A stretch of 64,000 nucleotides of DNA from an uncultured Sphingomonadaceae bacterium (GTDB taxonomy: Bacteria; Pseudomonadota; Alphaproteobacteria; Sphingomonadales; Sphingomonadaceae), in contig CANMFX010000003.1 of NCBI GenBank assembly GCA_947497315.1, forward strand, positions 496,001 through 560,000. Direction: 5' to 3'. Below the pieces are notes generated by a model, which worked only from the letters and a program-made list of their open reading frames with translations, ran no database searches and was not told the origin of the DNA. A program made the translations under genes and the position numbers. Shown piece by piece: positions 1-64,000 of the stretch (its first letter is position 1; each line of letters begins with the position of its first letter).

Positions 1-1
1 T

Positions 2-50
2 GCTCCTTATTTGGTGGGTGCAAACCGATGATTAAGGAGCGGCCGGTTTG
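2..50. repeat. Two crossing inverted repeats
   Basis: GCTCCTTA at 2-9 is matched by TAAGGAGC at 33-40, and CAAACCG at 21-27 is matched by CGGTTTG at 44-50. Both arms are perfect. The second stem starts inside the loop of the first and ends outside it, so the two are either alternative hairpins or an H-type pseudoknot. The site lies beyond the 3' end of the AraC-type gene and its function is unknown. The left context is cut off by the window. Confidence 0.4.
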
Positions 51-73
51 TAATCTTGCCTGATGGTGCCAGT

Positions 74-96
74 CTTTTGGCAATTCGCGCCAAAAG
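74..96 (-). terminator. Stem-loop directly after the AraC-type gene
   Basis: CTTTTGGC (74-81) pairs with GCCAAAAG (89-96) across a 7-base loop, immediately past the stop codon of the minus-strand regulator. No T-run follows on the minus strand, so it may be a weak terminator or an RNA-stabilising hairpin. Confidence 0.35.
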
Positions 97-1104
97 TCAG
101 CTAATCGTGGATCCCAGACGATAGGAACGCGGTGTTTGCCCCGCCCAACGCTTGAAGGCCCGCGTGAATCCGCTCTGCTCTGCAAAGCCGGTCAAGAATG
201 CGATCTCCGCGAGACTGTAATCCGTGTCTCGAAGCAACTGTTGGGCGAGTTCCTGACGGGCCAGATCGACGAGGTTCTGATAGGATTGCCCTTTATCGGA
301 CAGTCGTCTTTGCAAAGTGCGAGAGCTCATCCCCAGTTTTGATGCGATAAGTGAAAGCGTTGGAACGCCTTCGCTGAGTAACTGCGCCACCGTTATCCGG
401 ACGCGCTTATCCAAACTATTTTCATCTGCCCGCGCAGCAAGTTCTTGTTCCAGATGGCGGTCGAAGAATCTCGCAATTGTTTCGTCACCCAGCTTGTTGG
501 GCGCCGCTAAACTCTGTTCGCTGACGAGCAAGGCGTCGCGACCTGATTCAAAGTGTACAGGGCAACCAAAGTGATCAGTGTAAACCGATTCGTCACCCCT
601 TGGAGCATGTTTGAAGAACACGGCTTGCGGGACAAAGGGAGCCAAACTGACTTCCTGACTAATGGTGACGACAGCAGAAAGACTAGCCTCATTCGAGAGC
701 AGCATGCCAAGACTGCCATCACCAGTTTTATCAAGGCTATAGAACAGGCCCTCTGCGCATTGCTCGAGCGAATAGGTCTCAGCGCTGCCTAATACCCGGC
801 CATAGCGCTCCGATCTTATATAAGAGCCCCGTAGGTCAGGTGCAGATTTCCATGCTAATCCAAACGCTCCATATTCATCGCTATGCATGGCCGCACCAAT
901 GCGGAGGGGCAGTTCAAGGCCGTTCGGATCACGCTCGGCCAGAGCAGCGAAGAAGTCATAATATTCTGTCGAAGACACCATGCGGGTGGGATCGACGGGA
1001 CCATCATATGCCAGTCCCAATCCTTCAACCAAGTCCCGCGCCTCAACTCCAGCACTGGCTTGCCCGATGACCTTGTAAACATATAGCGACGTAATCTGGC
1101 TCAT
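97..1104 (-). CDS. AraC-family transcriptional regulator
   Basis: A 335-residue DNA-binding regulator. The last 100 or so residues form the AraC/XylS double helix-turn-helix, with recognisable segments IASKLGMSSRTLQRRL and LAEIAFLTGFAEQSGFTRAF followed by the typical RWAGQTPRSYR end. The N-terminal two thirds resembles the arabinose-binding-type sensor domain of the larger AraC subfamily (OruR/ArgR-like regulators). The frame stays open upstream to 1200, but the start MSQITSLYVYK at 1104 matches the usual beginning of this subfamily. No target operon is adjacent: the next gene upstream is a transglycosylase on the same strand. Effector and regulon cannot be read from the sequence. Confidence 0.85.
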   Translation of the reverse strand: MSQITSLYVYKVIGQASAGVEARDLVEGLGLAYDGPVDPTRMVSSTEYYDFFAALAERDPNGLELPLRIGAAMHSDEYGAFGLAWKSAPDLRGSYIRSERYGRVLGSAETYSLEQCAEGLFYSLDKTGDGSLGMLLSNEASLSAVVTISQEVSLAPFVPQAVFFKHAPRGDESVYTDHFGCPVHFESGRDALLVSEQSLAAPNKLGDETIARFFDRHLEQELAARADENSLDKRVRITVAQLLSEGVPTLSLIASKLGMSSRTLQRRLSDKGQSYQNLVDLARQELAQQLLRDTDYSLAEIAFLTGFAEQSGFTRAFKRWAGQTPRSYRLGSTIS

Positions 1105-1213
1105 ACGACCAGATATAAAATATCTTGTAGATTTGCGAGCCCGATAACAACGAAAGTAAGTGTACTCGCCGCCATTCAAAAGCATCCGCTTCCGCAACAA
1201 AGCGGACCTGCCA

Positions 1214-3190
1214 TTAACCTTTGTAATTCTTCCCGATATAGCGGGTCAGCGGCGTATCGCTTTTGATCGTCGGACCACGCGGGTTCATTGTGTCGTAGAC
1301 GACTGCATTTTCCAGCACGCGTTTGACATAATTGCGGGTCTCGGAAATCGGGATGTCTTCAATCCATTTCAGCCAGTCGATGCCGCCCTGTCGCGGATCG
1401 CCATTGCGTCGCAGCCATTTGTTCACATTGCCGGGCCCTGCATTATAAGCCGCAGCGGCCAGTGGATAGCTGCCGCCATAATAGCTCAGCATCCGCTGGA
1501 AATAACTGCTTCCCAGCCGGATGTTATATTGGGGGTCGCCGGTCAGGCCGGACAGATTATAGGACAATCCTATTTTGCCGGACTGTTCTCGCGCAGTACC
1601 GGGCATCAGTTGCATCAAACCGCGCGCACCGGCATGGCTGATCGCGCCCTGCGCAAACTGGCTTTCTTGCCGCGTGACCGCGTGAATGATGGTCCATCTG
1701 CTCTGATGACCGGAAGGAACCGGCATGGTCGGGAAAGAGGTTTCATCAATCGGGCCGACGCCAGCGCCAAGCGCGCTTATTCCCTTGATCACGCCAAGAT
1801 CGCGGGCACCGATACGCTTTGATAAGTCACTGATCAACAAATAGTCTTTTGGACTGTCGGCCTCATAGGCCAAGGCGCGGTGGAAACGAATTTGTTCTTT
1901 CCATGGCCCAGTCCGTGTGGAGGCCTTTGTGGCAATGACCAGAGGATTCTGGTCATAGGTGCGCCGGTCTTCGTCGGTGATCTCGATGGCCGGTTTCCGG
2001 TTAAATGTTGGAAGGGGCCGACCCAATCTTTCCAGCGACAGCTGACCGTAAAAATGATCGGGGAAGGCCGCGGCCTTCTCAAAAAAACTTGTTGCCTCAG
2101 CGGTTTGTCCTGCTTCGGCGGCAGCACGGCCAGCCCAATAGTAGCCTTTTGAACGGATGTTGGGACTGTTATAGGAGCGCGCATAGCGGTCAAACATGGC
2201 GACCGCCTTGGCCGGACTACGCTGACCCCAGAGGGCGGCATTGCCGGCCAGCCAGGTCAGGTCGGAATATTTGTCACGGATCCGGCTGCTCTGCGCGGCA
2301 ATATCAGTCGATCCGGCATAGGCATCATCGACTTTCGATGCGATATTATAAGCAACCGTCCATTGACGGTCATTGGCGGCTGCCTTGGCATTGATCAGAT
2401 TCGCATCATACCAGGTCGCGATCTGGGAATCGCTGGTGGGGCGAATCCGCAATACCGGCCGATTGGCCATAAGCTGGCGCGCATTGTAGCTCTGTCCTTT
2501 GTTACGCAAATAGCGTGCGCGGTCGGCTATATAGCCAGCATCATATTGGCCTAGGCTATTGACTGTTGCGGCTTTCGCATTGGCATCCGGCGCATTGGTC
2601 AGTTGCGCCAGGCGGGCGGCAAAAACTGCCCGACGCCCGGATGATGCAAAGCCGAGCTGCCGGGCTGCATCCTGTGTCGCCCGTGCCCATAAAAGCGCAT
2701 CCATCCTGGCATCATGATCATCCACTGTCAGGGCGGAGCTAAACCGGCTGAGCAGGGCTGCTTCATCCTCGTCGGTCAACGTGCCGCCACGCCAAGCCTG
2801 CTGGGCCATCGCATTGGCTTTCAGAGTTTCTCCCCTGGATTGCAGGGCAACCGCATATTTTGCCGCCCCGGCATTGGTTAGCGGAGCGAAGCGGTCAAAA
2901 AAGGCAATCACACGGCCAGCGGAGAAATTGTTGATATCAATGGCCTGCTCTGCATTGCGCTGCATACGCGGGCCGTCTGGCCAGTCAGGATAAGTGATAA
3001 GAAAACCGGCATAGTCTTCAAAAGAATAATTGTCGGATTGCGTCAAAACGCGCCAGCGTTGCAGGCCGAGTACGGCATTTCCACCAGTGGGGTCGGACAG
3101 TGTCGCACCGCCACTTTGCTCTGCAGCCATGCATGTTACTGGTGCTAAAAGCAGGCTTGCGAGAATAATTCTTGATACCATACTGGACAT
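1214..3190 (-). CDS. Soluble lytic murein transglycosylase (Slt family)
   Basis: A 658-residue periplasmic enzyme that cleaves peptidoglycan glycan strands to 1,6-anhydromuropeptides. An N-terminal signal peptide (hydrophobic IILASLLLAPVTCMA, cleavage near residue 22) is followed by a long helical region typical of the Slt superhelix. The C-terminal SLT domain carries the catalytic glutamate E509 in RQESQF, then the GARGLMQLMP motif and AAYNAGPGNV. AAGGAG lies 12 bases upstream of the first ATG, which supports this start. It is divergent from dapA, with a 103-bp intergenic region holding both promoters. Confidence 0.92.
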   Translation of the reverse strand: MSSMVSRIILASLLLAPVTCMAAEQSGGATLSDPTGGNAVLGLQRWRVLTQSDNYSFEDYAGFLITYPDWPDGPRMQRNAEQAIDINNFSAGRVIAFFDRFAPLTNAGAAKYAVALQSRGETLKANAMAQQAWRGGTLTDEDEAALLSRFSSALTVDDHDARMDALLWARATQDAARQLGFASSGRRAVFAARLAQLTNAPDANAKAATVNSLGQYDAGYIADRARYLRNKGQSYNARQLMANRPVLRIRPTSDSQIATWYDANLINAKAAANDRQWTVAYNIASKVDDAYAGSTDIAAQSSRIRDKYSDLTWLAGNAALWGQRSPAKAVAMFDRYARSYNSPNIRSKGYYWAGRAAAEAGQTAEATSFFEKAAAFPDHFYGQLSLERLGRPLPTFNRKPAIEITDEDRRTYDQNPLVIATKASTRTGPWKEQIRFHRALAYEADSPKDYLLISDLSKRIGARDLGVIKGISALGAGVGPIDETSFPTMPVPSGHQSRWTIIHAVTRQESQFAQGAISHAGARGLMQLMPGTAREQSGKIGLSYNLSGLTGDPQYNIRLGSSYFQRMLSYYGGSYPLAAAAYNAGPGNVNKWLRRNGDPRQGGIDWLKWIEDIPISETRNYVKRVLENAVVYDTMNPRGPTIKSDTPLTRYIGKNYKG

Positions 3191-3293
3191 TTTGGGGGTA
3201 GGCTCCTTATCAGGCGCTGAACGAAGAACTATATCATTGTTAAGCTTGAGTAAGCCTTGGCAATTTCTTAGCCAAATTTAAAGGAGTATTTCC

Positions 3294-4169
3294 ATGTTTT
3301 CCGGCTCAATTCCGGCCCTGGTGACTCCCTTTCGCGACGGATCGTTTGCGGAAGGTGAATTTCGGGCCTTGGTAGACTGGCAAATAGAGCAAGGTAGCAG
3401 CGGTCTGGTCCCCTGTGGGACCACCGGTGAGTCCTCGACTTTGTCCAATGCCGAGCATCATCGTGTTATCGAAGTGTGCATCGAACAAGCCGCCGGACGG
3501 GTGCCTGTCATTGCCGGTTGCGGTTCCAATGACACCACCAACGCCTTGCTCCATTTGAATTTCTCCAAAAAATGCGGCGCAGCAGCCGGACTGGTCGTGG
3601 CGCCTTATTATAATCGGCCCAACCAGGAAGGCATTTACGCCCATTTTGAGACGCTGACGACGAAAAATGACTTGCCGCTGGTGCTATATAATGTGCCTGC
3701 GCGCACGGTGACGGATATATTGCCGGAAACGGTAGCGGCATTGTCCAAGCTGCCAAGTGTGATTGCGATAAAGGATGCCAGCGGTGAAATTGACCGGGTT
3801 ACCGATCACCGGCTTGCCTGCGATGATGATTTCTGCCTGTTGTCCGGCGTGGATGAACTCTCTCTCGCCTTTAACGCATCTGGCGGTGCCGGATGCATTT
3901 CTGTGACTGCAAATGTTGCGCCTAAGCTGTGCGCTGAATTTCAGGCGGCTTGCGCTGCGGGCGACTATGAAAAAGCGCGTGAGTTGAATGACAAGCTCTA
4001 TCCGCTTCACAAGGCTATGTTCGCCGATGCATCGCCCGGGCCAGTGAAATATGCCTTGTCCCGGGTCGTTGATGGTTTTCCGGTTGATTTGCGCTTGCCG
4101 ATGACGCCGCCTTCAGATGCAGCCCGCAAAGCCGTGGACGCCGCGCTGGAGGGAGCTGGTTTGATCTGA
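3294..4169 (+). CDS. dapA: 4-hydroxy-tetrahydrodipicolinate synthase
   Basis: A 291-residue cytoplasmic enzyme condensing pyruvate with aspartate semialdehyde, the first committed step of lysine and diaminopimelate synthesis. The Schiff-base lysine is K160 in AIKDASGE, the catalytic tyrosine is Y132 in LYNVPARTV, and the [11 protein letters not shown] loop near residues 41-51 matches the family. Length is standard. A good ribosome site (AAAGGAG) precedes the ATG. The stop codon overlaps the smpB start by one base (TGATG), so it heads a translationally coupled run into smpB, the DUF2062 gene and cckA. Confidence 0.96.
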
Positions 4170-4651
4170 TGGCGAAGCCTCGTCCTCTTGAGTTCGACAA
4201 ACAAAAGGTCGTCGCCGAAAATCGGCGTGCGCGCTATGACTATCATCTGGATGAGAAGTTTGAAGCGGGCATCATGCTGACAGGAACAGAGGTCAAGTCC
4301 TTGCGTTTCGGTTCAGGAACCATTGCCGAAAGCTATGCCGAGGTAAAGGATGACGAAGTTTGGCTAATCAACGCCAATATTCCTGAATGGAGTCATGGCA
4401 ACCGCCATAATCACGAGCCGAAGCGCCCGCGTAAGTTGCTGCTTAACCGGCGGCAAATCAACAAATTTTACGGCGCCGTAATGCGCAAGGGCATGACCAT
4501 TGTGCCTTTGTCCATCTATTTCAATGGCAAGGGCCGCGCCAAGATCGAGCTGGCATTGGCCAAAGGTAAGAAAGCCCCCGACAAACGCGCTACCGAAAAG
4601 GACCGCGACTGGAAACGTCAGCAAGGGCGATTGTTGCGCGAACATGGCTGA
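4169..4651 (+). CDS. smpB: SsrA-binding protein SmpB
   Basis: A 160-residue RNA-binding protein that delivers tmRNA to stalled ribosomes for trans-translation. The sequence shows the OB-fold core with the signatures [11 protein letters not shown] and NPEWSHGN-like ([16 protein letters not shown]), and the basic C-terminal tail with [21 protein letters not shown] that inserts into the mRNA channel. Length is normal. It starts on the last base of the dapA stop codon, and its 3' end overlaps the start of the DUF2062 gene by 8 bases. The ssrA tmRNA gene itself is not in this window. Confidence 0.96.
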
Positions 4652-5252
4652 TCCTAATTCATCGGGTAAAGACTGGGGTGCGCGGACCATCATGCGCGTC
4701 TTCCGCTGGCTCGAAGAAAAAATGCCAACCCGGGCAGGAATGGCAAAAAACAAGTATTTGCGCCCAATTGCCCACCGCTTTTTGCGCTCTGACCTATGGC
4801 GATTCACGCGCCGGTCAGTGCCGCGCGGTGTGGCGCTTGGCATGCTGGCGGCCTTTCTGATTCCGGTGGGACAGATATTTGGCGCTGTCTTTTTGGCGCT
4901 GCCCATTCGCGCAAATGTTCCGGTTGCGGCGCTAACGACCTTTATAACCAATCCATTTACTTACCCGTTCTGGATTGCCGCAGCCAACCAGATTGGTAAA
5001 TTTGCCCTGCGTATCGATGCGCTGACCTATGGTCAGCCGATCAATACCCAGATACGCAGCGAGTTCGGCATGTGGCTTAGCTGGTTTGTGCGTGAAGCAG
5101 GTGTGACGGCTTTTGGCTTTTTGTTGTTGGCAATTACTTTCTCCGCCTTAGGCTATGTAATCAGTTCATTCGGCTGGCGCTGGTGGACAGCCCGGAAATG
5201 GGAACGACGGATTAAGAAATTGAACTTGGACAGCTACAAAGATGGCGAGTGA
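4644..5252 (+). CDS. DUF2062 domain membrane protein
   Basis: A 202-residue inner-membrane protein of the DUF2062 family, whose function is unknown. Two or three hydrophobic stretches are visible ([21 protein letters not shown], then [12 protein letters not shown] with the conserved NPFT/PFW motif, and a C-terminal segment around [17 protein letters not shown]). The open frame extends upstream to 4500 inside smpB, but the ATG at 4644 ([11 protein letters not shown]) gives the usual length and an 8-base overlap with smpB. The 3' end overlaps cckA by 11 bases. DUF2062 proteins are often found beside smpB and cckA in sphingomonads. That is family knowledge and not a demonstrated role. Confidence 0.85.
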
Positions 5253-7680
5253 AGCCCGAGACAATATGGGGTTGCTGAATCCCAGCACGCGCAAGACCAC
5301 GAATGACGTACGTCTGCGTATCCTGATATTGGTGGCGGCTATATTGGGGTCGCTTGGGCTGCTTTACTGGCAGGTTCAGAACACCGCGCTGCTCCTTGCT
5401 TTTCTGGCACTGGCAATGACCACAGGCGCGGTGGTTTATTTTCTGCGTCCGCAAAGCAAGGCAACCGACGAAGAAGCGGCATCTTTGGCCGATTGGGCGG
5501 TCACCCGGCTCGTTGCCGATCAATCCGAAATAGGACTGGCCATTACAGATCGTGCCGGGCGTCTGGTTTGCGCCAATGAATTGTTCACGAAATGGTTTAA
5601 CGGCCCGGCGATTCCGCCGGAACTGCCGTTGCAGGATGGTGGAAACGAGTTGCTGACCACCGCTGGCCGGAACGCATGGCGTGATGGCCGCGGCTATGCC
5701 GAAGGGCTGAAGCGCGGGGTGGCCGAATATAATGCGAAAGTCGTGCGTGCGGGGCAGGGCGATGAATATCTGCTTTGGCAATTCAAACCGCAGCGCCGCA
5801 ACGACGTGCTTGATGATACCATCCGCATGGTCGGCGGCGCGACCGGCCGGGCGCTGTCCGAAGCGGGCGTGCTGGCGACGGTTATTGGCGGCGAGGGGCG
5901 GATTAGAGCTTCCAACCAGGGTTTCGCTTTAAGAGCTACCGGCCGTGAAGAAGCCAATATATCCGGCCGCAACTTCATCAACTTCCTGCGGTCCGATGAC
6001 AAGGGCACAATCTTTTTCGAACGCGACGGCCGGCATGGTACACCGGTACGCCTGTTTCATATTCCGCTGGACCGTGAACAGGAAAAAGGCCCTGCGCTGA
6101 TCCTGCTCATCGACGATGACGGCGGTATGGTAGAGCGCGGTCAGGCGCTGGAACAGGTCGAATCGATGCTGTCGTTGCTACCTCTTGGGCTGGCGCTGAC
6201 CGACCGCGATGGGCGCTTCCTGTTTTTCAACAACGCATTTGGCAGAGTGGCTGGTGTGCAGGAGGGAGAGAAACCACTCTATCCTGGTGACTTGATGATC
6301 CGGGACGACAAGTCGGCGGTGGCGGACGCGGTGCGGCGCTATGCCAGCGGGCCTTCCATGTCCGGCGATCTTGCGGTCCGGTTGCGCAATGGTGGAGATG
6401 ATCCGGTCGCTTTGGGCATGGCCGGGATTCGCGGGCTCGGCGATGCGGCAGTCTTGCTATCCATCAAGGATAATAGCGAAGAGACCAAATTGAAGAGCCA
6501 GGTGGCGCAGGCGACCAAGATGCAGGCGGTCGGCCAGTTGGCAGGCGGCGTGGCGCATGACTTCAACAATATCCTGACGGCGATTATCGGCCATTGTGAC
6601 CTGATGTTACTCCGCCATGCGCCGGGCGACAGTGACTATGATGATATTCAGCAGGTCAAGAATAACAGCAACCGCGCCGCCGGTTTGACGCGGCAATTAC
6701 TCGCCTTTTCGCGGCAGCAGACATTGCGGCCTCAAATTCTGCAGTTGCCCGATGTGGTTGCTGACGTATCCAATCTGCTCAAGCGGTTGCTTGACGACAG
6801 CATCGAACTGGAAGTGAAGCATGGCCGCAATCTTGGCCTGGTTCGCGCCGATCCGGGGCAATTGGAACAGGTGATCATCAATCTGGGCGTCAATGCGCGC
6901 GATGCCATCAATGCCAGCGGTGCCAATGGTGGCAAGATATCGATCACCACACAAATGATCGCTCCGTCCGACGTGCGCGCCATGAAGCGCGATATTCTTC
7001 CAGTTGGAGACTATACCGCGCTTTTTGTCACGGATACGGGCAACGGTATTCCTCCAGCGGTGATCGGTAAGATTTTTGAACCGTTTTTTACAACCAAGGA
7101 AGTCGGTAAGGGCACCGGGCTCGGATTGTCCACCGTATACGGGATCGTCAAACAGTCAGGCGGTTACATTTTTGCCGATTCCAAACCGGGCGAAGGTGCG
7201 ACTTTCTCCATCTACTTCCCCGTACACCAGGTTTCCGACCAGGAAACATTGCCGTCGTCAGAGCCGCTGAAGGCCGTGGCGAAGAAAGAGCTATGGGGCA
7301 GCGGTCACATCCTGCTGGTTGAGGATGAGGACATGGTCCGTGCTGTCGCTGAACGGGCGTTGACCCGGCAAGGCTATACAGTTGTTACGGCCAGCGATGG
7401 CGAAGAAGGACTGCAGCATATCGAAGCGCTGGGTGAGGGCGAAGAGATTTTCGATATGATCGTATCGGACGTGGTGATGCCAAACATGGATGGACCGGCC
7501 ATGGCTAAAGAGGTGCGCGCGCAATATCCCGATATGCCAATCCTGTTCATGTCGGGCTATGCCGAGGAGCAATTGCGCAAGTCCATCGATCTCGACAATG
7601 TTGCGTTCCTGCCCAAGCCATTTTCCGTCGCCCAAATCGCCGAGGCCGTAGGAGAAGTTTTGGCCGAACATGCCAAATAG
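5242..7680 (+). CDS. cckA: Hybrid sensor histidine kinase/phosphatase CckA
   Basis: An 812-residue membrane kinase of the alphaproteobacterial CckA-ChpT-CtrA phosphorelay, which controls the cell cycle and motility. Two transmembrane helices lie at about residues 24-70. PAS-like regions follow, then the HisKA dimerisation domain with phospho-accepting H439 in GVAHDFNNIL, a HATPase domain (N box around NLGVNARDAI, G boxes DTGNGIPP and GTGLGLSTVYGIVK), and a C-terminal receiver with phospho-acceptor D743 in SDVVMPNMDG and a conserved K in LPKPF. Domain order and length match CckA. It overlaps the previous gene by 11 bases and is followed by recA, a common neighbour in the order. Confidence 0.92.
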   Translation: MASEARDNMGLLNPSTRKTTNDVRLRILILVAAILGSLGLLYWQVQNTALLLAFLALAMTTGAVVYFLRPQSKATDEEAASLADWAVTRLVADQSEIGLAITDRAGRLVCANELFTKWFNGPAIPPELPLQDGGNELLTTAGRNAWRDGRGYAEGLKRGVAEYNAKVVRAGQGDEYLLWQFKPQRRNDVLDDTIRMVGGATGRALSEAGVLATVIGGEGRIRASNQGFALRATGREEANISGRNFINFLRSDDKGTIFFERDGRHGTPVRLFHIPLDREQEKGPALILLIDDDGGMVERGQALEQVESMLSLLPLGLALTDRDGRFLFFNNAFGRVAGVQEGEKPLYPGDLMIRDDKSAVADAVRRYASGPSMSGDLAVRLRNGGDDPVALGMAGIRGLGDAAVLLSIKDNSEETKLKSQVAQATKMQAVGQLAGGVAHDFNNILTAIIGHCDLMLLRHAPGDSDYDDIQQVKNNSNRAAGLTRQLLAFSRQQTLRPQILQLPDVVADVSNLLKRLLDDSIELEVKHGRNLGLVRADPGQLEQVIINLGVNARDAINASGANGGKISITTQMIAPSDVRAMKRDILPVGDYTALFVTDTGNGIPPAVIGKIFEPFFTTKEVGKGTGLGLSTVYGIVKQSGGYIFADSKPGEGATFSIYFPVHQVSDQETLPSSEPLKAVAKKELWGSGHILLVEDEDMVRAVAERALTRQGYTVVTASDGEEGLQHIEALGEGEEIFDMIVSDVVMPNMDGPAMAKEVRAQYPDMPILFMSGYAEEQLRKSIDLDNVAFLPKPFSVAQIAEAVGEVLAEHAK

Positions 7681-7708
7681 CATTTAATGCTCCACATAAG
7701 TACTTAAA

Positions 7709-7731
7709 GAAATTGTGTTTTATGCAATTTC
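7709..7731 (+). other. Hairpin between cckA and recA
   Basis: GAAATTG (7709-7715) and CAATTTC (7725-7731) form a perfect 7-bp stem with a 9-base loop. It is followed by an A-run, not a T-run, on the plus strand, so it is not a canonical terminator for cckA. The intergenic region also carries the recA promoter. Confidence 0.3.
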
Positions 7732-7742
7732 AAAAAAAATCT

Positions 7743-7768
7743 GTTCCACTCTTGTTCTAGTAGAACAA
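7743..7768 (+). promoter_or_regulatory. LexA (SOS) operator of recA
   Basis: GTTC (7743-7746), seven bases, GTTC (7754-7757) is an exact match to the alphaproteobacterial LexA box GTTC-N7-GTTC. The second GTTC is also the left arm of a perfect 17-bp palindrome at 7752-7768 (arms TTGTTCTA and TAGAACAA around one G). A possible -35 TTGTTC at 7752-7757 with a -10-like TACATC at 7775 would put the operator on the promoter. It lies about 65 bp before the recA start, so recA is probably SOS-induced. Confidence 0.82.
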
Positions 7769-7832
7769 ATGCGGTACATCATATCCATCATTGATTGATA
7801 ACGTACAAGCATTTAGCGAAGGGGACAGGCAA

Positions 7833-8930
7833 ATGGCCGGCAATTTAAAAGTCGTAGAATCGGATAATCAATTGAACTCATCAGACAGACAAAAGGCGCT
7901 TGACGCCGCATTGGCGCAGATTGATCGCGCTTTTGGTAAAGGTTCGGCCATGAAGCTGGGCTCCCGCAAGGCGATGGAGGTCGAATCGATCTCTACCGGT
8001 TCCTTGGGGCTGGATATCGCGCTTGGCATCGGGGGATTGCCAAAGGGTCGTGTAATCGAAATTTATGGTCCGGAAAGCTCTGGTAAAACTACATTGGCGT
8101 TGCATGTCATCGCCGAAGCACAAAAAGCCGGCGGCACGGCAGCCTTTGTCGATGCCGAGCATGCTTTGGATCCTGTCTATGCCAATGCACTTGGTGTGGA
8201 CATTGACGAACTCATCATATCCCAGCCCGACACAGGGGAGCAGGCGCTTGAGATTACCGATACGTTGGTTCGCTCAAACGCGATTGATGTTCTGGTTGTC
8301 GATTCGGTTGCTGCATTGGTTCCACGCGCCGAGATTGAGGGGGAAATGGGTGATGCCCATGTTGGCCTTCAGGCGCGTTTAATGAGTCAGGCACTGCGTA
8401 AGTTGACCGGTTCGATCAGCCGTTCCAAATGCATGGTGATCTTCATTAACCAGGTGCGCATGAAAATTGGCGTGATGTACGGCAATCCCGAAACCACATC
8501 GGGTGGTAATGCACTGAAATTCTATGCGTCGGTTCGTCTCGACATTCGCCGCACCGGGCAGATCAAGGAACGGGATGATATTGTCGGTAACTCGACCCGT
8601 GTGAAAGTGGTCAAGAACAAGGTCGCACCGCCGTTCAAGCAAGTTGAATTTGACATCATGTACGGGCAGGGCATTTCCAAGGTTGGCGAGATTATCGATC
8701 TTGGCGTCAAAGCCGGTGTCGTCGAGAAATCAGGGGCATGGTTCTCCTATGACTCCGTTCGTATCGGACAGGGGCGCGAAAATTCGAAACGCTTCCTGCT
8801 GGAGAATCCGGAAATGATGGCCAAGCTGGAAAATCAAATTCGCGGCAATGAAGAAGAAATTGCCGATGAGATGATGACCGGGCCTGTTGGAGCGGATAGC
8901 GACGCTGAAGCTGAAGCTGATGCCGAATAA
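7833..8930 (+). CDS. recA: DNA recombinase RecA
   Basis: A 365-residue ATP-dependent strand-exchange protein and LexA coprotease, acting in homologous recombination and SOS induction. The Walker A motif GPESSGKTT, the Walker B region [21 protein letters not shown] and the loop L2 region [21 protein letters not shown] are intact, and the C-terminus is acidic (EADAE) as usual. An upstream in-frame ATG at 7791 would add 14 residues, but [11 protein letters not shown] at 7833 has a GGGGACA-type ribosome site and the expected N-terminus. It carries its own SOS operator and a strong terminator downstream. Confidence 0.97.
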
Positions 8931-8991
8931 AATAGGTGCAGAGGCGGGCTAGATCAGCCTCTGTCCTTCTTTCCAAAATTCAAGTTTTGCC

Positions 8992-9015
8992 GGTCCGTTT
9001 TCCCCGAGACGGACC
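8992..9015 (+). other. Small hairpin before the recA terminator
   Basis: GGTCCGT (8992-8998) pairs with ACGGACC (9009-9015) around a 10-base loop, just upstream of the main recA terminator. It may form a tandem terminator or stabilise the mRNA 3' end. Confidence 0.4.
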
Positions 9016-9024
9016 TTGGCATCC

Positions 9025-9071
9025 GGGCCGTCCTTCTGTCCCCCGATAGTCAGGACGGCCCCTTTTTATTT
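9025..9071 (+). terminator. Rho-independent terminator of recA
   Basis: A perfect 10-bp GC-rich stem (GGGCCGTCCT at 9025-9034, AGGACGGCCC at 9052-9061) is followed by CTTTTTATTT. This is a classic intrinsic terminator about 95 bp past the recA stop. Confidence 0.88.
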
Positions 9072-9146
9072 GCTATCCAACAATTTCCTGTCAAAAGTTG
9101 GAAAATCCGGGCGGGTAAATTTGCGATCACTTCAAAAGGGGAATTC

Positions 9147-9773
9147 ATGACCATCATTGTCCATCATCTCGAAAACAGCCGGTCCCAACGCATCCTCTGG
9201 TTGCTGGAAGAATTGGCGCTTCCTTATGAGATCAAGCGCTATGAACGGCACCCGAAGACCCAGCGCGCGCCGGACAGTTTAAAAGCCATCCATCCGCTGG
9301 GCAAATCGCCGATGATCGAAGATGATGGTCAGGTGATTATCGAAACGGCAGCAATTGTCGAATATCTCGTGAGGAAGGCAGGTGGGACACTGGGAGCGCC
9401 GGACGACAAGACGGGAGCCCAGCTTTACACCCAATATCTGCATTTTGCCGAGGGATCGATGATGCCGCCGCTGTTTGGCACACTTGTTATCAATCGCTTG
9501 GGATTTCTGGGCTGGCCGGCAAAGAAACCGATAATGGGCATGGTGGAAGACCTGCTCTCATGGCTTGAAACCGAACTCGCGTCCCGCCCTTATTTCGCGG
9601 GTAGCGAACTTACCGCCGCCGATGTCATGATGAGTTTTCCTTTGGAGGCGAGCCAGGCACGCGCTGGTCTGGATGATCGTTTCCCGAATTTGCAAGCCTG
9701 GCTCAAACGCATTCATGACCGGCCGCAATATAAAACTGCGCTCGAAAAAGGTGGTCCCTATGCCTATGCGTGA
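9147..9773 (+). CDS. Glutathione S-transferase
   Basis: A 208-residue cytoplasmic enzyme conjugating glutathione to electrophiles. The N-terminal thioredoxin-like domain shows SRSQRILWLLEELALPYE, the cis-proline region PLGKSPMI and the glutathione-binding IETAAIVEYL. The C-terminal helical domain ends in FPNLQAWLKRIHDRPQYKTAL. Length is standard for the beta/zeta-like bacterial classes. It stands alone between recA and alaS, with an AAAAGGGG ribosome site close to the ATG. The substrate cannot be inferred. Confidence 0.9.
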   Translation: MTIIVHHLENSRSQRILWLLEELALPYEIKRYERHPKTQRAPDSLKAIHPLGKSPMIEDDGQVIIETAAIVEYLVRKAGGTLGAPDDKTGAQLYTQYLHFAEGSMMPPLFGTLVINRLGFLGWPAKKPIMGMVEDLLSWLETELASRPYFAGSELTAADVMMSFPLEASQARAGLDDRFPNLQAWLKRIHDRPQYKTALEKGGPYAYA

Positions 9774-9846
9774 TCGTGCATCAGAATTTGCTGATTGATC
9801 GATTGACGGGATTGTAAACCGGACGGGCCTCGCCTAAGTCGATTTC

Positions 9847-12495
9847 ATGATTACCACCAACGACATAAGACGCTCTTTTCTGGAATATTTTGCGGCACAG
9901 GGACACGAAGTTGTTCCTTCGTCTCCACTGATTCCGCACAATGACCCGACGTTGATGTTCATCAACGCTGGCATGGTACCGTTCAAGAATATCTTCACGG
10001 GCGCTGAGAAGAGCAAATTCCCGACGGCGACATCAAGCCAGAAATGCGTTCGTGCTGGCGGTAAGCATAATGACCTTGATAATGTCGGCTACACTGCCCG
10101 GCACCATACGTTTTTTGAAATGCTTGGTAACTTCTCCTTCGGCGATTATTTCAAGGAACAGGCGATCCATAATGCATGGGAGTTAATCACCAAGACGTGG
10201 GAAATTTCCGCCGATCGGCTGACAGTGACCGTCTATCATACCGATGACGAAGCCTTTGATTTGTGGCGCAAGATTTCCGGCCTGCCAGAAGAACGCATCA
10301 TCCGTATTGCGACCAATGATAATTTCTGGTCCATGGGTGACACCGGCCCCTGCGGCCCCTGTAGCGAAATATTCTATGATCATGGCGATCATATTTTTGG
10401 TGGCCCTCCCGGTAGCCCGGATGAGGACGGTGATCGCTTTGTGGAAATCTGGAATCTGGTGTTCATGCAATATGAACAGCATGCCGGTGGCGATCGTATC
10501 GATTTGCCAAAGCCATCAATTGATACCGGCATGGGGCTGGAGCGCGTTGCGGCCGTGATGCAGGGCACGCATGACAATTATGAAATTGACCTGTTCAAGG
10601 CACTGATTGCCCAATCCGGTTCTCTGACCGGCACCGAAACGGCAGGGGATAATCAGGCCAGTCACCGCGTTATCGCTGATCATTTGCGCGCTTCATCCTT
10701 TCTGGTGGCCGATGGCGTTCTGCCAGCCAATGAAGGCCGCGGCTATGTGCTGCGGCGGATCATGCGCCGCGCCATGCGCCATGCGCACTTGCTGGGTGCC
10801 CAGGACCCGCTGATGCACCGGATGGTCGGTGCGTTAACCGGTGAAATGGGCAATGCATTTCCAGAGTTGATCCGTGCGAAACCGCTTATCGAGGAAACCT
10901 TGCTGCGGGAGGAAACCAATTTCCGCCGGACGCTCGACAAGGGCCTCAAGCTGCTCGATGCCGAGATTGCCGACATGAACGACGGTGATGTTTTGCCCGG
11001 CGCTACTGCTTTTAAACTCTACGACACATATGGTTTCCCCTATGATCTGACCGAAGATGCTTTGCGGGCCAAATCGCTGGGTGTCGACCGCGATGGTTTC
11101 GATGCTGCCATGGCAGAACAAAAGGCCGCTGCCCGCGCCGCCTGGAAGGGATCGGGAGATCAGGCATCGGAGACCGTGTGGTTCAACATCGCTGAGCGCG
11201 AAGGGAGCACGGAATTCACGGGCTATAGCGCGGAATCCGGTGATGGTGTTGTCGTAGCGCTGGTCAAGGACGGCGAAGAAATTCAGTCTGCCAAAACCGG
11301 TGATGAAGTCACAATGCTGACGAATCAGACGCCGTTCTATGGCGAAAGCGGTGGTCAGATGGGTGACAGCGGTATGGTGTCTGGGCAAGGCGGGTTCTCG
11401 GCCGGTGTTGCTGATACAAGCAAACCTCTCGGTCGCCTTCACGCACATCAAATGAAAATAGATAACGGAGCGGTTGCTGTCGGTGATACCGTCCACCTGG
11501 TGGTCGATTCAAAACGCCGGACCGAACTGCGCGCCAACCATAGCGCGACCCACTTGCTGCATAAGGCGCTGCGACACCATCTGGGCGATCATGTGACACA
11601 AAAGGGCAGTTTGGTGGCGCCCGACCGTCTGCGGTTCGACTTCTCTCATCCGGCTGCTTTGACAGACACTGAAATCAAGGCGGTTGAGGCTGATGTAAAT
11701 GCGCAGGTGAGGGGCAATAGCCCTGTTGTAACCCGCTTGATGAGCCCCGACGATGCAGTAGCCGCCGGCGCGTTGGCCCTGTTTGGTGAGAAATATGGCG
11801 ATGAAGTTCGTGTTCTTTCCATGGGTGTGGAAGATGATAACGACTATTCGGTTGAGCTTTGCGGCGGAACCCATGTCAACGCGCTTGGCGATATCGGATT
11901 GATGGTAATCATCTCTGAATCAGCAGTATCGAGCGGTGTTCGTCGCATCGAGGCATTGACCGGCGAAGCTGCCCGATTGTGGTTAGGTGAACGTGACAGC
12001 AAGCTCAAGTCCATTGCCGCTGCCTTGAAGGCGTCTCCCGAGGAGGCAGCCGAGCGCGTTTCCGCTTTGGTGGAAGAGCGTAAGAAGCTCGACCGCGAGT
12101 TGACGGAAGCGAAAAAGGCTTTGGCACTGGCCGGAGATGGCGGCGGTTCGGCAAAAAACGAAGTGGAAGCTATTGGCGATGTTTCTTTTAGCGGTCAGGT
12201 GATAAATGGCCTGAATCCGAAAGAGCTACGGGGTCTGATTGATGAAGAAAAAAAGAAAATGGGCAGCGGTATTAGCGCCCTGATCGCGGTTAACGACGGC
12301 CGTGCTACCGTCGCTGTCGGCGTCACGGATGATTTGACCGGTTCGCATAATGCAGTTGATCTGGTTCAGTCTGCGGTCGCGGCTGTCGGCGGAAAAGGTG
12401 GCGGCGGTCGCCCTGACATGGCGCAAGGCGGCGGACCGGATGGCACCAAAGCCAATGATGCTATTGCTGCAATAAAGGCTATTCTTGCGGGCTGA
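9847..12495 (+). CDS. alaS: Alanyl-tRNA synthetase
   Basis: An 882-residue class II aminoacyl-tRNA synthetase charging tRNA-Ala. Motif 1 region [15 protein letters not shown], the editing-domain zinc motif [11 protein letters not shown] and the matching CGGTH are all present. The C-terminal DHHA1 domain ends in [16 protein letters not shown]. Length is typical. The gene ends 17 bases inside the 3' end of the convergent antiporter gene, and no hairpin terminator is visible between them. Confidence 0.97.
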
Positions 12496-14287
12496 GTTTT
12501 GTCGCAGAAACGGTGCTATCGTCCAAAGCCGATGATTTAAGCTTTGGCCCAACTTCCAGATCACCGTCTTTTTGGATCCGGTGCCGAATCTGATCCCGTT
12601 TCTCATGGATGGACGCAATGACAGGGCCCATGGCGACACCGTTTTCCACCAGTATCGCCTCTGACAATTGCAGTGACCCTTCCAGTGCCTCGGGTACCGC
12701 ATTGGTGGCGCCGGCCTGGTAAAGCTCGGCGGCGTGTTCTGTATCCCGGGCGCGTACAATAATCGGCAAATTGGGAACCCATGCACGAACCTTCTTCACA
12801 ACCTGGACCGAGAGAACCGGTTCGTCCATTGTCAATACGAGCGCCTTAGCGTGCCCAAGCCTTAGCCGGTCCAGCATTTCATTGCGCGCAACATTCCCAA
12901 AGATAATCGGATAGCCGTCCCGCCGGGCGCCCGCGACCACATCAATATTCGACTCTATCGCGAGATAGTTCTGGTCATGTGCCTGCATCATGTCCGCCAC
13001 CAAGCGCCCCACTCTGCCAAAGCCAATGATAATCGTTTTCTCCGCATCGATGACCTGATCGTCGGTGGCTTCGATATTTTCGCCTCGCAGCTCAATCCGC
13101 CTGGCCATATCATGACCAAACCTGGCCAGCAGAGGCGTGATCGTAAGACCGATTGCAGTAACAATTTGCCAGAAAGCGGCCGTTTGTGGCTGGATAAGTT
13201 GCGCTTGGGTGGCGGCTGCCAGAACGATCAAGGTGGTTTCTGATGGGCTGGACATCAACACGCCGGCCTCCGTGGCTGTACCCGGCCGTGCACCGGCAAA
13301 CCGCAGCAAGCCGCCGGTTACAATGGCTTTCACCAGTACCACCCCGACAACAGCCGTGATCAGGCTGGCCCAGTTTTCCAGAATGACTCTGATATCGATC
13401 TGCATGCCGACCGTGATTAGAAATACACCGAGCGCTAGCCCCTTGAAGGGAGCAGTGATAACCTCAACTTCGCCATGATACTCGGTCTCGGCTATAAGTA
13501 GTCCGGCTAAAAGTGCACCTACTATCGGCGAGAGGCCAGTCGCGGCCGTCGCAAGGCTGGCGAGGATGATGACCAACAGGCTGACTGACAGAAAGAGTTC
13601 AGGGCTTTTTGTCCGCGCCGCCTGTGCAAAAATCCGCGGCAACAAAAGTCGTCCAAGCACCAGCATCCCGATTATCACCGCGCCGCCAATAATAAGGGTG
13701 TTTATCAACTCTTCCCAAGACGATCCGCTGGCATAGGAAGGTGCGAGGGCGCCGAGCAGAAAGATGATCGGTACGATGGCAACATCTTCGAACAGGAGCA
13801 TGGCCAGCGCAGCGCGACCTACCGGAGTTTTTGTACCGGACATCGGCAATACAAGAGCTGTGGACGACAAGGCCAGGGCCAGGCCGAGACCGAGTGCGCC
13901 GGCGGGATTCTGCCCGATCAGATAAAGGACAAAACCAATGATGAAACCGGATATGGTCAACTCCGCAGCGCCGACACCGAATACGAGTTGCCGCATGGAC
14001 CAAAGCCGCTTGAAAGACAGTTCCAGGCCTATGGAGAATAGCAGCAGGATTATCCCGAACTCGGCGAAGGGCTCTATCGCTTCCCGATCATTGATCGTGA
14101 CAAACTTGAGCCAGTCATATTGGCCTGAAAGAGCGCCGAGTCCCGAAGGACCAAGCAAAATTCCGACCAGGATGAAACCGATAATCGGCGTGATCCGAAA
14201 ACGCGCGAAGGCGGGAATAACCAGTCCGGCGGCTCCCAATATGACGATAGCGTCGATAAATGCTGGATTGTCGAGTGGAGTGGACAT
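12479..14287 (-). CDS. Kef-type monovalent cation:proton antiporter (CPA2)
   Basis: A 602-residue inner-membrane antiporter, probably exchanging K+ for H+. About 12 hydrophobic segments make up the Na/H-exchanger domain (residues 1-390), including [10 protein letters not shown] and the [12 protein letters not shown] segment with conserved acidic residues. A cytoplasmic RCK/TrkA-N Rossmann domain follows ([16 protein letters not shown], then [22 protein letters not shown]). This matches the KefB/KefC architecture, although no KefF/KefG partner is adjacent. The 3' end overlaps alaS by 17 bases. The start at [10 protein letters not shown] has only a weak ribosome site. Confidence 0.88.
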
Positions 14288-14347
14288 GACGCCATCTATA
14301 CGCGAAAGATGGTGTTTGTCAGCACTATCAATTGAGCAAATACCATC

Positions 14348-15559
14348 ATGAACGACATAAGCACTGACATATTGATCGTTGGCGGCGGTCCGGCAGGGAT
14401 GATGGCGGGCTTGCTGTTCGCCAGAGCCGGTTTGAAAGTGAATGTTCTAGAAAAACATACTGATTTCCTGAGAGATTTTCGTGGTGACACGGTACACCCT
14501 TCGACACTTGAACTGTTCCACCAATTGGGGCTGCTCGATGAACTGCTGAAGATACCACATAGCAGACTTGATAGATTTTCCGTTCGGATTGCCGGCAGGA
14601 TCATGCGGATCGCTGATATGCAGCATCTTCCGGTTGCCGCCCCCTATATTGCGATGATGCCGCAATGGGACCTGCTAAATTTTATCGCAACCCAGGCTTC
14701 CGTCTATCCGGGATTTCAACTTCGCATGAAAACCGAAGCCACGGATCTAGACTATGACAGCCAAGGCCGGGTAAGTGGCGTGCTAACCTCTTCGGGGGCA
14801 ATTCTGCGGTCGAAACTGGTAATCGCTGCCGATGGGCGGCGGTCTGTTCTGCGCGGAAAAGCCCAGTTTCCAATAGAAAATATTGGAGCGCCGATGGACG
14901 TATTTTGGTTTCGGGTCGACAAGCCGCATAATTATACCGGTGATCTGGCCGGAACCATCAGTGCGGGGCAATTCATGGTATTGATTGATCGCGGTGAATA
15001 TCTTCAATGCGCCTATGTGTTCGGGAAAGGAAAGGCCGATGCCGTGCGCCAAGAAGGTGTTGAGGGATTCCGAGCCAGCCTTAAGATCTTGGTGCCCGAT
15101 CTAGCTTGCGCATTTGATCAAATCCAAGACTGGGAGCAGGTCAAGACACTGGAAGTTTCTCTCGATAGGTTGCTAAAATGGCATAGACCCGGCTTGCTGG
15201 CCATTGGCGATGCGGCGCACGCCATGTCACCTATTGGCGGTGTCGGAATTAATGTTGCCATTCAAGATGCCGTCACGGCTGCAAACGTCCTCGCCGGACC
15301 CATGGTGCAAGGAAAGAACCCTGATACGTTATTGGAGCATATCTATCGACGCCGCATAAAACCGGTCAAACGTATGCAGGCCGTTCAAAAACTTGCACAA
15401 GACAGAGTCATAGCCCCATTGCTTGCACGCAATAAGCCTATTGAAAAACCGTTTCTGCCGTTACGGATATTGAACCGTATTCCGATATTGCGGCGGATTC
15501 CCGGTACAGTCATTGGAATGGGGCTGGGGCGAGAGGCTATCCAGTCGCCGAAAGCCTGA
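14348..15559 (+). CDS. FAD-dependent monooxygenase (UbiH/PHBH superfamily)
   Basis: A 403-residue flavoprotein hydroxylase. Visible motifs are the dinucleotide-binding IVGGGPAGMMAGLLFARAG near the N-terminus, the DG-type ADGRRSVLR around residue 160, and the second FAD motif GDAAHAMSPIGGVGINVAIQDA around residues 285-306. The closest family type is p-hydroxybenzoate-hydroxylase-like aromatic or polyketide hydroxylases. UbiH-like ubiquinone hydroxylases are an alternative. It is a single gene divergent from the antiporter, and its stop codon directly abuts the icd stop on the other strand. The substrate is not predictable from the context. Confidence 0.83.
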   Translation: MNDISTDILIVGGGPAGMMAGLLFARAGLKVNVLEKHTDFLRDFRGDTVHPSTLELFHQLGLLDELLKIPHSRLDRFSVRIAGRIMRIADMQHLPVAAPYIAMMPQWDLLNFIATQASVYPGFQLRMKTEATDLDYDSQGRVSGVLTSSGAILRSKLVIAADGRRSVLRGKAQFPIENIGAPMDVFWFRVDKPHNYTGDLAGTISAGQFMVLIDRGEYLQCAYVFGKGKADAVRQEGVEGFRASLKILVPDLACAFDQIQDWEQVKTLEVSLDRLLKWHRPGLLAIGDAAHAMSPIGGVGINVAIQDAVTAANVLAGPMVQGKNPDTLLEHIYRRRIKPVKRMQAVQKLAQDRVIAPLLARNKPIEKPFLPLRILNRIPILRRIPGTVIGMGLGREAIQSPKA

Positions 15560-16780
15560 TTATTTCCAGTTTTGCATTTCCGTTTCGAGATTGGAGCGAA
15601 CCGCTTCAAAGAATTGCTCGGTTGTCATCCAGCTCTGATCCGGGCCGATGAGGATCGCCAAATCCTTGGTCATGCTGCCGCTTTCCACTGTCTGGATGCA
15701 GACTTTCTCAAGTGTTTCGGCAAAGCGCGTGACTTCTGGCGTATCATCGAACTTGCCGCGGTAAATCAGACCGCGGGTCCATGCAAAGATGGAAGCAATC
15801 GGATTGGTTGAGGTGGCTTTGCCTTCCTGATGCTGGCGATAGTGCCGCGTAACCGTACCATGTGCCGCTTCGGCTTCCACGGTATCGCCGGTTGGAGTCA
15901 TCAATACTGACGTCATGAGACCAAGCGAACCAAAGCCCTGCGCAACGGTGTCGGACTGAACGTCGCCGTCATAGTTTTTGCAGGCCCAGACAAACTTGCC
16001 GCTCCATTTCATGGCGGAGGCGACCATGTCATCGATCAGGCGATGTTCATAGATAATGTCCGCTTTTTCAAACTTGTCCTTGAACTCGGTTTCGAACACT
16101 TCCTCAAACAGATCTTTGAAGCGCCCGTCATAGGCTTTCATGATCGTGTTCTTGGTAGACAGATAGACTGGCCAGTTGCGATTAAGGCCATAATTCATGG
16201 AAGCACGGGCAAAGTCGCGGATGGAATCGTCCAGATTGTACATGGCCATGGCAACGCCGGGGGACGGGAACTGGAATACTTCCTCGTCGATCTTTGTGCC
16301 ATCGTCGCCGTCGAAGACCAGGCGGAGTTTGCCAGGGCCGGGAACTTTAAAGTCAGTTGCGCGATATTGGTCACCAAAGGCGTGGCGGCCAACGACGATA
16401 GGGTCGGTCCAGCCGGGGACCAGCCGCGGAACGTTGTCAATTACGATTGGCTCACGGAAAACAACACCGCCAAGGATATTACGGATGGTACCGTTTGGTG
16501 ATTTCCACATCCGCTTCAGCCCGAATTCCTCGACGCGCGCTTCATCCGGAGTGATGGTCGCGCATTTGACGCCGACACCATGTTTGTTGATCGCATTGGC
16601 GGCATCAACGGTAATTTTATCATTCGTATCGTCACGCACTTCAATGGCGAGGTCATAATAGTGCAGGTCAACGTCCAGATAAGGTTCAATCAGTTTTTCG
16701 CGAATCCATTGCCAGATGATCCGCGTCATTTCATCGCCATCAAGTTCGACGACCGGGTTTTTGACCTTAATTTTAGACAT
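15560..16780 (-). CDS. icd: NADP-dependent isocitrate dehydrogenase
   Basis: A 406-residue TCA-cycle enzyme that oxidatively decarboxylates isocitrate to 2-oxoglutarate with NADP. It is of the eukaryote-like type common in alphaproteobacteria: [20 protein letters not shown] at the N-terminus, the substrate loop [15 protein letters not shown], and [10 protein letters not shown] and [15 protein letters not shown] downstream. The reading frame extends 7 codons upstream to 16801, but MSKIKV at 16780 is the family start. The stop codon abuts that of the convergent monooxygenase with no spacer. Confidence 0.96.
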
Positions 16781-16961
16781 AGAAATTATTCTTTCCTGCA
16801 AGCAATGTGTATCGAAGCATTCGGTGGGAGGAATCTAAGATGACGATCTCTTAGCAAAGATCGCAATATGTTCAACCATCTGTTCAAAACTCTCGTCATT
16901 GATCCTGCAAAACTGCTGCAGGAGTATTGTCAGAGCAGGACACTGCTTCTAAGGAACATGC

Positions 16962-17696
16962 ATGGCGATAGAAAAATATTCAAACAAGGGCCTTGGCGAA
17001 GCCAAATGGTCTTTTCCACCGGTCCACCCCGAAGGCCGTAAATTTGCTGTCATCTCGGCGGCCATTACAGCAGTCTTTGCGTTTTTCGCATGGGAAACAC
17101 TGGCATGGCCCATGGCTGGTGTTACCATCTGGGTGCTGGCTTTTTTCCGTGATCCGAAACGGGTTACACCTCTGGATGACAAATATATTGTTGCGCCGGC
17201 GGATGGCCTCGTAAATTTGATCATGCCGGTCGTGCCACCGCTGGAATTACAGGGTGAGGGCGGTCTCGGGGACGAGGAATTGATCCGTGTCTCAATTTTC
17301 ATGAGCGTCTTTGACGTGCATATCAATCGCACGCCCATTGAAGGTACGGTGAAACGGCAGGCCTATATATCGGGCAAATTCCTGAATGCCGATCTTGATA
17401 AAGCCAGCGACGAGAACGAGCGCCAGCACTTTATGGTCGAACGCAACGATGGTCTGAAGGTTGGCTTTACCCAGATTGCCGGACTGGTCGCGCGGCGGAT
17501 CATGTCCTTTGTGAAAGAAGGCGATTTTGTTGCGGTCGGACAGCGTGTTGGCCTGATTCGCTTCGGTAGCCGCGTCGATGTTTACCTGCCCAAGGGCACA
17601 ACACCCAATGTGGTTCTGGGACAGCGGACCATTGCCGGAGAAACGATTATTGCCCAAATCGGGCAAGTGAGAGAAATTGAAGGCATTGGTCAATGA
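16962..17696 (+). CDS. psd: Phosphatidylserine decarboxylase proenzyme
   Basis: A 244-residue membrane-associated enzyme turning phosphatidylserine into phosphatidylethanolamine. It is made as a proenzyme that self-cleaves between G202 and S203 in [11 protein letters not shown] to create the pyruvoyl cofactor; this is the short Psd form. Other conserved parts are [11 protein letters not shown], the [16 protein letters not shown] segment with the catalytic histidine, and NERQHFMVE. Two hydrophobic stretches lie near the N-terminus. It is followed 35 bp later by pssA, which supplies its substrate, so the pair is almost certainly co-transcribed. Confidence 0.95.
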
Positions 17697-17731
17697 CGAT
17701 CGGGCCAAATATTCAGGGCGCGACCTAGTTA

Positions 17732-18526
17732 GTGGCTGATAAGAAAACCACGGAACGACCGGAACGAGGTATATCGCTGCGGGCCTTTACGCCGAATGCG
17801 GTGACCGCCCTGGCGCTTTGTGTTGGCCTCAGCGGTGTGCGCTTTGCATTTCTGGAAAATTGGGTGCTGGCTGCCGGTGCCGTTGTTCTGGCCGGTATAT
17901 TGGACGGATTGGACGGGCGCATCGCCCGGTTGTTGAATGCACAAAGCCGTTTTGGTGCGGAACTCGATTCGCTTTCTGACGTGATCGCTTTTGGCGTTAC
18001 GCCAGCGCTTGTCATGTTTTTCTGGTCACTGCAGCATATGCCGCAATTTGGCTGGGTGATATCCCTGACCATGGCCGTCGGTTGTGCATTACGGCTGGCC
18101 CGGTTCAACGCTCATATTGATGACGAGGATCAGCCGCACAAGTCGGCTGGGTTTTTAACTGGCATTCCCGCTCCGGTCGCTGCCGGTCTTGCCATGCTGC
18201 CCTTATATCTCTGGGTGATTACTGATCAGGAGCTGTTTCGCCATTATTTTGTGGTCGGGCCATGGATTGTGCTCATCGCCTTCCTCATGATCTCCAACAC
18301 AGCCACCTATAGTTGGTCCTCACTTCGGTTGCGTAAGAATATCCGTCTGGAGGCTCTTGCGGGCTTCGCTCTGCTTGGTGTCGCGCTTATCAACAATCCT
18401 TGGATAACATTAAGTGTGATCAGTATCGGCTATATCGTTCTGATTCCGTTCAGCATCCGTAGCTACGCAAAGGTTAAGCGGCAGCGCGCAAAGGAGCTGT
18501 CCGAACAGTCCGGCGGTGCGGGCTAG
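17732..18526 (+). CDS. pssA: CDP-diacylglycerol-serine O-phosphatidyltransferase
   Basis: A 264-residue inner-membrane enzyme making phosphatidylserine from CDP-diacylglycerol and serine. The CDP-alcohol phosphotransferase signature DGLDGRIARLLNAQS followed by FGAELDSLSD is complete, with several hydrophobic helices. It uses a GTG start (MADKKTTERPE). It pairs with psd immediately upstream. Its last 53 bases overlap the 3' end of a small convergent gene on the minus strand. Confidence 0.94.
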   Translation: MADKKTTERPERGISLRAFTPNAVTALALCVGLSGVRFAFLENWVLAAGAVVLAGILDGLDGRIARLLNAQSRFGAELDSLSDVIAFGVTPALVMFFWSLQHMPQFGWVISLTMAVGCALRLARFNAHIDDEDQPHKSAGFLTGIPAPVAAGLAMLPLYLWVITDQELFRHYFVVGPWIVLIAFLMISNTATYSWSSLRLRKNIRLEALAGFALLGVALINNPWITLSVISIGYIVLIPFSIRSYAKVKRQRAKELSEQSGGAG

Positions 18527-18716
18527 TCCGGCAAGCCTTGTTCGCTGGACCACGATTGCGCTGCGAGACAGCCAATGCACCAATGTTCTTCTCACCAAGT
18601 TCCGCAACTATCACGGCCATTATCTTGTCCTGATAAGTATGAAACATCATCCCGATGGTCATAACTGCGCCAATCAGGGCAAGGGCAAAGAAGGTGGCAA
18701 TAGCGAATGTCAGCAT
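18474..18716 (-). CDS. Small membrane protein with SOS-type promoter
   Basis: An 80-residue protein not recognised as a named family. Residues 3-25 are strongly hydrophobic (MLTFAIATFFALALIGAV onward), then comes a short amphipathic stretch (YQDKIMAVIVAELGEKNI) and a basic tail rich in R, P and T. A GGGA ribosome site lies 7 bases before the ATG. Upstream on the same strand is a TTGACA -35 element with a GTTC-N7-GTTC LexA-type box between it and the expected -10. This suggests DNA-damage induction, by analogy with the small SOS membrane protein SidA, a division inhibitor in Caulobacter. No sequence similarity to SidA is claimed. Its last 17 codons overlap pssA. Confidence 0.6.
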   Translation of the reverse strand: MLTFAIATFFALALIGAVMTIGMMFHTYQDKIMAVIVAELGEKNIGALAVSQRNRGPANKACRTSPHRRTVRTAPLRAAA

Positions 18717-18731
18717 GTCAAAATCCCGTTT

Positions 18732-18777
18732 GTTCTTTATATGAACCTTTAATGTTCTAAATATGTTCTCTTGTCAA
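18732..18777 (-). promoter_or_regulatory. Putative SOS promoter with LexA-type box
   Basis: Read on the minus strand, TTGACA (18777-18772) is a good -35 element. A GTTC-N7-GTTC box (18754-18768 on the plus strand) sits just downstream of it, 37 bp before the start codon of the small membrane protein gene. Seventeen bases after the -35 is CATTAA, a poor -10. A further GTTC-N7-GAAC element lies at 18732-18746. The exact 7-base spacing matches the recA operator in this window. Confidence 0.68.
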
Positions 18778-18964
18778 ATATTATCTGAAACATGCCTCAA
18801 ATACGCATCAAGTAGCGAAAAGGTTACATCCTGCCGCTGATGCTAAAAACTATTGAGCCCATATGCGCTGTATCTTTCCTGATTCTGTATGAGGCCGACC
18901 TTATCCAAATATATAATGGTCTTCCCCTTCATCCTGTCTATGATCGGATCAAAGGATGAGAGAG

Positions 18965-20668
18965 ATGAGCATGGAACATGATCTGGTGATCCGGGGAGGT
19001 ACTATTGCCGACGGCAGTGGCGGCGCGCTTATCGAAGGTGATATTGCTGTTTCCGACGGTAAAGTCTCTGCCATTGGAAAGGTAACCGGTAGTGGCCGCG
19101 AAGAAATTGATGCCACTGACCGGATCGTGACGCCGGGCTTTATCGATGTGCATACCCATTATGACGGGCAGTGCATCTGGGCGGAAGAATTAAGTCCTTC
19201 ATCCTCACACGGCGTAACAACCGCAGTAATGGGTAATTGCGGTGTCGGGTTCGCTCCGTGCCGAAAAGAGGATCATGATCTGCTGATCAACGTCATGGAA
19301 GGAGTGGAGGATATACCCGGTGTCGTGATGGCGGACGGTTTGCCATGGAACTGGGAAACATTCCCGGAATATCTGGATACTGTGGCGAAGGGCAAACGCG
19401 ATATTGATGTCGCCGCCTATCTGCCGCATTCTCCGCTCCGGGTATATGCTATGGGTGAGCGTGGCGCTTCCCGAGAACCGGCCAATGATGATGATCTGGC
19501 ACTCATGCGTAAGCTTTCGAAAGAGGCGATAGAAGCAGGTGCGCTGGGTTTTGCCACTTCGCGATTGTCGATTCACAAAACGGCGGACGGCGGAAGTATT
19601 CCGACATTCGAGGCTGATGTTCAGGAGCTGGAAGCGATTTGCAGCGGCATGGCGGATGCCGGGACCGGAACGTTTCAGGTCGTGCTTGATGCCTTTGTTG
19701 GCTGGGACAAGGAATATAAGGTGATCGAGCGGGTGGTCGAGGCGAGCGGCCGGCCCGCGACCTTCACCCTTGCATCGGGAAATGACGGCCCGCCGCGTTG
19801 GCGCAAGGTGCTCGACATGATCGATCAAACCAATGCCAGTGGCGGTAAGGCCACGGCGCAGATTATGCCGCGTCCGATCGGCTTGATCGCGGGTCTGGAA
19901 CTGACCGTGCATCCTTTCGTGCTTTGTCCGAGTTGGTCCAAAATTGCCGACTTGTCGGTCGAAAAGCAGGTTGCTGCGATGCGTGATCCACAATTACGCC
20001 AAGCCCTGATCACCGAGGATTTCGAAAAGGGTCATCCGTTTAACGAGCTGGCCAGGGACTGGAACTGGCTGTTCCCGCTGGACGATCCGCCAGATTATGC
20101 CCCGCCAAAGGAAATGAGCATGGCTGGGCAGGCAAAGGCCAAAGGCTGTTCGCCGCAAGAAATCGCCTATGACCGGCTGTTGGAAACAGAGGGCAAAGGG
20201 TTGTTCCTTGCCGCGCTGGGCAATTATGAGGATGCCACGCTTGATAGTGCGCATGAAATGCTCAGCCATCCGCATTGCATTCCCGGCCTGGGCGATGGCG
20301 GCGCACATTATGGTGCGATTTGCGATGCCAGCTACTCGACCTTTTTGCTGACGCAATTTGTGCAAAACCCCGGCAGTCTCCGCTTTGACCTTGCCGAGGC
20401 GGTGCATATGCTGTCGCACAAGGCTGCCAAAGCGGTCGGACTGCCTGAGCGCGGCCTGTTGAAGCCGGGGGCCAAGGCCGATATAAATGTGATCAACCTG
20501 GATGGCCTAAAATTGCACTTACCCGAAATTGTGCATGATCTTCCCGCCGGTGGCCAGCGGCTCCATCAGCGGGCAACGGGCTATGATGCGACCATAGTTT
20601 CTGGCGAAGTGATCCGCAGATTTGACCAATCAACCGGCGCAAGACCCGGACAGTTGGTGAGGAGCTGA
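18965..20668 (+). CDS. D-aminoacylase-type amidohydrolase
   Basis: A 567-residue zinc hydrolase of amidohydrolase family 3 (N-acyl-D-amino-acid deacylase type). Metal-binding residues are visible in TPGFIDVHTHYDGQ near residue 60, and DGGAHYGAICDAS occurs late in the barrel. MGNCGVGFAPCR is a further family motif. An in-frame ATG at 18956 directly abuts the AAAGG ribosome site. The ATG at 18965 (MSMEHDLVIRGG) is correctly spaced, so it was chosen. It is a single gene with no transporter or peptidase partner nearby, and the true substrate may differ from N-acyl-D-amino acids. Confidence 0.85.
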   Translation: MSMEHDLVIRGGTIADGSGGALIEGDIAVSDGKVSAIGKVTGSGREEIDATDRIVTPGFIDVHTHYDGQCIWAEELSPSSSHGVTTAVMGNCGVGFAPCRKEDHDLLINVMEGVEDIPGVVMADGLPWNWETFPEYLDTVAKGKRDIDVAAYLPHSPLRVYAMGERGASREPANDDDLALMRKLSKEAIEAGALGFATSRLSIHKTADGGSIPTFEADVQELEAICSGMADAGTGTFQVVLDAFVGWDKEYKVIERVVEASGRPATFTLASGNDGPPRWRKVLDMIDQTNASGGKATAQIMPRPIGLIAGLELTVHPFVLCPSWSKIADLSVEKQVAAMRDPQLRQALITEDFEKGHPFNELARDWNWLFPLDDPPDYAPPKEMSMAGQAKAKGCSPQEIAYDRLLETEGKGLFLAALGNYEDATLDSAHEMLSHPHCIPGLGDGGAHYGAICDASYSTFLLTQFVQNPGSLRFDLAEAVHMLSHKAAKAVGLPERGLLKPGAKADINVINLDGLKLHLPEIVHDLPAGGQRLHQRATGYDATIVSGEVIRRFDQSTGARPGQLVRS

Positions 20669-20730
20669 GCTTATCCGTGGCTTGGTTGCTATTGATAAGG
20701 GGCGTCTTGCCGTGTTTCCCAACTTTACCC

Positions 20731-20759
20731 TTGCATTTCCCCGCACATCGCTCTAACGG
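20731..20759 (+). promoter_or_regulatory. Possible rpsB promoter
   Basis: TTGCAT (20731-20736) and TAACGG (20754-20759) are separated by 17 bases and lie about 110 bp before rpsB. A small perfect hairpin, CCGGT (20790-20794) with ACCGG (20801-20805), falls in the resulting leader. The -10 is a weak match. Confidence 0.35.
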
Positions 20760-20866
20760 CACGCTCATTCCACATGGAAAGCGCTCATACCGGTGCTGAT
20801 ACCGGCCTTTCAGGTCGTTTGAGGTTCTCAGCTTTCCAGAGGCATAACCGGATAAGGAGAAATATT

Positions 20867-21907
20867 ATGGCGGCCCCTGTCGTCACCCTACAGCAATTGA
20901 TTGAAGCCGGATCGCATTTCGGCCACCAGACCCACCGCTGGAACCCGAAGATGAAACCTTACATCTTTGGAGCCCGCAACGGCGTCCATATTCTTGACCT
21001 TTCGCAGAGTGTTCCTTTGTTCGCTCGCGCGCTTGATTTCATTGCCAATGCAGTGTCTTCCGGCGGCAAGGTTCTTTTCGTTGGTACCAAGCGTCAGGCG
21101 CAAGAGCCTATCGCAGAAGCAGCGCGGATGAGCGGACAGCATTTTGTCAACCATCGCTGGCTCGGCGGCATGCTGACCAACTGGAAAACCATTTCCAACT
21201 CGATCCGCCGGATGAAGACGCTCGAAGAGCAGCTTTCCGGTGACATGGCGGGCTTCACCAAGAAAGAAGCCCTGCAGATGACCCGTGAGCGGGACAAGCT
21301 GGAACTGTCTTTGGGCGGTATCCGCGACATGGGCGGCATTCCGGACGTGATGTTCGTAATCGATGCGAACAAGGAAGAGCTCGCGATTAAGGAAGCCAAT
21401 GTTTTGGGTATTCCGGTTGTTGCGATCCTCGATTCCAACGTGGACCCCAGCAACATCGCATTCCCGGTTCCCGGCAATGACGATGCGGCGCGCGCCATCC
21501 GCCTTTACTGCGAATCCGTGGCGGCTGCGGCGACCAAAGGCGGCCAGGAAGCGGCTGTTGCATCTGGCAAAGACCTGGGTGCAGAAGTTGCCCCGCCAGT
21601 AGAAGCGATCGTTTCCAGCGAAGCCAATGCCAGCGCAATGGCGGCTGGTGAAGCGGCTGCAGTTGCAGAGATTGTCGAAGCGGCTCCGGTTGAAGAAGCA
21701 CCAGCGGCTGAAGAAGCTCCTGCTGCCGAAGAAAAGCCAGCAGAAGAAAAGCCTGCTGAAGAAGCAAAAGCTCCGGCCAAAAAGCCAGCTGCCAAAAAAG
21801 CACCAGCCAAGAAAGCGGCTGCGAAAAAGGCTCCTGCCAAAAAAGCACCAGCAAAAAAAGCCGCCGCTAAAAAGGACGACGACAAGAAAGCCGACGAAAA
21901 GGCCTAA
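20867..21907 (+). CDS. rpsB: 30S ribosomal protein S2 with a long Lys/Ala-rich tail
   Basis: A 346-residue S2 protein of the small ribosomal subunit. Residues 1 to about 225 are ordinary S2 ([48 protein letters not shown]). Beyond this is an extension of about 100 residues, first acidic (repeats of [13 protein letters not shown]) and then basic with repeated AKKAPAKK units, like histone H1 or alphaproteobacterial nucleoid proteins. Typical S2 is near 240-260 residues. The start at 20867 follows GGATAAGGAGA. The frame open upstream to 20774 is not needed. It leads the rpsB-tsf-pyrH-frr operon. Confidence 0.95.
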
Positions 21908-21923
21908 GCTTGAAGCGTCTTGG

Positions 21924-21944
21924 TGCGGTCATATATTGACCGCA
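21924..21944 (+). other. Hairpin after rpsB
   Basis: TGCGGTCA (21924-21931) and TGACCGCA (21937-21944) form a perfect 8-bp stem with a 5-base loop, shortly after the rpsB stop. No T-run follows, so it is probably an mRNA processing or stabilising element. Confidence 0.5.
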
Positions 21945-21956
21945 TAGGAAAATGGC

Positions 21957-21990
21957 GGGGCGGCATCGGTGCTGCCCCTTCATTTTATTA
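21957..21990 (+). terminator. Attenuator-like terminator between rpsB and tsf
   Basis: GGGGCGGCA (21957-21965) pairs with TGCTGCCCC (21970-21978), with one G-U pair and a 4-base loop, followed by TTCATTTTATT. Placed between rpsB and tsf, it could terminate part of the transcripts and lower tsf expression relative to rpsB. Confidence 0.6.
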
Positions 21991-22033
21991 AAAGCATATC
22001 ATTCTCACACACGAATATTGAGGAACTTAGAAC

Positions 22034-22957
22034 ATGGCTATTACCGCAGCAGCAGTGAAAGAACTGCGCGAGCGCACCGGCGCTGGCATGATGGATTGCA
22101 AAAAAGCATTGAATGAAACAAATGGCGACGTGGAAGCAGCGGTTGATTTGCTGCGCACCAAGGGCCTTGCTGCCGCTCAGAAGAAATCGAGCCGTACCGC
22201 GGCTGAAGGTCTTGTCGGCGTGGCTGTGTCCGGTACCAAAGGCGTTGCTGTTGAAGTGAACAGCGAAACCGACTTCGTTGCCAAGAACGAGCAATTCCAA
22301 TCCTTTGTGACCGGCGTGACCGATGTCGCTCTGGGCTTGGGCAGCGATGATGTCGAAGCTTTGGCAGCGGCAGACTATCCTGCTGGCGGTACGGTTCAAG
22401 ACACCCTGACCAACAATATCGCAACCATCGGTGAAAATCAGGCGATCCGCCGGATGAAAACTGTAGCGGTGAGCAACGGTACCGTTGTTCCTTATGTCCA
22501 TAATGCAGTGACACCTACAATGGGCAAAATCGGCGTGCTGGTAGCTTTGGAAAGCACCGCGGGCGCAGATGTTCTGGAGCCACTCGGCAAGCAGATCGCT
22601 ATGCATATTGCTGCGGCCTTCCCATTGGCGCTGAACGCTGATGGCCTGGATCAGGACATGCTGGATCGCGAACGCGCAATTGCCGCTGAAAAAGCAGCTG
22701 AATCTGGTAAGCCAGCGAACATCGTCGAGAAAATGGTCGACGGCGCGATGGCGAAATTTGCCAAAGAAAACGCGCTGCTCAGCCAGATTTTTGTCATGGA
22801 TAACAAGACACCAATCGCTCAGGTCGTCGAGCAGGCAGGCAAGGATGCCGGCGCTGAAATCAAGTTGACCGAATATGTCCGCTTCCAGCTTGGCGAAGGC
22901 ATCGAGAAAAAAGAAGAAGATTTTGCAGCGGAAGTGGCTGCAACGCTCGGAAGCTAA
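22034..22957 (+). CDS. tsf: Translation elongation factor Ts
   Basis: A 307-residue guanine nucleotide exchange factor for EF-Tu. The N-terminal UBA-like module with [19 protein letters not shown] and the core motif [16 protein letters not shown] are present, and the dimerisation domains follow with the expected length. It sits between rpsB and pyrH in the common bacterial order, flanked on both sides by hairpins. GAGGAAC before the ATG serves as ribosome site. Confidence 0.96.
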
Positions 22958-22968
22958 ACAACCAAATT

Positions 22969-23040
22969 TGCGTCCAAATATCAGTTGGACGCATTAACAC
23001 TTGGCGCAATGGCGCGGACTATCTATGGTCTGCGCCATTG
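22969..23040 (+). terminator. Two hairpins between tsf and pyrH
   Basis: A perfect 9-bp stem, TGCGTCCAA (22969-22977) with TTGGACGCA (22985-22993), is followed by a 12-bp stem with one mismatch (AATGGCGCGGAC with GTCTGCGCCATT, about 23008-23040). Neither has a strong T-run. They may be partial terminators or RNase-protecting elements in the 128-bp spacer before pyrH. Confidence 0.5.
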
Positions 23041-23085
23041 TCATATTTGGTGCTGATACATGACAGTTAGCGGGATGGAGTTTGC

Positions 23086-23808
23086 ATGAAAAGACCAGCG
23101 TTTAAGCGCATTTTGCTGAAACTTTCTGGCGAGGCGTTGATGGGGTCCGGAGAATTCGGAATCGATCCGGAAACCGTGAATCGGATCGCGGCCGAAGTGA
23201 AGTCTGCGAAAGAAGCAGGTTATGAGTTATGTCTGGTCGTCGGCGGCGGGAACATATTCCGCGGATTGGCTGCAGCGGCTAAAGGTTTCGACCGGACCAG
23301 CGCCGACTATATGGGCATGCTGGCCACAGTAATGAATGCGCTGGCCGTGCAAAATGCGCTCGAACAAATGGGTTGTGACACACGGGTTTTGTCAGCCATT
23401 CCAATGGCAAGCGTTTGCGAACCCTATATTCGCCGCAAAGCAGTCCGGCATCTGGAAAAAGGCCGAATCGTTATATTCGCGGCAGGCACCGGTAATCCGT
23501 ATTTTACGACCGATACAGCCGCGGCCTTGCGCGCGGCGGAAATGGGCTGTGAAGCTCTGTTTAAAGGGACTAGCGTGGACGGCGTTTATGATGCCGATCC
23601 GAAAACAAATCCGGATGCGGTGCGCTATGATGCGCTGAGCTTTGATCAGGTTTTGACCGACAATTTGAAAGTGATGGATGCCAGCGCGGTGGCTCTGTGC
23701 CGGGAAAACAACATCCCGATTGTGGTGTTCACGATCCGTGAAAAAGGCAATCTGGCGACGGTACTTGGCGGCGGCGGTACGGCAACCATCGTCGGCGCAA
23801 CGGAATAG
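23086..23808 (+). CDS. pyrH: Uridylate kinase
   Basis: A 240-residue hexameric UMP kinase of the amino-acid-kinase fold, making UDP for nucleotide and envelope synthesis. Visible are the N-terminal [34 protein letters not shown], and the late [18 protein letters not shown] segment. It lies 19 bp upstream of frr and is almost certainly co-transcribed with it. Confidence 0.97.
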
Positions 23809-23827
23809 ATATTGGGAGAATTGAGCA

Positions 23828-24385
23828 ATGGCGAAATATGACAAGAGCGCGCTTGAAAAGCGGATGAAGGCATCGATCGAGGCCCTTAAGCATGACTTAA
23901 GCGGTCTGCGTACAGGCCGGGCCAATACGGCATTGCTCGATAGCATTACGGTTGAGGTTTATGGCGCAAAGATGCCGCTGAATCAGGTGGCAACTGTGTC
24001 CGTGCCTGAACCCCGCATGCTCTCCATTCAGGTTTGGGACAAAGGCAATATCCAGCCCGTCGAGAAAGCGGTTCGCTCCGCCGGGCTTGGCCTCAACCCG
24101 ATGATTGACGGCCCCAATATTCGCCTGCCGATTCCCGATCTGACCGAGGAACGCCGCAAGGAACTGGCCAAGATGACCGGCCAGTTTGCTGAAAAATCCC
24201 GCATTGCGATCCGTAATGTCCGGCGCGACGGCATGGATGACATCAAGGCCGACGAGAATAAGAAAGAAATTGGCGAGGACGACAAGAAGCGTCTGGAAAC
24301 CGAAGTCCAGAAACTTACCGACGAGATGATCGAAGAGGCGGATAAGCTGGCAGCCGCCAAGGAACAGGAAATTCTGACACAGTGA
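23828..24385 (+). CDS. frr: Ribosome recycling factor
   Basis: A 185-residue factor that, with EF-G, splits post-termination ribosomes. It has the characteristic L-shaped three-helix/beta composition with LSGLRTGRANTALLDSI near the N-terminus, VSVPEPRMLSIQVWDKG and PIPDLTEERRKELAKM. Length is standard. Its stop overlaps the GTG start of uppS (GTGA). Confidence 0.97.
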   Translation: MAKYDKSALEKRMKASIEALKHDLSGLRTGRANTALLDSITVEVYGAKMPLNQVATVSVPEPRMLSIQVWDKGNIQPVEKAVRSAGLGLNPMIDGPNIRLPIPDLTEERRKELAKMTGQFAEKSRIAIRNVRRDGMDDIKADENKKEIGEDDKKRLETEVQKLTDEMIEEADKLAAAKEQEILTQ

Positions 24386-25149
24386 GGCTAGCGCCCGCCA
24401 AGAAGGGATCGATTGATCCCGATTCCGCGGCCGGGCAAATCGCGGACCCGACCTATGGCGCGCGTCATGTCGCCATCATTATGGACGGTAATGGTCGCTG
24501 GGCAAAAAAGAAACATTTGCCGCGGGCAATGGGCCATAAAAAGGGTGTCGAAACCGTTCGCAACATTGTTCGGGTTGCAGGAGAAATGGGTATCGAGGCG
24601 CTGACCCTCTATGCTTTCTCTTCAGAAAACTGGAGCAGGCCAGCTGATGAAATCACTGATTTGATGGGTTTGCTCCGCCAATATATCCAGTCGGACATTG
24701 ATGAATTTGACGAAAACGGCATTCGCCTGAAGGTCATTGGCAATTACAAGGCACTCGACAGCGATATTGTGCAATTGATCGACAATGCCCTGGAACGGAC
24801 GGCTGATAACGACAAGATGACTCTTGCCATTGCTTTGAATTACGGCGCACAGGACGAAATGCTGAGGGCGGTGCAGAATATTGCGGAGGCTGTGAAGCGG
24901 GGTGATGTGGAGCCAGATCAGATCAATATCAGTCATATGTCCGGAGCCTTGGATACAGCCGGACTGCCACCGCTTGATCTTTTGATCCGTACATCTGGTG
25001 AATTGCGTCTTTCCAATTTCCTGCTTTGGCAGGCGGCTTATTCCGAGCTCTATTTTACCGATGCCCTATGGCCTGATTTTGATAAAAGGGAGCTGCAGCG
25101 CGCTTTGAAATCATTTGGGGACCGGGAACGCCGTTTCGGCGGACGTTGA
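24382..25149 (+). CDS. uppS: Isoprenyl transferase (undecaprenyl diphosphate synthase)
   Basis: A 255-residue cis-prenyltransferase extending farnesyl diphosphate to the C55 lipid carrier used for peptidoglycan. The catalytic aspartate lies in IIMDGNGRWAKK, and TLYAFSSENWSRP and the late LIRTSGELRLSNFLLWQ substrate-binding motif are intact. It starts at a GTG overlapping the frr stop. An N-terminal extension of about 30 residues precedes the conserved core, longer than in many homologues, so a later start remains possible. Confidence 0.95.
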   Translation: MRLAPAKKGSIDPDSAAGQIADPTYGARHVAIIMDGNGRWAKKKHLPRAMGHKKGVETVRNIVRVAGEMGIEALTLYAFSSENWSRPADEITDLMGLLRQYIQSDIDEFDENGIRLKVIGNYKALDSDIVQLIDNALERTADNDKMTLAIALNYGAQDEMLRAVQNIAEAVKRGDVEPDQINISHMSGALDTAGLPPLDLLIRTSGELRLSNFLLWQAAYSELYFTDALWPDFDKRELQRALKSFGDRERRFGGR

Positions 25150-25152
25150 GTC

Positions 25153-25959
25153 ATGAACGATCCCGCCAGTCCTGTGAAAAAGCCGCCGAATGAACTGTTG
25201 ACCCGGATCATTGTCGGCGTTGCTCTGGTGGCAGTAACGGTCGTTACGCTTGTAATGGGCGACCATGAAATTGGCAGGCACGCCTTGTGGTTTTTGGTGA
25301 TATTAATGTCATTGGGCATAATGTCTGAATGGGCCGAACTGACCGGGCGGCTGGAGAATAAGCGCCTTGCCCTTTACGCCCTGTCTGTTCCGCTAGCCAT
25401 CATGTCATATCTAGCTGCCGGACCGTCGTTTCTTGCGCTGGGACTGCTATTGGGTGCGGCGATGTTCATCGCAGTTTTTGACCGCTCGATAAAATTATCT
25501 CTCGGGATAATTTATGCTGGATTACCAGCGCTTTCCGTCTTGTATCTGCGAGGTACTGACAATGGGTTGCTTGTTCTGTTCTGGACGCTGGCATTAGTCT
25601 GGGCGACGGATATTGGCGCCTATTTTTCAGGCCGTGCGATCGGCGGACCAAAGCTGGCACCGACATATAGCCCAAACAAAACCTGGGCGGGATTGATCGG
25701 AGGCGTGATTGTGACAGCCTTGTTCAGTTTTGCCCTGCACGTTTACTTTCAACTACCGTTCCGTCTGGTCCTGCTGAGCATTCCGCTGGCTATACTCGCT
25801 CAAATGGGGGACCTGTTTGAGAGTCAGATGAAACGCCGGGCAGGGGTCAAGGATAGCGGTACCATATTCCCTGGCCACGGCGGAGTTATGGACAGGCTGG
25901 ATGGCCTGATTCCGGTCGCACCCGTTGTTGCGATCATCATATTATTTGGCGGCCAATGA
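25153..25959 (+). CDS. cdsA: Phosphatidate cytidylyltransferase
   Basis: A 268-residue inner-membrane enzyme making CDP-diacylglycerol, the precursor of all phospholipids and the substrate of PssA in this window. Several hydrophobic helices precede the signature SPNKTWAGLIGG and the C-terminal family motif GDLFESQMKRRAGVKDSG followed by PGHGGVMDRLDG. It begins 3 bases after uppS and overlaps dxr by 4 bases (ATGA). Confidence 0.95.
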   Translation: MNDPASPVKKPPNELLTRIIVGVALVAVTVVTLVMGDHEIGRHALWFLVILMSLGIMSEWAELTGRLENKRLALYALSVPLAIMSYLAAGPSFLALGLLLGAAMFIAVFDRSIKLSLGIIYAGLPALSVLYLRGTDNGLLVLFWTLALVWATDIGAYFSGRAIGGPKLAPTYSPNKTWAGLIGGVIVTALFSFALHVYFQLPFRLVLLSIPLAILAQMGDLFESQMKRRAGVKDSGTIFPGHGGVMDRLDGLIPVAPVVAIIILFGGQ

Positions 25960-27128
25960 ACCACGCATCACCAAGAACTGTTTCCATATTCGGAGCCACT
26001 GGTTCGGTAGGTACATCTACGCTGGACCTTATTCGGCTGGAGCGTGATAAATATCGCATTCTTGCACTGACCGCGAATAGCAATGCTGAAGAATTAGCGA
26101 AGCTGGCCATTGAATTTGACGCTGAGATTGCCGTTATTGCGGATAGCCATCAGTATGAAGCTCTGAAAAGCCTGCTAGCCGGCACAAAAACCGAAGTTGC
26201 CGCCGGACCCGACAGGCTGGTTGATGCTGCTGCGCTGAGTGCTGACTGGACAATGGCTGCAATCGTTGGCTGTGCCGGTTTGCCGCCAACACTGGCGGCT
26301 TTGAAGTGCGGAAAGACAGTGGCGCTGGCTAATAAAGAGGCTCTGGTTTCCGCCGGTGCGCTGATGATGGCGCAGGCCGGGGCGGCCGGCGCAACGTTGC
26401 TACCAGTGGATTCGGAACATAATGCAATCTTCCAGTCCTTACAGGGCGGGCGCGTTGATCAGGTTCGCAAGATTACGCTGACGGCCAGCGGCGGACCCTT
26501 CCGAACATGGTCCAGAGAACAGATGGCGTCGGTCACACCAGAGCAGGCCGTGGCGCATCCCAATTGGGACATGGGTGCCAAGATATCTGTCGATAGTGCC
26601 ACCATGATGAACAAGGGGCTTGAGCTGATCGAGGCCCATCATCTGTTTCCGGTTGGTTTGGAGAATATTGACATATTGGTCCATCCACAATCGGTTATCC
26701 ATTCCATGGTGGAATATAAAGACCGGTCCACATTGGCGCAGTTGGGGTCGCCGGATATGCGCATTCCCATCGCCAGCGCGCTGGCCTGGCCAGAACGCAT
26801 GACAACTGACTGTTTGCCGCTTGATCTGGCCAAAATCGCTCGCTTGGACTTTGAAACGCCTGATCATGATCGCTTCCCGGCGATAAAGCTGGCGCGTGAC
26901 GCCATAGAGGCTGGTGGTGCGGTTCCGGCCATATTAAATGCAGCCAACGAAATTGCGGTTGCAGCCTTCCTGAAGGAAGATGTTCAGTTTCTGGAAATCA
27001 CTGAGATTGTATCGCGCATTATTGACAGCTATAGCCCGCCGGTACCCAATGATCTTGTGGATATTTTTGGGATTGATAGAGAAGTGCGGGAACGAACCGC
27101 AGCCATGATTGAGGATGTTAGAGTTTGA
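25956..27128 (+). CDS. dxr: 1-deoxy-D-xylulose 5-phosphate reductoisomerase
   Basis: A 390-residue NADPH-dependent enzyme, the committed step of the MEP isoprenoid pathway. The NADPH-binding IFGATGSVGTSTLDLI is at the N-terminus, LANKEALVSAG and the metal-binding PVDSEHNAIFQ follow, and the catalytic-loop region NWDMGAKISVDSATMMNKG is intact. It is a standard member of the uppS-cdsA-dxr-rseP gene order, linking isoprenoid supply to UppS two genes upstream. Confidence 0.97.
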   Translation: MNHASPRTVSIFGATGSVGTSTLDLIRLERDKYRILALTANSNAEELAKLAIEFDAEIAVIADSHQYEALKSLLAGTKTEVAAGPDRLVDAAALSADWTMAAIVGCAGLPPTLAALKCGKTVALANKEALVSAGALMMAQAGAAGATLLPVDSEHNAIFQSLQGGRVDQVRKITLTASGGPFRTWSREQMASVTPEQAVAHPNWDMGAKISVDSATMMNKGLELIEAHHLFPVGLENIDILVHPQSVIHSMVEYKDRSTLAQLGSPDMRIPIASALAWPERMTTDCLPLDLAKIARLDFETPDHDRFPAIKLARDAIEAGGAVPAILNAANEIAVAAFLKEDVQFLEITEIVSRIIDSYSPPVPNDLVDIFGIDREVRERTAAMIEDVRV

Positions 27129-28249
27129 CTGAAAATCCAGGCATATTGCTGACTTTATTTGCTTTTTTGCTTACTATCGGTGTGCTCGTCTTCATCCATG
27201 AAATGGGGCACTATCTGGTTGGACGCTGGTGCGGCGTAAAAGCCGATACATTTGCCATCGGTTTCGGCAAAGAACTGGTTGGCTGGAATGACAAGCGTGG
27301 CACAAGATGGAAAATCTGTGCCCTGCCACTTGGCGGTTATGTCCAGTTTGCTGGCGATATGGATCCGGCCAGCACACCTGGCGACGATTGGCTCAAGCTG
27401 CCGCCGGAAGAACGCAATCAAACTTTTCAGTCTAAATCCTTGTTGCAAAGGGCGGCGATTGTTTTTGCAGGGCCAGCGATTAATTTTCTTTTCGCCATTT
27501 TGATTTTGGCGGGCTTCGCCCTGACTTTTGGAGAGAGCGTGACGCCACCGGTTGTCGGAACGGTTGCAGAAAATTCGACTGCCGACGGTATCGGTTTGAA
27601 GGAAGGCGATAAAATCGTCTCTATTGACGGTGATTCTATTGCCCGTTTTACCGATTTATCGCGCGAAATTTCTATCATTCCTGACGAAACAGTGGAAATC
27701 GCCTTCGAGCGCGATGGTACGGTCATCTCTAAAGAAGCCAAAATTGGTGTGCGCATTGAAAAAGACCGGTTCGGCAACGAATATCGGATCGGCCTGCTGG
27801 GGATATCGCCGGGCAGCGTGGAGCGCCGGGATGTTCCGCTCTGGGAAGCGCCTATTGTCGCAACGCGTCAGACCGGCGAGATTGTGGATCTCATCGTGAC
27901 AACATTGGGACAGGTGATCAGCGGCCGACGGTCGGTTACAGAATTAGGTGGACCGCTTAAAATTGCACAGGTTTCAGGTGAACAATTTGTTGCTGGGCTG
28001 AGCCAGTTCATATTCTTTGTAGCGTTAATCTCAATTAACTTAGGGTTCATCAACCTCCTGCCAATCCCCATGCTCGATGGTGGGCATTTGATGTTCTATG
28101 CCATAGAGGCGGTCCGGCGAAAGCCTGCTAATCCTATGGTTCAGGAATGGGCGTTTCGATCGGGTTTTGCACTGGTGGTAATGTTCATGTTGGTGGTGAC
28201 GTTTAATGATTTGGCCTCTTTTGGGTTATTCAGGGCAATCTCTGGTTAA
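27125..28249 (+). CDS. rseP: RIP zinc metalloprotease RseP
   Basis: A 374-residue inner-membrane site-2 protease that cleaves anti-sigma factors and cleaved signal peptides within the membrane. The zinc motif HEMGH is in the first helix (VFIHEMGHYLVGRW), a single PDZ domain spans about residues 130-210, and the third metal ligand is in NLLPIPMLDGGHL. E. coli RseP has two PDZ domains and this one appears to have one. It starts at TTG overlapping the dxr stop (TTGA), which is an inferred start. Confidence 0.94.
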   Translation: MTENPGILLTLFAFLLTIGVLVFIHEMGHYLVGRWCGVKADTFAIGFGKELVGWNDKRGTRWKICALPLGGYVQFAGDMDPASTPGDDWLKLPPEERNQTFQSKSLLQRAAIVFAGPAINFLFAILILAGFALTFGESVTPPVVGTVAENSTADGIGLKEGDKIVSIDGDSIARFTDLSREISIIPDETVEIAFERDGTVISKEAKIGVRIEKDRFGNEYRIGLLGISPGSVERRDVPLWEAPIVATRQTGEIVDLIVTTLGQVISGRRSVTELGGPLKIAQVSGEQFVAGLSQFIFFVALISINLGFINLLPIPMLDGGHLMFYAIEAVRRKPANPMVQEWAFRSGFALVVMFMLVVTFNDLASFGLFRAISG

Positions 28250-28350
28250 CAGCCTGTTGATTGACCATTGATTGATCGCTCCGGTTGGGGCAGGGGGTTT
28301 CGCAAAACTTGATGCATTTATGCACTGGTTAGTATTTTTGAGTTTTAGGC

Positions 28351-31116
28351 GTGAAAGCGAGTTTGTCTGTGAAGCATAAAAAACGGCTCCTGCCCATGTT
28401 GTTGAGTGGTACCATATTGGCAGGCATTTCGGTGCCGGCCTATGCACAGGAGGCGCCAGCGGTTGAGCCTGTTCTGCCTGTCGACAACACGATCAGATCC
28501 ATCGTGGTAAACGGCTCTCAGCGGCTGGAATCGGGGACTGTGCTTTCGTACATGAAGCTTCGGGTCGGGCAGACCTACACGCAGGAAGCTGCCGACCAAG
28601 CGCTCAAGGACCTGTTCGAAACAGAATTATTCAAGGATGTCAGCATCCGTAACAATGCCGGTGCGGTTGTTATCGAGGTTGTTGAAAACCCTGTGATCAA
28701 TCGGATATTGCTGGAAGGCAACAAGCGGATCAAAGAGGACAAAATCCGTCCGGAAATCCGCTTGGCACCGCGACAGATTTTCACTCGTTCCAAAGTACGT
28801 GCTGACGTGGCCCGGATCGTCGAGCTATACAAACGCAAAGGCCGGTTTGCGGCCAGTGTCGAGCCAAAAATGGTTCAACTTGACCAGAACCGCGTTGATA
28901 TTGTTTTTGAAGTCAATGAAGGCCCGAAATCCAAGGTTCAGCAGATCAACATCATCGGAAATGAAGTGTTTTCGGATGGCAAGCTGCGCGGCGAAATGGC
29001 TACGAAACAGGCCCGTTTTTATCGTTTTTTCAGTTCGAGCGATACCTATGACCCGGACCGGCTAGCTTTTGACCAACAGAAGCTACGCCAGTTCTACCTG
29101 ACCGAAGGCTATGCGGATTTTCGCGTAATTTCAGCGGTGGCAGAGCTGACACCGGACAAAAAAGACTTCATCATCACTTATGTTGTGGAGGAGGGCGATC
29201 GCTATAAATTTGGCGATGTCACAGTTGAAAGCGAAATTCGCGATTTCACTTCAGAAACGTTGACCCCGCTTTTACCGATGAAGGAAGGCGATTTTTACAA
29301 CGCGAAGCAAGTCGAAGACACAGTGGAAAACCTGTCCGAGACAGCTGGCCTGTTTGGCTACGCCTTTGCCGATGTCCGACCAGAATTTACGCGCGACAAA
29401 GACACCTTGACTATGGGGATCAACTTTCAGGTTGCCGAGAGTGATCGTGTCTACGTCGAGCGCATTGATATTAATGGTAATACGCTTACCGTCGATAAAG
29501 TGGTCCGGCGCGAATTCCGGTTAAATGAAGGTGATGCGTTTAACAGTTTTCAGGTCAAACGCTCCGCCAACCGGATCAAGTCTCTTGGCTTTTTCCAGGA
29601 TGAACTGGAAATTGAACAGAAGCAGGGCAGTGCGCCCGACCGGATTATATTGGAAGCTAATGTAGAAGAGCGCGCAACCGGTGAGTTGCAGCTCTCAGCC
29701 GGTTTCTCCAGTGTTGAGAATTTCATCCTCCAGGCCTCTGTCCGCCAACGTAACTTCCGCGGCAAAGGACAGGAATTACGGGCAAGCGTAAGCTATTCCA
29801 GTTTCTCTCAGGCAATTGAATTTGGGTTTACCGAGCCATATTTGTTTGACCGGAACATTGCTGTCGGCGTCGATGTCTTTCGCCGTGATTTGAACAGTTT
29901 CAACTTTGTCGGCAATGATCGTGAGACGACGTTTGAGCAGCTGACAACCGGTTTCCAGGTTCGTGCGGGCGTACCGATCACCGAATATCTATCTGCCTCA
30001 CTGCGCTACGGCCTCAGTTTCGACGACGTGACCCTGGACAGGGATTTGTTTTTCACTGACTCTAATAGTGATGGCACTCGCGGTAACAGCGCTGATGATA
30101 CTTGTGATCCGTTGGTCGCGGGCCGTTTTCTATGTGATGCGCTCGGTAAACGTACCACCTCCTCAATCGGCGCGTCGCTGATCTATGATGATCGCGACAA
30201 CCGAGTTCGCCCGACGCGCGGTCAAACTATCGTCGGCAGTCTTGATTTTGCCGGTTTGGGAGGCAGCGTCAAATATTTGAGGGGACGTCTTAATGCGGCG
30301 AAATATTGGCGCCCATTTGGTCAGTTCATTTTCTCGATAAGCGGCGAGGCCGGGTATATTCATCCGCTGGAGAATAGGGGCAGTGCGGCTGATGGGATTG
30401 ATGATATCCGCTTAACTGACCGCTTTTTCCTTGGTGAACCACAAATTCGTGGCTTTGGTATTCGCGGGGTTGGTCCTCGGGTTGTTCGGAACTTCACGCA
30501 GCCTGCGCTGGACGATAATGGCAATCCATTTAACCAGATCATCATCAACGAAAATCAACGCACGGATGATGCTATCGGCGGGCGGGCATACTATTTGGCG
30601 CGGGCTGAATTGGAGATTCCCCTTGGTTCCGGAGCCCGTGAGTTAGGTTTGAGGCCTTCGATCTTTGTTGATGCCGGTGCGGTGTTTAAGGTCACTACGC
30701 CGATTTTGCAAAATCCTCAGTTTGTCGGAAGACTTCAGGAACGCGACGCGAACGGTGCTGGCGTAACAATAGGGCGTGTTGATGGAAATGGTGCACCCGT
30801 TCTTGATACAAATGGTGTGCAGATTCAGGATCCGGTCTTTGTTGATAATGCTCTGGGTTTCTTGAGAACAGACCCTAATGGCAACGCTATTATTACGCCG
30901 CAAGCCACTGACGCCAACGGTAATCCATTTCCGGTCGCGACCACTTTCACAGAAAGCTTCTTTGGCGATACTGCCAGTCCCCGTGTTTCCGTTGGCATCG
31001 GTGTCAACTGGAATTCCCCATTCGGTCCATTCAGGATTGATGTCGCCCGCGCTTTGCTGAAAGAGCCCGGCGATGATACTAAGCTATTTACTTTCAATGT
31101 AGGAACACAATTCTAA
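28351..31116 (+). CDS. bamA: Outer-membrane protein assembly factor BamA
   Basis: A 921-residue Omp85 protein, the core of the BAM complex that inserts outer-membrane beta-barrels. A signal peptide (cleavage after VPAYA) is followed by five POTRA repeats (residues about 50-440) and a 16-strand barrel ending in FTFNVGTQF. It starts at GTG (MKASLSVKHKK). It is longer than the roughly 800-residue norm. Extra sequence includes a DSNSDGTRGNSADD loop and, at residues 799-857, a surface-loop insertion with five D-x-N-G motifs. Its stop overlaps the ompH start by one base. Confidence 0.95.
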   Translation: MKASLSVKHKKRLLPMLLSGTILAGISVPAYAQEAPAVEPVLPVDNTIRSIVVNGSQRLESGTVLSYMKLRVGQTYTQEAADQALKDLFETELFKDVSIRNNAGAVVIEVVENPVINRILLEGNKRIKEDKIRPEIRLAPRQIFTRSKVRADVARIVELYKRKGRFAASVEPKMVQLDQNRVDIVFEVNEGPKSKVQQINIIGNEVFSDGKLRGEMATKQARFYRFFSSSDTYDPDRLAFDQQKLRQFYLTEGYADFRVISAVAELTPDKKDFIITYVVEEGDRYKFGDVTVESEIRDFTSETLTPLLPMKEGDFYNAKQVEDTVENLSETAGLFGYAFADVRPEFTRDKDTLTMGINFQVAESDRVYVERIDINGNTLTVDKVVRREFRLNEGDAFNSFQVKRSANRIKSLGFFQDELEIEQKQGSAPDRIILEANVEERATGELQLSAGFSSVENFILQASVRQRNFRGKGQELRASVSYSSFSQAIEFGFTEPYLFDRNIAVGVDVFRRDLNSFNFVGNDRETTFEQLTTGFQVRAGVPITEYLSASLRYGLSFDDVTLDRDLFFTDSNSDGTRGNSADDTCDPLVAGRFLCDALGKRTTSSIGASLIYDDRDNRVRPTRGQTIVGSLDFAGLGGSVKYLRGRLNAAKYWRPFGQFIFSISGEAGYIHPLENRGSAADGIDDIRLTDRFFLGEPQIRGFGIRGVGPRVVRNFTQPALDDNGNPFNQIIINENQRTDDAIGGRAYYLARAELEIPLGSGARELGLRPSIFVDAGAVFKVTTPILQNPQFVGRLQERDANGAGVTIGRVDGNGAPVLDTNGVQIQDPVFVDNALGFLRTDPNGNAIITPQATDANGNPFPVATTFTESFFGDTASPRVSVGIGVNWNSPFGPFRIDVARALLKEPGDDTKLFTFNVGTQF

Positions 31117-31769
31117 TGACATTTTCAACCAAGACACTTTTGAAATCGGCGGCATTGGCCGTTGCAACCTTGTCTGTCCCAGCGGTTGTTGCCTCGCCGG
31201 CGGCTGCGCAGTCTAGAACCAGCATCGGCGTCGCGAATTATGAAGCGGCAGTTGTTCGGTCACAAGCTTACCGGACGGCCGTGGAGCAGATGAAAACAAC
31301 CTATAAGGCAGATATTGATGCGACAAATGCGCGTGCAACGGCATTGCAGACAGAGCTGAAACCTTTGGTAGACGCTTATAACGCGGCTGTTCAGCAACCC
31401 GGTGCGACGGCGCAAACGGTGCAGCCACAAGCGCAAGCACTGCAAGCTAAACGTCAATCTGGCCAGCAAGAGCTTGCCCGTCTGCAACAGCGTGTCACGT
31501 TGGCGACAGCTTATGTGGAAGAGCAGGTTGGCATGAAACTAAATGATGCGATCAAGGCGGCGATGAAAGCCAAAAATGTTGATCTCGTGCTGCAACCCCA
31601 AGCTGTTGTCGCACGTGAGCCTTATGTTGACATAACCGAATCCATCGTAGCGGAACTCAACAAGCTGGTTCCTTCCGCGACAATTACACCGCCAGCTGGA
31701 TGGAAGCCTGGTCAGGCGCAACAACAGGCACAGCAGCCGGCGGCAACTGAACAACCTTCCGGTCGTTAA
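31116..31769 (+). CDS. Periplasmic chaperone OmpH/Skp family
   Basis: A 217-residue periplasmic chaperone delivering unfolded outer-membrane proteins to BamA. A signal peptide ends near VASPAAA-QS. The middle is a long alpha-helical, Q/A-rich coiled-coil region, and the C-terminal part has [29 protein letters not shown], as in OmpH proteins (shown here only to locate it). The C-terminus is a Q-rich low-complexity tail. It is coupled to bamA by TAATG overlap and followed 8 bp later by fabZ. Confidence 0.88.
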
Positions 31770-31777
31770 CAACCGCT

Positions 31778-32236
31778 ATGTCTGAATCGCTGGATTATGA
31801 TGTAACAAAGGTGATGGCGGTGTTGCCGCACCGTTATCCCATGTTGCTGGTCGATCGTGTGGAAGAATTGATCAAGGACGAGTCGATTCGTGCGGTGAAA
31901 GCCGTCACGATGAACGAAGGGTTCTTCCAGGGGCATTTCCCCGGACGACCGATCATGCCAGGCGTTATGATTGTCGAGGCTTTGGCTCAGGCTGCCGGCG
32001 TTTTGGCGATGGAAAGCTTTGGACTGGTTGGTTCTGGCAAGCTTGTCTATTTTATGGCGATTGACGGAGCAAAATTCCGAAATCCCGTGGAGCCAGGCTG
32101 CTTGCTGTCGCTCAATGTTGAATTTGTGCAGAAACGTCCGCGGGTCTGCAAATTCTCCGGGAAAGCGATGATTGGCGACAAATTGGCCGCCGAGGCCAGT
32201 TTTACAGCCATGATCGCTGATCCGCCCGGTTCATAA
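31778..32236 (+). CDS. fabZ: 3-hydroxyacyl-ACP dehydratase FabZ
   Basis: A 152-residue hot-dog-fold enzyme removing water from 3-hydroxyacyl-ACP in type II fatty-acid synthesis. The active-site histidine is in [20 protein letters not shown], preceded by [13 protein letters not shown]. Length is normal. In LPS-producing proteobacteria this gene usually lies between lpxD and lpxA. Here it directly follows ompH and is followed by rpmE. Confidence 0.96.
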
Positions 32237-32356
32237 TTGGGCAGATAGACGACAAAAGAATCTTGCACTTTGGAGCGGCGGCAGTTAATGCGCCGCTTCG
32301 CATTCTATTACACGCTTAGGGAACTGGTCGGAAACCAGCCCGCTTTGGAGCAAAAA

Positions 32357-32587
32357 ATGAAAAAAGATACGCATCCCGACTATCACATGATCAAGGTCCA
32401 GATGACCGATGGCACTGTGTTCGAAACCCGCTCCACCTGGGGCAAAGAGGGCGAAACTTTGCAGCTTGATATTGACCCGACATCGCATCCGGCTTGGACT
32501 GGCGGCAACCAGCGCCTTATGGATGCTGGCGGTCAGGTTGCACGTTTCAACAAGCGTTTTGGCGGTTTGTCACTCAAGAAAAACTAA
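32357..32587 (+). CDS. rpmE: 50S ribosomal protein L31
   Basis: A 76-residue large-subunit protein. It starts [15 protein letters not shown] and ends with [13 protein letters not shown]. No cysteines are present, so this is the zinc-independent (C-minus) form. The open frame continues upstream to 32270, but the ATG at 32357 has a GGAG ribosome site 6 bases away and matches the family start. Confidence 0.95.
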
Positions 32588-32617
32588 GCTTCGTTTGCAG
32601 AGGTTTAGGGCCACTGC

Positions 32618-33565
32618 TCACCACAAGCTAACGGCACCAAGCCATGGCGTGAGAAGCGACAGCTTCTGGCGATAAATTTCCGTTGCCCGCTGACTTGAGA
32701 TTTTTACGAACTGGATTTCCGAGCCTGGGCGCAGTTGCCCGATCAGGTGGCGATCGGCCTTTATAACTTGTGCTATTCGCGGATAGCCTCCGGTTGTTTG
32801 CGCATCTGGTCCGAGCAAAAAAGGCTCTCCGTCCGGTGGGCATTGGATTGTGCCTGGAAAAACCGGCGCGCTTTGCATCTCTTCGTCATTCTCCATTTCG
32901 AGAACAATGCCATGCAAATTGAGCCCCATCCGGTTAGCTCTTCGTCCGGCCTGAAACTTTTCTTCGAATAATTTATTTTGAGAATAAAGAGTTAAGGCCG
33001 AAATTTCGGGTCCGGTGGTCACTCGAATGATATATTTTCCGGACAGGTTGGGGCGCAACTCGATGGGTGTTTTCGTAGCCGTCGGATCAGGTTCAGAATT
33101 CCCTGCCCACTGGATTTCATCACCGGCCTTCACGGCGCGACCATGAAAACCTCCTAATCCGGCACCGAGATAGGTGGATTGACCGCCCAAAAGAGACTGG
33201 GCGCCTATTTTCCCCGCAACAGCGAGATAGGATCGGCACCCCTGATCTGCCGGACCGATATGAATCTCGTCGCCGGGTTTCATATGGGTCTGTGTGTGTA
33301 ACGGCTGATCTTCGCCGTTGATGCGGAAAAATGAGGCGGCGCCTGTTAAAGCCATAGCACTATGTTTTTCGGCCACAAATTTGGCATCATCCAGAGTGAT
33401 TTCGATCGCTATCGCGCCTGCAACTTCGCCGACCAGATGATTGGCCAGGGCGAGGGACAGGGAATCTGCCGCTCCGGCTGCAGGCATACCTAAGTGCCGA
33501 TGGCTGGAAAATGGGGAGCCTTGCAAAGTCGTTTGCAAACCGGGTTTGACAACGGTGAGACTCAT
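32618..33565 (-). CDS. pxpC: 5-oxoprolinase subunit PxpC (biotin-dependent carboxyltransferase family, KipA-like)
   Basis: A 315-residue subunit of the prokaryotic ATP-dependent 5-oxoprolinase PxpABC, which opens pyroglutamate to glutamate. It begins with the family hallmark VVKPGLQTTLQGSPFSSHRHLG and has MGLNLHGIVLEM in the C-terminal half. It is the last gene of a four-gene minus-strand operon and overlaps pxpB by 4 bases. It converges on rpmE with 30 bp between the stops. Confidence 0.9.
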   Translation of the reverse strand: MSLTVVKPGLQTTLQGSPFSSHRHLGMPAAGAADSLSLALANHLVGEVAGAIAIEITLDDAKFVAEKHSAMALTGAASFFRINGEDQPLHTQTHMKPGDEIHIGPADQGCRSYLAVAGKIGAQSLLGGQSTYLGAGLGGFHGRAVKAGDEIQWAGNSEPDPTATKTPIELRPNLSGKYIIRVTTGPEISALTLYSQNKLFEEKFQAGRRANRMGLNLHGIVLEMENDEEMQSAPVFPGTIQCPPDGEPFLLGPDAQTTGGYPRIAQVIKADRHLIGQLRPGSEIQFVKISSQRATEIYRQKLSLLTPWLGAVSLW

Positions 33566-34242
33566 TCGCCCAGTTCTCTGGAATATTGTTCTTCGGCAAT
33601 CTTTTCAAATTCGGCTTTATCAATCGATCTGAATGATACGACTTGATTGGCAGACAAGAGTGCGGGGTGGTTGTTCTCGGGACGAAACAGGTGAACAGGT
33701 GTGCGGCCAATGATCGGCCAGCCACCAGGACTGCTGAAAGAATAGATACAGCTCTGGTCGCCAATGATACCGATCGAACCTGCCTCCACTTGCTGTCGGG
33801 GTTTTGGTAATCTGCCGATCTTGGCAATTTCCTCCTGGCATTGCAGATAAGCAAAACCAGGCATGAACCCGAGCATTGTCACAGTGAAAGACAGATTGCT
33901 GTGCCATGCAACCAATGCTTCGGAAGACATTCCCATTTTGTCGGCTATCCATTCCTGGTCGGGGCCGAATATTTTGTCGTAACAAACTGGAACTGCGATG
34001 GGCTCTATTTGCGGCACTGCAGCAGCCTGCGGTTTCAGTAGTTGTTCACGAAGCAGGTCGGACGCTTCATCGGGTGTGATCTGGGCAGGATCGAACTGTA
34101 CGGCAACACTTTTTAGGCCGGGAACAATCTCCCGCCATATGGTTTGCTGCCTTAAGGCAGAGCTAGCGGCTTGAACGGTGTCGAGGTCACCCAATTGGCA
34201 AAAAAGCGTGTCATCGCATATGTGAATGTCGACAATATTCAC
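33562..34242 (-). CDS. pxpB: 5-oxoprolinase subunit PxpB (KipI-like)
   Basis: A 226-residue partner of PxpC in 5-oxoproline hydrolysis. The KipI/allophanate hydrolase subunit 1 signatures include VPVCYDKIFGPDQEWIAD, FTVTMLGFMPGFAYL and GGWPIIGRTPVHLFRP. It overlaps pxpC and pxpA by 4 bases each (ATGA), implying tightly coupled translation of the complex. Confidence 0.9.
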   Translation of the reverse strand: MNIVDIHICDDTLFCQLGDLDTVQAASSALRQQTIWREIVPGLKSVAVQFDPAQITPDEASDLLREQLLKPQAAAVPQIEPIAVPVCYDKIFGPDQEWIADKMGMSSEALVAWHSNLSFTVTMLGFMPGFAYLQCQEEIAKIGRLPKPRQQVEAGSIGIIGDQSCIYSFSSPGGWPIIGRTPVHLFRPENNHPALLSANQVVSFRSIDKAEFEKIAEEQYSRELGE

Positions 34243-34997
34243 GCTTCCGGTGCCGCAATAGATATGCCTTCAAGCTCCAGTGTGCGCCGCATTGCCTTTG
34301 CGGTTTCCAGGGCGCCGTCGCTGTCGGAATGAAGGCATAGCGTTTCGGCAGGGATTATCTTTGGTGTATTGTCGGCCGTCGTGATGGGTTGTCCTTTGAC
34401 CAAAGCCAGTCCCTGTTTCACGCGCTCGGCATCATTGGCGATAATGGCTCCTGCTTCCGTGCGAGAAACGAGGCGAGAATGCTGCGTATATTGCCGGTCA
34501 ATAAATGCCTCGGCAATAAAAAGAACGCCGCTTTTGGCGGCTTTTTGATGCAGCGTAGATCCCGCCATACTGACCAGCGCCAGATTTTCCATGTGGGCGA
34601 TTTCGACGAGGATATCCGCTAGTATTTCATCATCCTGCGCATCATTATAAAGCGCACCATGCGGTTTCAGATGCGTGATATCTACCGCTACGTCTTTCGC
34701 TACAGCCTTGATTGCCTCCACCTGCTCCAGCAAACTGGCCTTCAATATGGCAGGTTCAATCGTAATGCTCTGTCGACCGAAATTGGCGCGGTCGGGATAA
34801 GAGGGATGGGCACCAGCTGACACGCCTTTTTCTTTCGCGGCCTCCAGCATCGCCCGCATCGTTTTTGGCGATCCGGCATGACCACCGCAGGCAATGTTGC
34901 AGCTGGAAACAACGTCCATAATCGCGATATCGCGCGCCATGGCTTCGGCGCTGTCGTCCTCTCCCAGATCAGCATTTAGGTCGATGGAGAAAGTCAT
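34239..34997 (-). CDS. pxpA: 5-oxoprolinase subunit PxpA (LamB/YcsF family)
   Basis: A 252-residue subunit that acts with PxpBC in ATP-driven cleavage of 5-oxoproline to glutamate. The family N-terminus IDLNADLGE and CNIACGGHAGSP are present, and the HLKPHGALYND motif is intact. The frame opens at 35006, but the ATG at 34997 overlaps the stop of the transporter gene as ATGA, matching the other junctions in this operon, so it was chosen. Confidence 0.91.
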   Translation of the reverse strand: MTFSIDLNADLGEDDSAEAMARDIAIMDVVSSCNIACGGHAGSPKTMRAMLEAAKEKGVSAGAHPSYPDRANFGRQSITIEPAILKASLLEQVEAIKAVAKDVAVDITHLKPHGALYNDAQDDEILADILVEIAHMENLALVSMAGSTLHQKAAKSGVLFIAEAFIDRQYTQHSRLVSRTEAGAIIANDAERVKQGLALVKGQPITTADNTPKIIPAETLCLHSDSDGALETAKAMRRTLELEGISIAAPEA

Positions 34998-36214
34998 GGC
35001 CACCATCCCAAGGCCCGGGCGATGAGCCGGACGCCTAACATTGTTGTGACCGCCAATATAATCGCTCCGGCTATATTGCCCTTCCAGCTATTAACGTGAC
35101 CGCCCAGTAAGGCCTTGTCATTGGCCAGTTTAATAAGGAAAAACGCGATGATAGGGAGGAGCAATCCGTTGGCTATCTGCGCAACAAAGATGATCTCGAC
35201 TGGTTTATAGTTCAGCAATGCGCCGAAAGTACCGGACAAGATGACAAGCAACGCGCCGATCCTAAAAGGGGTGCGCGATGCACCACCACCAGTTTTGCCA
35301 AAAATCTCTTGCACAATATATCCCGTAGCGAGCGGCGCTGTAATAGCGGAAGTCAATCCTGCGGCAAATAGCCCGGCGCCCAGCGTTGCGCTTGCAAAAC
35401 TACCGAATAGCGGATTGAGCTGCTCCGCCATATCAACCGCGCTGGAAATCTCTTTGCCGCTTCCGAACAGGCTGGCCGCCGCTGTTGCCAATATGGTGAT
35501 CGAAACCAGTCCGCCGAGTCCGATGGAAAAAGCGCTGTCCGTCTGTGCTTCGGCTAGATCATCCTCCTGTTTCCAGCGTTCCCGTACACTCGCGGCATGG
35601 AGGAACAAATTATATGGGACGATTGTTGTGCCGATCAGGGCAATGGCTGTTAACAGTCCGCCTTGGGGAACGGAGGGAATGAAGCCGTTAAAAATTGCTG
35701 CCATATCGGGGCGGGTGATCAGGAATGTCAACAAGAAGGATAGGCACATGAACAGCACCATCGCTATCAATATCCGTTCTACCCAGCGCGGTTTGGAAAA
35801 CAGGATGAGTGCCCCGGCAAGCAAGGCGATGGATCCAATTGCAAGGTTGCGGTTGTCAGAAAAGCTGCCGCTAAGCGCTTCGAGACCCAACAGTGCGCCA
35901 GATATATTGCCAGCCTCGTAAGCTGCATTGCCGAGAGCCAAGGCAGCGATAAGCAGCAAAGCCGCCAGCCACCGTAGGGGCGGCGAAGCGACCGTTTGCA
36001 TCATTGCCTCGGCGAGACCCATGCGAGAAACCAGCGCGACCCGAACGGCAATCGATTGCAAAATGATGGTCGTCACGGTGGCAAAGGCGAGTGCCCATAT
36101 CAACGCAAAACCGAAATTCGCACCGGCCAGGGTGCAGGCGGTAACCGTACCGGGGCCGATAAAGGCGGCGGAAACCAACATCCCCGGGCCGGGGCGATAG
36201 CGGGTTATCTTCAT
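34994..36214 (-). CDS. Nramp-family-like transporter in the 5-oxoprolinase operon
   Basis: A 406-residue inner-membrane protein with about 11 hydrophobic helices, in the Nramp/LeuT-like family and comparable in context to YcsG of Bacillus, which sits next to ycsF (pxpA). Canonical Nramps bind divalent metal through DPGN in helix 1 and an MPH motif in helix 6. Here these read GPGT (AAFIGPGTVTACTLAG) and VPYNLFLH, so the usual metal ligands are missing. It may carry something other than Mn2+ or Fe2+, and the operon hints at 5-oxoproline or a counter-ion, which is inference. It is first in the pxp operon. Confidence 0.8.
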   Translation of the reverse strand: MKITRYRPGPGMLVSAAFIGPGTVTACTLAGANFGFALIWALAFATVTTIILQSIAVRVALVSRMGLAEAMMQTVASPPLRWLAALLLIAALALGNAAYEAGNISGALLGLEALSGSFSDNRNLAIGSIALLAGALILFSKPRWVERILIAMVLFMCLSFLLTFLITRPDMAAIFNGFIPSVPQGGLLTAIALIGTTIVPYNLFLHAASVRERWKQEDDLAEAQTDSAFSIGLGGLVSITILATAAASLFGSGKEISSAVDMAEQLNPLFGSFASATLGAGLFAAGLTSAITAPLATGYIVQEIFGKTGGGASRTPFRIGALLVILSGTFGALLNYKPVEIIFVAQIANGLLLPIIAFFLIKLANDKALLGGHVNSWKGNIAGAIILAVTTMLGVRLIARALGWWP

Positions 36215-36247
36215 GAAATATGCTGCAATCTAATCATTATTGATGAT

Positions 36248-36889
36248 CTAACCCGCCCACGGCCAGGGCCGTTCCCTGAACCATTTTGTAATGACATATT
36301 TGGTGCCGCTACGCACTTTCATTCCGTGATGCAGGGTCAGATCATTGGCGCTGCCATCGGCGCCCATGTTGTTCCAGCACAATATGCTGCCAGTCTTTGG
36401 TACAAACTTCTTGTTCAGTTTGACGAAGCGCGTGGCCCCGCCGGCGCTCGGTTCGTTTAAATAGATCATGAATGTCCAAGTGCGTTGGCCAGATTCAGCG
36501 CAGAATTTTTCAAAGTCCTGACCATTGGGATCAAAATAGTCTGTATGGGCCTTGAATTCCTGTCCCTCCGCATAGCGTTGTCCCTGCAACGGTTCACCAA
36601 AGGCAGGGTCAATATTGGCAAAGTTGCAGATTTTTTCATCCATCGCCGACACAAATGGGTCATCATGATCCAGATCGCAGGTCTCGCTGGTGCGAAAATA
36701 ATCATCGCCGTTGGCATCGGCAATCGTTGACGGGCGGCGCTTTTCGTCAATGCGCTGGATAAGCTCCTCGCATTCGCTTCGATCGATAAAGTTTTTCAGC
36801 ATGCAAAGTTCGACGCTTTTGCTGGGATAGCGCTGTACCTTGCCCAATGCGACCAGATAGTCGGCAGAGGTGGTGTTTTGATCTGTCAT
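36248..36889 (-). CDS. 2-oxoglutarate/Fe(II) oxygenase (prolyl 4-hydroxylase-like)
   Basis: A 213-residue oxygenase of the prolyl 4-hydroxylase alpha-subunit superfamily. The iron ligands are H and D in FKAHTDYFDP and the distal H in LTLHHGMKVRSG, and the 2-oxoglutarate-binding lysine is in KYVITKWFRER. The frame extends upstream to 36919, but MTDQNTTSADY at 36889 gives a normal N-terminus and keeps the divergent promoter region before gspJ. The substrate may be a protein proline or another molecule. It follows the start of the pxp operon at 34 bp on the same strand, so it may be read through from its own promoter into that operon. Confidence 0.85.
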   Translation of the reverse strand: MTDQNTTSADYLVALGKVQRYPSKSVELCMLKNFIDRSECEELIQRIDEKRRPSTIADANGDDYFRTSETCDLDHDDPFVSAMDEKICNFANIDPAFGEPLQGQRYAEGQEFKAHTDYFDPNGQDFEKFCAESGQRTWTFMIYLNEPSAGGATRFVKLNKKFVPKTGSILCWNNMGADGSANDLTLHHGMKVRSGTKYVITKWFRERPWPWAG

Positions 36890-36996
36890 CAAACGGTCCG
36901 AAATCATTCCTATTATCATGCTCAGACTAAATGAAAATTCGTATGCTGCAACCGCTCTTTGCGGTCCGGTGGAATCGGGATATAGAAAAGCTAATC

Positions 36997-37623
36997 ATGG
37001 CAGACACAAATCTCAATCGCAGCGACAGTACTGGTGCAGAGCGCGGTTTCACGCTGGTGGAAATGATGGTCGCCCTGTTCATTTTCTCGCTGCTGTCTGT
37101 TGCCGGTGTCGTCCTTTTGCGCGGTGCGGTGAACAGTAATGAAGTTACCGACGCCAAGCTCAGCGACATGGCGCAGATGCAGCGGCTCGTTTCGTTAATG
37201 GAGGCGGATTTGAGTCAGGCGCTCCCACGGCCGCATCGCAATGAAGAGGGTGACCGAGTTGCCGCCTTTGTAAGCGAAACCGGGTCGCAGGGCCGAGGAT
37301 TTTTATCCTTCTCCCGCGGCGGACAGAGCAATATCAACAATAAGCCGCGCTCCAATATGCAGCGTGTATCCTATCAACTGAATGACGGCCGATTGGAACG
37401 CCTACAATATGAAGCAACCGATGGCGGTGCAGTGAGCGAGCCTGCCGTCTTGCTGGATGGCATAAGCGCGCTTCAATTGCGTTTTCGCGACAAGAGAGGA
37501 CAGTGGGTTAGTCGTTGGCAGACAGAAAGGCTCAGCGACATACCGCGCGCGGTCGAAATGCGATTTGATCAGAATGGGCGAAGCTATCGTCATGTTTTTC
37601 TGATCGGGACCGGTTATTTGTGA
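36997..37623 (+). CDS. gspJ: Type II secretion minor pseudopilin GspJ
   Basis: A 208-residue minor pseudopilin of the type II secretion system. The prepilin peptidase site is in ERGFTLVEMMVALFIF near residue 17, cleaved after the glycine, followed by a hydrophobic helix and a polar globular domain ending in YRHVFLIGTGYL. The start MADTNLNRSDS at 36997 was preferred to 36931, because the leader before the cleavage site would otherwise be over 35 residues. Only gspK follows, and no gspG, H or I is adjacent. Confidence 0.87.
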   Translation: MADTNLNRSDSTGAERGFTLVEMMVALFIFSLLSVAGVVLLRGAVNSNEVTDAKLSDMAQMQRLVSLMEADLSQALPRPHRNEEGDRVAAFVSETGSQGRGFLSFSRGGQSNINNKPRSNMQRVSYQLNDGRLERLQYEATDGGAVSEPAVLLDGISALQLRFRDKRGQWVSRWQTERLSDIPRAVEMRFDQNGRSYRHVFLIGTGYL

Positions 37624-38609
37624 AGCCGGTTTACTTCGCCAAGAAAAGTGAGAGGGGTGCCGCGCTGCTGACCGTTCTACTTTTGGTTGCGGTCATCGCC
37701 GTGCTGGCCGCCCATGGGATTGACCGGCTGGCGGGCGCGACCAAACTCGCGTCCAACGCGCGTGAGCTCAGCCAGGCCAAGGCATATCTGATCGCGGCAG
37801 AATCCATCGGCATGCAGTCGGCCGAACAAATCGTTAGCCTTTCGCCCGGCCGGACGACTAATCTTGGCGGCTGGAACGGTCAGGAACGTCAGTTTCCGGT
37901 TCCTGGTGGATTGATCACTGCAGCGCTTACAGACGGTGGAAACTGTTTCAACATCAACAGTTTGGTAAGCCAGACTGACGCGGTGTTTTCGGCTCGACCG
38001 GAAGGACAAACGCAATTTGTCCGCTTGATGGAGTTGCTGGAAATCCCCCAAGGGCAGGCGGCGGATATTGCAGAGTCTGTTACCGACTGGATTGATAGCG
38101 ATACGGTTCCATTTCCGCGCGGTGCAGAGGATGAATATTATATCCAACTGGAAACACCCTATCGCACCGCTAATGCGATCATGGTTGATGTCAGTGAGCT
38201 CCGCACGGTAAAAGGCGTGACAAGTGATGTTTACGCTCGTTTGGCACCCTGGCTCTGTGCGTTGCCGACCACTGACTTGTCGCCAATCAATATTAACACA
38301 CTCCGTCCGGAACAGGCTGTCTTGCTGGCCATGCTGTCCAACAATCCTGATATTGTGCAGACCCGGCAGTTTCTTGGACGACGAACGGAGACCGGTTATG
38401 GTAGTCTCAACGACTTCTGGGCAGAACCGTTTCCCGCAGGCTTTCTGGCACCATCGCAGGTGCAGGGGCAAGTGAAATTGAAAACACGCTGGTTCAGGCT
38501 GGACATGGCCGTCGAAATGCAAAGCGCTCTGGTGGAGGAGCGGGCCTTGGTTGACGCGGCCCGCCAACCGGCGCGTCTTGTCCACCGTCAGCGCGGCGAT
38601 GCGCTTTGA
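37620..38609 (+). CDS. gspK: Type II secretion minor pseudopilin GspK
   Basis: A 329-residue large minor pseudopilin at the tip of the type II secretion pseudopilus. The prepilin-like N-terminus is ERGAALLTVLLLVAVIAVLA. The body contains FNINSLVSQ, VTDWIDSDTVPFPRGAEDEYY and the helix-hairpin-helix-like SPININTLRPEQAVLLAML typical of GspK. It starts at GTG overlapping the gspJ stop (GTGA). The pair is followed directly by the tRNA-His region. Confidence 0.9.
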   Translation: MKPVYFAKKSERGAALLTVLLLVAVIAVLAAHGIDRLAGATKLASNARELSQAKAYLIAAESIGMQSAEQIVSLSPGRTTNLGGWNGQERQFPVPGGLITAALTDGGNCFNINSLVSQTDAVFSARPEGQTQFVRLMELLEIPQGQAADIAESVTDWIDSDTVPFPRGAEDEYYIQLETPYRTANAIMVDVSELRTVKGVTSDVYARLAPWLCALPTTDLSPININTLRPEQAVLLAMLSNNPDIVQTRQFLGRRTETGYGSLNDFWAEPFPAGFLAPSQVQGQVKLKTRWFRLDMAVEMQSALVEERALVDAARQPARLVHRQRGDAL

Positions 38610-38652
38610 CAATTGGTGGTGATGTTTGATTATCATTAGATACGCTAAATAC

Positions 38653-38682
38653 TTGACGGCTGCCCCCATGCATCCCTATGCA
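38653..38682 (+). promoter_or_regulatory. Probable tRNA-His promoter
   Basis: TTGACG (38653-38658) and TATGCA (38677-38682) are separated by 18 bases and end 37 bp before the tRNA 5' end, a plausible sigma-70 promoter position. Confidence 0.5.
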
Positions 38683-38719
38683 GCGCGGCGCAGCACGTAG
38701 TTTGATGCCTTGCGATTAT

Positions 38720-38797
38720 GGCGATCGTAGCTCAGTTGGTTAGAGCGCCGGTTTGTGGTACCGGAGGTCGGGGGTTCGAGACCCCTCGGTCGCCCCA
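38720..38797 (+). tRNA. tRNA-His (anticodon GTG)
   Basis: A complete cloverleaf with encoded CCA. The acceptor strand GCGATCG (38721-38727) pairs with CGGTCGC (38787-38793). The anticodon stem CCGGT/ACCGG encloses the loop TTGTGGT with anticodon GTG, and the T-loop is TTCGAGA. The extra G at 38720 faces discriminator C at 38794, which is the G-1:C73 identity element specific to tRNA-His. The 3' part, from the anticodon loop on, is duplicated exactly 1.2 kb downstream. Confidence 0.96.
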
Positions 38798-38799
38798 TT
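38752..38799 (+). repeat. att-type direct repeat, tRNA-proximal copy
   Basis: These 48 bases run from the anticodon loop of tRNA-His to two bases past its CCA and are identical to 39929-39976. The intact tRNA is on this side, so this is the recreated host site of an integration event. Confidence 0.92.
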
Positions 38800-38829
38800 A
38801 TTTCTGCGGGTTACAGCGATTTTGTAACT

Positions 38830-38840
38830 GTGCTCCTAGG
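38830..38840 (+). repeat. GTGCTCC motif near left end of the island
   Basis: GTGCTCCTAGG, then a few bases later CCGGTTCA, partly matches the 15-bp repeats at 39749 and 39810. It could be a third degenerate recombinase arm-type site. Confidence 0.3.
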
Positions 38841-38929
38841 TTTTTACCGGTTCAGTTGAACCGATAACTCTTTCTTGGCTTTCTCAGTATTGGTGGGCTG
38901 TCATAGCATATAGAAAGGCGTCAAATCGT

Positions 38930-39670
38930 CTAATTTGATCTAAACTCGTCATGGCTCGCCGTAAACATTTCCAATTCGTCGATTGATGGTTCGCTACCTT
39001 CATTGCATCTCGTAAAATCATCAATAAGTGGTTGATAAAACCGAGACAGCTTTTTGCCCAACTTTGATTTGGGCCATTCTCTTATTATGTCGTCTCGATT
39101 GAAAACAACTTGGCGGTATGATTTTGCTGGAACGTGCAAGTGATTTCCCCGTCTTGATGCAGCTCCACGCTTATCATCGCACAACTGTATTTCGGCGAAG
39201 GGTTGAAAAAAAGCTGTTTCCCAAAAATCTGGATTGATTGGGGTGGTAGTTTCTGTTTCAAGTGTCATTCCAGCTTTTATTGTTTCAATTCCACGGGCAG
39301 AGATTTGACCTCGAGCAAGACGTTCCTTGACTTCGTTTTCCAAAAGACTGTCCAGGTCAGGTGCTGGCAACAGTTCGACTTGGTGAGACCATTCGCTTTC
39401 AAGGGCAATATACCGCAACGCTAGATGCATGGGCATCCAATCGGTATGTTGGGTACGGGGAGTACCTGTTGTTTTCTTATATTCCCGAAATTCGTTAATC
39501 TGCTCATAGAACCAAACGGCGGCCAATCCCAACAGCCCGGCAGTAATAAACCAAACGGCGTTATCCTTTAGGAAGTCGGCATCAAATAAAGCCCAGACTC
39601 CCGCCAAAATGATCTCCACCGCCAACATAGCAACAGTTCTGGGGCCGCGTCTCTTCAGAGTTGATTTCAT
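38930..39670 (-). CDS. Two-helix membrane protein of unknown function (island cargo)
   Basis: A 246-residue protein, not recognised. Two hydrophobic helices lie at about residues 14-31 (VAMLAVEIILAGVWALF) and 38-56 (NAVWFITAGLLGLAAVWFY), followed by a charged cytoplasmic domain of about 185 residues with no obvious catalytic motif. The AAGGGGA ribosome site sits 5 bases before the ATG at 39670, which is preferred to an upstream start at 39691. It is the only evident gene of the tRNA-His mini-island and is AT-richer than its surroundings. Architecture alone (short N-terminal membrane hairpin plus soluble domain) is shared by several phage-defence effectors and immunity proteins. No homology is claimed. 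Confidence 0.7.
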   Translation of the reverse strand: MKSTLKRRGPRTVAMLAVEIILAGVWALFDADFLKDNAVWFITAGLLGLAAVWFYEQINEFREYKKTTGTPRTQHTDWMPMHLALRYIALESEWSHQVELLPAPDLDSLLENEVKERLARGQISARGIETIKAGMTLETETTTPINPDFWETAFFQPFAEIQLCDDKRGAASRRGNHLHVPAKSYRQVVFNRDDIIREWPKSKLGKKLSRFYQPLIDDFTRCNEGSEPSIDELEMFTASHDEFRSN

Positions 39671-39748
39671 ATTTCCCCTTAGCACAATCAATTATGATTG
39701 CATCAGGGTGGGTGTTTATCGACCCACGAGCTCTGTACATTAAAACCA

Positions 39749-39824
39749 GTGCTCCACGGTTCAAATACAATTCGAATGTTGACCCAAAAGGCACTTTTTT
39801 GTTGTACCTGTGCTCCCCGGTTCA
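39749..39824 (+). repeat. Pair of 15-bp direct repeats (GTGCTCC-M-CGGTTCA)
   Basis: GTGCTCCACGGTTCA (39749-39763) and GTGCTCCCCGGTTCA (39810-39824) differ at one base and are spaced 61 bp apart, inside the island close to its right end. Short direct repeats here are typical of integrase arm-binding sites, but this role is inferred. Confidence 0.45.
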
Positions 39825-39928
39825 CTATGAACCGCGAAGATCAAGTCGGGTGTGAAAGGGAAGGCTGTACGTTCGTAAGTTGGTTGCAATCCGGTCGTAA
39901 AGTACGCAGAATTACTGAAATACCCAGC

Positions 39929-39976
39929 TTTGTGGTACCGGAGGTCGGGGGTTCGAGACCCCTCGGTCGCCCCATT
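39929..39976 (+). repeat. att-type direct repeat, distal copy (partial tRNA-His)
   Basis: An exact 48-bp duplicate of 38752-38799, carrying the anticodon loop, T-arm, acceptor 3' strand and CCA but lacking the tRNA 5' half. It marks the far boundary of the inserted island and cannot give a functional tRNA. Confidence 0.92.
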
Positions 39977-40106
39977 TTCAAAATCACATATCCCATATAT
40001 TCAAATGGTTAGGGGTTCCGAGGATATCTTGGGGTGACAAAAGTGTTTTGTAATATTATTACGTTTCCACCAAATTATGTTACTCATCAATTGAGGGGTT
40101 TTGCCA

Positions 40107-41156
40107 ATGTCGGTAATGTGGGATTTGCCAGATTTTGACGGCCATGAAGCTGTCCATTTTTTTCAGGATGTTGAAACTGGTCTCAGTGCGATTATTGCCC
40201 TTCATTCCACCCAATTGGGTCCCGGCGCTGGCGGCACGCGCTTCTGGCATTATGAGAATCGCGAAACCGCTGTAATTGACGCTCTGCGCCTGTCGCGCGG
40301 GATGAGTTTCAAGAACGCGATGGCTGGACTGCCTCTTGGCGGTGGAAAAGCAGTCATATTGGCGGATCGCAATCGTACCAAATCGCCAGAAATGATGGCC
40401 GCTTTCGGGCGGATGATCGATTCTCTGAGTGGCCGTTACGTAACGGCGGAAGATGTTGGCATCAGTACCGCCGATATGGTCGAGGTTTCCAAGCAGACAC
40501 AATATGTCTCTGGTCTGCCGGTGAGTGATCAAAGTGACGCTGGCGGAGATCCGGGACCATTTACGGCCATGGGTGTCTATCTTGGTGTTAAGGCTGCGGT
40601 AAAGCACAAGTTGGGCCGCGATAGCATGGAAGATATCCATGTTGCCATTCAAGGGGTTGGCAGTGTCGGCGGGGGATTGGCGCGCTTGCTGGCTGAAGAT
40701 GGTGCGCGGCTGAGCATTGCGGACATCAACAAGGACCATGCGGCCAATTTGGCTGCGGAGATTGGCGCGACCGTCGTTGGCTTAAATGATGTGATGCGTC
40801 TTGAGGCTGATGTCTTTAGTCCCAATGCCTTGGGCGCGGTTCTGGACAAAGTCTCAATTGCGCAGCTCAACGTTCCGATCGTTGCTGGAGGGGCCAATAA
40901 TCAGCTCGCGACTCCGGAAGATGGACAGCGGATTTTTGACCGCGATATTCTGTTTGCGCCCGATTATGTCATCAACTCCGGGGGCATCATCAGCGTCGGC
41001 CTTGAATATCTAGGCGACAGCGACGTCAATGAGGTCAATAGGCGGGTCGCTAAAATCCCTGCACGACTGACAGAAATCTGGAAAGAAAGCGCAGCGAGTA
41101 AGTTGCCATCAGCAGAAGTCGCCGACAATATGGCTCGGGCGCTAATAGGTCGATAG
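40107..41156 (+). CDS. Leucine/phenylalanine-type amino acid dehydrogenase
   Basis: A 349-residue NAD-dependent dehydrogenase of the Glu/Leu/Phe/Val family, oxidatively deaminating a hydrophobic amino acid to its 2-oxo acid. The catalytic lysine lies in GLPLGGGKAVILAD, GPGAGGTRFWHYENRETAVIDALRL-like substrate region is at residues 39-60, and the Rossmann motif VAIQGVGSVGGGLARLLAEDG is near residue 175. GAGGGG lies 9 bases before the ATG at 40107, and the TTG two codons earlier is too close to it. It is a single gene, convergent with the cyclic-di-GMP protein. Confidence 0.88.
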   Translation: MSVMWDLPDFDGHEAVHFFQDVETGLSAIIALHSTQLGPGAGGTRFWHYENRETAVIDALRLSRGMSFKNAMAGLPLGGGKAVILADRNRTKSPEMMAAFGRMIDSLSGRYVTAEDVGISTADMVEVSKQTQYVSGLPVSDQSDAGGDPGPFTAMGVYLGVKAAVKHKLGRDSMEDIHVAIQGVGSVGGGLARLLAEDGARLSIADINKDHAANLAAEIGATVVGLNDVMRLEADVFSPNALGAVLDKVSIAQLNVPIVAGGANNQLATPEDGQRIFDRDILFAPDYVINSGGIISVGLEYLGDSDVNEVNRRVAKIPARLTEIWKESAASKLPSAEVADNMARALIGR

Positions 41157-41216
41157 AAGCTTTTCATGCATCACGAAGCCAAGGCTCGGATTGATGCTAG
41201 CCATTAAAAATTCGGG

Positions 41217-43406
41217 CTATACCGCGACTTGCATAAACTTGGGTTTGCTCGTCTGCTCTGACGCGCTTTGGGCAAGTGGATAGTTGCCTGGTGGCAAAGC
41301 CGCGAGTGGCATTCCGGCTGCTGCAAGGTCATAGGGCGAGACCCGGTGACGGGTGCACAAGCCGCCCGCGCCATCGCTAACCAATGGTGTTTCAAACTCA
41401 GTTGCGACCGTTGCTTCTTTTACCCGTATAACGGTGCTGATGACCAATTGCCCGCCGCCAAGGTCAAGGACCAGCTGGGTACCGATTGGAACGCCGAGCA
41501 GACCTTCAAACCGGGCGCCGGTTTTGGAAAGATCGCGCATGACAACGTCATATCTGTGGTCTTCATGAATAGCGCCGATCCGGCGGAACACTGTGCGTCG
41601 GTCTGGACGATATAAATCGGGGCCATCAGGTTCAATTTTGAATAGGCCGGTTCCCAGATTTTCCTCGATTTCTTCAAGCCTGAGAGCCTTGGAGTAAATC
41701 CACCCCTGAATATAACGGGCGCCCTTCGAGCATACGAGGTCAAACTGATCAAAGGCTTCGACACCTTCGACCGTGGTTTCCATACCCAGCGCTTCGGACA
41801 GGCTGACAATGGCGGCAATGATCTTGGCGCTGTTCTTGTCCTTCTGGGTACAGGAATCGACGAAACTCTTGTCGACCTTGATTTTGTCAAACGGTGCCGA
41901 TCGCAGATAGCTGAGCGATGAATAGCCAGTACCAAAGTCATCAAGCGCCAGGCGGACGCCCAGTTCCTTCAAAATTTTGAACGTATTATCGATGGTTTCG
42001 CTGTCACCCATAAACACGCTCTCGGTCAGTTCGAGTTCCAGGCGTTCAGGCTCCAGCCCACTAGATGCAAGGGCATTCATTACAATTTCCGGGAAGCCGC
42101 TATTGGCAAATTGAACAGCCGATACATTGACCGCAATCCGGACCGATTTGGGCCATTGCAAAGCATCTGTACAAGCTTTACGCAGCGCCCACTCGCCTAG
42201 TTGATTGATAAGATTAAGTTCTTCTGCAATTGGAATGAAAACGCCGGGGCTAACCGCGCCTCTCTCAGGATGAACCCAACGCATCAGTCCTTCGAATCCG
42301 ACCACCATATGATCATCGGTGCGGACTACCGGCTGATAATGCAGTTCCAGTTGGTCATTATCGAGTGCATCGCGCAAGTCTTCAACCAACAGTCGACGTT
42401 CTTCCTCTTCATCCTTCAAATCAGCGGAGTAGAAGCGGAATTGGCCACGCCCGGAATTTTTCGCAGAGTAAAGAGCGAGATCAGAGGCGCGGACCAGTTC
42501 GTCCTTTTCAACACCATCATACGGGGCAACGGCGATCCCGATGGATGTACCGATAACCGCGCTTTTGTCTTCAATGGGATAGGGCTGTGAAACAATTTTC
42601 ACTATTTTTTCAGCGATTTCGCCGAGCTTCCCGCGATCATCCAGATCCGGTAAAATGACCTGGAATTCATCACCGCCCAATCGCCCGATCTCACCGCGAT
42701 CACCGATGATGGTGCGCATCCTTTTGGCAACTTGCTTAAGCAACTCGTCACCTGCTGGATGGCCCATTGTATCATTGACCTGTTTAAACCGGTCCAGATC
42801 AAGCATCATGATCGCGCAGCTGCGGTTGGCAGCCTTAAACGCGCCCAAGATTCCGGTGAGCTGAGTGTCCATGCGATGGCGATTGGCAAGGCCGGTCAGG
42901 GAGTCAAATTCTGCTAGCCGTGAATCTTCAAGCTTGCGCTGATACTCGACGGTAATATCGTTGGCGCTCCCGCGATACCCCTGAAACTCACCCGTATCAT
43001 CGAATTTTGGATGGGCCGATATCATCCACCAGGTTGGATGGTCGTCCTGGCTCAATGTCGCTGGCACCCGCCGGACGACGAGGTCGCGAAGTTTGCTGCG
43101 CCTGCTGAGTTGGTAGTGAAGTGGACGATCTGATTTCTCATCTGGATTATCCGGATCATTCTCGAAAAGCGCCGTTAAAGGTTGTGCTAATATCTCCTCA
43201 ACCGACTTGTTCAGGTTTTCCGCTGCTTTTTCGGAAAGATAAACAAAGCGGCCCTCTGCATCGGTCGCCCACAGCCAATTTATCCCTGCTTGTTCAAAGT
43301 CATCCAGGACTTCCAGACGTCGGGAATGGTTGTCAGATGTAATGACGGATATTGATTCATCCGATGAACCATTGGAAAACGCCTTGAGTAAACCTTTGAC
43401 TGCCAT
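41217..43406 (-). CDS. PAS-GGDEF-EAL-PilZ cyclic-di-GMP signalling protein
   Basis: A 729-residue cytoplasmic protein. A PAS sensor domain (residues about 40-160) precedes a diguanylate cyclase domain with intact RLGGDEF (about 255) and a phosphodiesterase domain (about 350-590). In the latter the EAL motif reads EGL but E, L and R of ExLxR are kept (GFEGLMRW), as are DDFGTGYSSL, IKVDKSF and TVEGVE. A C-terminal PilZ domain follows, with RRTVFRR and DLSKTGARFEG, which should bind cyclic di-GMP. It can thus probably make, break and sense the messenger. It lacks transmembrane helices. It converges on the dehydrogenase gene. Confidence 0.93.
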   Translation of the reverse strand: MAVKGLLKAFSNGSSDESISVITSDNHSRRLEVLDDFEQAGINWLWATDAEGRFVYLSEKAAENLNKSVEEILAQPLTALFENDPDNPDEKSDRPLHYQLSRRSKLRDLVVRRVPATLSQDDHPTWWMISAHPKFDDTGEFQGYRGSANDITVEYQRKLEDSRLAEFDSLTGLANRHRMDTQLTGILGAFKAANRSCAIMMLDLDRFKQVNDTMGHPAGDELLKQVAKRMRTIIGDRGEIGRLGGDEFQVILPDLDDRGKLGEIAEKIVKIVSQPYPIEDKSAVIGTSIGIAVAPYDGVEKDELVRASDLALYSAKNSGRGQFRFYSADLKDEEEERRLLVEDLRDALDNDQLELHYQPVVRTDDHMVVGFEGLMRWVHPERGAVSPGVFIPIAEELNLINQLGEWALRKACTDALQWPKSVRIAVNVSAVQFANSGFPEIVMNALASSGLEPERLELELTESVFMGDSETIDNTFKILKELGVRLALDDFGTGYSSLSYLRSAPFDKIKVDKSFVDSCTQKDKNSAKIIAAIVSLSEALGMETTVEGVEAFDQFDLVCSKGARYIQGWIYSKALRLEEIEENLGTGLFKIEPDGPDLYRPDRRTVFRRIGAIHEDHRYDVVMRDLSKTGARFEGLLGVPIGTQLVLDLGGGQLVISTVIRVKEATVATEFETPLVSDGAGGLCTRHRVSPYDLAAAGMPLAALPPGNYPLAQSASEQTSKPKFMQVAV

Positions 43407-43653
43407 AGATATTCTTTAACCTCAGCCCCACTGATAAGTTAATTCCGGTTTTGAGGTTTCGGGTTTAACCACACATGGTTACGATAGCGCTAACGGCAGT
43501 TATTTAACTTTTGTTTTCTGGACAATCAATTCGGAGGGACTTGGTGGACCGCGAACTGACCAGAAAAACACTTGTCGCTTTGCTGCAGTTCTGCCATCAA
43601 AAAATCAGATTCTACTGGTCGCACAGTAGCAAGAGGCAATGACCGTTTTTTAA

Positions 43654-44370
43654 ATGCACGCTTACGCAAATCCTACCCGCTTTCTGTCACTTGCCAGACC
43701 GTTGACGCTTTGGTTTTTGATCCTTGGCCTGGCATTGATTACCATTGGCTCGGCCTATGGCTTATTCTACGCTCCTGCGGACCGTTTGATGGGTGATAGT
43801 GTTCGTATTCTTTATATTCATGTTCCTACTGTTTGGCTGGCTATGGGCGGCTGGACTGCAATTGCGATCGCCAGTATTGTGCAGATCGCATGGCGGCACC
43901 CTCTGGCAGCGGTTGCAGCGCGTGCAGTGGCTGTTCCGGGTGCTTTGTTTACCGCTCTGGGGTTGATTACCGGATCAATCTGGGCGCGACCGACCTGGGG
44001 TACCTGGTGGGTTTGGGATGGCCGTGTGACATCAGTATTGGTGCTGTTTTTTCTGTATCTTGCCTATATTGCGCTGGCCTTTGCAAGTAGCGAAAAAGGC
44101 GGTGTATCACGGGTAACCGCAATTTTTGGTATCGTTGGCGCTATCAACATTCCGATAATCAACCGGTCGGTCGTTTGGTGGAATAGCTTGCATCAGCCAG
44201 CGAGTATTACGGTGGGAGGATCTTCCATTGATAGTGCTTTTCTATGGCCACTACTTGTAAATGTTATTGGATTCAGCCTTTTATTCGGGGCAATCGTATT
44301 GATGCGTATGCGCGGAATTTTGGCGGAAACCAAAGTCGAAGCGCGGCTGAAAAGGATGGCTGCAGAATGA
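43654..44370 (+). CDS. ccmC: Cytochrome c maturation heme transporter CcmC
   Basis: A 238-residue inner-membrane protein with six hydrophobic helices that loads heme onto CcmE in system I cytochrome c maturation. The WWD-type tryptophan motif WGTWWVWDGR is present with flanking histidines (YIHVPTVW, WNSLHQPA). It is the first gene of ccmC-D-E-F-G-H-I. ccmA and ccmB are not upstream and must be elsewhere. The stop overlaps the ccmD start. Confidence 0.95.
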   Translation: MHAYANPTRFLSLARPLTLWFLILGLALITIGSAYGLFYAPADRLMGDSVRILYIHVPTVWLAMGGWTAIAIASIVQIAWRHPLAAVAARAVAVPGALFTALGLITGSIWARPTWGTWWVWDGRVTSVLVLFFLYLAYIALAFASSEKGGVSRVTAIFGIVGAINIPIINRSVVWWNSLHQPASITVGGSSIDSAFLWPLLVNVIGFSLLFGAIVLMRMRGILAETKVEARLKRMAAE

Positions 44371-44498
44371 ATCACTGGCCTTTTGTAATCGCATCTTATG
44401 CGGTAGTGCTGCTCGGCACGGCAATCGTCATTTGGGGCAGCTATGCAGCCATGCGCAGGGCAGAAGCAAAGGCGAAACAATTGAGTAAACGTAAATGA
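44367..44498 (+). CDS. ccmD: Heme exporter subunit CcmD
   Basis: A 43-residue single-helix membrane protein needed to release holo-CcmE from CcmABC. It begins MNHWPFVIASYAVVLLG and ends in a basic tail (RRAEAKAKQLSKRK). It starts with an ATGA overlap of the ccmC stop and overlaps ccmE by 4 bases. The size and position between ccmC and ccmE identify it. Confidence 0.9.
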   Translation: MNHWPFVIASYAVVLLGTAIVIWGSYAAMRRAEAKAKQLSKRK

Positions 44499-44944
44499 AG
44501 GCAAAACATCAAAGACTGGCATTGGCGGTGCTTGCGCTGATCGCTTTGGTCGGCGCGGGTCTGCTGGCGGCATTTGCGCTGCAGGATCAGGCGAATTATT
44601 TTTATACGCCTTCAGATATCGTTGAAAAGCAACCTGAAGTGGGTCAGGCAATTCGCCTTGGCGGCATGGTTCAGAAAGGCTCCATCCAACGCGCCGACGA
44701 TGGTGTAACCGTAACATTCACGGTTCACGACGGTGCTGCCTTTCAGCCCGCAACCTATACTGGCATTACGCCAGATCTGTTTGTCGAAGGATCTGGAGTC
44801 GTAGCGGACGGAAAGCTGACTGCCGATGGGTTATTTGTTGCCGATACGTTGCTTGCCAAACATGATGAAAATTATATTCCGCGCGAGCTGGAAGGCATTG
44901 ATATGACTGGTAATATGACGAGAACGGATACGCTGGTCGAATGA
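44495..44944 (+). CDS. ccmE: Periplasmic heme chaperone CcmE
   Basis: A 149-residue membrane-anchored heme chaperone. It has an N-terminal anchor (LALAVLALIALVGAGLLAA) and an OB-fold domain. The heme-attaching histidine is H123 in LLAKHDENYIP, the HxxxY form typical of CcmE. It has ATGA overlaps on both sides. Confidence 0.95.
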   Translation: MKAKHQRLALAVLALIALVGAGLLAAFALQDQANYFYTPSDIVEKQPEVGQAIRLGGMVQKGSIQRADDGVTVTFTVHDGAAFQPATYTGITPDLFVEGSGVVADGKLTADGLFVADTLLAKHDENYIPRELEGIDMTGNMTRTDTLVE

Positions 44945-46878
44945 TTGCAGAAGCAGGTCTTATCGCGCTCTGGCTCGCTGCCAGCATGGCGTTCTTGCAA
45001 TTTGCTTTATGCACCATTGGTCTGGTGAAAGGTCAGGACGAGTTTTTTGCAGCAATCAGGCCCGTGGCCATCGCTCAGGGCGTGTTGGTTGCCTTGTCTT
45101 TTCTGCTGCTGGTCTGGCTGTTTGTGCGGTCCGACATGTCGGTGAAGCTCGTCGTCGCCAACAGCGTTGCGATCAAGCCGTTAATCTACAAGATTTCGGG
45201 CGCATGGGGTAATCACGAAGGATCAATGCTTCTCTGGGTCGCCATCATGGGGCTTGCTGGCGCATGTATTGGTATTTTTGAACGCAATCTGAAAACGAAG
45301 ACTTTGGTGACAACCTTGGGCGCGCAAGCGTTTATCAGCATTGGTTTTTATGCCTATCTGTTGATTGCTTCCAATCCGTTCGAACGGATATTCCCGGTTC
45401 CGGCAGACGGGCAGGGACTTAATCCGCTATTGCAGGACATTGGACTCGCTCTGCATCCGCCGACGCTTTATATCGGTTATGTCGGTCTATCGATCGCGTT
45501 CTCTTTTGCTGTGGGAGCCATGATCACAAGAGATGTCGGGCCGGAATTTGCCAAAGCCATGCGGCCATGGGTGCTCGGCGCATGGGTATTTCTGACACTG
45601 GGCATTACAGCCGGCAGTTACTGGGCTTATTATGAGCTGGGCTGGGGCGGCTGGTGGTTCTGGGATCCGGTTGAAAACGCTTCGTTGATGCCTTGGCTCG
45701 CTGCCACAGCTTTGCTGCATTCGGTTACCGTATTGGCGACACGTGATGGTTTGCGTGCATGGACGCTAATGCTCGCAGTTGTTGCTTTCTCTATGTCGAT
45801 GATCGGCACTTTCCTGGTACGTTCCGGTGTTCTCACCAGCGTCCACGCCTTTGCGGTGGATCCGGAGCGAGGCAGTTTCATTCTTGCGCTGCTGGCCATT
45901 TATATTGGCGGAGCGATGGCTTTGTTTGCGCTGCGCGTTGGTACGGTAAAAGAAGGCTCTCAATTTGAACCCGTCAGCCGGGAAGGTGCCCTGGTGGCAA
46001 ACAACCTTTTGCTATCAGCCATATTGGGTATTGTTTTTATCGGGACGCTCTATCCCCTGGTTGTAGAAGGATTCAGCGATGAGATGATCTCTGTCGGACC
46101 ACCATATTTTAATCTGGCGACAGGGCCACTGGCATTAATTCTGGTGGCGATAATGGCTGCCGGGCCGCTCTTGCGATGGCGTCGTGATCAGGCGAAAGCG
46201 TTGCTTAACCGGATTTCGATTCCAGTCTTTTTGACGGCAGCAGCGCTGTTTGCGCTGGTTATATTCACCACATCAATGTCGGTTCTGCCCTTGCTGGGTC
46301 TCGCGTTGGCAGCCGGTATCGCCGTGGCGAGTTTTGCGCCGCTATGGAAACGCAATCTGCGCCGCACGCCGATGCATGTTTATGGCATGGTTCTGGCACA
46401 TTTCGGCGTAGCTGTTGCGCTGGTAGGAATGGCATCGGAAACCAGCTTCACCGAGGAGAAACTGGTGGCTGCCACACCCGGTGACGAAATCATGGTCAAC
46501 AACTGGAAGATTAAATTCCAGGCGATTGAACCCGTCGCCGGCCCCAACTGGACGGCTCTCGAAGCCCGCGTGACGGCACAATATGAAGATGAAGCGATCC
46601 ACGAGATTGCGCCACAAAACCGGATGTTTGCCTCTGCACAGATGCAGACTAGCGAGGCAGCTCTGCTGACCCGTTGGAACGGACAGCTTTATGTTGTTCT
46701 CGGTGACAGCGACGAGCAAGGGCGATGGCAGTTGCGTGTCTGGTGGAAACCGTTTGTGACGCTGATCTGGTATGGCGGCGTGCTGATTGCTTTGGGCGGG
46801 TTGCTGGCGATGATCGGCCGTCTGCGCCGCGCGGTCCGCCAAAAGCAGCAAAGAGCCTATGCCGAGGCAGTGATATGA
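44941..46878 (+). CDS. ccmF: Heme lyase CcmF
   Basis: A 645-residue inner-membrane protein with about 14 helices that attaches heme to apocytochrome c. The WWD domain GWGGWWFWDPVENASLMPW is intact, as are KISGAWGNHEGSMLLW and the late periplasmic region before the final helix. It overlaps ccmE and ccmG by 4 bases each. Confidence 0.95.
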   Translation: MIAEAGLIALWLAASMAFLQFALCTIGLVKGQDEFFAAIRPVAIAQGVLVALSFLLLVWLFVRSDMSVKLVVANSVAIKPLIYKISGAWGNHEGSMLLWVAIMGLAGACIGIFERNLKTKTLVTTLGAQAFISIGFYAYLLIASNPFERIFPVPADGQGLNPLLQDIGLALHPPTLYIGYVGLSIAFSFAVGAMITRDVGPEFAKAMRPWVLGAWVFLTLGITAGSYWAYYELGWGGWWFWDPVENASLMPWLAATALLHSVTVLATRDGLRAWTLMLAVVAFSMSMIGTFLVRSGVLTSVHAFAVDPERGSFILALLAIYIGGAMALFALRVGTVKEGSQFEPVSREGALVANNLLLSAILGIVFIGTLYPLVVEGFSDEMISVGPPYFNLATGPLALILVAIMAAGPLLRWRRDQAKALLNRISIPVFLTAAALFALVIFTTSMSVLPLLGLALAAGIAVASFAPLWKRNLRRTPMHVYGMVLAHFGVAVALVGMASETSFTEEKLVAATPGDEIMVNNWKIKFQAIEPVAGPNWTALEARVTAQYEDEAIHEIAPQNRMFASAQMQTSEAALLTRWNGQLYVVLGDSDEQGRWQLRVWWKPFVTLIWYGGVLIALGGLLAMIGRLRRAVRQKQQRAYAEAVI

Positions 46879-47402
46879 ACCGTTGGTTACTCTGGATTCC
46901 GTTGGTGTTGTTCAGCCTGTTCTTCGCGATCGTCGCAGGCGGTTTGATGAGGCCCAAGGATAATATCATTGAATCGAAAATGATCGGCAAACCGATCCCG
47001 GAATTTGCGCTGCCAGCTGCCATTGAGCAGCGCCCGGCGCTGACCACCGCGGATCTGGCTACCGGCAAACCGCAACTGCTCAACATTTTCGCAAGCTGGT
47101 GCGTACCCTGTATCGCAGAGGCACCGCAATTGCTCGCACTGGAGCAGGCAGGAGTATCGATCAACGGCATAGCCAGCCGCGACACGCCGGAAGATATCGC
47201 GAATTTCCTGAATCGTTGGGGTAACCCCTATGTCCGGATCGGCACAGATGTTCGCAGCGCCGTCCAATTGGAGCTCGGTTCATCCGGTGTTCCAGAGACA
47301 TTCGTAATCGATGGCAATGGTATCATCGTACATCAGCATATCGGCGATATCCGCAAGGAAGATGTGCCGGAACTGCTTGAAATATTGGAGAAAGCGGGAT
47401 GA
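46875..47402 (+). CDS. ccmG: Thiol:disulfide interchange protein CcmG/DsbE
   Basis: A 175-residue membrane-anchored thioredoxin that keeps the CxxCH cysteines of apocytochrome c reduced. One N-terminal helix is followed by a thioredoxin domain with the active site ASWCVPC and the cis-proline GVPETFVID. The frame is open back to 46725 inside ccmF, but ATG 46875 (MNRWLLWIPLV) gives the normal length and an ATGA overlap. Confidence 0.94.
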   Translation: MNRWLLWIPLVLFSLFFAIVAGGLMRPKDNIIESKMIGKPIPEFALPAAIEQRPALTTADLATGKPQLLNIFASWCVPCIAEAPQLLALEQAGVSINGIASRDTPEDIANFLNRWGNPYVRIGTDVRSAVQLELGSSGVPETFVIDGNGIIVHQHIGDIRKEDVPELLEILEKAG

Positions 47403-47824
47403 CCAGATTTCTTTTTCTGTTCGCCTTGCTGTTTTCAGCACCTGTGATGGCCCAAAACGCGCTCCCGGCATCTCCCTATGCTCATCAACAGCTGGATGAC
47501 CCTGTGCAGGAAGAAAAAGCGCGCTCGTTGATGGAAGAATTGCGCTGCCTGAAATGCCAGAGCCAGTCGATTGCGGACAGCGACGCGCCGATGGCGGGCG
47601 ACATGCGCAGTCAGGTGAGAGAACGTATTGCTGCCGGTGCCACGCCAGAGGAGGTACGCAGCTGGCTCATTGAACGTTATGGCGACTGGGTAACCTACAA
47701 TCCACCGGTCAATGCCATAACTTGGCCACTTTGGATTGCGCCAGGGGTGCTGTTGATATTCGCCATATGGCTCGCGCGCGGGCTCTTTCGGCGGCGTAAA
47801 ACTAACCAGAAGGATGCAAGCTGA
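47399..47824 (+). CDS. ccmH: Cytochrome c maturation protein CcmH (CcmL)
   Basis: A 141-residue thiol-oxidoreductase of the heme lyase complex. A signal peptide (LFALLFSAPVMAQ) is followed by the motif LRCLKCQSQSIADSDA with its redox CxxC, then GDMRSQVRERIAAG, and a single C-terminal membrane helix. It overlaps the neighbours by 4 and 1 bases. Confidence 0.94.
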   Translation: MTRFLFLFALLFSAPVMAQNALPASPYAHQQLDDPVQEEKARSLMEELRCLKCQSQSIADSDAPMAGDMRSQVRERIAAGATPEEVRSWLIERYGDWVTYNPPVNAITWPLWIAPGVLLIFAIWLARGLFRRRKTNQKDAS

Positions 47825-48477
47825 TGGGCTGGCTCATTCTACTCGTTATGATAATCGCACTTTTCGGTGCGCTTGTATTCTTGGGCAAACTGCCGCGGAC
47901 CGCTTTTGAATTGACCGGTGCAGCTCTTTTGCTCGGCGTTGCGGGCTATGCATGGCAGGCCAACCCGGGGATGGCGGGTGTGTCGGTCGAACCAACCGAA
48001 AAGCCGAATAGCTTTGATGAAGCCAGTATTACATCGCGTGAGGAAATGGGCCAGCGTTTTGGCACAGCGCGGGAATGGTTGGTATTTTCAGATGCCTTGA
48101 ATCGCAATGGTCGGCATGGTGCAGCGGCCAATTATCTGCGTAACGGGGTCAAAGAGCATCCTAATGATCCAGACCTGTGGGTCGGACTGGGCAATGCCAT
48201 AGTCGTTCATGCAGATGGTGTGATTACCCCGGCGGCCCAATTTGCGTTTCAAAAAGCAGCTGACATTTCTCCCGAGCATCCTGGTCCGCCGTTCTTCCTT
48301 GGCATGGCCTATGCGCAATCTGGCAAGATTGACCAGGCACGTGCGATATGGACAGAGTTGTTAGAACGTAGTGCCGAAGATGCGCCATGGCGCAAGGATC
48401 TCGAGTCGCGTTTGGCGGCTATGGAGAAAATGCAACCCGCGCTGCCGATGCCTCAAAACCCACCTGCTGGTAACTAA
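47824..48477 (+). CDS. ccmI: Cytochrome c biogenesis TPR protein CcmI (CycH)
   Basis: A 217-residue apocytochrome c chaperone of the heme lyase complex. Two N-terminal hydrophobic segments precede a TPR-like domain (AANYLRNGVKEHPNDPDLW, AFQKAADISPEHPG and onward). It starts on the last base of the ccmH stop and closes the operon. Length is shorter than E. coli CcmH/CcmI fusions but normal for alphaproteobacterial CcmI. Confidence 0.87.
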   Translation: MGWLILLVMIIALFGALVFLGKLPRTAFELTGAALLLGVAGYAWQANPGMAGVSVEPTEKPNSFDEASITSREEMGQRFGTAREWLVFSDALNRNGRHGAAANYLRNGVKEHPNDPDLWVGLGNAIVVHADGVITPAAQFAFQKAADISPEHPGPPFFLGMAYAQSGKIDQARAIWTELLERSAEDAPWRKDLESRLAAMEKMQPALPMPQNPPAGN

Positions 48478-48629
48478 AATATAGTTATATCAGGAGGTTG
48501 ATCGGCATATCTGCGGCTCTGGTTGCGTGCTATAGAGGCCCATGCTAGTCGCGCGCGCTTGTCGAAACAGATGTGCGGGGCTAGCGCAACCATTTCGACC
48601 CAATCAGGGGACCGCCAAGACGGCAATCA

Positions 48630-50570
48630 ATGTCTGAATCGACGTCACAACCGAAACGGAAACGCAGTCGCGTAATCCAGCCTCACGGGTCACGCCAAGA
48701 GGGAAGCGCCGTTGCAAAGCTCGCTGCTGGCGCGATTGGTATTGTGTTCGGCGATATCGGTACCAGCCCGCTTTACGCATTTCGCGAAACATTTGTTGGT
48801 GCCCACCCTCTTGAGCTGGACAAGCTTCACGTCCTTGGAGTGGTCAGCCTGATTTTCTGGTCGATGACGTTGGTCGTGGCGATTCAATATGTGACCATAT
48901 TGATGCGCGCGGACAATAAGGGGCAGGGCGGCAGCCTGGCTGTCGTTGCCCTGCTTTCCGGGGCGTTGCGACGATCAAAATTCGGTTGGGTCGCCATATT
49001 GCTGGGCGTCTTTGCGACTTCGCTATTTTACGGCGACAGTATGATCACACCGGCGATCTCGGTTTTGTCAGCCGTTGAAGGGCTGACGGTGGTCAATAGC
49101 GGACTGCAGCCGATGGTTATCCCGATTGCGGTGGGGTTGCTGGTCTTTCTGTTTGTTATCCAGTCGCGGGGGACCGCAAAAATCGGCGCTTTGTTTGCGC
49201 CCGTGATGTTCGTTTACTTCACCGTCATCGCGATTTTGGGCCTGACGCAGATATTCCACACACCCGAAATACTGCTCGCGTTGAACCCCTGGTATGCTGT
49301 TCAATTCTTCTTGATCGATGGTTTCAAGGCTTTTCTGGCTTTGGGTTCGGTTGTGTTGGCCGTGACTGGTTCTGCGGCGTTATTTGCGGATATGGGGCAT
49401 TTTGGTCGTAAGCCGATGCGGATAGCGTGGTTTGGTTTCGTGATGCCGGCCTTGCTGTGTAACTATTTCGGCCAAGGCGCGATGATCATCGGATTGGATC
49501 AGGCGGGTGCAGAGGCAGCAATCCAGAACCCGTTCTTCCTGCTCGCTCCTGAAATGCTACGCTTGCCATTGGTCATATTGGCCACCATGGCGACCTTCAT
49601 TGCCAGCCAGGCAGTAATTTCCGGCGCATTTTCGGTCACGCATCAGGCGATTCAACTGGGCTTCATCCCCCGGCTTACAGTCAAACATACCAGTGCTTCC
49701 GAAGCGGGGCAGATTTATATTCCGGTGATCAACTGGACGATCATGATCGCGGTTTTGATCCTGGTACTTACGTTCCAGAGTTCAAGCAGCCTCGCGTCTG
49801 CCTACGGGATTGCGGTGACTGGTGCCATGCTGATCGATACATGTTTGCTCGCGGTTCTGGTTTTCACGCTGTGGAAGTGGAAATGGTGGTATGCCGTTCC
49901 TCTGCTTGCCCTTTTCTTCCTCGTTGATGGCGCCTATTTTGCGGCAAACCTGACCAAGGTTCCGCAAGGCGGCTGGTTCCCGCTAATGGTCGGTGGTTTC
50001 GCCTTCCTGTTGCTGACGACCTGGGCCAAGGGACGCAAGATCATGCGGGAAAATATGGCAGAAGCAGCGATGCCGATTGAAATCTTCACCAAGTCCGCCA
50101 AGAACAGTGCAACCCGGGTTCCCGGAACGGCAATTTTCATGGCCTCTGCATCGGTCGGCGTTCCGTCTGCTTTGCTCCATAATATCAAACATAACAAAGT
50201 GGTTCACGAACGGGTGGTAATTTTGACCGTCAACATCAAAGATGTGCCCTATGTGGAATCGGAAAAACGCATAGAGGTTAAAGATCTCGGTGATGGTTTC
50301 TATCGACTCATTTTGAACTATGGCTTCATGCAGGAAACCGATGTCCCGGCGGCTCTTAAAAAGGTCAAGGAATGCGGCATGGACTTTGACATGATGACCA
50401 CCAGTTTCTTCCTTTCCCGGCAGACATTGTTGCCGTCAGAGAGGCCGAAGATGATGATCTGGCGAGAGAAAATCTTTGCATGGATGCTGCGCAATGCCGC
50501 CACCGCCATGGAATTTTTCAAGCTTCCCAGCAACCGCGTGGTGGAGCTGGGCAGTCAGATGGAAATCTGA
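48630..50570 (+). CDS. kup: Potassium uptake protein Kup
   Basis: A 646-residue K+:H+ symporter with about 12 transmembrane helices followed by a cytoplasmic domain. The family signature [18 protein letters not shown] is near residue 40, [12 protein letters not shown] and [20 protein letters not shown] follow. Length is standard. The stop is 2 bases from the stop of the convergent methyltransferase gene. Confidence 0.95.
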
Positions 50571-50572
50571 CT

Positions 50573-51193
50573 CTAGGTTTGAAGCTCAAAAATCAATTTT
50601 GTCCACCTGACCCCCTCGGATTTGTTGGCGGGTAGAATGGATTCAGAGCGGTCGTTGTAAAGCGGTACAAGCTGATTGTGCGCAGCCAATGCAATTGTCT
50701 CTTCAGCCGAGACGGCAAACATTCTCCGGCCCTTGGGGACAGGGCCGTGCCTTAGGGAAATAAAAAGCCGGGCATTTTGACCAAGTAGGGTAGCCACCGC
50801 TGTCATTGCTACTTCCCTCTGATCTTCGTCCAGATGCATCCACACGGCGTTGATCAGTATGAAATCAAACTGTTCGTTCAAATTCCTGATTTTCTCCAAA
50901 TCAGGCAGGCTGTCGTCCAACCATCTGATTGTTGGCGAGGGATGCAGTCTAACCGCTCCTTCGCGCATTTCCTTGGTTGGTTCGGCCGCGACGACGTCAT
51001 GTCCCTTCTTATCAAACCAGGCCGCATCGCGTCCGGTGCCCGAACCAATGTCCAGAATTTTACAATGCTTTTGCGGGAAGTAGCCGATCTCCGCCGCATA
51101 ACTCTCTTCAAACGAGAGGCTTTCATATTGCTCCAGGAGAAAAGGGGCCTGTTTGGCATAGCCTTCGGTGCCGCTAACAATGCTGTTTTTCAT
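50573..51193 (-). CDS. Class I SAM-dependent methyltransferase
   Basis: A 206-residue methyltransferase. Motif I is ILDIGSGTGRDAAWFDKKGH, motif II region VVAAEPTKEMREGA, and the post-motif FDFILINAVWMHL segment fits small-molecule methyltransferases. The substrate is unknown. The frame opens upstream to 51328, overlapping the rpiB leader, so the ATG at 51193 (MKNSIVSGTEGYA) was preferred. This leaves a 140-bp divergent promoter region with rpiB. Confidence 0.82.
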   Translation of the reverse strand: MKNSIVSGTEGYAKQAPFLLEQYESLSFEESYAAEIGYFPQKHCKILDIGSGTGRDAAWFDKKGHDVVAAEPTKEMREGAVRLHPSPTIRWLDDSLPDLEKIRNLNEQFDFILINAVWMHLDEDQREVAMTAVATLLGQNARLFISLRHGPVPKGRRMFAVSAEETIALAAHNQLVPLYNDRSESILPANKSEGVRWTKLIFELQT

Positions 51194-51333
51194 ATATGAC
51201 AGTCTCTTGTGAACCGTTGCCCTTGTCCATCGTAAATTTATCGCCGACAAGGGCAATATTTGGTGGCGCATAAGGGGATCGTCTACTAGATAGCGGGCAT
51301 TCGATTCTTGTCTGGATATTGAGGACAAAGCTT

Positions 51334-51786
51334 ATGCGTATTGCCATTGCTTCTGATCATGCAGCTATCGACATGAAAGCCGCTTTGGTGGAGTGGCTTG
51401 CTGAGGCCGGGCATGAAGTTGTCGATCTGGGTCCCATGGCAACGGACAGCGTCGATTATCCTGATTATGGTTATAAACTCGCCGATGCGATTGCATCGGG
51501 AAGTGCAGAACGCGGCGTTGCCTTGTGCGGTTCGGGCATAGGCATATCCATAGCCGTCAATCGTAACCCAGCTTGTCGTTGCGCACTGGTTTCTGAAGGT
51601 CTTTCAGCGAAACTGTCTCGCGAGCATAATGATGCGAATGTTATTGCCATGGGTGCGCGTCTGGTTGGCATCGAAATCGCGAAAGACTGCCTGAACAATT
51701 TTTTGAACACCGAATTTGGCGGAGACCGTCATCAACGCCGTGTTGATAAGCTGTCCGCCCCGCAAGTTGAAGGAGAACACGCGTGA
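51334..51786 (+). CDS. rpiB: Ribose-5-phosphate isomerase B
   Basis: A 150-residue isomerase interconverting ribose 5-phosphate and ribulose 5-phosphate. The N-terminal [18 protein letters not shown], the active-site cysteine in [15 protein letters not shown] and [15 protein letters not shown] are intact. GAGGACAAAGCTT before the ATG supports this start over the TTG at 51319. It is coupled to glyA by a GTGA overlap, a pairing seen in many alphaproteobacteria. Confidence 0.94.
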
Positions 51787-53090
51787 GTAATGTCGCAGAT
51801 ATGCAGGATATCCGTCCGACCGGGTTTTTCGATTTTTCGGTGGATGAGAGTGATCCCGCGGTCGCCGGTGCAATCAATGCAGAATTGTCGCGCCAGCAAA
51901 ATCAGATCGAGCTGATTGCTTCTGAAAACATCGTTTCCAAGGCCGTATTGCAGGCGCAAGGCTCCGTATTCACCAACAAATATGCAGAAGGCTATCCGGG
52001 ACGCCGCTATTATCAGGGCTGTGCGCCATCTGATGATGTTGAAACACTTGCCATCGAACGGGCGAAACAGCTGTTCAATTGTGGTTTTGCCAATGTTCAG
52101 CCGCATTCAGGGGCACAAGCAAACGGTGCAGTGATGCTCGCGCTGACCAAGCCGGGCGATACCATTCTTGGTATGTCGCTCGATGCAGGCGGCCATTTGA
52201 CGCATGGTGCAAAGCCCGCGCAGTCGGGCAAATGGTTCAATGCAGTACAATATGGTGTCAACGAAGACGATCATCTGATCAACTATGCGGAAGTCGAGGC
52301 GTTGGCCAAAGAGCATCAGCCAAAGCTGATTATCGCGGGTGGTTCTGCCTATCCGCGCCAAATCGATTTTGCGAAGTTTCGTGAGATTGCAGATGCGGTC
52401 GGCGCGATCTTCATGGTCGATATGGCCCATTTCGCTGGCCTGGTGGCAGCTGGCTATCATCCTAGCCCGCTGGAATTTGCAGATGTGGTTACGACCACCA
52501 CACACAAGACTTTGCGCGGTCCACGCGGTGGCCTGGTACTGACCAATGACGAGGCTATTGCGAAGAAAATCAACTCAGCGGTTTTCCCCGGTCTGCAGGG
52601 TGGTCCGCTAATGCATGTCATCGCCGCCAAAGCGGTCGCATTTGGCGAAGCGTTGCGCCCTGAATTTGCCAGCTATTCTTCCGCTGTCATCGAAAATGCC
52701 AAAATATTGGCTGCGCGCCTAAAGGAACGCGGCGCCAATCTGGTTGCTGGTGGTACAGATACGCACCTGGCTCTTATTGATCTCTCACCGCTGGGTATCA
52801 CCGGGCGCGATGCCGATGAAGCACTGGAACGCTCCGGTATTACCTGCAACAAGAACAGCATTCCCAACGACCCGCAGCCGCCGATGAAAACCAGCGGCAT
52901 TCGTGTTGGTTCACCGGCAGGTACAACCCGAGGCTTTGGTCCGGCGGAGTTCCAGATGATTGGTGACATGGTAGCTGACGTACTTGATGGCTTGCGTGAA
53001 AAAGGAGAGGGCGGTGATCCGGCTGTGGAAGCCGATGTCCGTCAGCGCGTTGAAGAGCTATGCTCTCGTTTTCCAATTTACCCTGAATAG
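51783..53090 (+). CDS. glyA: Serine hydroxymethyltransferase
   Basis: A 435-residue PLP enzyme interconverting serine and glycine with tetrahydrofolate, the main source of one-carbon units. The PLP lysine is in [15 protein letters not shown], and [24 protein letters not shown] and the [10 protein letters not shown] segment are present. It starts at GTG overlapping rpiB and is followed 15 bp later by nrdR, the usual neighbour. Confidence 0.97.
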
Positions 53091-53105
53091 GCGAAACGGA
53101 CCCTT

Positions 53106-53582
53106 ATGCGTTGTCCCTTTTGTGCCCATGATGACAGTCAGGTAAAAGATAGCCGGCCCACCGAAGATGGTACGACCATCAGGCGGCGTCGGCAATGTGA
53201 AGGGTGCGGCGCACGTTTCACGACATTTGAACGGATACAGCTTCGCGAGATCACAGTGGTAAAAAGCGAGGACCGCCGCGAGACGTTTGACCGGTCCAAG
53301 ATTGATTTGTCCGTCTCTCTGGCTTGCCGCAAGCGCGGGATCGCGCAGGAGCAAATGGATCAACTGGTGTCAGGTATCCAGCGGCAGCTGGAAACTAGTG
53401 GAGAGAATGAGATCCCTTCCAAACGTATCGGCGAGATGGTTATGGAAGGCCTCAAGGGACTCGATAGCGTTGCCTATATTCGCTTTGCATCGGTCTATAA
53501 GGATTTTACCGAGGCCAAGGATTTTGAGGAATTCGCCGGCAGCGTGAAAGATGTGGGTATCGGCGATACCAGCGGCAAATGA
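53106..53582 (+). CDS. nrdR: Transcriptional repressor NrdR
   Basis: A 158-residue ATP/dATP-sensing repressor of ribonucleotide reductase genes. An N-terminal zinc ribbon ([17 protein letters not shown] with [13 protein letters not shown]) is followed by an ATP-cone domain ([16 protein letters not shown] onward). Length is standard. It overlaps the trmJ start by 4 bases. Confidence 0.95.
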
Positions 53583-54310
53583 GCACCGGCAAGCCGATCA
53601 TCGTTCTGGTGAAGCCACAGCTGGGTGAAAATATCGGCAAGGCGGCGCGGGCGATGCTGAATTTCGGGTTCACCGATATGCGGATTGTGGATCCTCGTGA
53701 CGGCTGGCCCAATCCATCGGCCGGTCCCACTGCGGCGGGCGCAGACAGTGTGTTGGAGGACGCTCAGGTTTTCGAGACTACCGCCGAAGCGGTGGCGGAC
53801 TGTTCGCATGTCTATGCCACTACGGTTCGTAAACGCGGTATGACCAAAGAAGTGTTGACCCCCGCAGCGGCGGCGGAAGACATGGCATTCGTTAGCGGCA
53901 AATGCGCGATATTATTCGGCCCGGAACGGTCCGGTCTGGAATTGGTCGACGTCGAACTCGCCCGCAAGATCATCACCGTGCCGATAAACCCGAAATTCGG
54001 TTCACTCAATCTGGCTCAGGCAGTGATTTTGATCGCCTATGAGCTGTCGAAACTGGATGGCGGCGAAACCGTGCAGCCGACAATCGAGACAAAAAAGCGC
54101 GAACCGGCCCCACAAATCGAACTGGACCGTTTTTACGAGCATCTGGAACGGGCATTGGAAGAGGCCGGGTATTTCTATCCGCCTGATCGTGCACCTGCGA
54201 CGAAAGTGACGCTCCGCAATATGATCACAAAGCCGACGTGGACCAATGAAGAAGTGCAAACCTGGCGCGGCGTTATCAGCTCTCTGGAAAAACCATTTGT
54301 TAAAAAATGA
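53579..54310 (+). CDS. trmJ: tRNA (cytidine/uridine-2'-O-)-methyltransferase TrmJ-like
   Basis: A 243-residue SPOUT-class methyltransferase acting on ribose 2'-OH, in TrmJ at position 32 of tRNA. It has the N-terminal [20 protein letters not shown], the knot motifs [11 protein letters not shown] and [20 protein letters not shown], and a C-terminal extension with [15 protein letters not shown] as in TrmJ. It is translationally coupled to nrdR. The exact target position is inferred from the family. Confidence 0.88.
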
Positions 54311-54322
54311 CGTTTTGACCGT

Positions 54323-54634
54323 TCAGTTGTCTCGCATCTGATCCCATTTTTCGAGCTCATAGCTGATCGACGTTTCTATCAGCATTTCCCAAATCGCCGC
54401 CATGGTCGGAACCGGAACGCCTGCGCTACTGGCAAGCTGTTTCACATTATCCAGAACCTTTGCTTTTCGTCCCTCGTCACGCACTGCGGTGCGATTCTGT
54501 TTGATCCGCGCAGCGGCGTCCATGCAAGCAAAGCGCTGGGCCATCAGGGCGATAAGTTCGCCGTCAATTCGGTCCACTTGTTCGCGGACATCTGTCATGG
54601 TTTCCATTGGAGGAAGCGTCGTCGTTTCTGTCAT
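54323..54634 (-). CDS. Chorismate mutase (AroQ class)
   Basis: A 103-residue all-helical enzyme converting chorismate to prephenate for phenylalanine and tyrosine synthesis. It shows VREQVDRIDGELIALMAQR and the KQNRTAVRDEGRKAKVLD segment with the conserved active-site charges. AAAGG lies 8 bases before the ATG at 54634. The longer open frame to 54766 would run into the rpsD promoter region. A PchB-like isochorismate-pyruvate lyase activity is a less likely alternative. Confidence 0.85.
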   Translation of the reverse strand: MTETTTLPPMETMTDVREQVDRIDGELIALMAQRFACMDAAARIKQNRTAVRDEGRKAKVLDNVKQLASSAGVPVPTMAAIWEMLIETSISYELEKWDQMRDN

Positions 54635-54712
54635 GTCAGCGCCTTTAATCACTGCGACCACCCAAGTCGAGTAATGATGGGATTTTGGTGCAATTTTTGG
54701 GTCCACAGATGC

Positions 54713-54741
54713 TTGACAATCACCCATTAGATCGTCATAGG
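54713..54741 (+). promoter_or_regulatory. Possible rpsD promoter
   Basis: TTGACA (54713-54718) and CATAGG (54736-54741), separated by 17 bases, lie about 110 bp before rpsD. The -35 is perfect and the -10 is weak. The leader between may hold an S4 autoregulatory site, but none was recognised. Confidence 0.42.
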
Positions 54742-54852
54742 CCGCGTCTTGCAATTGGCTCCGCACCCCGGTGAAGCGGTAGCCGCGTTAATCCAAGCGG
54801 GTTTTCGGTGCATCCCGGGACGAATTGAAGCAGCAAATTAGGAGTCAGTGAA

Positions 54853-55467
54853 ATGACAAAGCGTACCAGCTCGAAATATAAACTTGATCGCCGCATGGGC
54901 GAAAATATTTGGGGCCGCCCCAAATCTCCTGTCAATCGCCGCGACTACGGCCCTGGTCAGCATGGTCAGCGCCGTAAAGGCAAACTGTCTGACTACGGCA
55001 TTCAACTGCGCGCCAAGCAAAAGTTGAAAGGCTATTATGGTGACGTGACCGAAAAACAGTTCAAGCGTGCCTATAAAGAAGCATCGAGCATGAAAGGCGA
55101 TACCAGCCAGAACCTGATCGGTCTGCTGGAACAGCGTTTGGACATGGTTGTTTACCGTGCCAAATTCGCTCCAACCATCTTTGCTGCTCGCCAACTGGTT
55201 AGCCATGGCCACATTCGCGTCAACGACGTTAAATGTAATGTTGCTTCGCGCAAAGTGCAGCCAAATGATGTTGTTTCGCTGAGCGATAAAGCAAAAGAAA
55301 TGCTGCTGGTTATCGAGGCACAGAGTCTGCCAGAGCGCGATATTCCCGAATATGTCACGCCAGACGGCACTGACAAAGTAACCTATGTTCGCGTGCCAAC
55401 GCTGGACGAAGTGCCTTATCCGGTGACGATGGAACCAAATCTGGTTGTCGAGTTTTACTCACGCTAA
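54853..55467 (+). CDS. rpsD: 30S ribosomal protein S4
   Basis: A 204-residue primary 16S-rRNA-binding protein. Visible are the N-terminal [53 protein letters not shown], and the S4 RNA-binding domain with [13 protein letters not shown]. It stands alone, not in the alpha operon, as is common in alphaproteobacteria. GGAGTCAGTGAA precedes the ATG and a strong terminator follows. Confidence 0.97.
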
Positions 55468-55490
55468 CTGTTTCCAAGAGATTTTCAGAA

Positions 55491-55522
55491 AAGGCGGTCT
55501 GAGAAGGCCGCCTTTTTTATTT
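55491..55522 (+). terminator. Rho-independent terminator of rpsD
   Basis: AAGGCGG (55491-55497) pairs with CCGCCTT (55508-55514), followed directly by TTTTATTT. It lies 24 bp after the rpsD stop codon. Confidence 0.9.
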
Positions 55523-55615
55523 AAGCCTTTGGCAAAGCCTTGCGCCAGATCAAGGACGCTGTCAGTAGTGACAATAGAAATTAGTTTGATGATTAAATTT
55601 GGATGAGGATCTGAA

Positions 55616-57295
55616 ATGCAAAAGAAATGGTTTGCCCTTGCGCTGATACCGGCGCTGGCTTTGGCGTCTTGTGTAATACAGGTGGATGATGCCGAAAACG
55701 CTGCCCCACTGCCAGAGGTCGCTGCACCGGAATTGTCGGTTGATACAATGCGTAATATTACGCAGGAGCTTTCTTCCGATGCCTTTGAAGGACGCGCACC
55801 GGGTACTATTGGCGAAGAAAAAACGCTTGCTCTGTTGACCAAAGAATTTGCCGAAGCTGGTTTGGAACCAGGTAATGGCGCTAGCTGGTTTCAGGATGTT
55901 CCGCTGGTCGAGATTGAAGCGAAAAACGTATCCGACCTGACGATCAAGGGCGGCACCGGCGACATGAGTTTCAAATATGGTCCTGAAATGGTGATTACAT
56001 CCTATCAGGAACAGCCGAAAATCGACGTCGCGGATAGTGAACTGGTCTTTGTCGGTTACGGCATCAACGCGCCCGAGCGGGAATGGAATGACTATGAGGG
56101 AGTCGACGTCAAAGGCAAGACCGTTGTCATACTTGTAAACGATCCGGATTTCGGAACCGAAAGCCTGGAAGGTGAATTTGGTGGTCGGGCGATGACCTAT
56201 TATGGACGCTGGACCTATAAATATGAAGAAGCGGCACGTCAGGGTGCAGCGGCTGCTTTGATCATTCATGACACAGCACCAGCGGCCTACGGCTGGAATG
56301 TTGTGGAATCCAGTTGGAGCGGACCGCAATTCTATGCGCAGTCAGCCAATGGTGGCGCTGATCAGACAAAGGCCAATGGTTGGGTTCAGAAGGATGTCGC
56401 TGCAAAGATTTTTGCCAGTGCCGGTCAGGATCTGGAAGCGATGATGGCCGCCGCGAAGAACAAGGATTTCAAAGCCGTGCCTCTGGGCGTGACCGCTTCG
56501 ATGTCCTTTGAAAATGACATAAGTAAAATGAACAGCAAGAATGTCATAGGCATGATCAAGGGCAAAACCCGGCCCGATGAATATGTGCTTTACACTGCGC
56601 ATTGGGATCATCTGGGACGTTGTAAGCCAGCACCTGACGGTGATGATATCTGTAACGGTGCTGTCGACAATGCCACCGGGACGGCCGCTTTGGTCGCTCT
56701 CGCCGAAGCGCATGTCAAGGCAGGCGCACCGGATCGCAGCATATTGTTTCTGGCCGTGACGGCGGAAGAATCCGGCCTGCTCGGATCAAAATATTATGCC
56801 GAGAATCCAGTCTATCCGCTCAACAAGACGGTTGGTGGTGTGAACATGGATGCCTTTGGCATGGCTGGTCCTGCGAAAAATGTCGTAGTGGTAGGCAAAG
56901 GCAAATCGCAACTCGATCGTTATCTGGAGGGTGCGTTGACCGTTGACGGGCGAACTGCCGAGGCTGAGCCGACACCTGAAAAAGGCTTTTACTATCGTTC
57001 CGACCACTTCAGCTTCGCGAAACTCGGCGTGCCGATGATTTATTTCGAAGGCGGTGAAGACCTTGTTGAAGGTGGTCGTGCCGCTGGTGAAGCGATCAGC
57101 CAGGATTATACCGAGAACAAGTACCATGGACCGAAAGACGAATTTGATCCGAACTGGAACTGGGACGGCGTCATGGGTGATCTGAAGGTCTATTATACTG
57201 TTGCTAGAATGCTGGCGATGACCGAAGATTGGCCGAACTGGAATGACGGCGACGAATTCCGTGATATCCGTGACAAGAGTCGCGCCGGGGCCTGA
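55616..57295 (+). CDS. M28-family zinc metallopeptidase lipoprotein
   Basis: A 559-residue secreted aminopeptidase-like protein. The lipobox LALASC at residues 15-20 predicts a lipoprotein. A PA-type insert domain lies around residues 130-290. The zinc site residues are in HWDHLG, GAVDNATGTAALV, TAEESGLLGSKYY, NMDAFG and YRSDHFSFA, all intact for a two-zinc M28 peptidase. It starts the co-directional run leading to the agmatine genes, 19 bp before the deiminase. Confidence 0.93.
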   Translation: MQKKWFALALIPALALASCVIQVDDAENAAPLPEVAAPELSVDTMRNITQELSSDAFEGRAPGTIGEEKTLALLTKEFAEAGLEPGNGASWFQDVPLVEIEAKNVSDLTIKGGTGDMSFKYGPEMVITSYQEQPKIDVADSELVFVGYGINAPEREWNDYEGVDVKGKTVVILVNDPDFGTESLEGEFGGRAMTYYGRWTYKYEEAARQGAAAALIIHDTAPAAYGWNVVESSWSGPQFYAQSANGGADQTKANGWVQKDVAAKIFASAGQDLEAMMAAAKNKDFKAVPLGVTASMSFENDISKMNSKNVIGMIKGKTRPDEYVLYTAHWDHLGRCKPAPDGDDICNGAVDNATGTAALVALAEAHVKAGAPDRSILFLAVTAEESGLLGSKYYAENPVYPLNKTVGGVNMDAFGMAGPAKNVVVVGKGKSQLDRYLEGALTVDGRTAEAEPTPEKGFYYRSDHFSFAKLGVPMIYFEGGEDLVEGGRAAGEAISQDYTENKYHGPKDEFDPNWNWDGVMGDLKVYYTVARMLAMTEDWPNWNDGDEFRDIRDKSRAGA

Positions 57296-57314
57296 TCTCT
57301 AACCGCTTGCATAT

Positions 57315-58292
57315 ATGATGAGATGGCCAGCCGAATGGGAACCGCATGAAGCGGTCTGGATCGGCTTTCCGGGCAATCCGAATGAATGGCCGCAGCAATT
57401 GGCGGAGGCGCAGCACGAAGTTGCCGCCTTCGCCAATGCCATTCGTGATGATGGCAATGGCGAGCAAGTCAGGCTTGTTTGCCGGGACTCCGGCGATGCG
57501 AAACGAGCGTCCGAACTGGTTCATCATGATATCGAAATTATGCTCCAACCCTTTGGTGATATTTGGTTGCGCGATACCGGGCCGATAATAACGGTCGGCG
57601 CGGATAGACAGGCCCAGGACTTTGGCTTTAATGGTTGGGGTAGGAAGTTCGAAATGGCGGGCGATCAGGATATCGGGCAGCGCCTTGCGACCGCTGCAGG
57701 ACTGTCCGTTTGCCAGCATGATTGGATATTGGAAGGCGGTGCCATTGATGGAGATGGTGCTGGCCAGCTTATCACCACCGAACAGTGCCTGCTCAATCCC
57801 AATCGCAACCATAATATGGACAAAAATGAAGCGCGCCAGAAGTTACGGCAAGCGTTAAATATTGAGCATGTTTGCTGGCTTGGCGATGGGTTGAAGGCTG
57901 ATCATACCGATGGCCATGTCGATAATCTGGCACGCTTTGTAGCAGCCGGAAAAATCGTGATTCCGCAGGCCAGTGATGTTGATGATCCCAATGCCGATAT
58001 TTTTGACGATGCTGCTAACCGTGCGGCAATAGCCGGCCTAAATGTCGTTCGCATACCATCCGTTGGCAAATATGAAATTGACGATGACATCGCGCCTGCC
58101 AGCTATATGAATTTCTATGTAGGAAACGCTGTTGTTGCCGTGCCGCAATATGGAGCGAGTTCTGACGCTGCTGCAGTGGAGTTTCTTGCGGAATTGTTTC
58201 CTGATCGCAAAGTCATCGGCCTTTCCAGCAAAGCCTTGTTGCATGGTGGCGGGAGCTTTCACTGCATCTCGCAGCAAATCCCCCAGATCTGA
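57315..58292 (+). CDS. aguA: Agmatine deiminase
   Basis: A 325-residue enzyme of the guanidino-group-modifying fold converting agmatine to N-carbamoylputrescine and ammonia. It shows PAEWEPHEAVWIGFPGNP, the FGDIWLRDTGPI motif with catalytic acid, LEGGAIDGDG, the histidine in DHTDGHVDNLARFV, and the nucleophile C317 in GGGSFHCISQQ. The partner amidase AguB lies 3.8 kb downstream on the same strand. Confidence 0.92.
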   Translation: MMRWPAEWEPHEAVWIGFPGNPNEWPQQLAEAQHEVAAFANAIRDDGNGEQVRLVCRDSGDAKRASELVHHDIEIMLQPFGDIWLRDTGPIITVGADRQAQDFGFNGWGRKFEMAGDQDIGQRLATAAGLSVCQHDWILEGGAIDGDGAGQLITTEQCLLNPNRNHNMDKNEARQKLRQALNIEHVCWLGDGLKADHTDGHVDNLARFVAAGKIVIPQASDVDDPNADIFDDAANRAAIAGLNVVRIPSVGKYEIDDDIAPASYMNFYVGNAVVAVPQYGASSDAAAVEFLAELFPDRKVIGLSSKALLHGGGSFHCISQQIPQI

Positions 58293-58380
58293 TTTTCTGT
58301 AACCTCAATCCGATTCAAACGAACTATGTTTGAGGGGAGCAAAATGCTAATCCCTTTCCATATGATTGATAGGATGGCCT

Positions 58381-59901
58381 ATGGCTGATGGAATTTTGAG
58401 TGTTTTGAGCGCGCTCACATATATATTGGTTTTTTTGCTCGGCCTTGGTTTGGCCGGTGTGATCGTCCTGTTCGTCATCGACATAACGCAAAAGCAGGAT
58501 GCCGTGCGTCGGAACTATCCAGTTATCGGCCGGTTTCGTCATCTGTTCAGCAGTCTGGGTGAATTTTTCCGGCAGTATTTCTTCGCCATGGACCGGGAGG
58601 AAATGCCCTTCAATCGGGCGGAACGGGAATGGGTTGGTCGCGCGGCAAAGGGTACGGGCAATACGATTGCTTTTGGCTCTACAAAAAACCTCGACCCTGC
58701 CGGTACCCCGATTTTCGTCAATTGCCCGTTTCCCACGCTGGAAAAAGATGCTGCGGAAACCGCAACATGCACATTGGGTCCCTATTGCGAGAAACCCTTT
58801 GAAGCCAAATCACTGTTCAACGTCTCTGCGATGAGTTTTGGTGCGCTGTCTGTACCGGCGGTAAGGGCACTGTCTCATGGAGCCAAAATGGCGGGATGCT
58901 GGATGAACACCGGTGAGGGCGGTTTGTCGCCTTATCATCTCGAGGGAGGTTGTGACATTGTCTTTCAGATTGGTACCGCCAAATATGGCGTGCGCAACGA
59001 TGATGGCAGTTTGAATGACGATAAACTGCGAGCGATAGCGGATCACGAGCAAGTCCGTATGTTCGAGATCAAAATGTCGCAAGGTGCGAAACCTGGAAAA
59101 GGCGGCATTTTGCCCGCCGCGAAGGTTACAGAGGCAATCGCAAAAGTGCGGGGTATTCCGGAAGGCAAAGCATCCATTTCCCCCAATCGCCATCCAGAAA
59201 TCAACAGCGTGGAAGACATGCTCGATTTTGTTGATCATGTCCGCGAAGTCACTGGCAAGCCGACCGGCATCAAAGCTGTTATCGGTGCCTACGGCTGGAT
59301 AGAGAGCCTTTGCGAGGAAATTCATCGTCGCGGTATAGAGAGTGCACCGGATTTCTTCACGCTTGATGGCGGTGATGGCGGGACCGGTGCCGCGCCAATG
59401 CCGTTGATGGACAATGTCGGCCTGCAGCTGGATGAAAGCCTGCCGATGCTTTCTGATATCCTGCACAAATATGATTTGCGGCAGCGCGTCCGGATTATCG
59501 CATCGGGTAAAAGGATTACGCCCAGCGAGGTGGCCTGGGCCATTTGTGCGGGCGCGGATTTCGTGAACAGCGCGCGCGGTTTCATGTTTTCACTAGGATG
59601 TATTCAGGCGATGAAATGCAACAAGAATACATGCCCTACCGGCATCACAACCCATGATCCTAGGCTGCAGCGAGGGCTTGATCCGTCGGACAAAAAAGTC
59701 AAGGTCGCCAACTATTGCAAAAGTCTTGTTCACGAGGTTGAAGTGCTGGCCCACAGCTGCGGCGTTGACGAGCCGCGTCAATTGGGCCGTAAGCATGTCC
59801 GTATCGTTCAGGACACTGGCAAGTCGATTGCGCTGGATGAGCTCTATCCGCGGCCGGAGGTTGTAAAGAAATTCAATGCGATAGAAGACATCTCTGGATA
59901 A
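58381..59901 (+). CDS. Membrane-anchored FMN-binding glutamate synthase domain protein
   Basis: A 506-residue protein with one N-terminal transmembrane helix (LTYILVFLLGLGLAGVIVLFV) followed by the FMN/2-oxoglutarate-binding barrel of the glutamate synthase large subunit (EAKSLFNVSAMSFGALS, HREINS-like ISPNRHPEINS, DGGDGGTGAAPMPL). The iron-sulfur cysteines are in MKCNKNTCPTGI. The N-terminal glutaminase domain of GltB is absent, so it should not use glutamine directly. The reaction is uncertain. AGGATGG precedes the ATG at 58381, preferred to 58366. Confidence 0.88.
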   Translation: MADGILSVLSALTYILVFLLGLGLAGVIVLFVIDITQKQDAVRRNYPVIGRFRHLFSSLGEFFRQYFFAMDREEMPFNRAEREWVGRAAKGTGNTIAFGSTKNLDPAGTPIFVNCPFPTLEKDAAETATCTLGPYCEKPFEAKSLFNVSAMSFGALSVPAVRALSHGAKMAGCWMNTGEGGLSPYHLEGGCDIVFQIGTAKYGVRNDDGSLNDDKLRAIADHEQVRMFEIKMSQGAKPGKGGILPAAKVTEAIAKVRGIPEGKASISPNRHPEINSVEDMLDFVDHVREVTGKPTGIKAVIGAYGWIESLCEEIHRRGIESAPDFFTLDGGDGGTGAAPMPLMDNVGLQLDESLPMLSDILHKYDLRQRVRIIASGKRITPSEVAWAICAGADFVNSARGFMFSLGCIQAMKCNKNTCPTGITTHDPRLQRGLDPSDKKVKVANYCKSLVHEVEVLAHSCGVDEPRQLGRKHVRIVQDTGKSIALDELYPRPEVVKKFNAIEDISG

Positions 59902-59976
59902 ACTGCTTTGCATGTCTGTGCAGCTGATTTATGTCGTCTATCAGAGAGATAATCCCCAACTGAAAGGCCGGAAAGA

Positions 59977-60837
59977 ATGACAAAGAAGCTCTTATTCGCT
60001 GGTGTCGCAACCGCGTTATTGGCAGCTGCAGGAGTGCCCGCGCTGGCGGAAGATGATGCCAAAGCTGGCACGACGCAAAGTGATGCTAACCTGATGGCGG
60101 TGATCAACCATGATCGGCGCAAGGATGATAATGCCCGCGACGTTTATCGTAATCCGGCTGAGACTCTCGCTTTCTTCCAGGTAAAACCGACTCATACCGT
60201 TGCGGAATATGGCCCGGGAGGAGGGTGGTACACACGGATATTACTGCCGTACCTCAGCGCCAATGGAAAATATGTCGCGGTGAATGGCAATAGCGACAGC
60301 ATTAATTTTACCAGCCGTGCACGCGAAGGCCGCTCGAAAAGCTGGCCCGAGCGTTTCCCTGATGCTGCATCAGGGTGGACAGGTATTCCTGCCGATCAAA
60401 TTGCCGCTTTTGAAAGCGACGAAGTGCCTGACGAGATGAAAGGCAAGATCGACCGGGTGGTAATCTTTCGCTCACTGCATGGAATGCTCAACGGCACGCG
60501 CGCCGATTCCGAATTACGCGCTTTGCGAGATATTCTTGCTGATGATGGCATGATCGGCGTTGTCCAGCATCGTGCAAATGCTGATGCGCCTTATGCAATG
60601 TCCAATGGAACAAAGGGGTATCTCAAACAGGATTCCGTTATCGCGCTATTCGAACTGAACGGCTTTGAATTGGTGGACTCGTCTGAGATTAATGCCAATC
60701 CAAAAGATACAAAAGACTATGAGAAAGGCGTGTGGACATTGCCGCCTGTCCTTACGAACAAGGATCAAGACAGAGCGAAATATCAGGCCATCGGCGAATC
60801 CGACCGAATGACCTTGCTATTCAAGAAAAGACCTTAG
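59977..60837 (+). CDS. Exported SAM-methyltransferase-like protein, copy 1
   Basis: A 286-residue protein with a signal peptide (LFAGVATALLAAAGVPALA-E) followed by a class I methyltransferase-like fold. The motif I region reads AEYGPGGGWYTRILLPYL, as in the COG4798-type predicted methyltransferases. Later blocks include GMIGVVQHRANAD and GESDRMTLLFKK at the end. The next gene is a paralogue with the same architecture. SAM is not known to be available in the periplasm, so the actual activity is doubtful. Confidence 0.82.
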   Translation: MTKKLLFAGVATALLAAAGVPALAEDDAKAGTTQSDANLMAVINHDRRKDDNARDVYRNPAETLAFFQVKPTHTVAEYGPGGGWYTRILLPYLSANGKYVAVNGNSDSINFTSRAREGRSKSWPERFPDAASGWTGIPADQIAAFESDEVPDEMKGKIDRVVIFRSLHGMLNGTRADSELRALRDILADDGMIGVVQHRANADAPYAMSNGTKGYLKQDSVIALFELNGFELVDSSEINANPKDTKDYEKGVWTLPPVLTNKDQDRAKYQAIGESDRMTLLFKKRP

Positions 60838-60844
60838 TCTTTGG

Positions 60845-60871
60845 GAGGGGCGATAATCCGTATCGCCTCTC
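60845..60871 (+). other. Hairpin between the two methyltransferase-like genes
   Basis: An 11-bp stem with one mismatch (60845-60855 with 60861-60871, core GGCGATA/TATCGCC) closes a 5-base loop. No T-run follows, so it probably tunes the relative amounts of the two mRNAs. Confidence 0.5.
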
Positions 60872-60901
60872 TCGTTGAATAATTGCCGAAGGAGAGGAAA
60901 G

Positions 60902-61759
60902 ATGACGAAAAAGAAATGGATTATGATGGGCGCGGTTATGGCGCTTGGAGCACTTGCCCTTGCTCCGGCTTCGGCAAAACATCATGCAAAAGATGGTGCG
61001 TCAGGTGACACCAATTTGCGTACTGTCATCACGCACGAACGCCGTGCAGAAGACAAGGCTCGTGACAAGTATCGCAATCCGGCTCAGACCATCAGTTTCT
61101 TTGATATCCAACCCGGCGACACGGTCGTCGAATATGTTCCCGGTGGTGGCTGGTACTCCAGGATATTAGCACCTTATGTCGCAGAAAAAGGCAAGTTTAT
61201 CGGGCTTACCTTTGCGCCGGATCCCCTGCCATTCGGAGACGAGGCAAAAGAACGTATTCGCGGCTTCCCAACCAAATTTCCCAATGATGTCGCCGAATGG
61301 ACCGGAATGCCAGCCGCGAAATTTTCTGCCTACACAACCGACAAGGTTCCAGAAGAGGCCAATGGCACGGCAGACTACGTCATCATTCCGCGGATGATGC
61401 ACAACCTGATGCGATGGAATCTGGCAGATAGCGAAATCAAGGTGATGCGCAATATGCTGAAAGATGGCGGCATGCTCGGCATCATTCAGCATCGGGCCAA
61501 AGACGGAACGCCGTTTAGCTATGCCGATGGCAATAAAGGCTATTTGCACACTGATACCGTGGTGAAATTCATGGAGGCGCATGGCTTTGAACTGGTGAAG
61601 CAGTCCGAAGTCAATGCGAACCCCAAAGACACGGCGGACTATCCCAAAGGTGTCTGGACCCTGCCGCCACGCTATGCTGAGGGCGATACGGACAAAGCCA
61701 AATATACTGAAATTGGCGAATCTGATCGTATGACGTTGCTGTTCAAAAAGCTGCCATGA
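60902..61759 (+). CDS. Exported SAM-methyltransferase-like protein, copy 2
   Basis: A 285-residue paralogue of the preceding gene. The signal peptide (MMGAVMALGALALAPASA-K) is followed by RNPAQTISFFDIQPGDTVVE, motif I VEYVPGGGWYSRILAPYV, MLGIIQHRAKDGTP, YPKGVWTLPP and GESDRMTLLFKK. The two proteins align end to end, with clear divergence in the middle. GGAGAGGAAAG lies before the ATG at 60902. The upstream TTG at 60875 is not used. This is an old tandem duplication. Confidence 0.82.
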   Translation: MTKKKWIMMGAVMALGALALAPASAKHHAKDGASGDTNLRTVITHERRAEDKARDKYRNPAQTISFFDIQPGDTVVEYVPGGGWYSRILAPYVAEKGKFIGLTFAPDPLPFGDEAKERIRGFPTKFPNDVAEWTGMPAAKFSAYTTDKVPEEANGTADYVIIPRMMHNLMRWNLADSEIKVMRNMLKDGGMLGIIQHRAKDGTPFSYADGNKGYLHTDTVVKFMEAHGFELVKQSEVNANPKDTADYPKGVWTLPPRYAEGDTDKAKYTEIGESDRMTLLFKKLP

Positions 61760-61773
61760 CGTTATGTTGAAAT

Positions 61774-62124
61774 ATGGGTGAATTTGCGGTCCGGGCCATA
61801 GTTTCGGGTATCATTGTCGCCATTGTTGCGATAATCGCCCGGCGCTATCCGGCCATGGGCGCCCTTATCGCGTCATTGCCGCTGATTTCGATATTGGCGA
61901 TGATCTGGTTGTGGCGGGATACCGGCGATACGGAGTTGCTGGCCGGGCATGTGCAGGCGACTTTCTTCTATGTCATTCCGAGTCTGCCGATGTTTCTCCT
62001 CATTCCGATGATGTTGCGGCAGGGGATAAATTTCTGGGCTTCGCTGTCGGCCGGCATATTGGTGACGATAATTCTCTATATCGCGACAATTCCGATTGCG
62101 GCCCGTTTCGGCATCAAGCTATGA
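61774..62124 (+). CDS. DUF3147 family membrane protein
   Basis: A 116-residue inner-membrane protein with four hydrophobic helices and little else. The segment RRYPAMGALIASLPLISILAMIWLW fits the DUF3147 family, whose function is unknown. It begins 14 bases after the second methyltransferase-like gene and ends 7 bases before aguB, so it is probably in the same transcript. Confidence 0.78.
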   Translation: MGEFAVRAIVSGIIVAIVAIIARRYPAMGALIASLPLISILAMIWLWRDTGDTELLAGHVQATFFYVIPSLPMFLLIPMMLRQGINFWASLSAGILVTIILYIATIPIAARFGIKL

Positions 62125-62131
62125 GCGCATC

Positions 62132-62983
62132 ATGACACAGAATATCACGGTTGCCGCCTTGCAGCTGTCCCTGAATGGCAGTGAAGCGGAAAATATCGAA
62201 GCGGTCAGCGCACATGTAGCCGAAGCGGCAGAGCAGCGCGCCCAGATCATATTACCGCCGGAGCTTTTTGCTGGCCCCTACTTCTGCAAGATGGAAGACG
62301 AGGCATTATTCGCGCTCGCGAAACCAGCACAAGACAGCGCGCCGGTGCGGGCGATGCAAAAACTCGCGAAGCAATTAGGCGTCGCAATTCCAGCGAGTTT
62401 CTTTGAGCGTGACGGGCCGCATTATTATAACAGCATCGCGATGATTGATCCGGATGGCGAGATCATGGGCGTCTACCGCAAAAGCCATATTCCCGACGGC
62501 CCGGGCTATGAGGAAAAATTCTATTTCCGCCCCGGCAATAGCGGTTTCAAGGTCTGGGATGTTTTCGGTACGACCATCGGTGTCGGAATTTGCTGGGACC
62601 AATGGTATCCCGAAACAGCGCGGGCGATGGCTTTAATGGGGGCAGAAATCCTATTCTACCCCACCGCGATCGGTTCAGAGCCTTATGACGCAGACTTGGA
62701 CACCAGTCGCATGTGGCGGCGCGCAATGCAGGGTCACGCCGTGAGCAACTGCATTCCGGTAATTGCTAGCAATCGTATCGGTGAGGAAGACGGGCAGGCC
62801 TTTTACGGACATAGCTTCATTGCCAATGAATGGGGTGACCTGGTGCTGGAATATGGCGCGGAAGACAGCGGCGTGTTGGTTGCGACTTTCGATCTGGAGC
62901 AAGCGCGCAAACATCGGGCAGGCATGGGTTTTTTCAGGGATCGCCGACCGGACCTTTATGGGCGGTTGGTTGAGGATCGCTAA
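62132..62983 (+). CDS. aguB: N-carbamoylputrescine amidase
   Basis: A 283-residue nitrilase-superfamily enzyme hydrolysing N-carbamoylputrescine to putrescine, CO2 and ammonia. The catalytic triad is E in ILPPELFAGPYF, K in GVYRKSHIPDGPGY and C154 in VGICWDQWYPE. The C-terminal RDRRPDLYGRL is typical for AguB. The start MTQNITVAALQLS at 62132 was chosen over an upstream frame inside the DUF3147 gene. Together with aguA it completes the agmatine route to putrescine. Confidence 0.93.
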   Translation: MTQNITVAALQLSLNGSEAENIEAVSAHVAEAAEQRAQIILPPELFAGPYFCKMEDEALFALAKPAQDSAPVRAMQKLAKQLGVAIPASFFERDGPHYYNSIAMIDPDGEIMGVYRKSHIPDGPGYEEKFYFRPGNSGFKVWDVFGTTIGVGICWDQWYPETARAMALMGAEILFYPTAIGSEPYDADLDTSRMWRRAMQGHAVSNCIPVIASNRIGEEDGQAFYGHSFIANEWGDLVLEYGAEDSGVLVATFDLEQARKHRAGMGFFRDRRPDLYGRLVEDR

Positions 62984-63015
62984 TATTGAAGATTTTTTGC
63001 GCTCGCTAAACCAAG

Positions 63016-63756
63016 CTATGTTGATCGTTTTAATATACCTTTGATATCGACAGTTCGATTCCAATAGTTTTGCATCCAGATCCATTTTTTCCGGTCACTA
63101 CCGTTGAGGTTTCTGTTACTACACTGAGTGGCGACATACTCAGCAAACTTTGCAGCTCCAGGTTCCAAAATCAAACCGTTCCCGTTCGGATTATCGCCCT
63201 CGTGTTTTTCCTCCATTCTAAGATAGTGTAACATTTCACTTTGATCATCGCAGTCGTTTCGAACAAATTTTGACAACAAGTTTTCCTCGCCATCTGAATG
63301 CTTCTCCAGGTCCTTTAGAACTTGGGTGCTTAACAAGATCCTTGGTGGGCTGCCGCTCTTGTCATATCGGGCGGCTTCTATCAATCCTGGACCAAAGACA
63401 ATTTTTGAGCCGTGATGAATGTTGCCTAATACTATGCCGCCCCTAACTAGTAATCTAACTCCTAGTAAGTTTAAGACGGTTCCAGACGCGGCAAATAAAA
63501 TTTGCTTTAGTCCTTCAATATTTCTCTCGGCTGAAAACACAATGCAATCACTAAACTGCGTGCTGTAAAAACCTTTAGCTGAATTACTTTGGAATGGAAA
63601 CTTCATACGAGCCAAGGCTTGAGAAACCTCCATTCTCTTTTCGACAGACTTGTCGGCTTCCATAGTGAAAGATGAAAAACCCAAAATATCCAAAAAAGCC
63701 ACGTACTTTTGGCGATATTTATCGAACTTCTCGACGCTCTTAGCTTGATCTTCCAA
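63016..63756 (-). CDS. Class III nucleotidyl-cyclase-like protein (PycC-type single domain)
   Basis: A 246-residue protein with a single class III cyclase-type domain. Metal-binding aspartates D23 (YVAFLDILGFS) and D70 (FSDCIVFS) are 47 residues apart as expected. R105 (RGGIVLG) and R130 in FGPGLIEAARYD are present, but the usual N-x-x-x-R asparagine is not (I126). This pattern recalls Pycsar-type pyrimidine cyclases. AAGGAGG lies 9 bases before a TTG at 63756, the inferred start, inside the 3' end of the glycosylase gene. The gene is AT-rich (25 of 60 G+C at 63241-63300). No effector gene is visible. Confidence 0.65.
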   Translation of the reverse strand: MEDQAKSVEKFDKYRQKYVAFLDILGFSSFTMEADKSVEKRMEVSQALARMKFPFQSNSAKGFYSTQFSDCIVFSAERNIEGLKQILFAASGTVLNLLGVRLLVRGGIVLGNIHHGSKIVFGPGLIEAARYDKSGSPPRILLSTQVLKDLEKHSDGEENLLSKFVRNDCDDQSEMLHYLRMEEKHEGDNPNGNGLILEPGAAKFAEYVATQCSNRNLNGSDRKKWIWMQNYWNRTVDIKGILKRST

Positions 63757-64000
63757 TGTTTTTAACCTCCTTAAATACAGCTTCAAACATCTCTGCCGTT
63801 AATCTCTTGGTGTTCACATTATAGCGGCTGCAATGATAGCTATCGATAAGGATGCGACCATCGGGCAACTTATGCTCTGCGCCATGCGCGAATTTATGGT
63901 CGGCCAACCGGCACCCCGCCATTCGGATCACGCTGTCATGTGCGATTTTCCCGAGAGCCAATATGACCTGCAAATTGGGTAGGGTGTCTAAAGCCTTGAT
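63740..64000 (-). CDS. Uracil-DNA glycosylase (family 5-like), partial
   Basis: The C-terminal 86 codons of a base-excision repair glycosylase; the gene begins beyond the window. The visible part contains LPNLQVILALGKIAHDSV, then the catalytic-loop motif DSYHCSRYNVNTKRLT (normally SYHPSRxNTxTGRLT) and MFEAVFKEVK, matching type 5 (UdgB) enzymes. The replacement of P by C in SYHPS is unusual. Its last 17 bases overlap the cyclase-like gene. Base composition is near the window average, unlike its neighbour. Confidence 0.78.
   Translation of the reverse strand: MKALDTLPNLQVILALGKIAHDSVIRMAGCRLADHKFAHGAEHKLPDGRILIDSYHCSRYNVNTKRLTAEMFEAVFKEVKNIGRSS

Follow-up and report, generated by a model that had tools for sequence, protein, structure and literature searches.

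A single-gene, integrase-less insert at tRNA-His in a Sphingomonadaceae genome, with predicted phage-type attachment-site arms at both ends

The tRNA-His locus, its insert and the empty site in relatives

The window, that is the whole stretch of 64,000 nucleotides that was analysed, contains a single tRNA gene, a tRNA-His(GTG) that lies between chromosomal genes for a type II secretion protein and a dehydrogenase (Table 1). The last 46 bases of this tRNA gene, plus TT, are repeated further downstream without a mismatch (48/48 bases), and the two copies enclose a unique interior of 1,129 bp (38800-39928), whose one sizeable ORF lies on the minus strand. No recombinase was found inside the insert, nor any trace of an integrase or phage gene. 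The initial annotation had described exact 48-bp repeats at tRNA-His around a 1,177-bp AT-rich segment with one gene and no recombinase; the repeats, the single gene and the lack of a recombinase were all borne out, while 1,177 bp proved to be the repeat-to-repeat distance and "AT-rich" holds moderately, since the GC content is 0.452 in the interior of the insert versus 0.529 in the window. A sub-threshold Rfam match to the HPnc0260 antisense RNA (window 39933-40084, minus strand; 40.3 bits, gathering score 59) sits opposite the displaced tRNA part and is probably a chance match.

Table 1. Features of the tRNA-His locus, in window coordinates; the arm assignments are predictions
Feature	Position	Strand	Remarks
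Type II secretion protein K (gspK), chromosomal flank gene	37620..38609	+	Pfam PF21687, PF03934
tRNA-His(GTG)	38721..38797	+	Intact target gene, restored by the insertion; ARAGORN, Rfam RF00005
Core repeat, tRNA side	38752..38799	+	48/48 identity to 39929-39976
GTGCTCCnnGGTT motif, left side, proposed arm part	38830..38842	+	Not above background at 2 mismatches genome-wide
Left arm palindrome GGTTCAGTTGAACC	38849..38862	+	52 nt after the CCA end
Cargo gene	38930..39670	-	246 aa from ATG; alternative 253 aa from TTG at 39691
Outer right motif GTGCTCCACGGTTCA	39749..39763	+	GGTTCA at -169
Right arm GTGCTCCCCGGTTCACTATGAACC	39810..39833	+	GGTTCA at -108; position shared by 10/17 testable viral loci
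Core repeat, far side (displaced tRNA 3' part)	39929..39976	+	Chromosomal flank starts at the next base in relatives
Glu/Leu/Phe/Val (ELFV-type) dehydrogenase, chromosomal flank gene	40101..41156	+	Pfam PF02812, PF00208; follows tRNA-His in relatives

For the cargo gene, the ATG, which lies behind AAGGGG, is a likelier start than the TTG. The encoded protein has one hydrophobic N-terminal stretch (about residues 10-34) followed by a soluble part, and it had no match in Pfam, PHROGs, NCBIfam or PADLOC; a PDB profile search returned two matches that are not meaningful (E 0.39 and 0.5), and a single-sequence structure model, with a mean pLDDT of 41.5, was of no use. Our guess would be a membrane-anchored accessory protein. 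Cargo relatives are present in four of 397 family genomes, its own included, the three others being distant (25-31% identity over the alignment, all 34% or less), and a four-row profile found two of 396 order genomes, again counting its own. No relatives were found in phages and plasmids, nor in the close-relative scans of genome_contigs and viral_contigs. One of the distant relatives (L042 1951-2751, in G216) is a single gene between apparent ruvA and ruvB. No parent element could be reached via the cargo, since no tRNA gene was found near its three distant relatives in the 14-19 kb examined.

The core pattern, with up to two mismatches, occurs in 29 of the 32 genomes of the genus, and in two copies in this genome only. 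At up to three mismatches, more than one copy was found in three of the 397 family genomes, namely this one, G345 and G332 (where the copies lie on two contigs), and the repeat is thus beyond what chance would explain. When the window flanks are joined, the resulting empty site is identical to the tRNA-His locus of the relative G028 at 203/203 bases, and it is 0.99 identical in two further loci (L021 and L027). The insert had no blastn match in the other 28 congener tRNA-His loci, and in all 28 the 60 bases that follow the repeat match it at 12-20 positions. Given this empty site, and given that the flanks in G028 share 98.6% (left) and 96.0% (right) identity with those of this genome, this lineage either gained a single unit cleanly or gained a larger one that was then trimmed. 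No copy of the island was found elsewhere. These comparisons support a site-specific insertion that would have taken place after the split from the near relatives, and the recent insertion suggested by the initial annotation is upheld by the exact repeats together with the empty site in G028. The possibility, also raised there, that relatives carry the same segment between diverged repeats does not agree with the compared relatives, all of which lack the segment (28/28 congener loci).

Predicted arms and a tRNA-targeting integrase family

Two inverted motifs lie within the insert, a left arm, GGTTCAnnTGAACC, 52 nt past the tRNA end and a right arm, GGTTCA(3)TGAACC, at -108 before the second repeat. 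The exact GGTTCAnnTGAACC occurs once in the 3.4-Mb host genome, at the left arm, and GGTTCA(2-3)TGAACC is found in the window at 38849 and 39819 only. Three copies of GTGCTCCnnGGTT, all on the plus strand, are located near the insert ends (38830, 39749 and 39810). A longer motif, TGTGCTCCnnGGTTCA, matches 16 places genome-wide at two mismatches, the top two being the right-hand copies of the insert, and the left copy of this type is indistinct from the genome background at the same stringency.

A prophage with similar ends was found in another member of the family, G345, where two core copies about 48 kb apart at tRNA-His enclose genes that read as tail- and lysis-like and a 338-aa tyrosine integrase (PF00589) ending 71 nt from the tRNA. 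The left arm of this prophage, GGTTCAGTTGAACC, is at the distance seen in the insert to within 1-2 nt, and the right arm, GTGCTCCCCCGTTCA, lies at -109 as compared with -108. Relatives of this integrase (E 1e-20 or better) occur in 26 of 397 family genomes, and at 18 of 27 integrase loci a tRNA gene is present in the examined stretch (7 Pro, 5 Val, 2 His, 2 Thr, 1 Asp and 1 Ala). The strict palindrome was found within 130 nt of nine of these 18 tRNAs and several others have a GTAC-type palindrome, so the GGTTCAnnTGAACC-type motif marks a subgroup, and the arm sequence seems to vary with the integrase subgroup. By reading, the GTAC-type palindrome takes the place of GGTTCAnnTGAACC at four family integrases located at tRNA-Val and tRNA-Thr (L099, L101, L102 and L103). 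In the integrase tree (24 rows), the tRNA-His integrases of G345, G066, Novosphingobium ovatum (in part) and L137 group with the one at tRNA-Asp, with a clade support of 94/93, just below the mark of 95 set by the tool. A compact 10.2-kb family element that bears an integrase and both arms is situated at tRNA-Asp in another genome (G346:C1:1044655-1054955; L184).

A far repeat could be found in four of seven integrase elements (within about 40-60 kb), with lengths of 48, 48, 49 and 50 bp. The 48-bp core of the insert falls within the 46-50 bp range of the attachment sites of G345-type integrases, and its arms at +52 and -108 fit their layout, which has a left palindrome at about +42 or +53 and a right arm near -108. 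The same layout was observed in viral_contigs, where a tRNA 3' end followed by the palindrome was found at no fewer than 21 loci. The left arm lies at +42/43 or at +52-54 in 21/21 of them, about one helical turn apart, the scan pattern itself having required a left arm at +39 to +67. Four of the 21 loci were too short for the right arm; among the 17 testable ones it is found at -107 to -109 in ten, which fall into four similarity groups, at -97 in one, and not at all by pattern in six. The arm motif and its spacing are common to the insert, the prophages and the phage contigs of one tRNA-targeting tyrosine-integrase family, and from the position of the motifs we infer that the insert has retained both arms of a phage attP. 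Other queries were less productive: in viral_contigs the tRNA-His core found no locus, the close-relative scan with the G345 integrase was negative, and the arm-pair pattern gave four loci, of which the two examined are collagen-like repeats. A tblastn search of phages with the G345 integrase retrieved 212 records, all below 60% identity.

In regard to a helper within the host, its genome (9 contigs, estimated as 100% complete) encodes three PF00589 proteins. Two of these match the family HMM weakly (E ~1e-13 and 1e-11) and are presumably XerC and XerD, and the third, encoded at tRNA-Met near phage-like genes, had no match to it. The search for an integrase encoded elsewhere in the genome, as the initial annotation had envisaged, thus turned up no member of the G345-type family, nor did anything match the G345 integrase at E 1e-20. 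We considered the tRNA-Met integrase (contig 5) as a helper and rejected it, given the negative HMM result and the occurrence of the exact palindrome nowhere else in the genome. It is a 370-aa tyrosine integrase outside the G345-type family, within a phage-like remnant (L041 1-5440) that also contains an ORF composed mainly of RDAARDAA-type repeats (418-1068).

Two-armed elements and solitary arms at other tRNA genes

In pattern scans that used one genome per species, the tRNA plus palindrome pattern was found in genome_contigs at 33 loci or more, and 28 of the matches coincide with a tRNA gene according to ARAGORN. Ten of those 28 loci have a family integrase or a fragment of one nearby and 18 have none; a second core was present in the examined stretch at one of the 18, a tRNA-Arg of Mesorhizobium muleiense (L143) with exact 49-bp repeats 2,108 bp apart, a left arm at +42 and a right arm at -108. 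No tyrosine integrase was found in this element, which contains a serine-recombinase fragment and two ORFs, one of 64 aa and one of 220 aa whose RAMA match is weak and falls below the cut-off. A Mesorhizobium MAG (L140) has a family integrase at the same tRNA-Arg, and the likeness between the two loci stops at the integrase start, since they agree at 57 of the 64 bases directly downstream of the tRNA and at 21 of the 64 that follow.

Within the family, a relaxed pattern matched in 15 of 324 genomes at 16 places, eight with an integrase, one not tRNA-like, and seven without an integrase, our own included. One of the genomes, G240, has at tRNA-His an aged second core (38/46) located 1,716 bp on, where 200 plain shuffles reached 28 at most, with a left arm at +41 and a right arm, GGTTCATGTTGAACC, at -150. 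This element encodes a 216-aa PEPxxWA-CTERM protein and no tyrosine integrase, and G240 is not one of the 26 family genomes with relatives of the G345 integrase.

A scan for second ends at 27 loci, our own included, with examined stretches of 124 to 10,284 bp, found one at three loci and none at 24, two of which (L130 and L145) keep an integrase fragment; integrase-less left arms are therefore mostly relics. The solitary left arms found at tRNA-His just before apparent chromosomal genes in G092 (L215) and in Sphingopyxis granuli (L129 5845-6270) are such relics. By eye, the arm of G092 is the closest to that of the insert. Five other genomes of the genus have the palindrome, once each, always more than 130 nt away from any tRNA 3' end. 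In two of these five congeners (L169 and L174), GGTTCACCTGAACC is seen about 214 nt beyond the tRNA 3' end (Thr and Arg, respectively), at about position 1500.

Possible origin of the insert and relation to known elements

The explanation that we favour, with a probability of roughly 55%, is that the insert is a non-autonomous mini-element resembling a cis-mobilizable element (CIME), in which a complete phage-type attachment site surrounds one cargo gene and which would depend on the integrase of a helper phage. A temperate phage would provide in trans a tRNA-His integrase of the G345-type family, which would insert a 1.18-kb circle at the tRNA gene and could later release the element again. 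Passage from cell to cell could proceed through tandem integration beside the helper phage with excision of both together, or simply by transduction or transformation, with the cargo gene as a passive rider. That the arms bind the integrase, that the element integrates and excises in trans and that a helper phage transfers it are what we infer from the sequence evidence. The initial annotation had proposed mobilisation in trans without having seen the arms; its site-specific insertion and integrase-less state stand, and the mobilisation gains support from the intact attP arms. Several observations weigh on the other side, as an internal deletion in place would leave identical ends, no further copy was found, the cargo relatives are distant and not at tRNAs, 24 of the 27 scanned loci show no second end, the left GTGCTCC copy by itself is not unusual at two mismatches, and a family integrase may be encoded elsewhere in M. 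muleiense, whose genome has many PF00589 matches.

The strongest competitor, which we hold to be less probable and still take seriously, is a CIME formed on the spot, in which a prophage or island would have entered with a tRNA-His integrase of its own and then lost this integrase and almost everything else to internal deletion, with one gene left between intact att ends. Prophages with a G345-type integrase do occupy tRNA-His in the family, integrase-less left arms at tRNAs are common (18 of 28 loci and seven of 15 tRNA places), and CIMEs have been described as products of decay (PMC5704250). However, both an insertion and a large deletion would be needed since the split from G028, whose flanks are highly identical to those of this genome, no phage or integrase fragment is left, and both ends are intact, unlike those of the solo-arm relics. 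Because a phage remnant is missing, because both ends are intact and because two other elements share the layout, we modestly prefer mobilisation in trans over trimming in place.

Phage satellites carry dedicated genes for phage parasitism, with their own integrase, replication or packaging-interference genes. The insert uses a phage-type attP and would likewise depend on a helper phage, but its single ORF lacks a PHROGs match, as it does in the other databases searched, and nothing in it was recognised as an integrase, replication, regulation or packaging gene, which makes a satellite proper, equipped to hijack helper capsids by a programme of its own and of the PICI or P4-like kinds named in PMC11389934, very improbable. 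An old partial tRNA duplication or a chance repeat, with no mobile element involved, is hardly credible although the repeat is part of a tRNA, since the empty site is perfect, arms lie at both ends, and the integrase family typically has repeats of 48-50 bp. The second copy, with an arm located at the distance expected for attR, comprises 48 bp of the tRNA and is not a duplicate of the whole gene.

More speculatively, mobilisation in trans could extend to a whole Alphaproteobacterial class of miniature att cassettes, each with both arms, a swappable cargo of one or a few genes and no integrase, moved by the tRNA-targeting phage integrases of one family and forming a tyrosine-integrase counterpart of MITEs. 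Its members would be the insert, the 2.1-kb element at the M. muleiense tRNA-Arg and the 1.7-kb element at the tRNA-His of G240, whose cargos are unrelated. We propose this class tentatively and with some doubt. Against it weigh the 24 of 27 scanned loci that show no second end, the strict palindrome at no more than nine of the 18 integrase-adjacent tRNAs, the position of the palindrome away from tRNA ends in five congeners, the origin of the ten viral right arms from four similarity groups, the six testable viral loci that show none, and the clade support of 94/93.

According to PMC5704250, CIMEs are bounded by attL and attR, lack integration and transfer genes, and are decayed ICEs or IMEs. 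The insert agrees with this description in keeping attL and attR (exact 48-bp repeats and both predicted arms) and in holding no integration or transfer genes; it differs in that its att sites are those of a phage-type integrase family, in that it has one gene, and in that decay from a larger element would be one of two possible origins. A CIME moves in cis upon accretion with a related element. With the sphingomonad tRNA prophages, as represented by G345, it shares the target tRNA-His, a similar core repeat, the arm motif and the arm spacing, but the prophage is about 48 kb long with an integrase and phage genes, versus 1.18 kb and one gene. A MITE consists of the terminal inverted repeats of an insertion sequence and has no coding gene; the insert ends in direct repeats derived from part of a tRNA and does contain a gene. 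In PMC11389934, MITEs and CALINs are treated as "hitcher" elements that keep the recognition sites, lack the enzyme gene and are mobilised in trans, their sites being those of a transposase or an integron integrase in contrast to the tRNA attP of the insert. The ssrA islands of Dehalococcoides (PMC3146451) are likewise delimited by repeats of the target gene. There are 28 such repeats but 16 islands that have an integration module, which suggests to us that some units lack this module; the islands differ in having a serine recombinase, a tmRNA target and tandem units within 100 kb.

In the literature searched, as far as its accessible parts extend, we met no report of integrase-less att cassettes of the G345-type family, although such reports may exist in print. 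What is new here is the pair of predicted attP arms and the assignment to an integrase family. Integrase-less islands are easily dismissed as remnants. The ends of this insert look like full attachment sites for an integrase family that can be identified, which allows candidate helpers to be named and mobilisation in trans to be tested, and the two-arm motif provides a means to search for such cassettes. If our reading is correct, single genes would travel as bare attP cassettes, invisible to annotation based on integrase genes.
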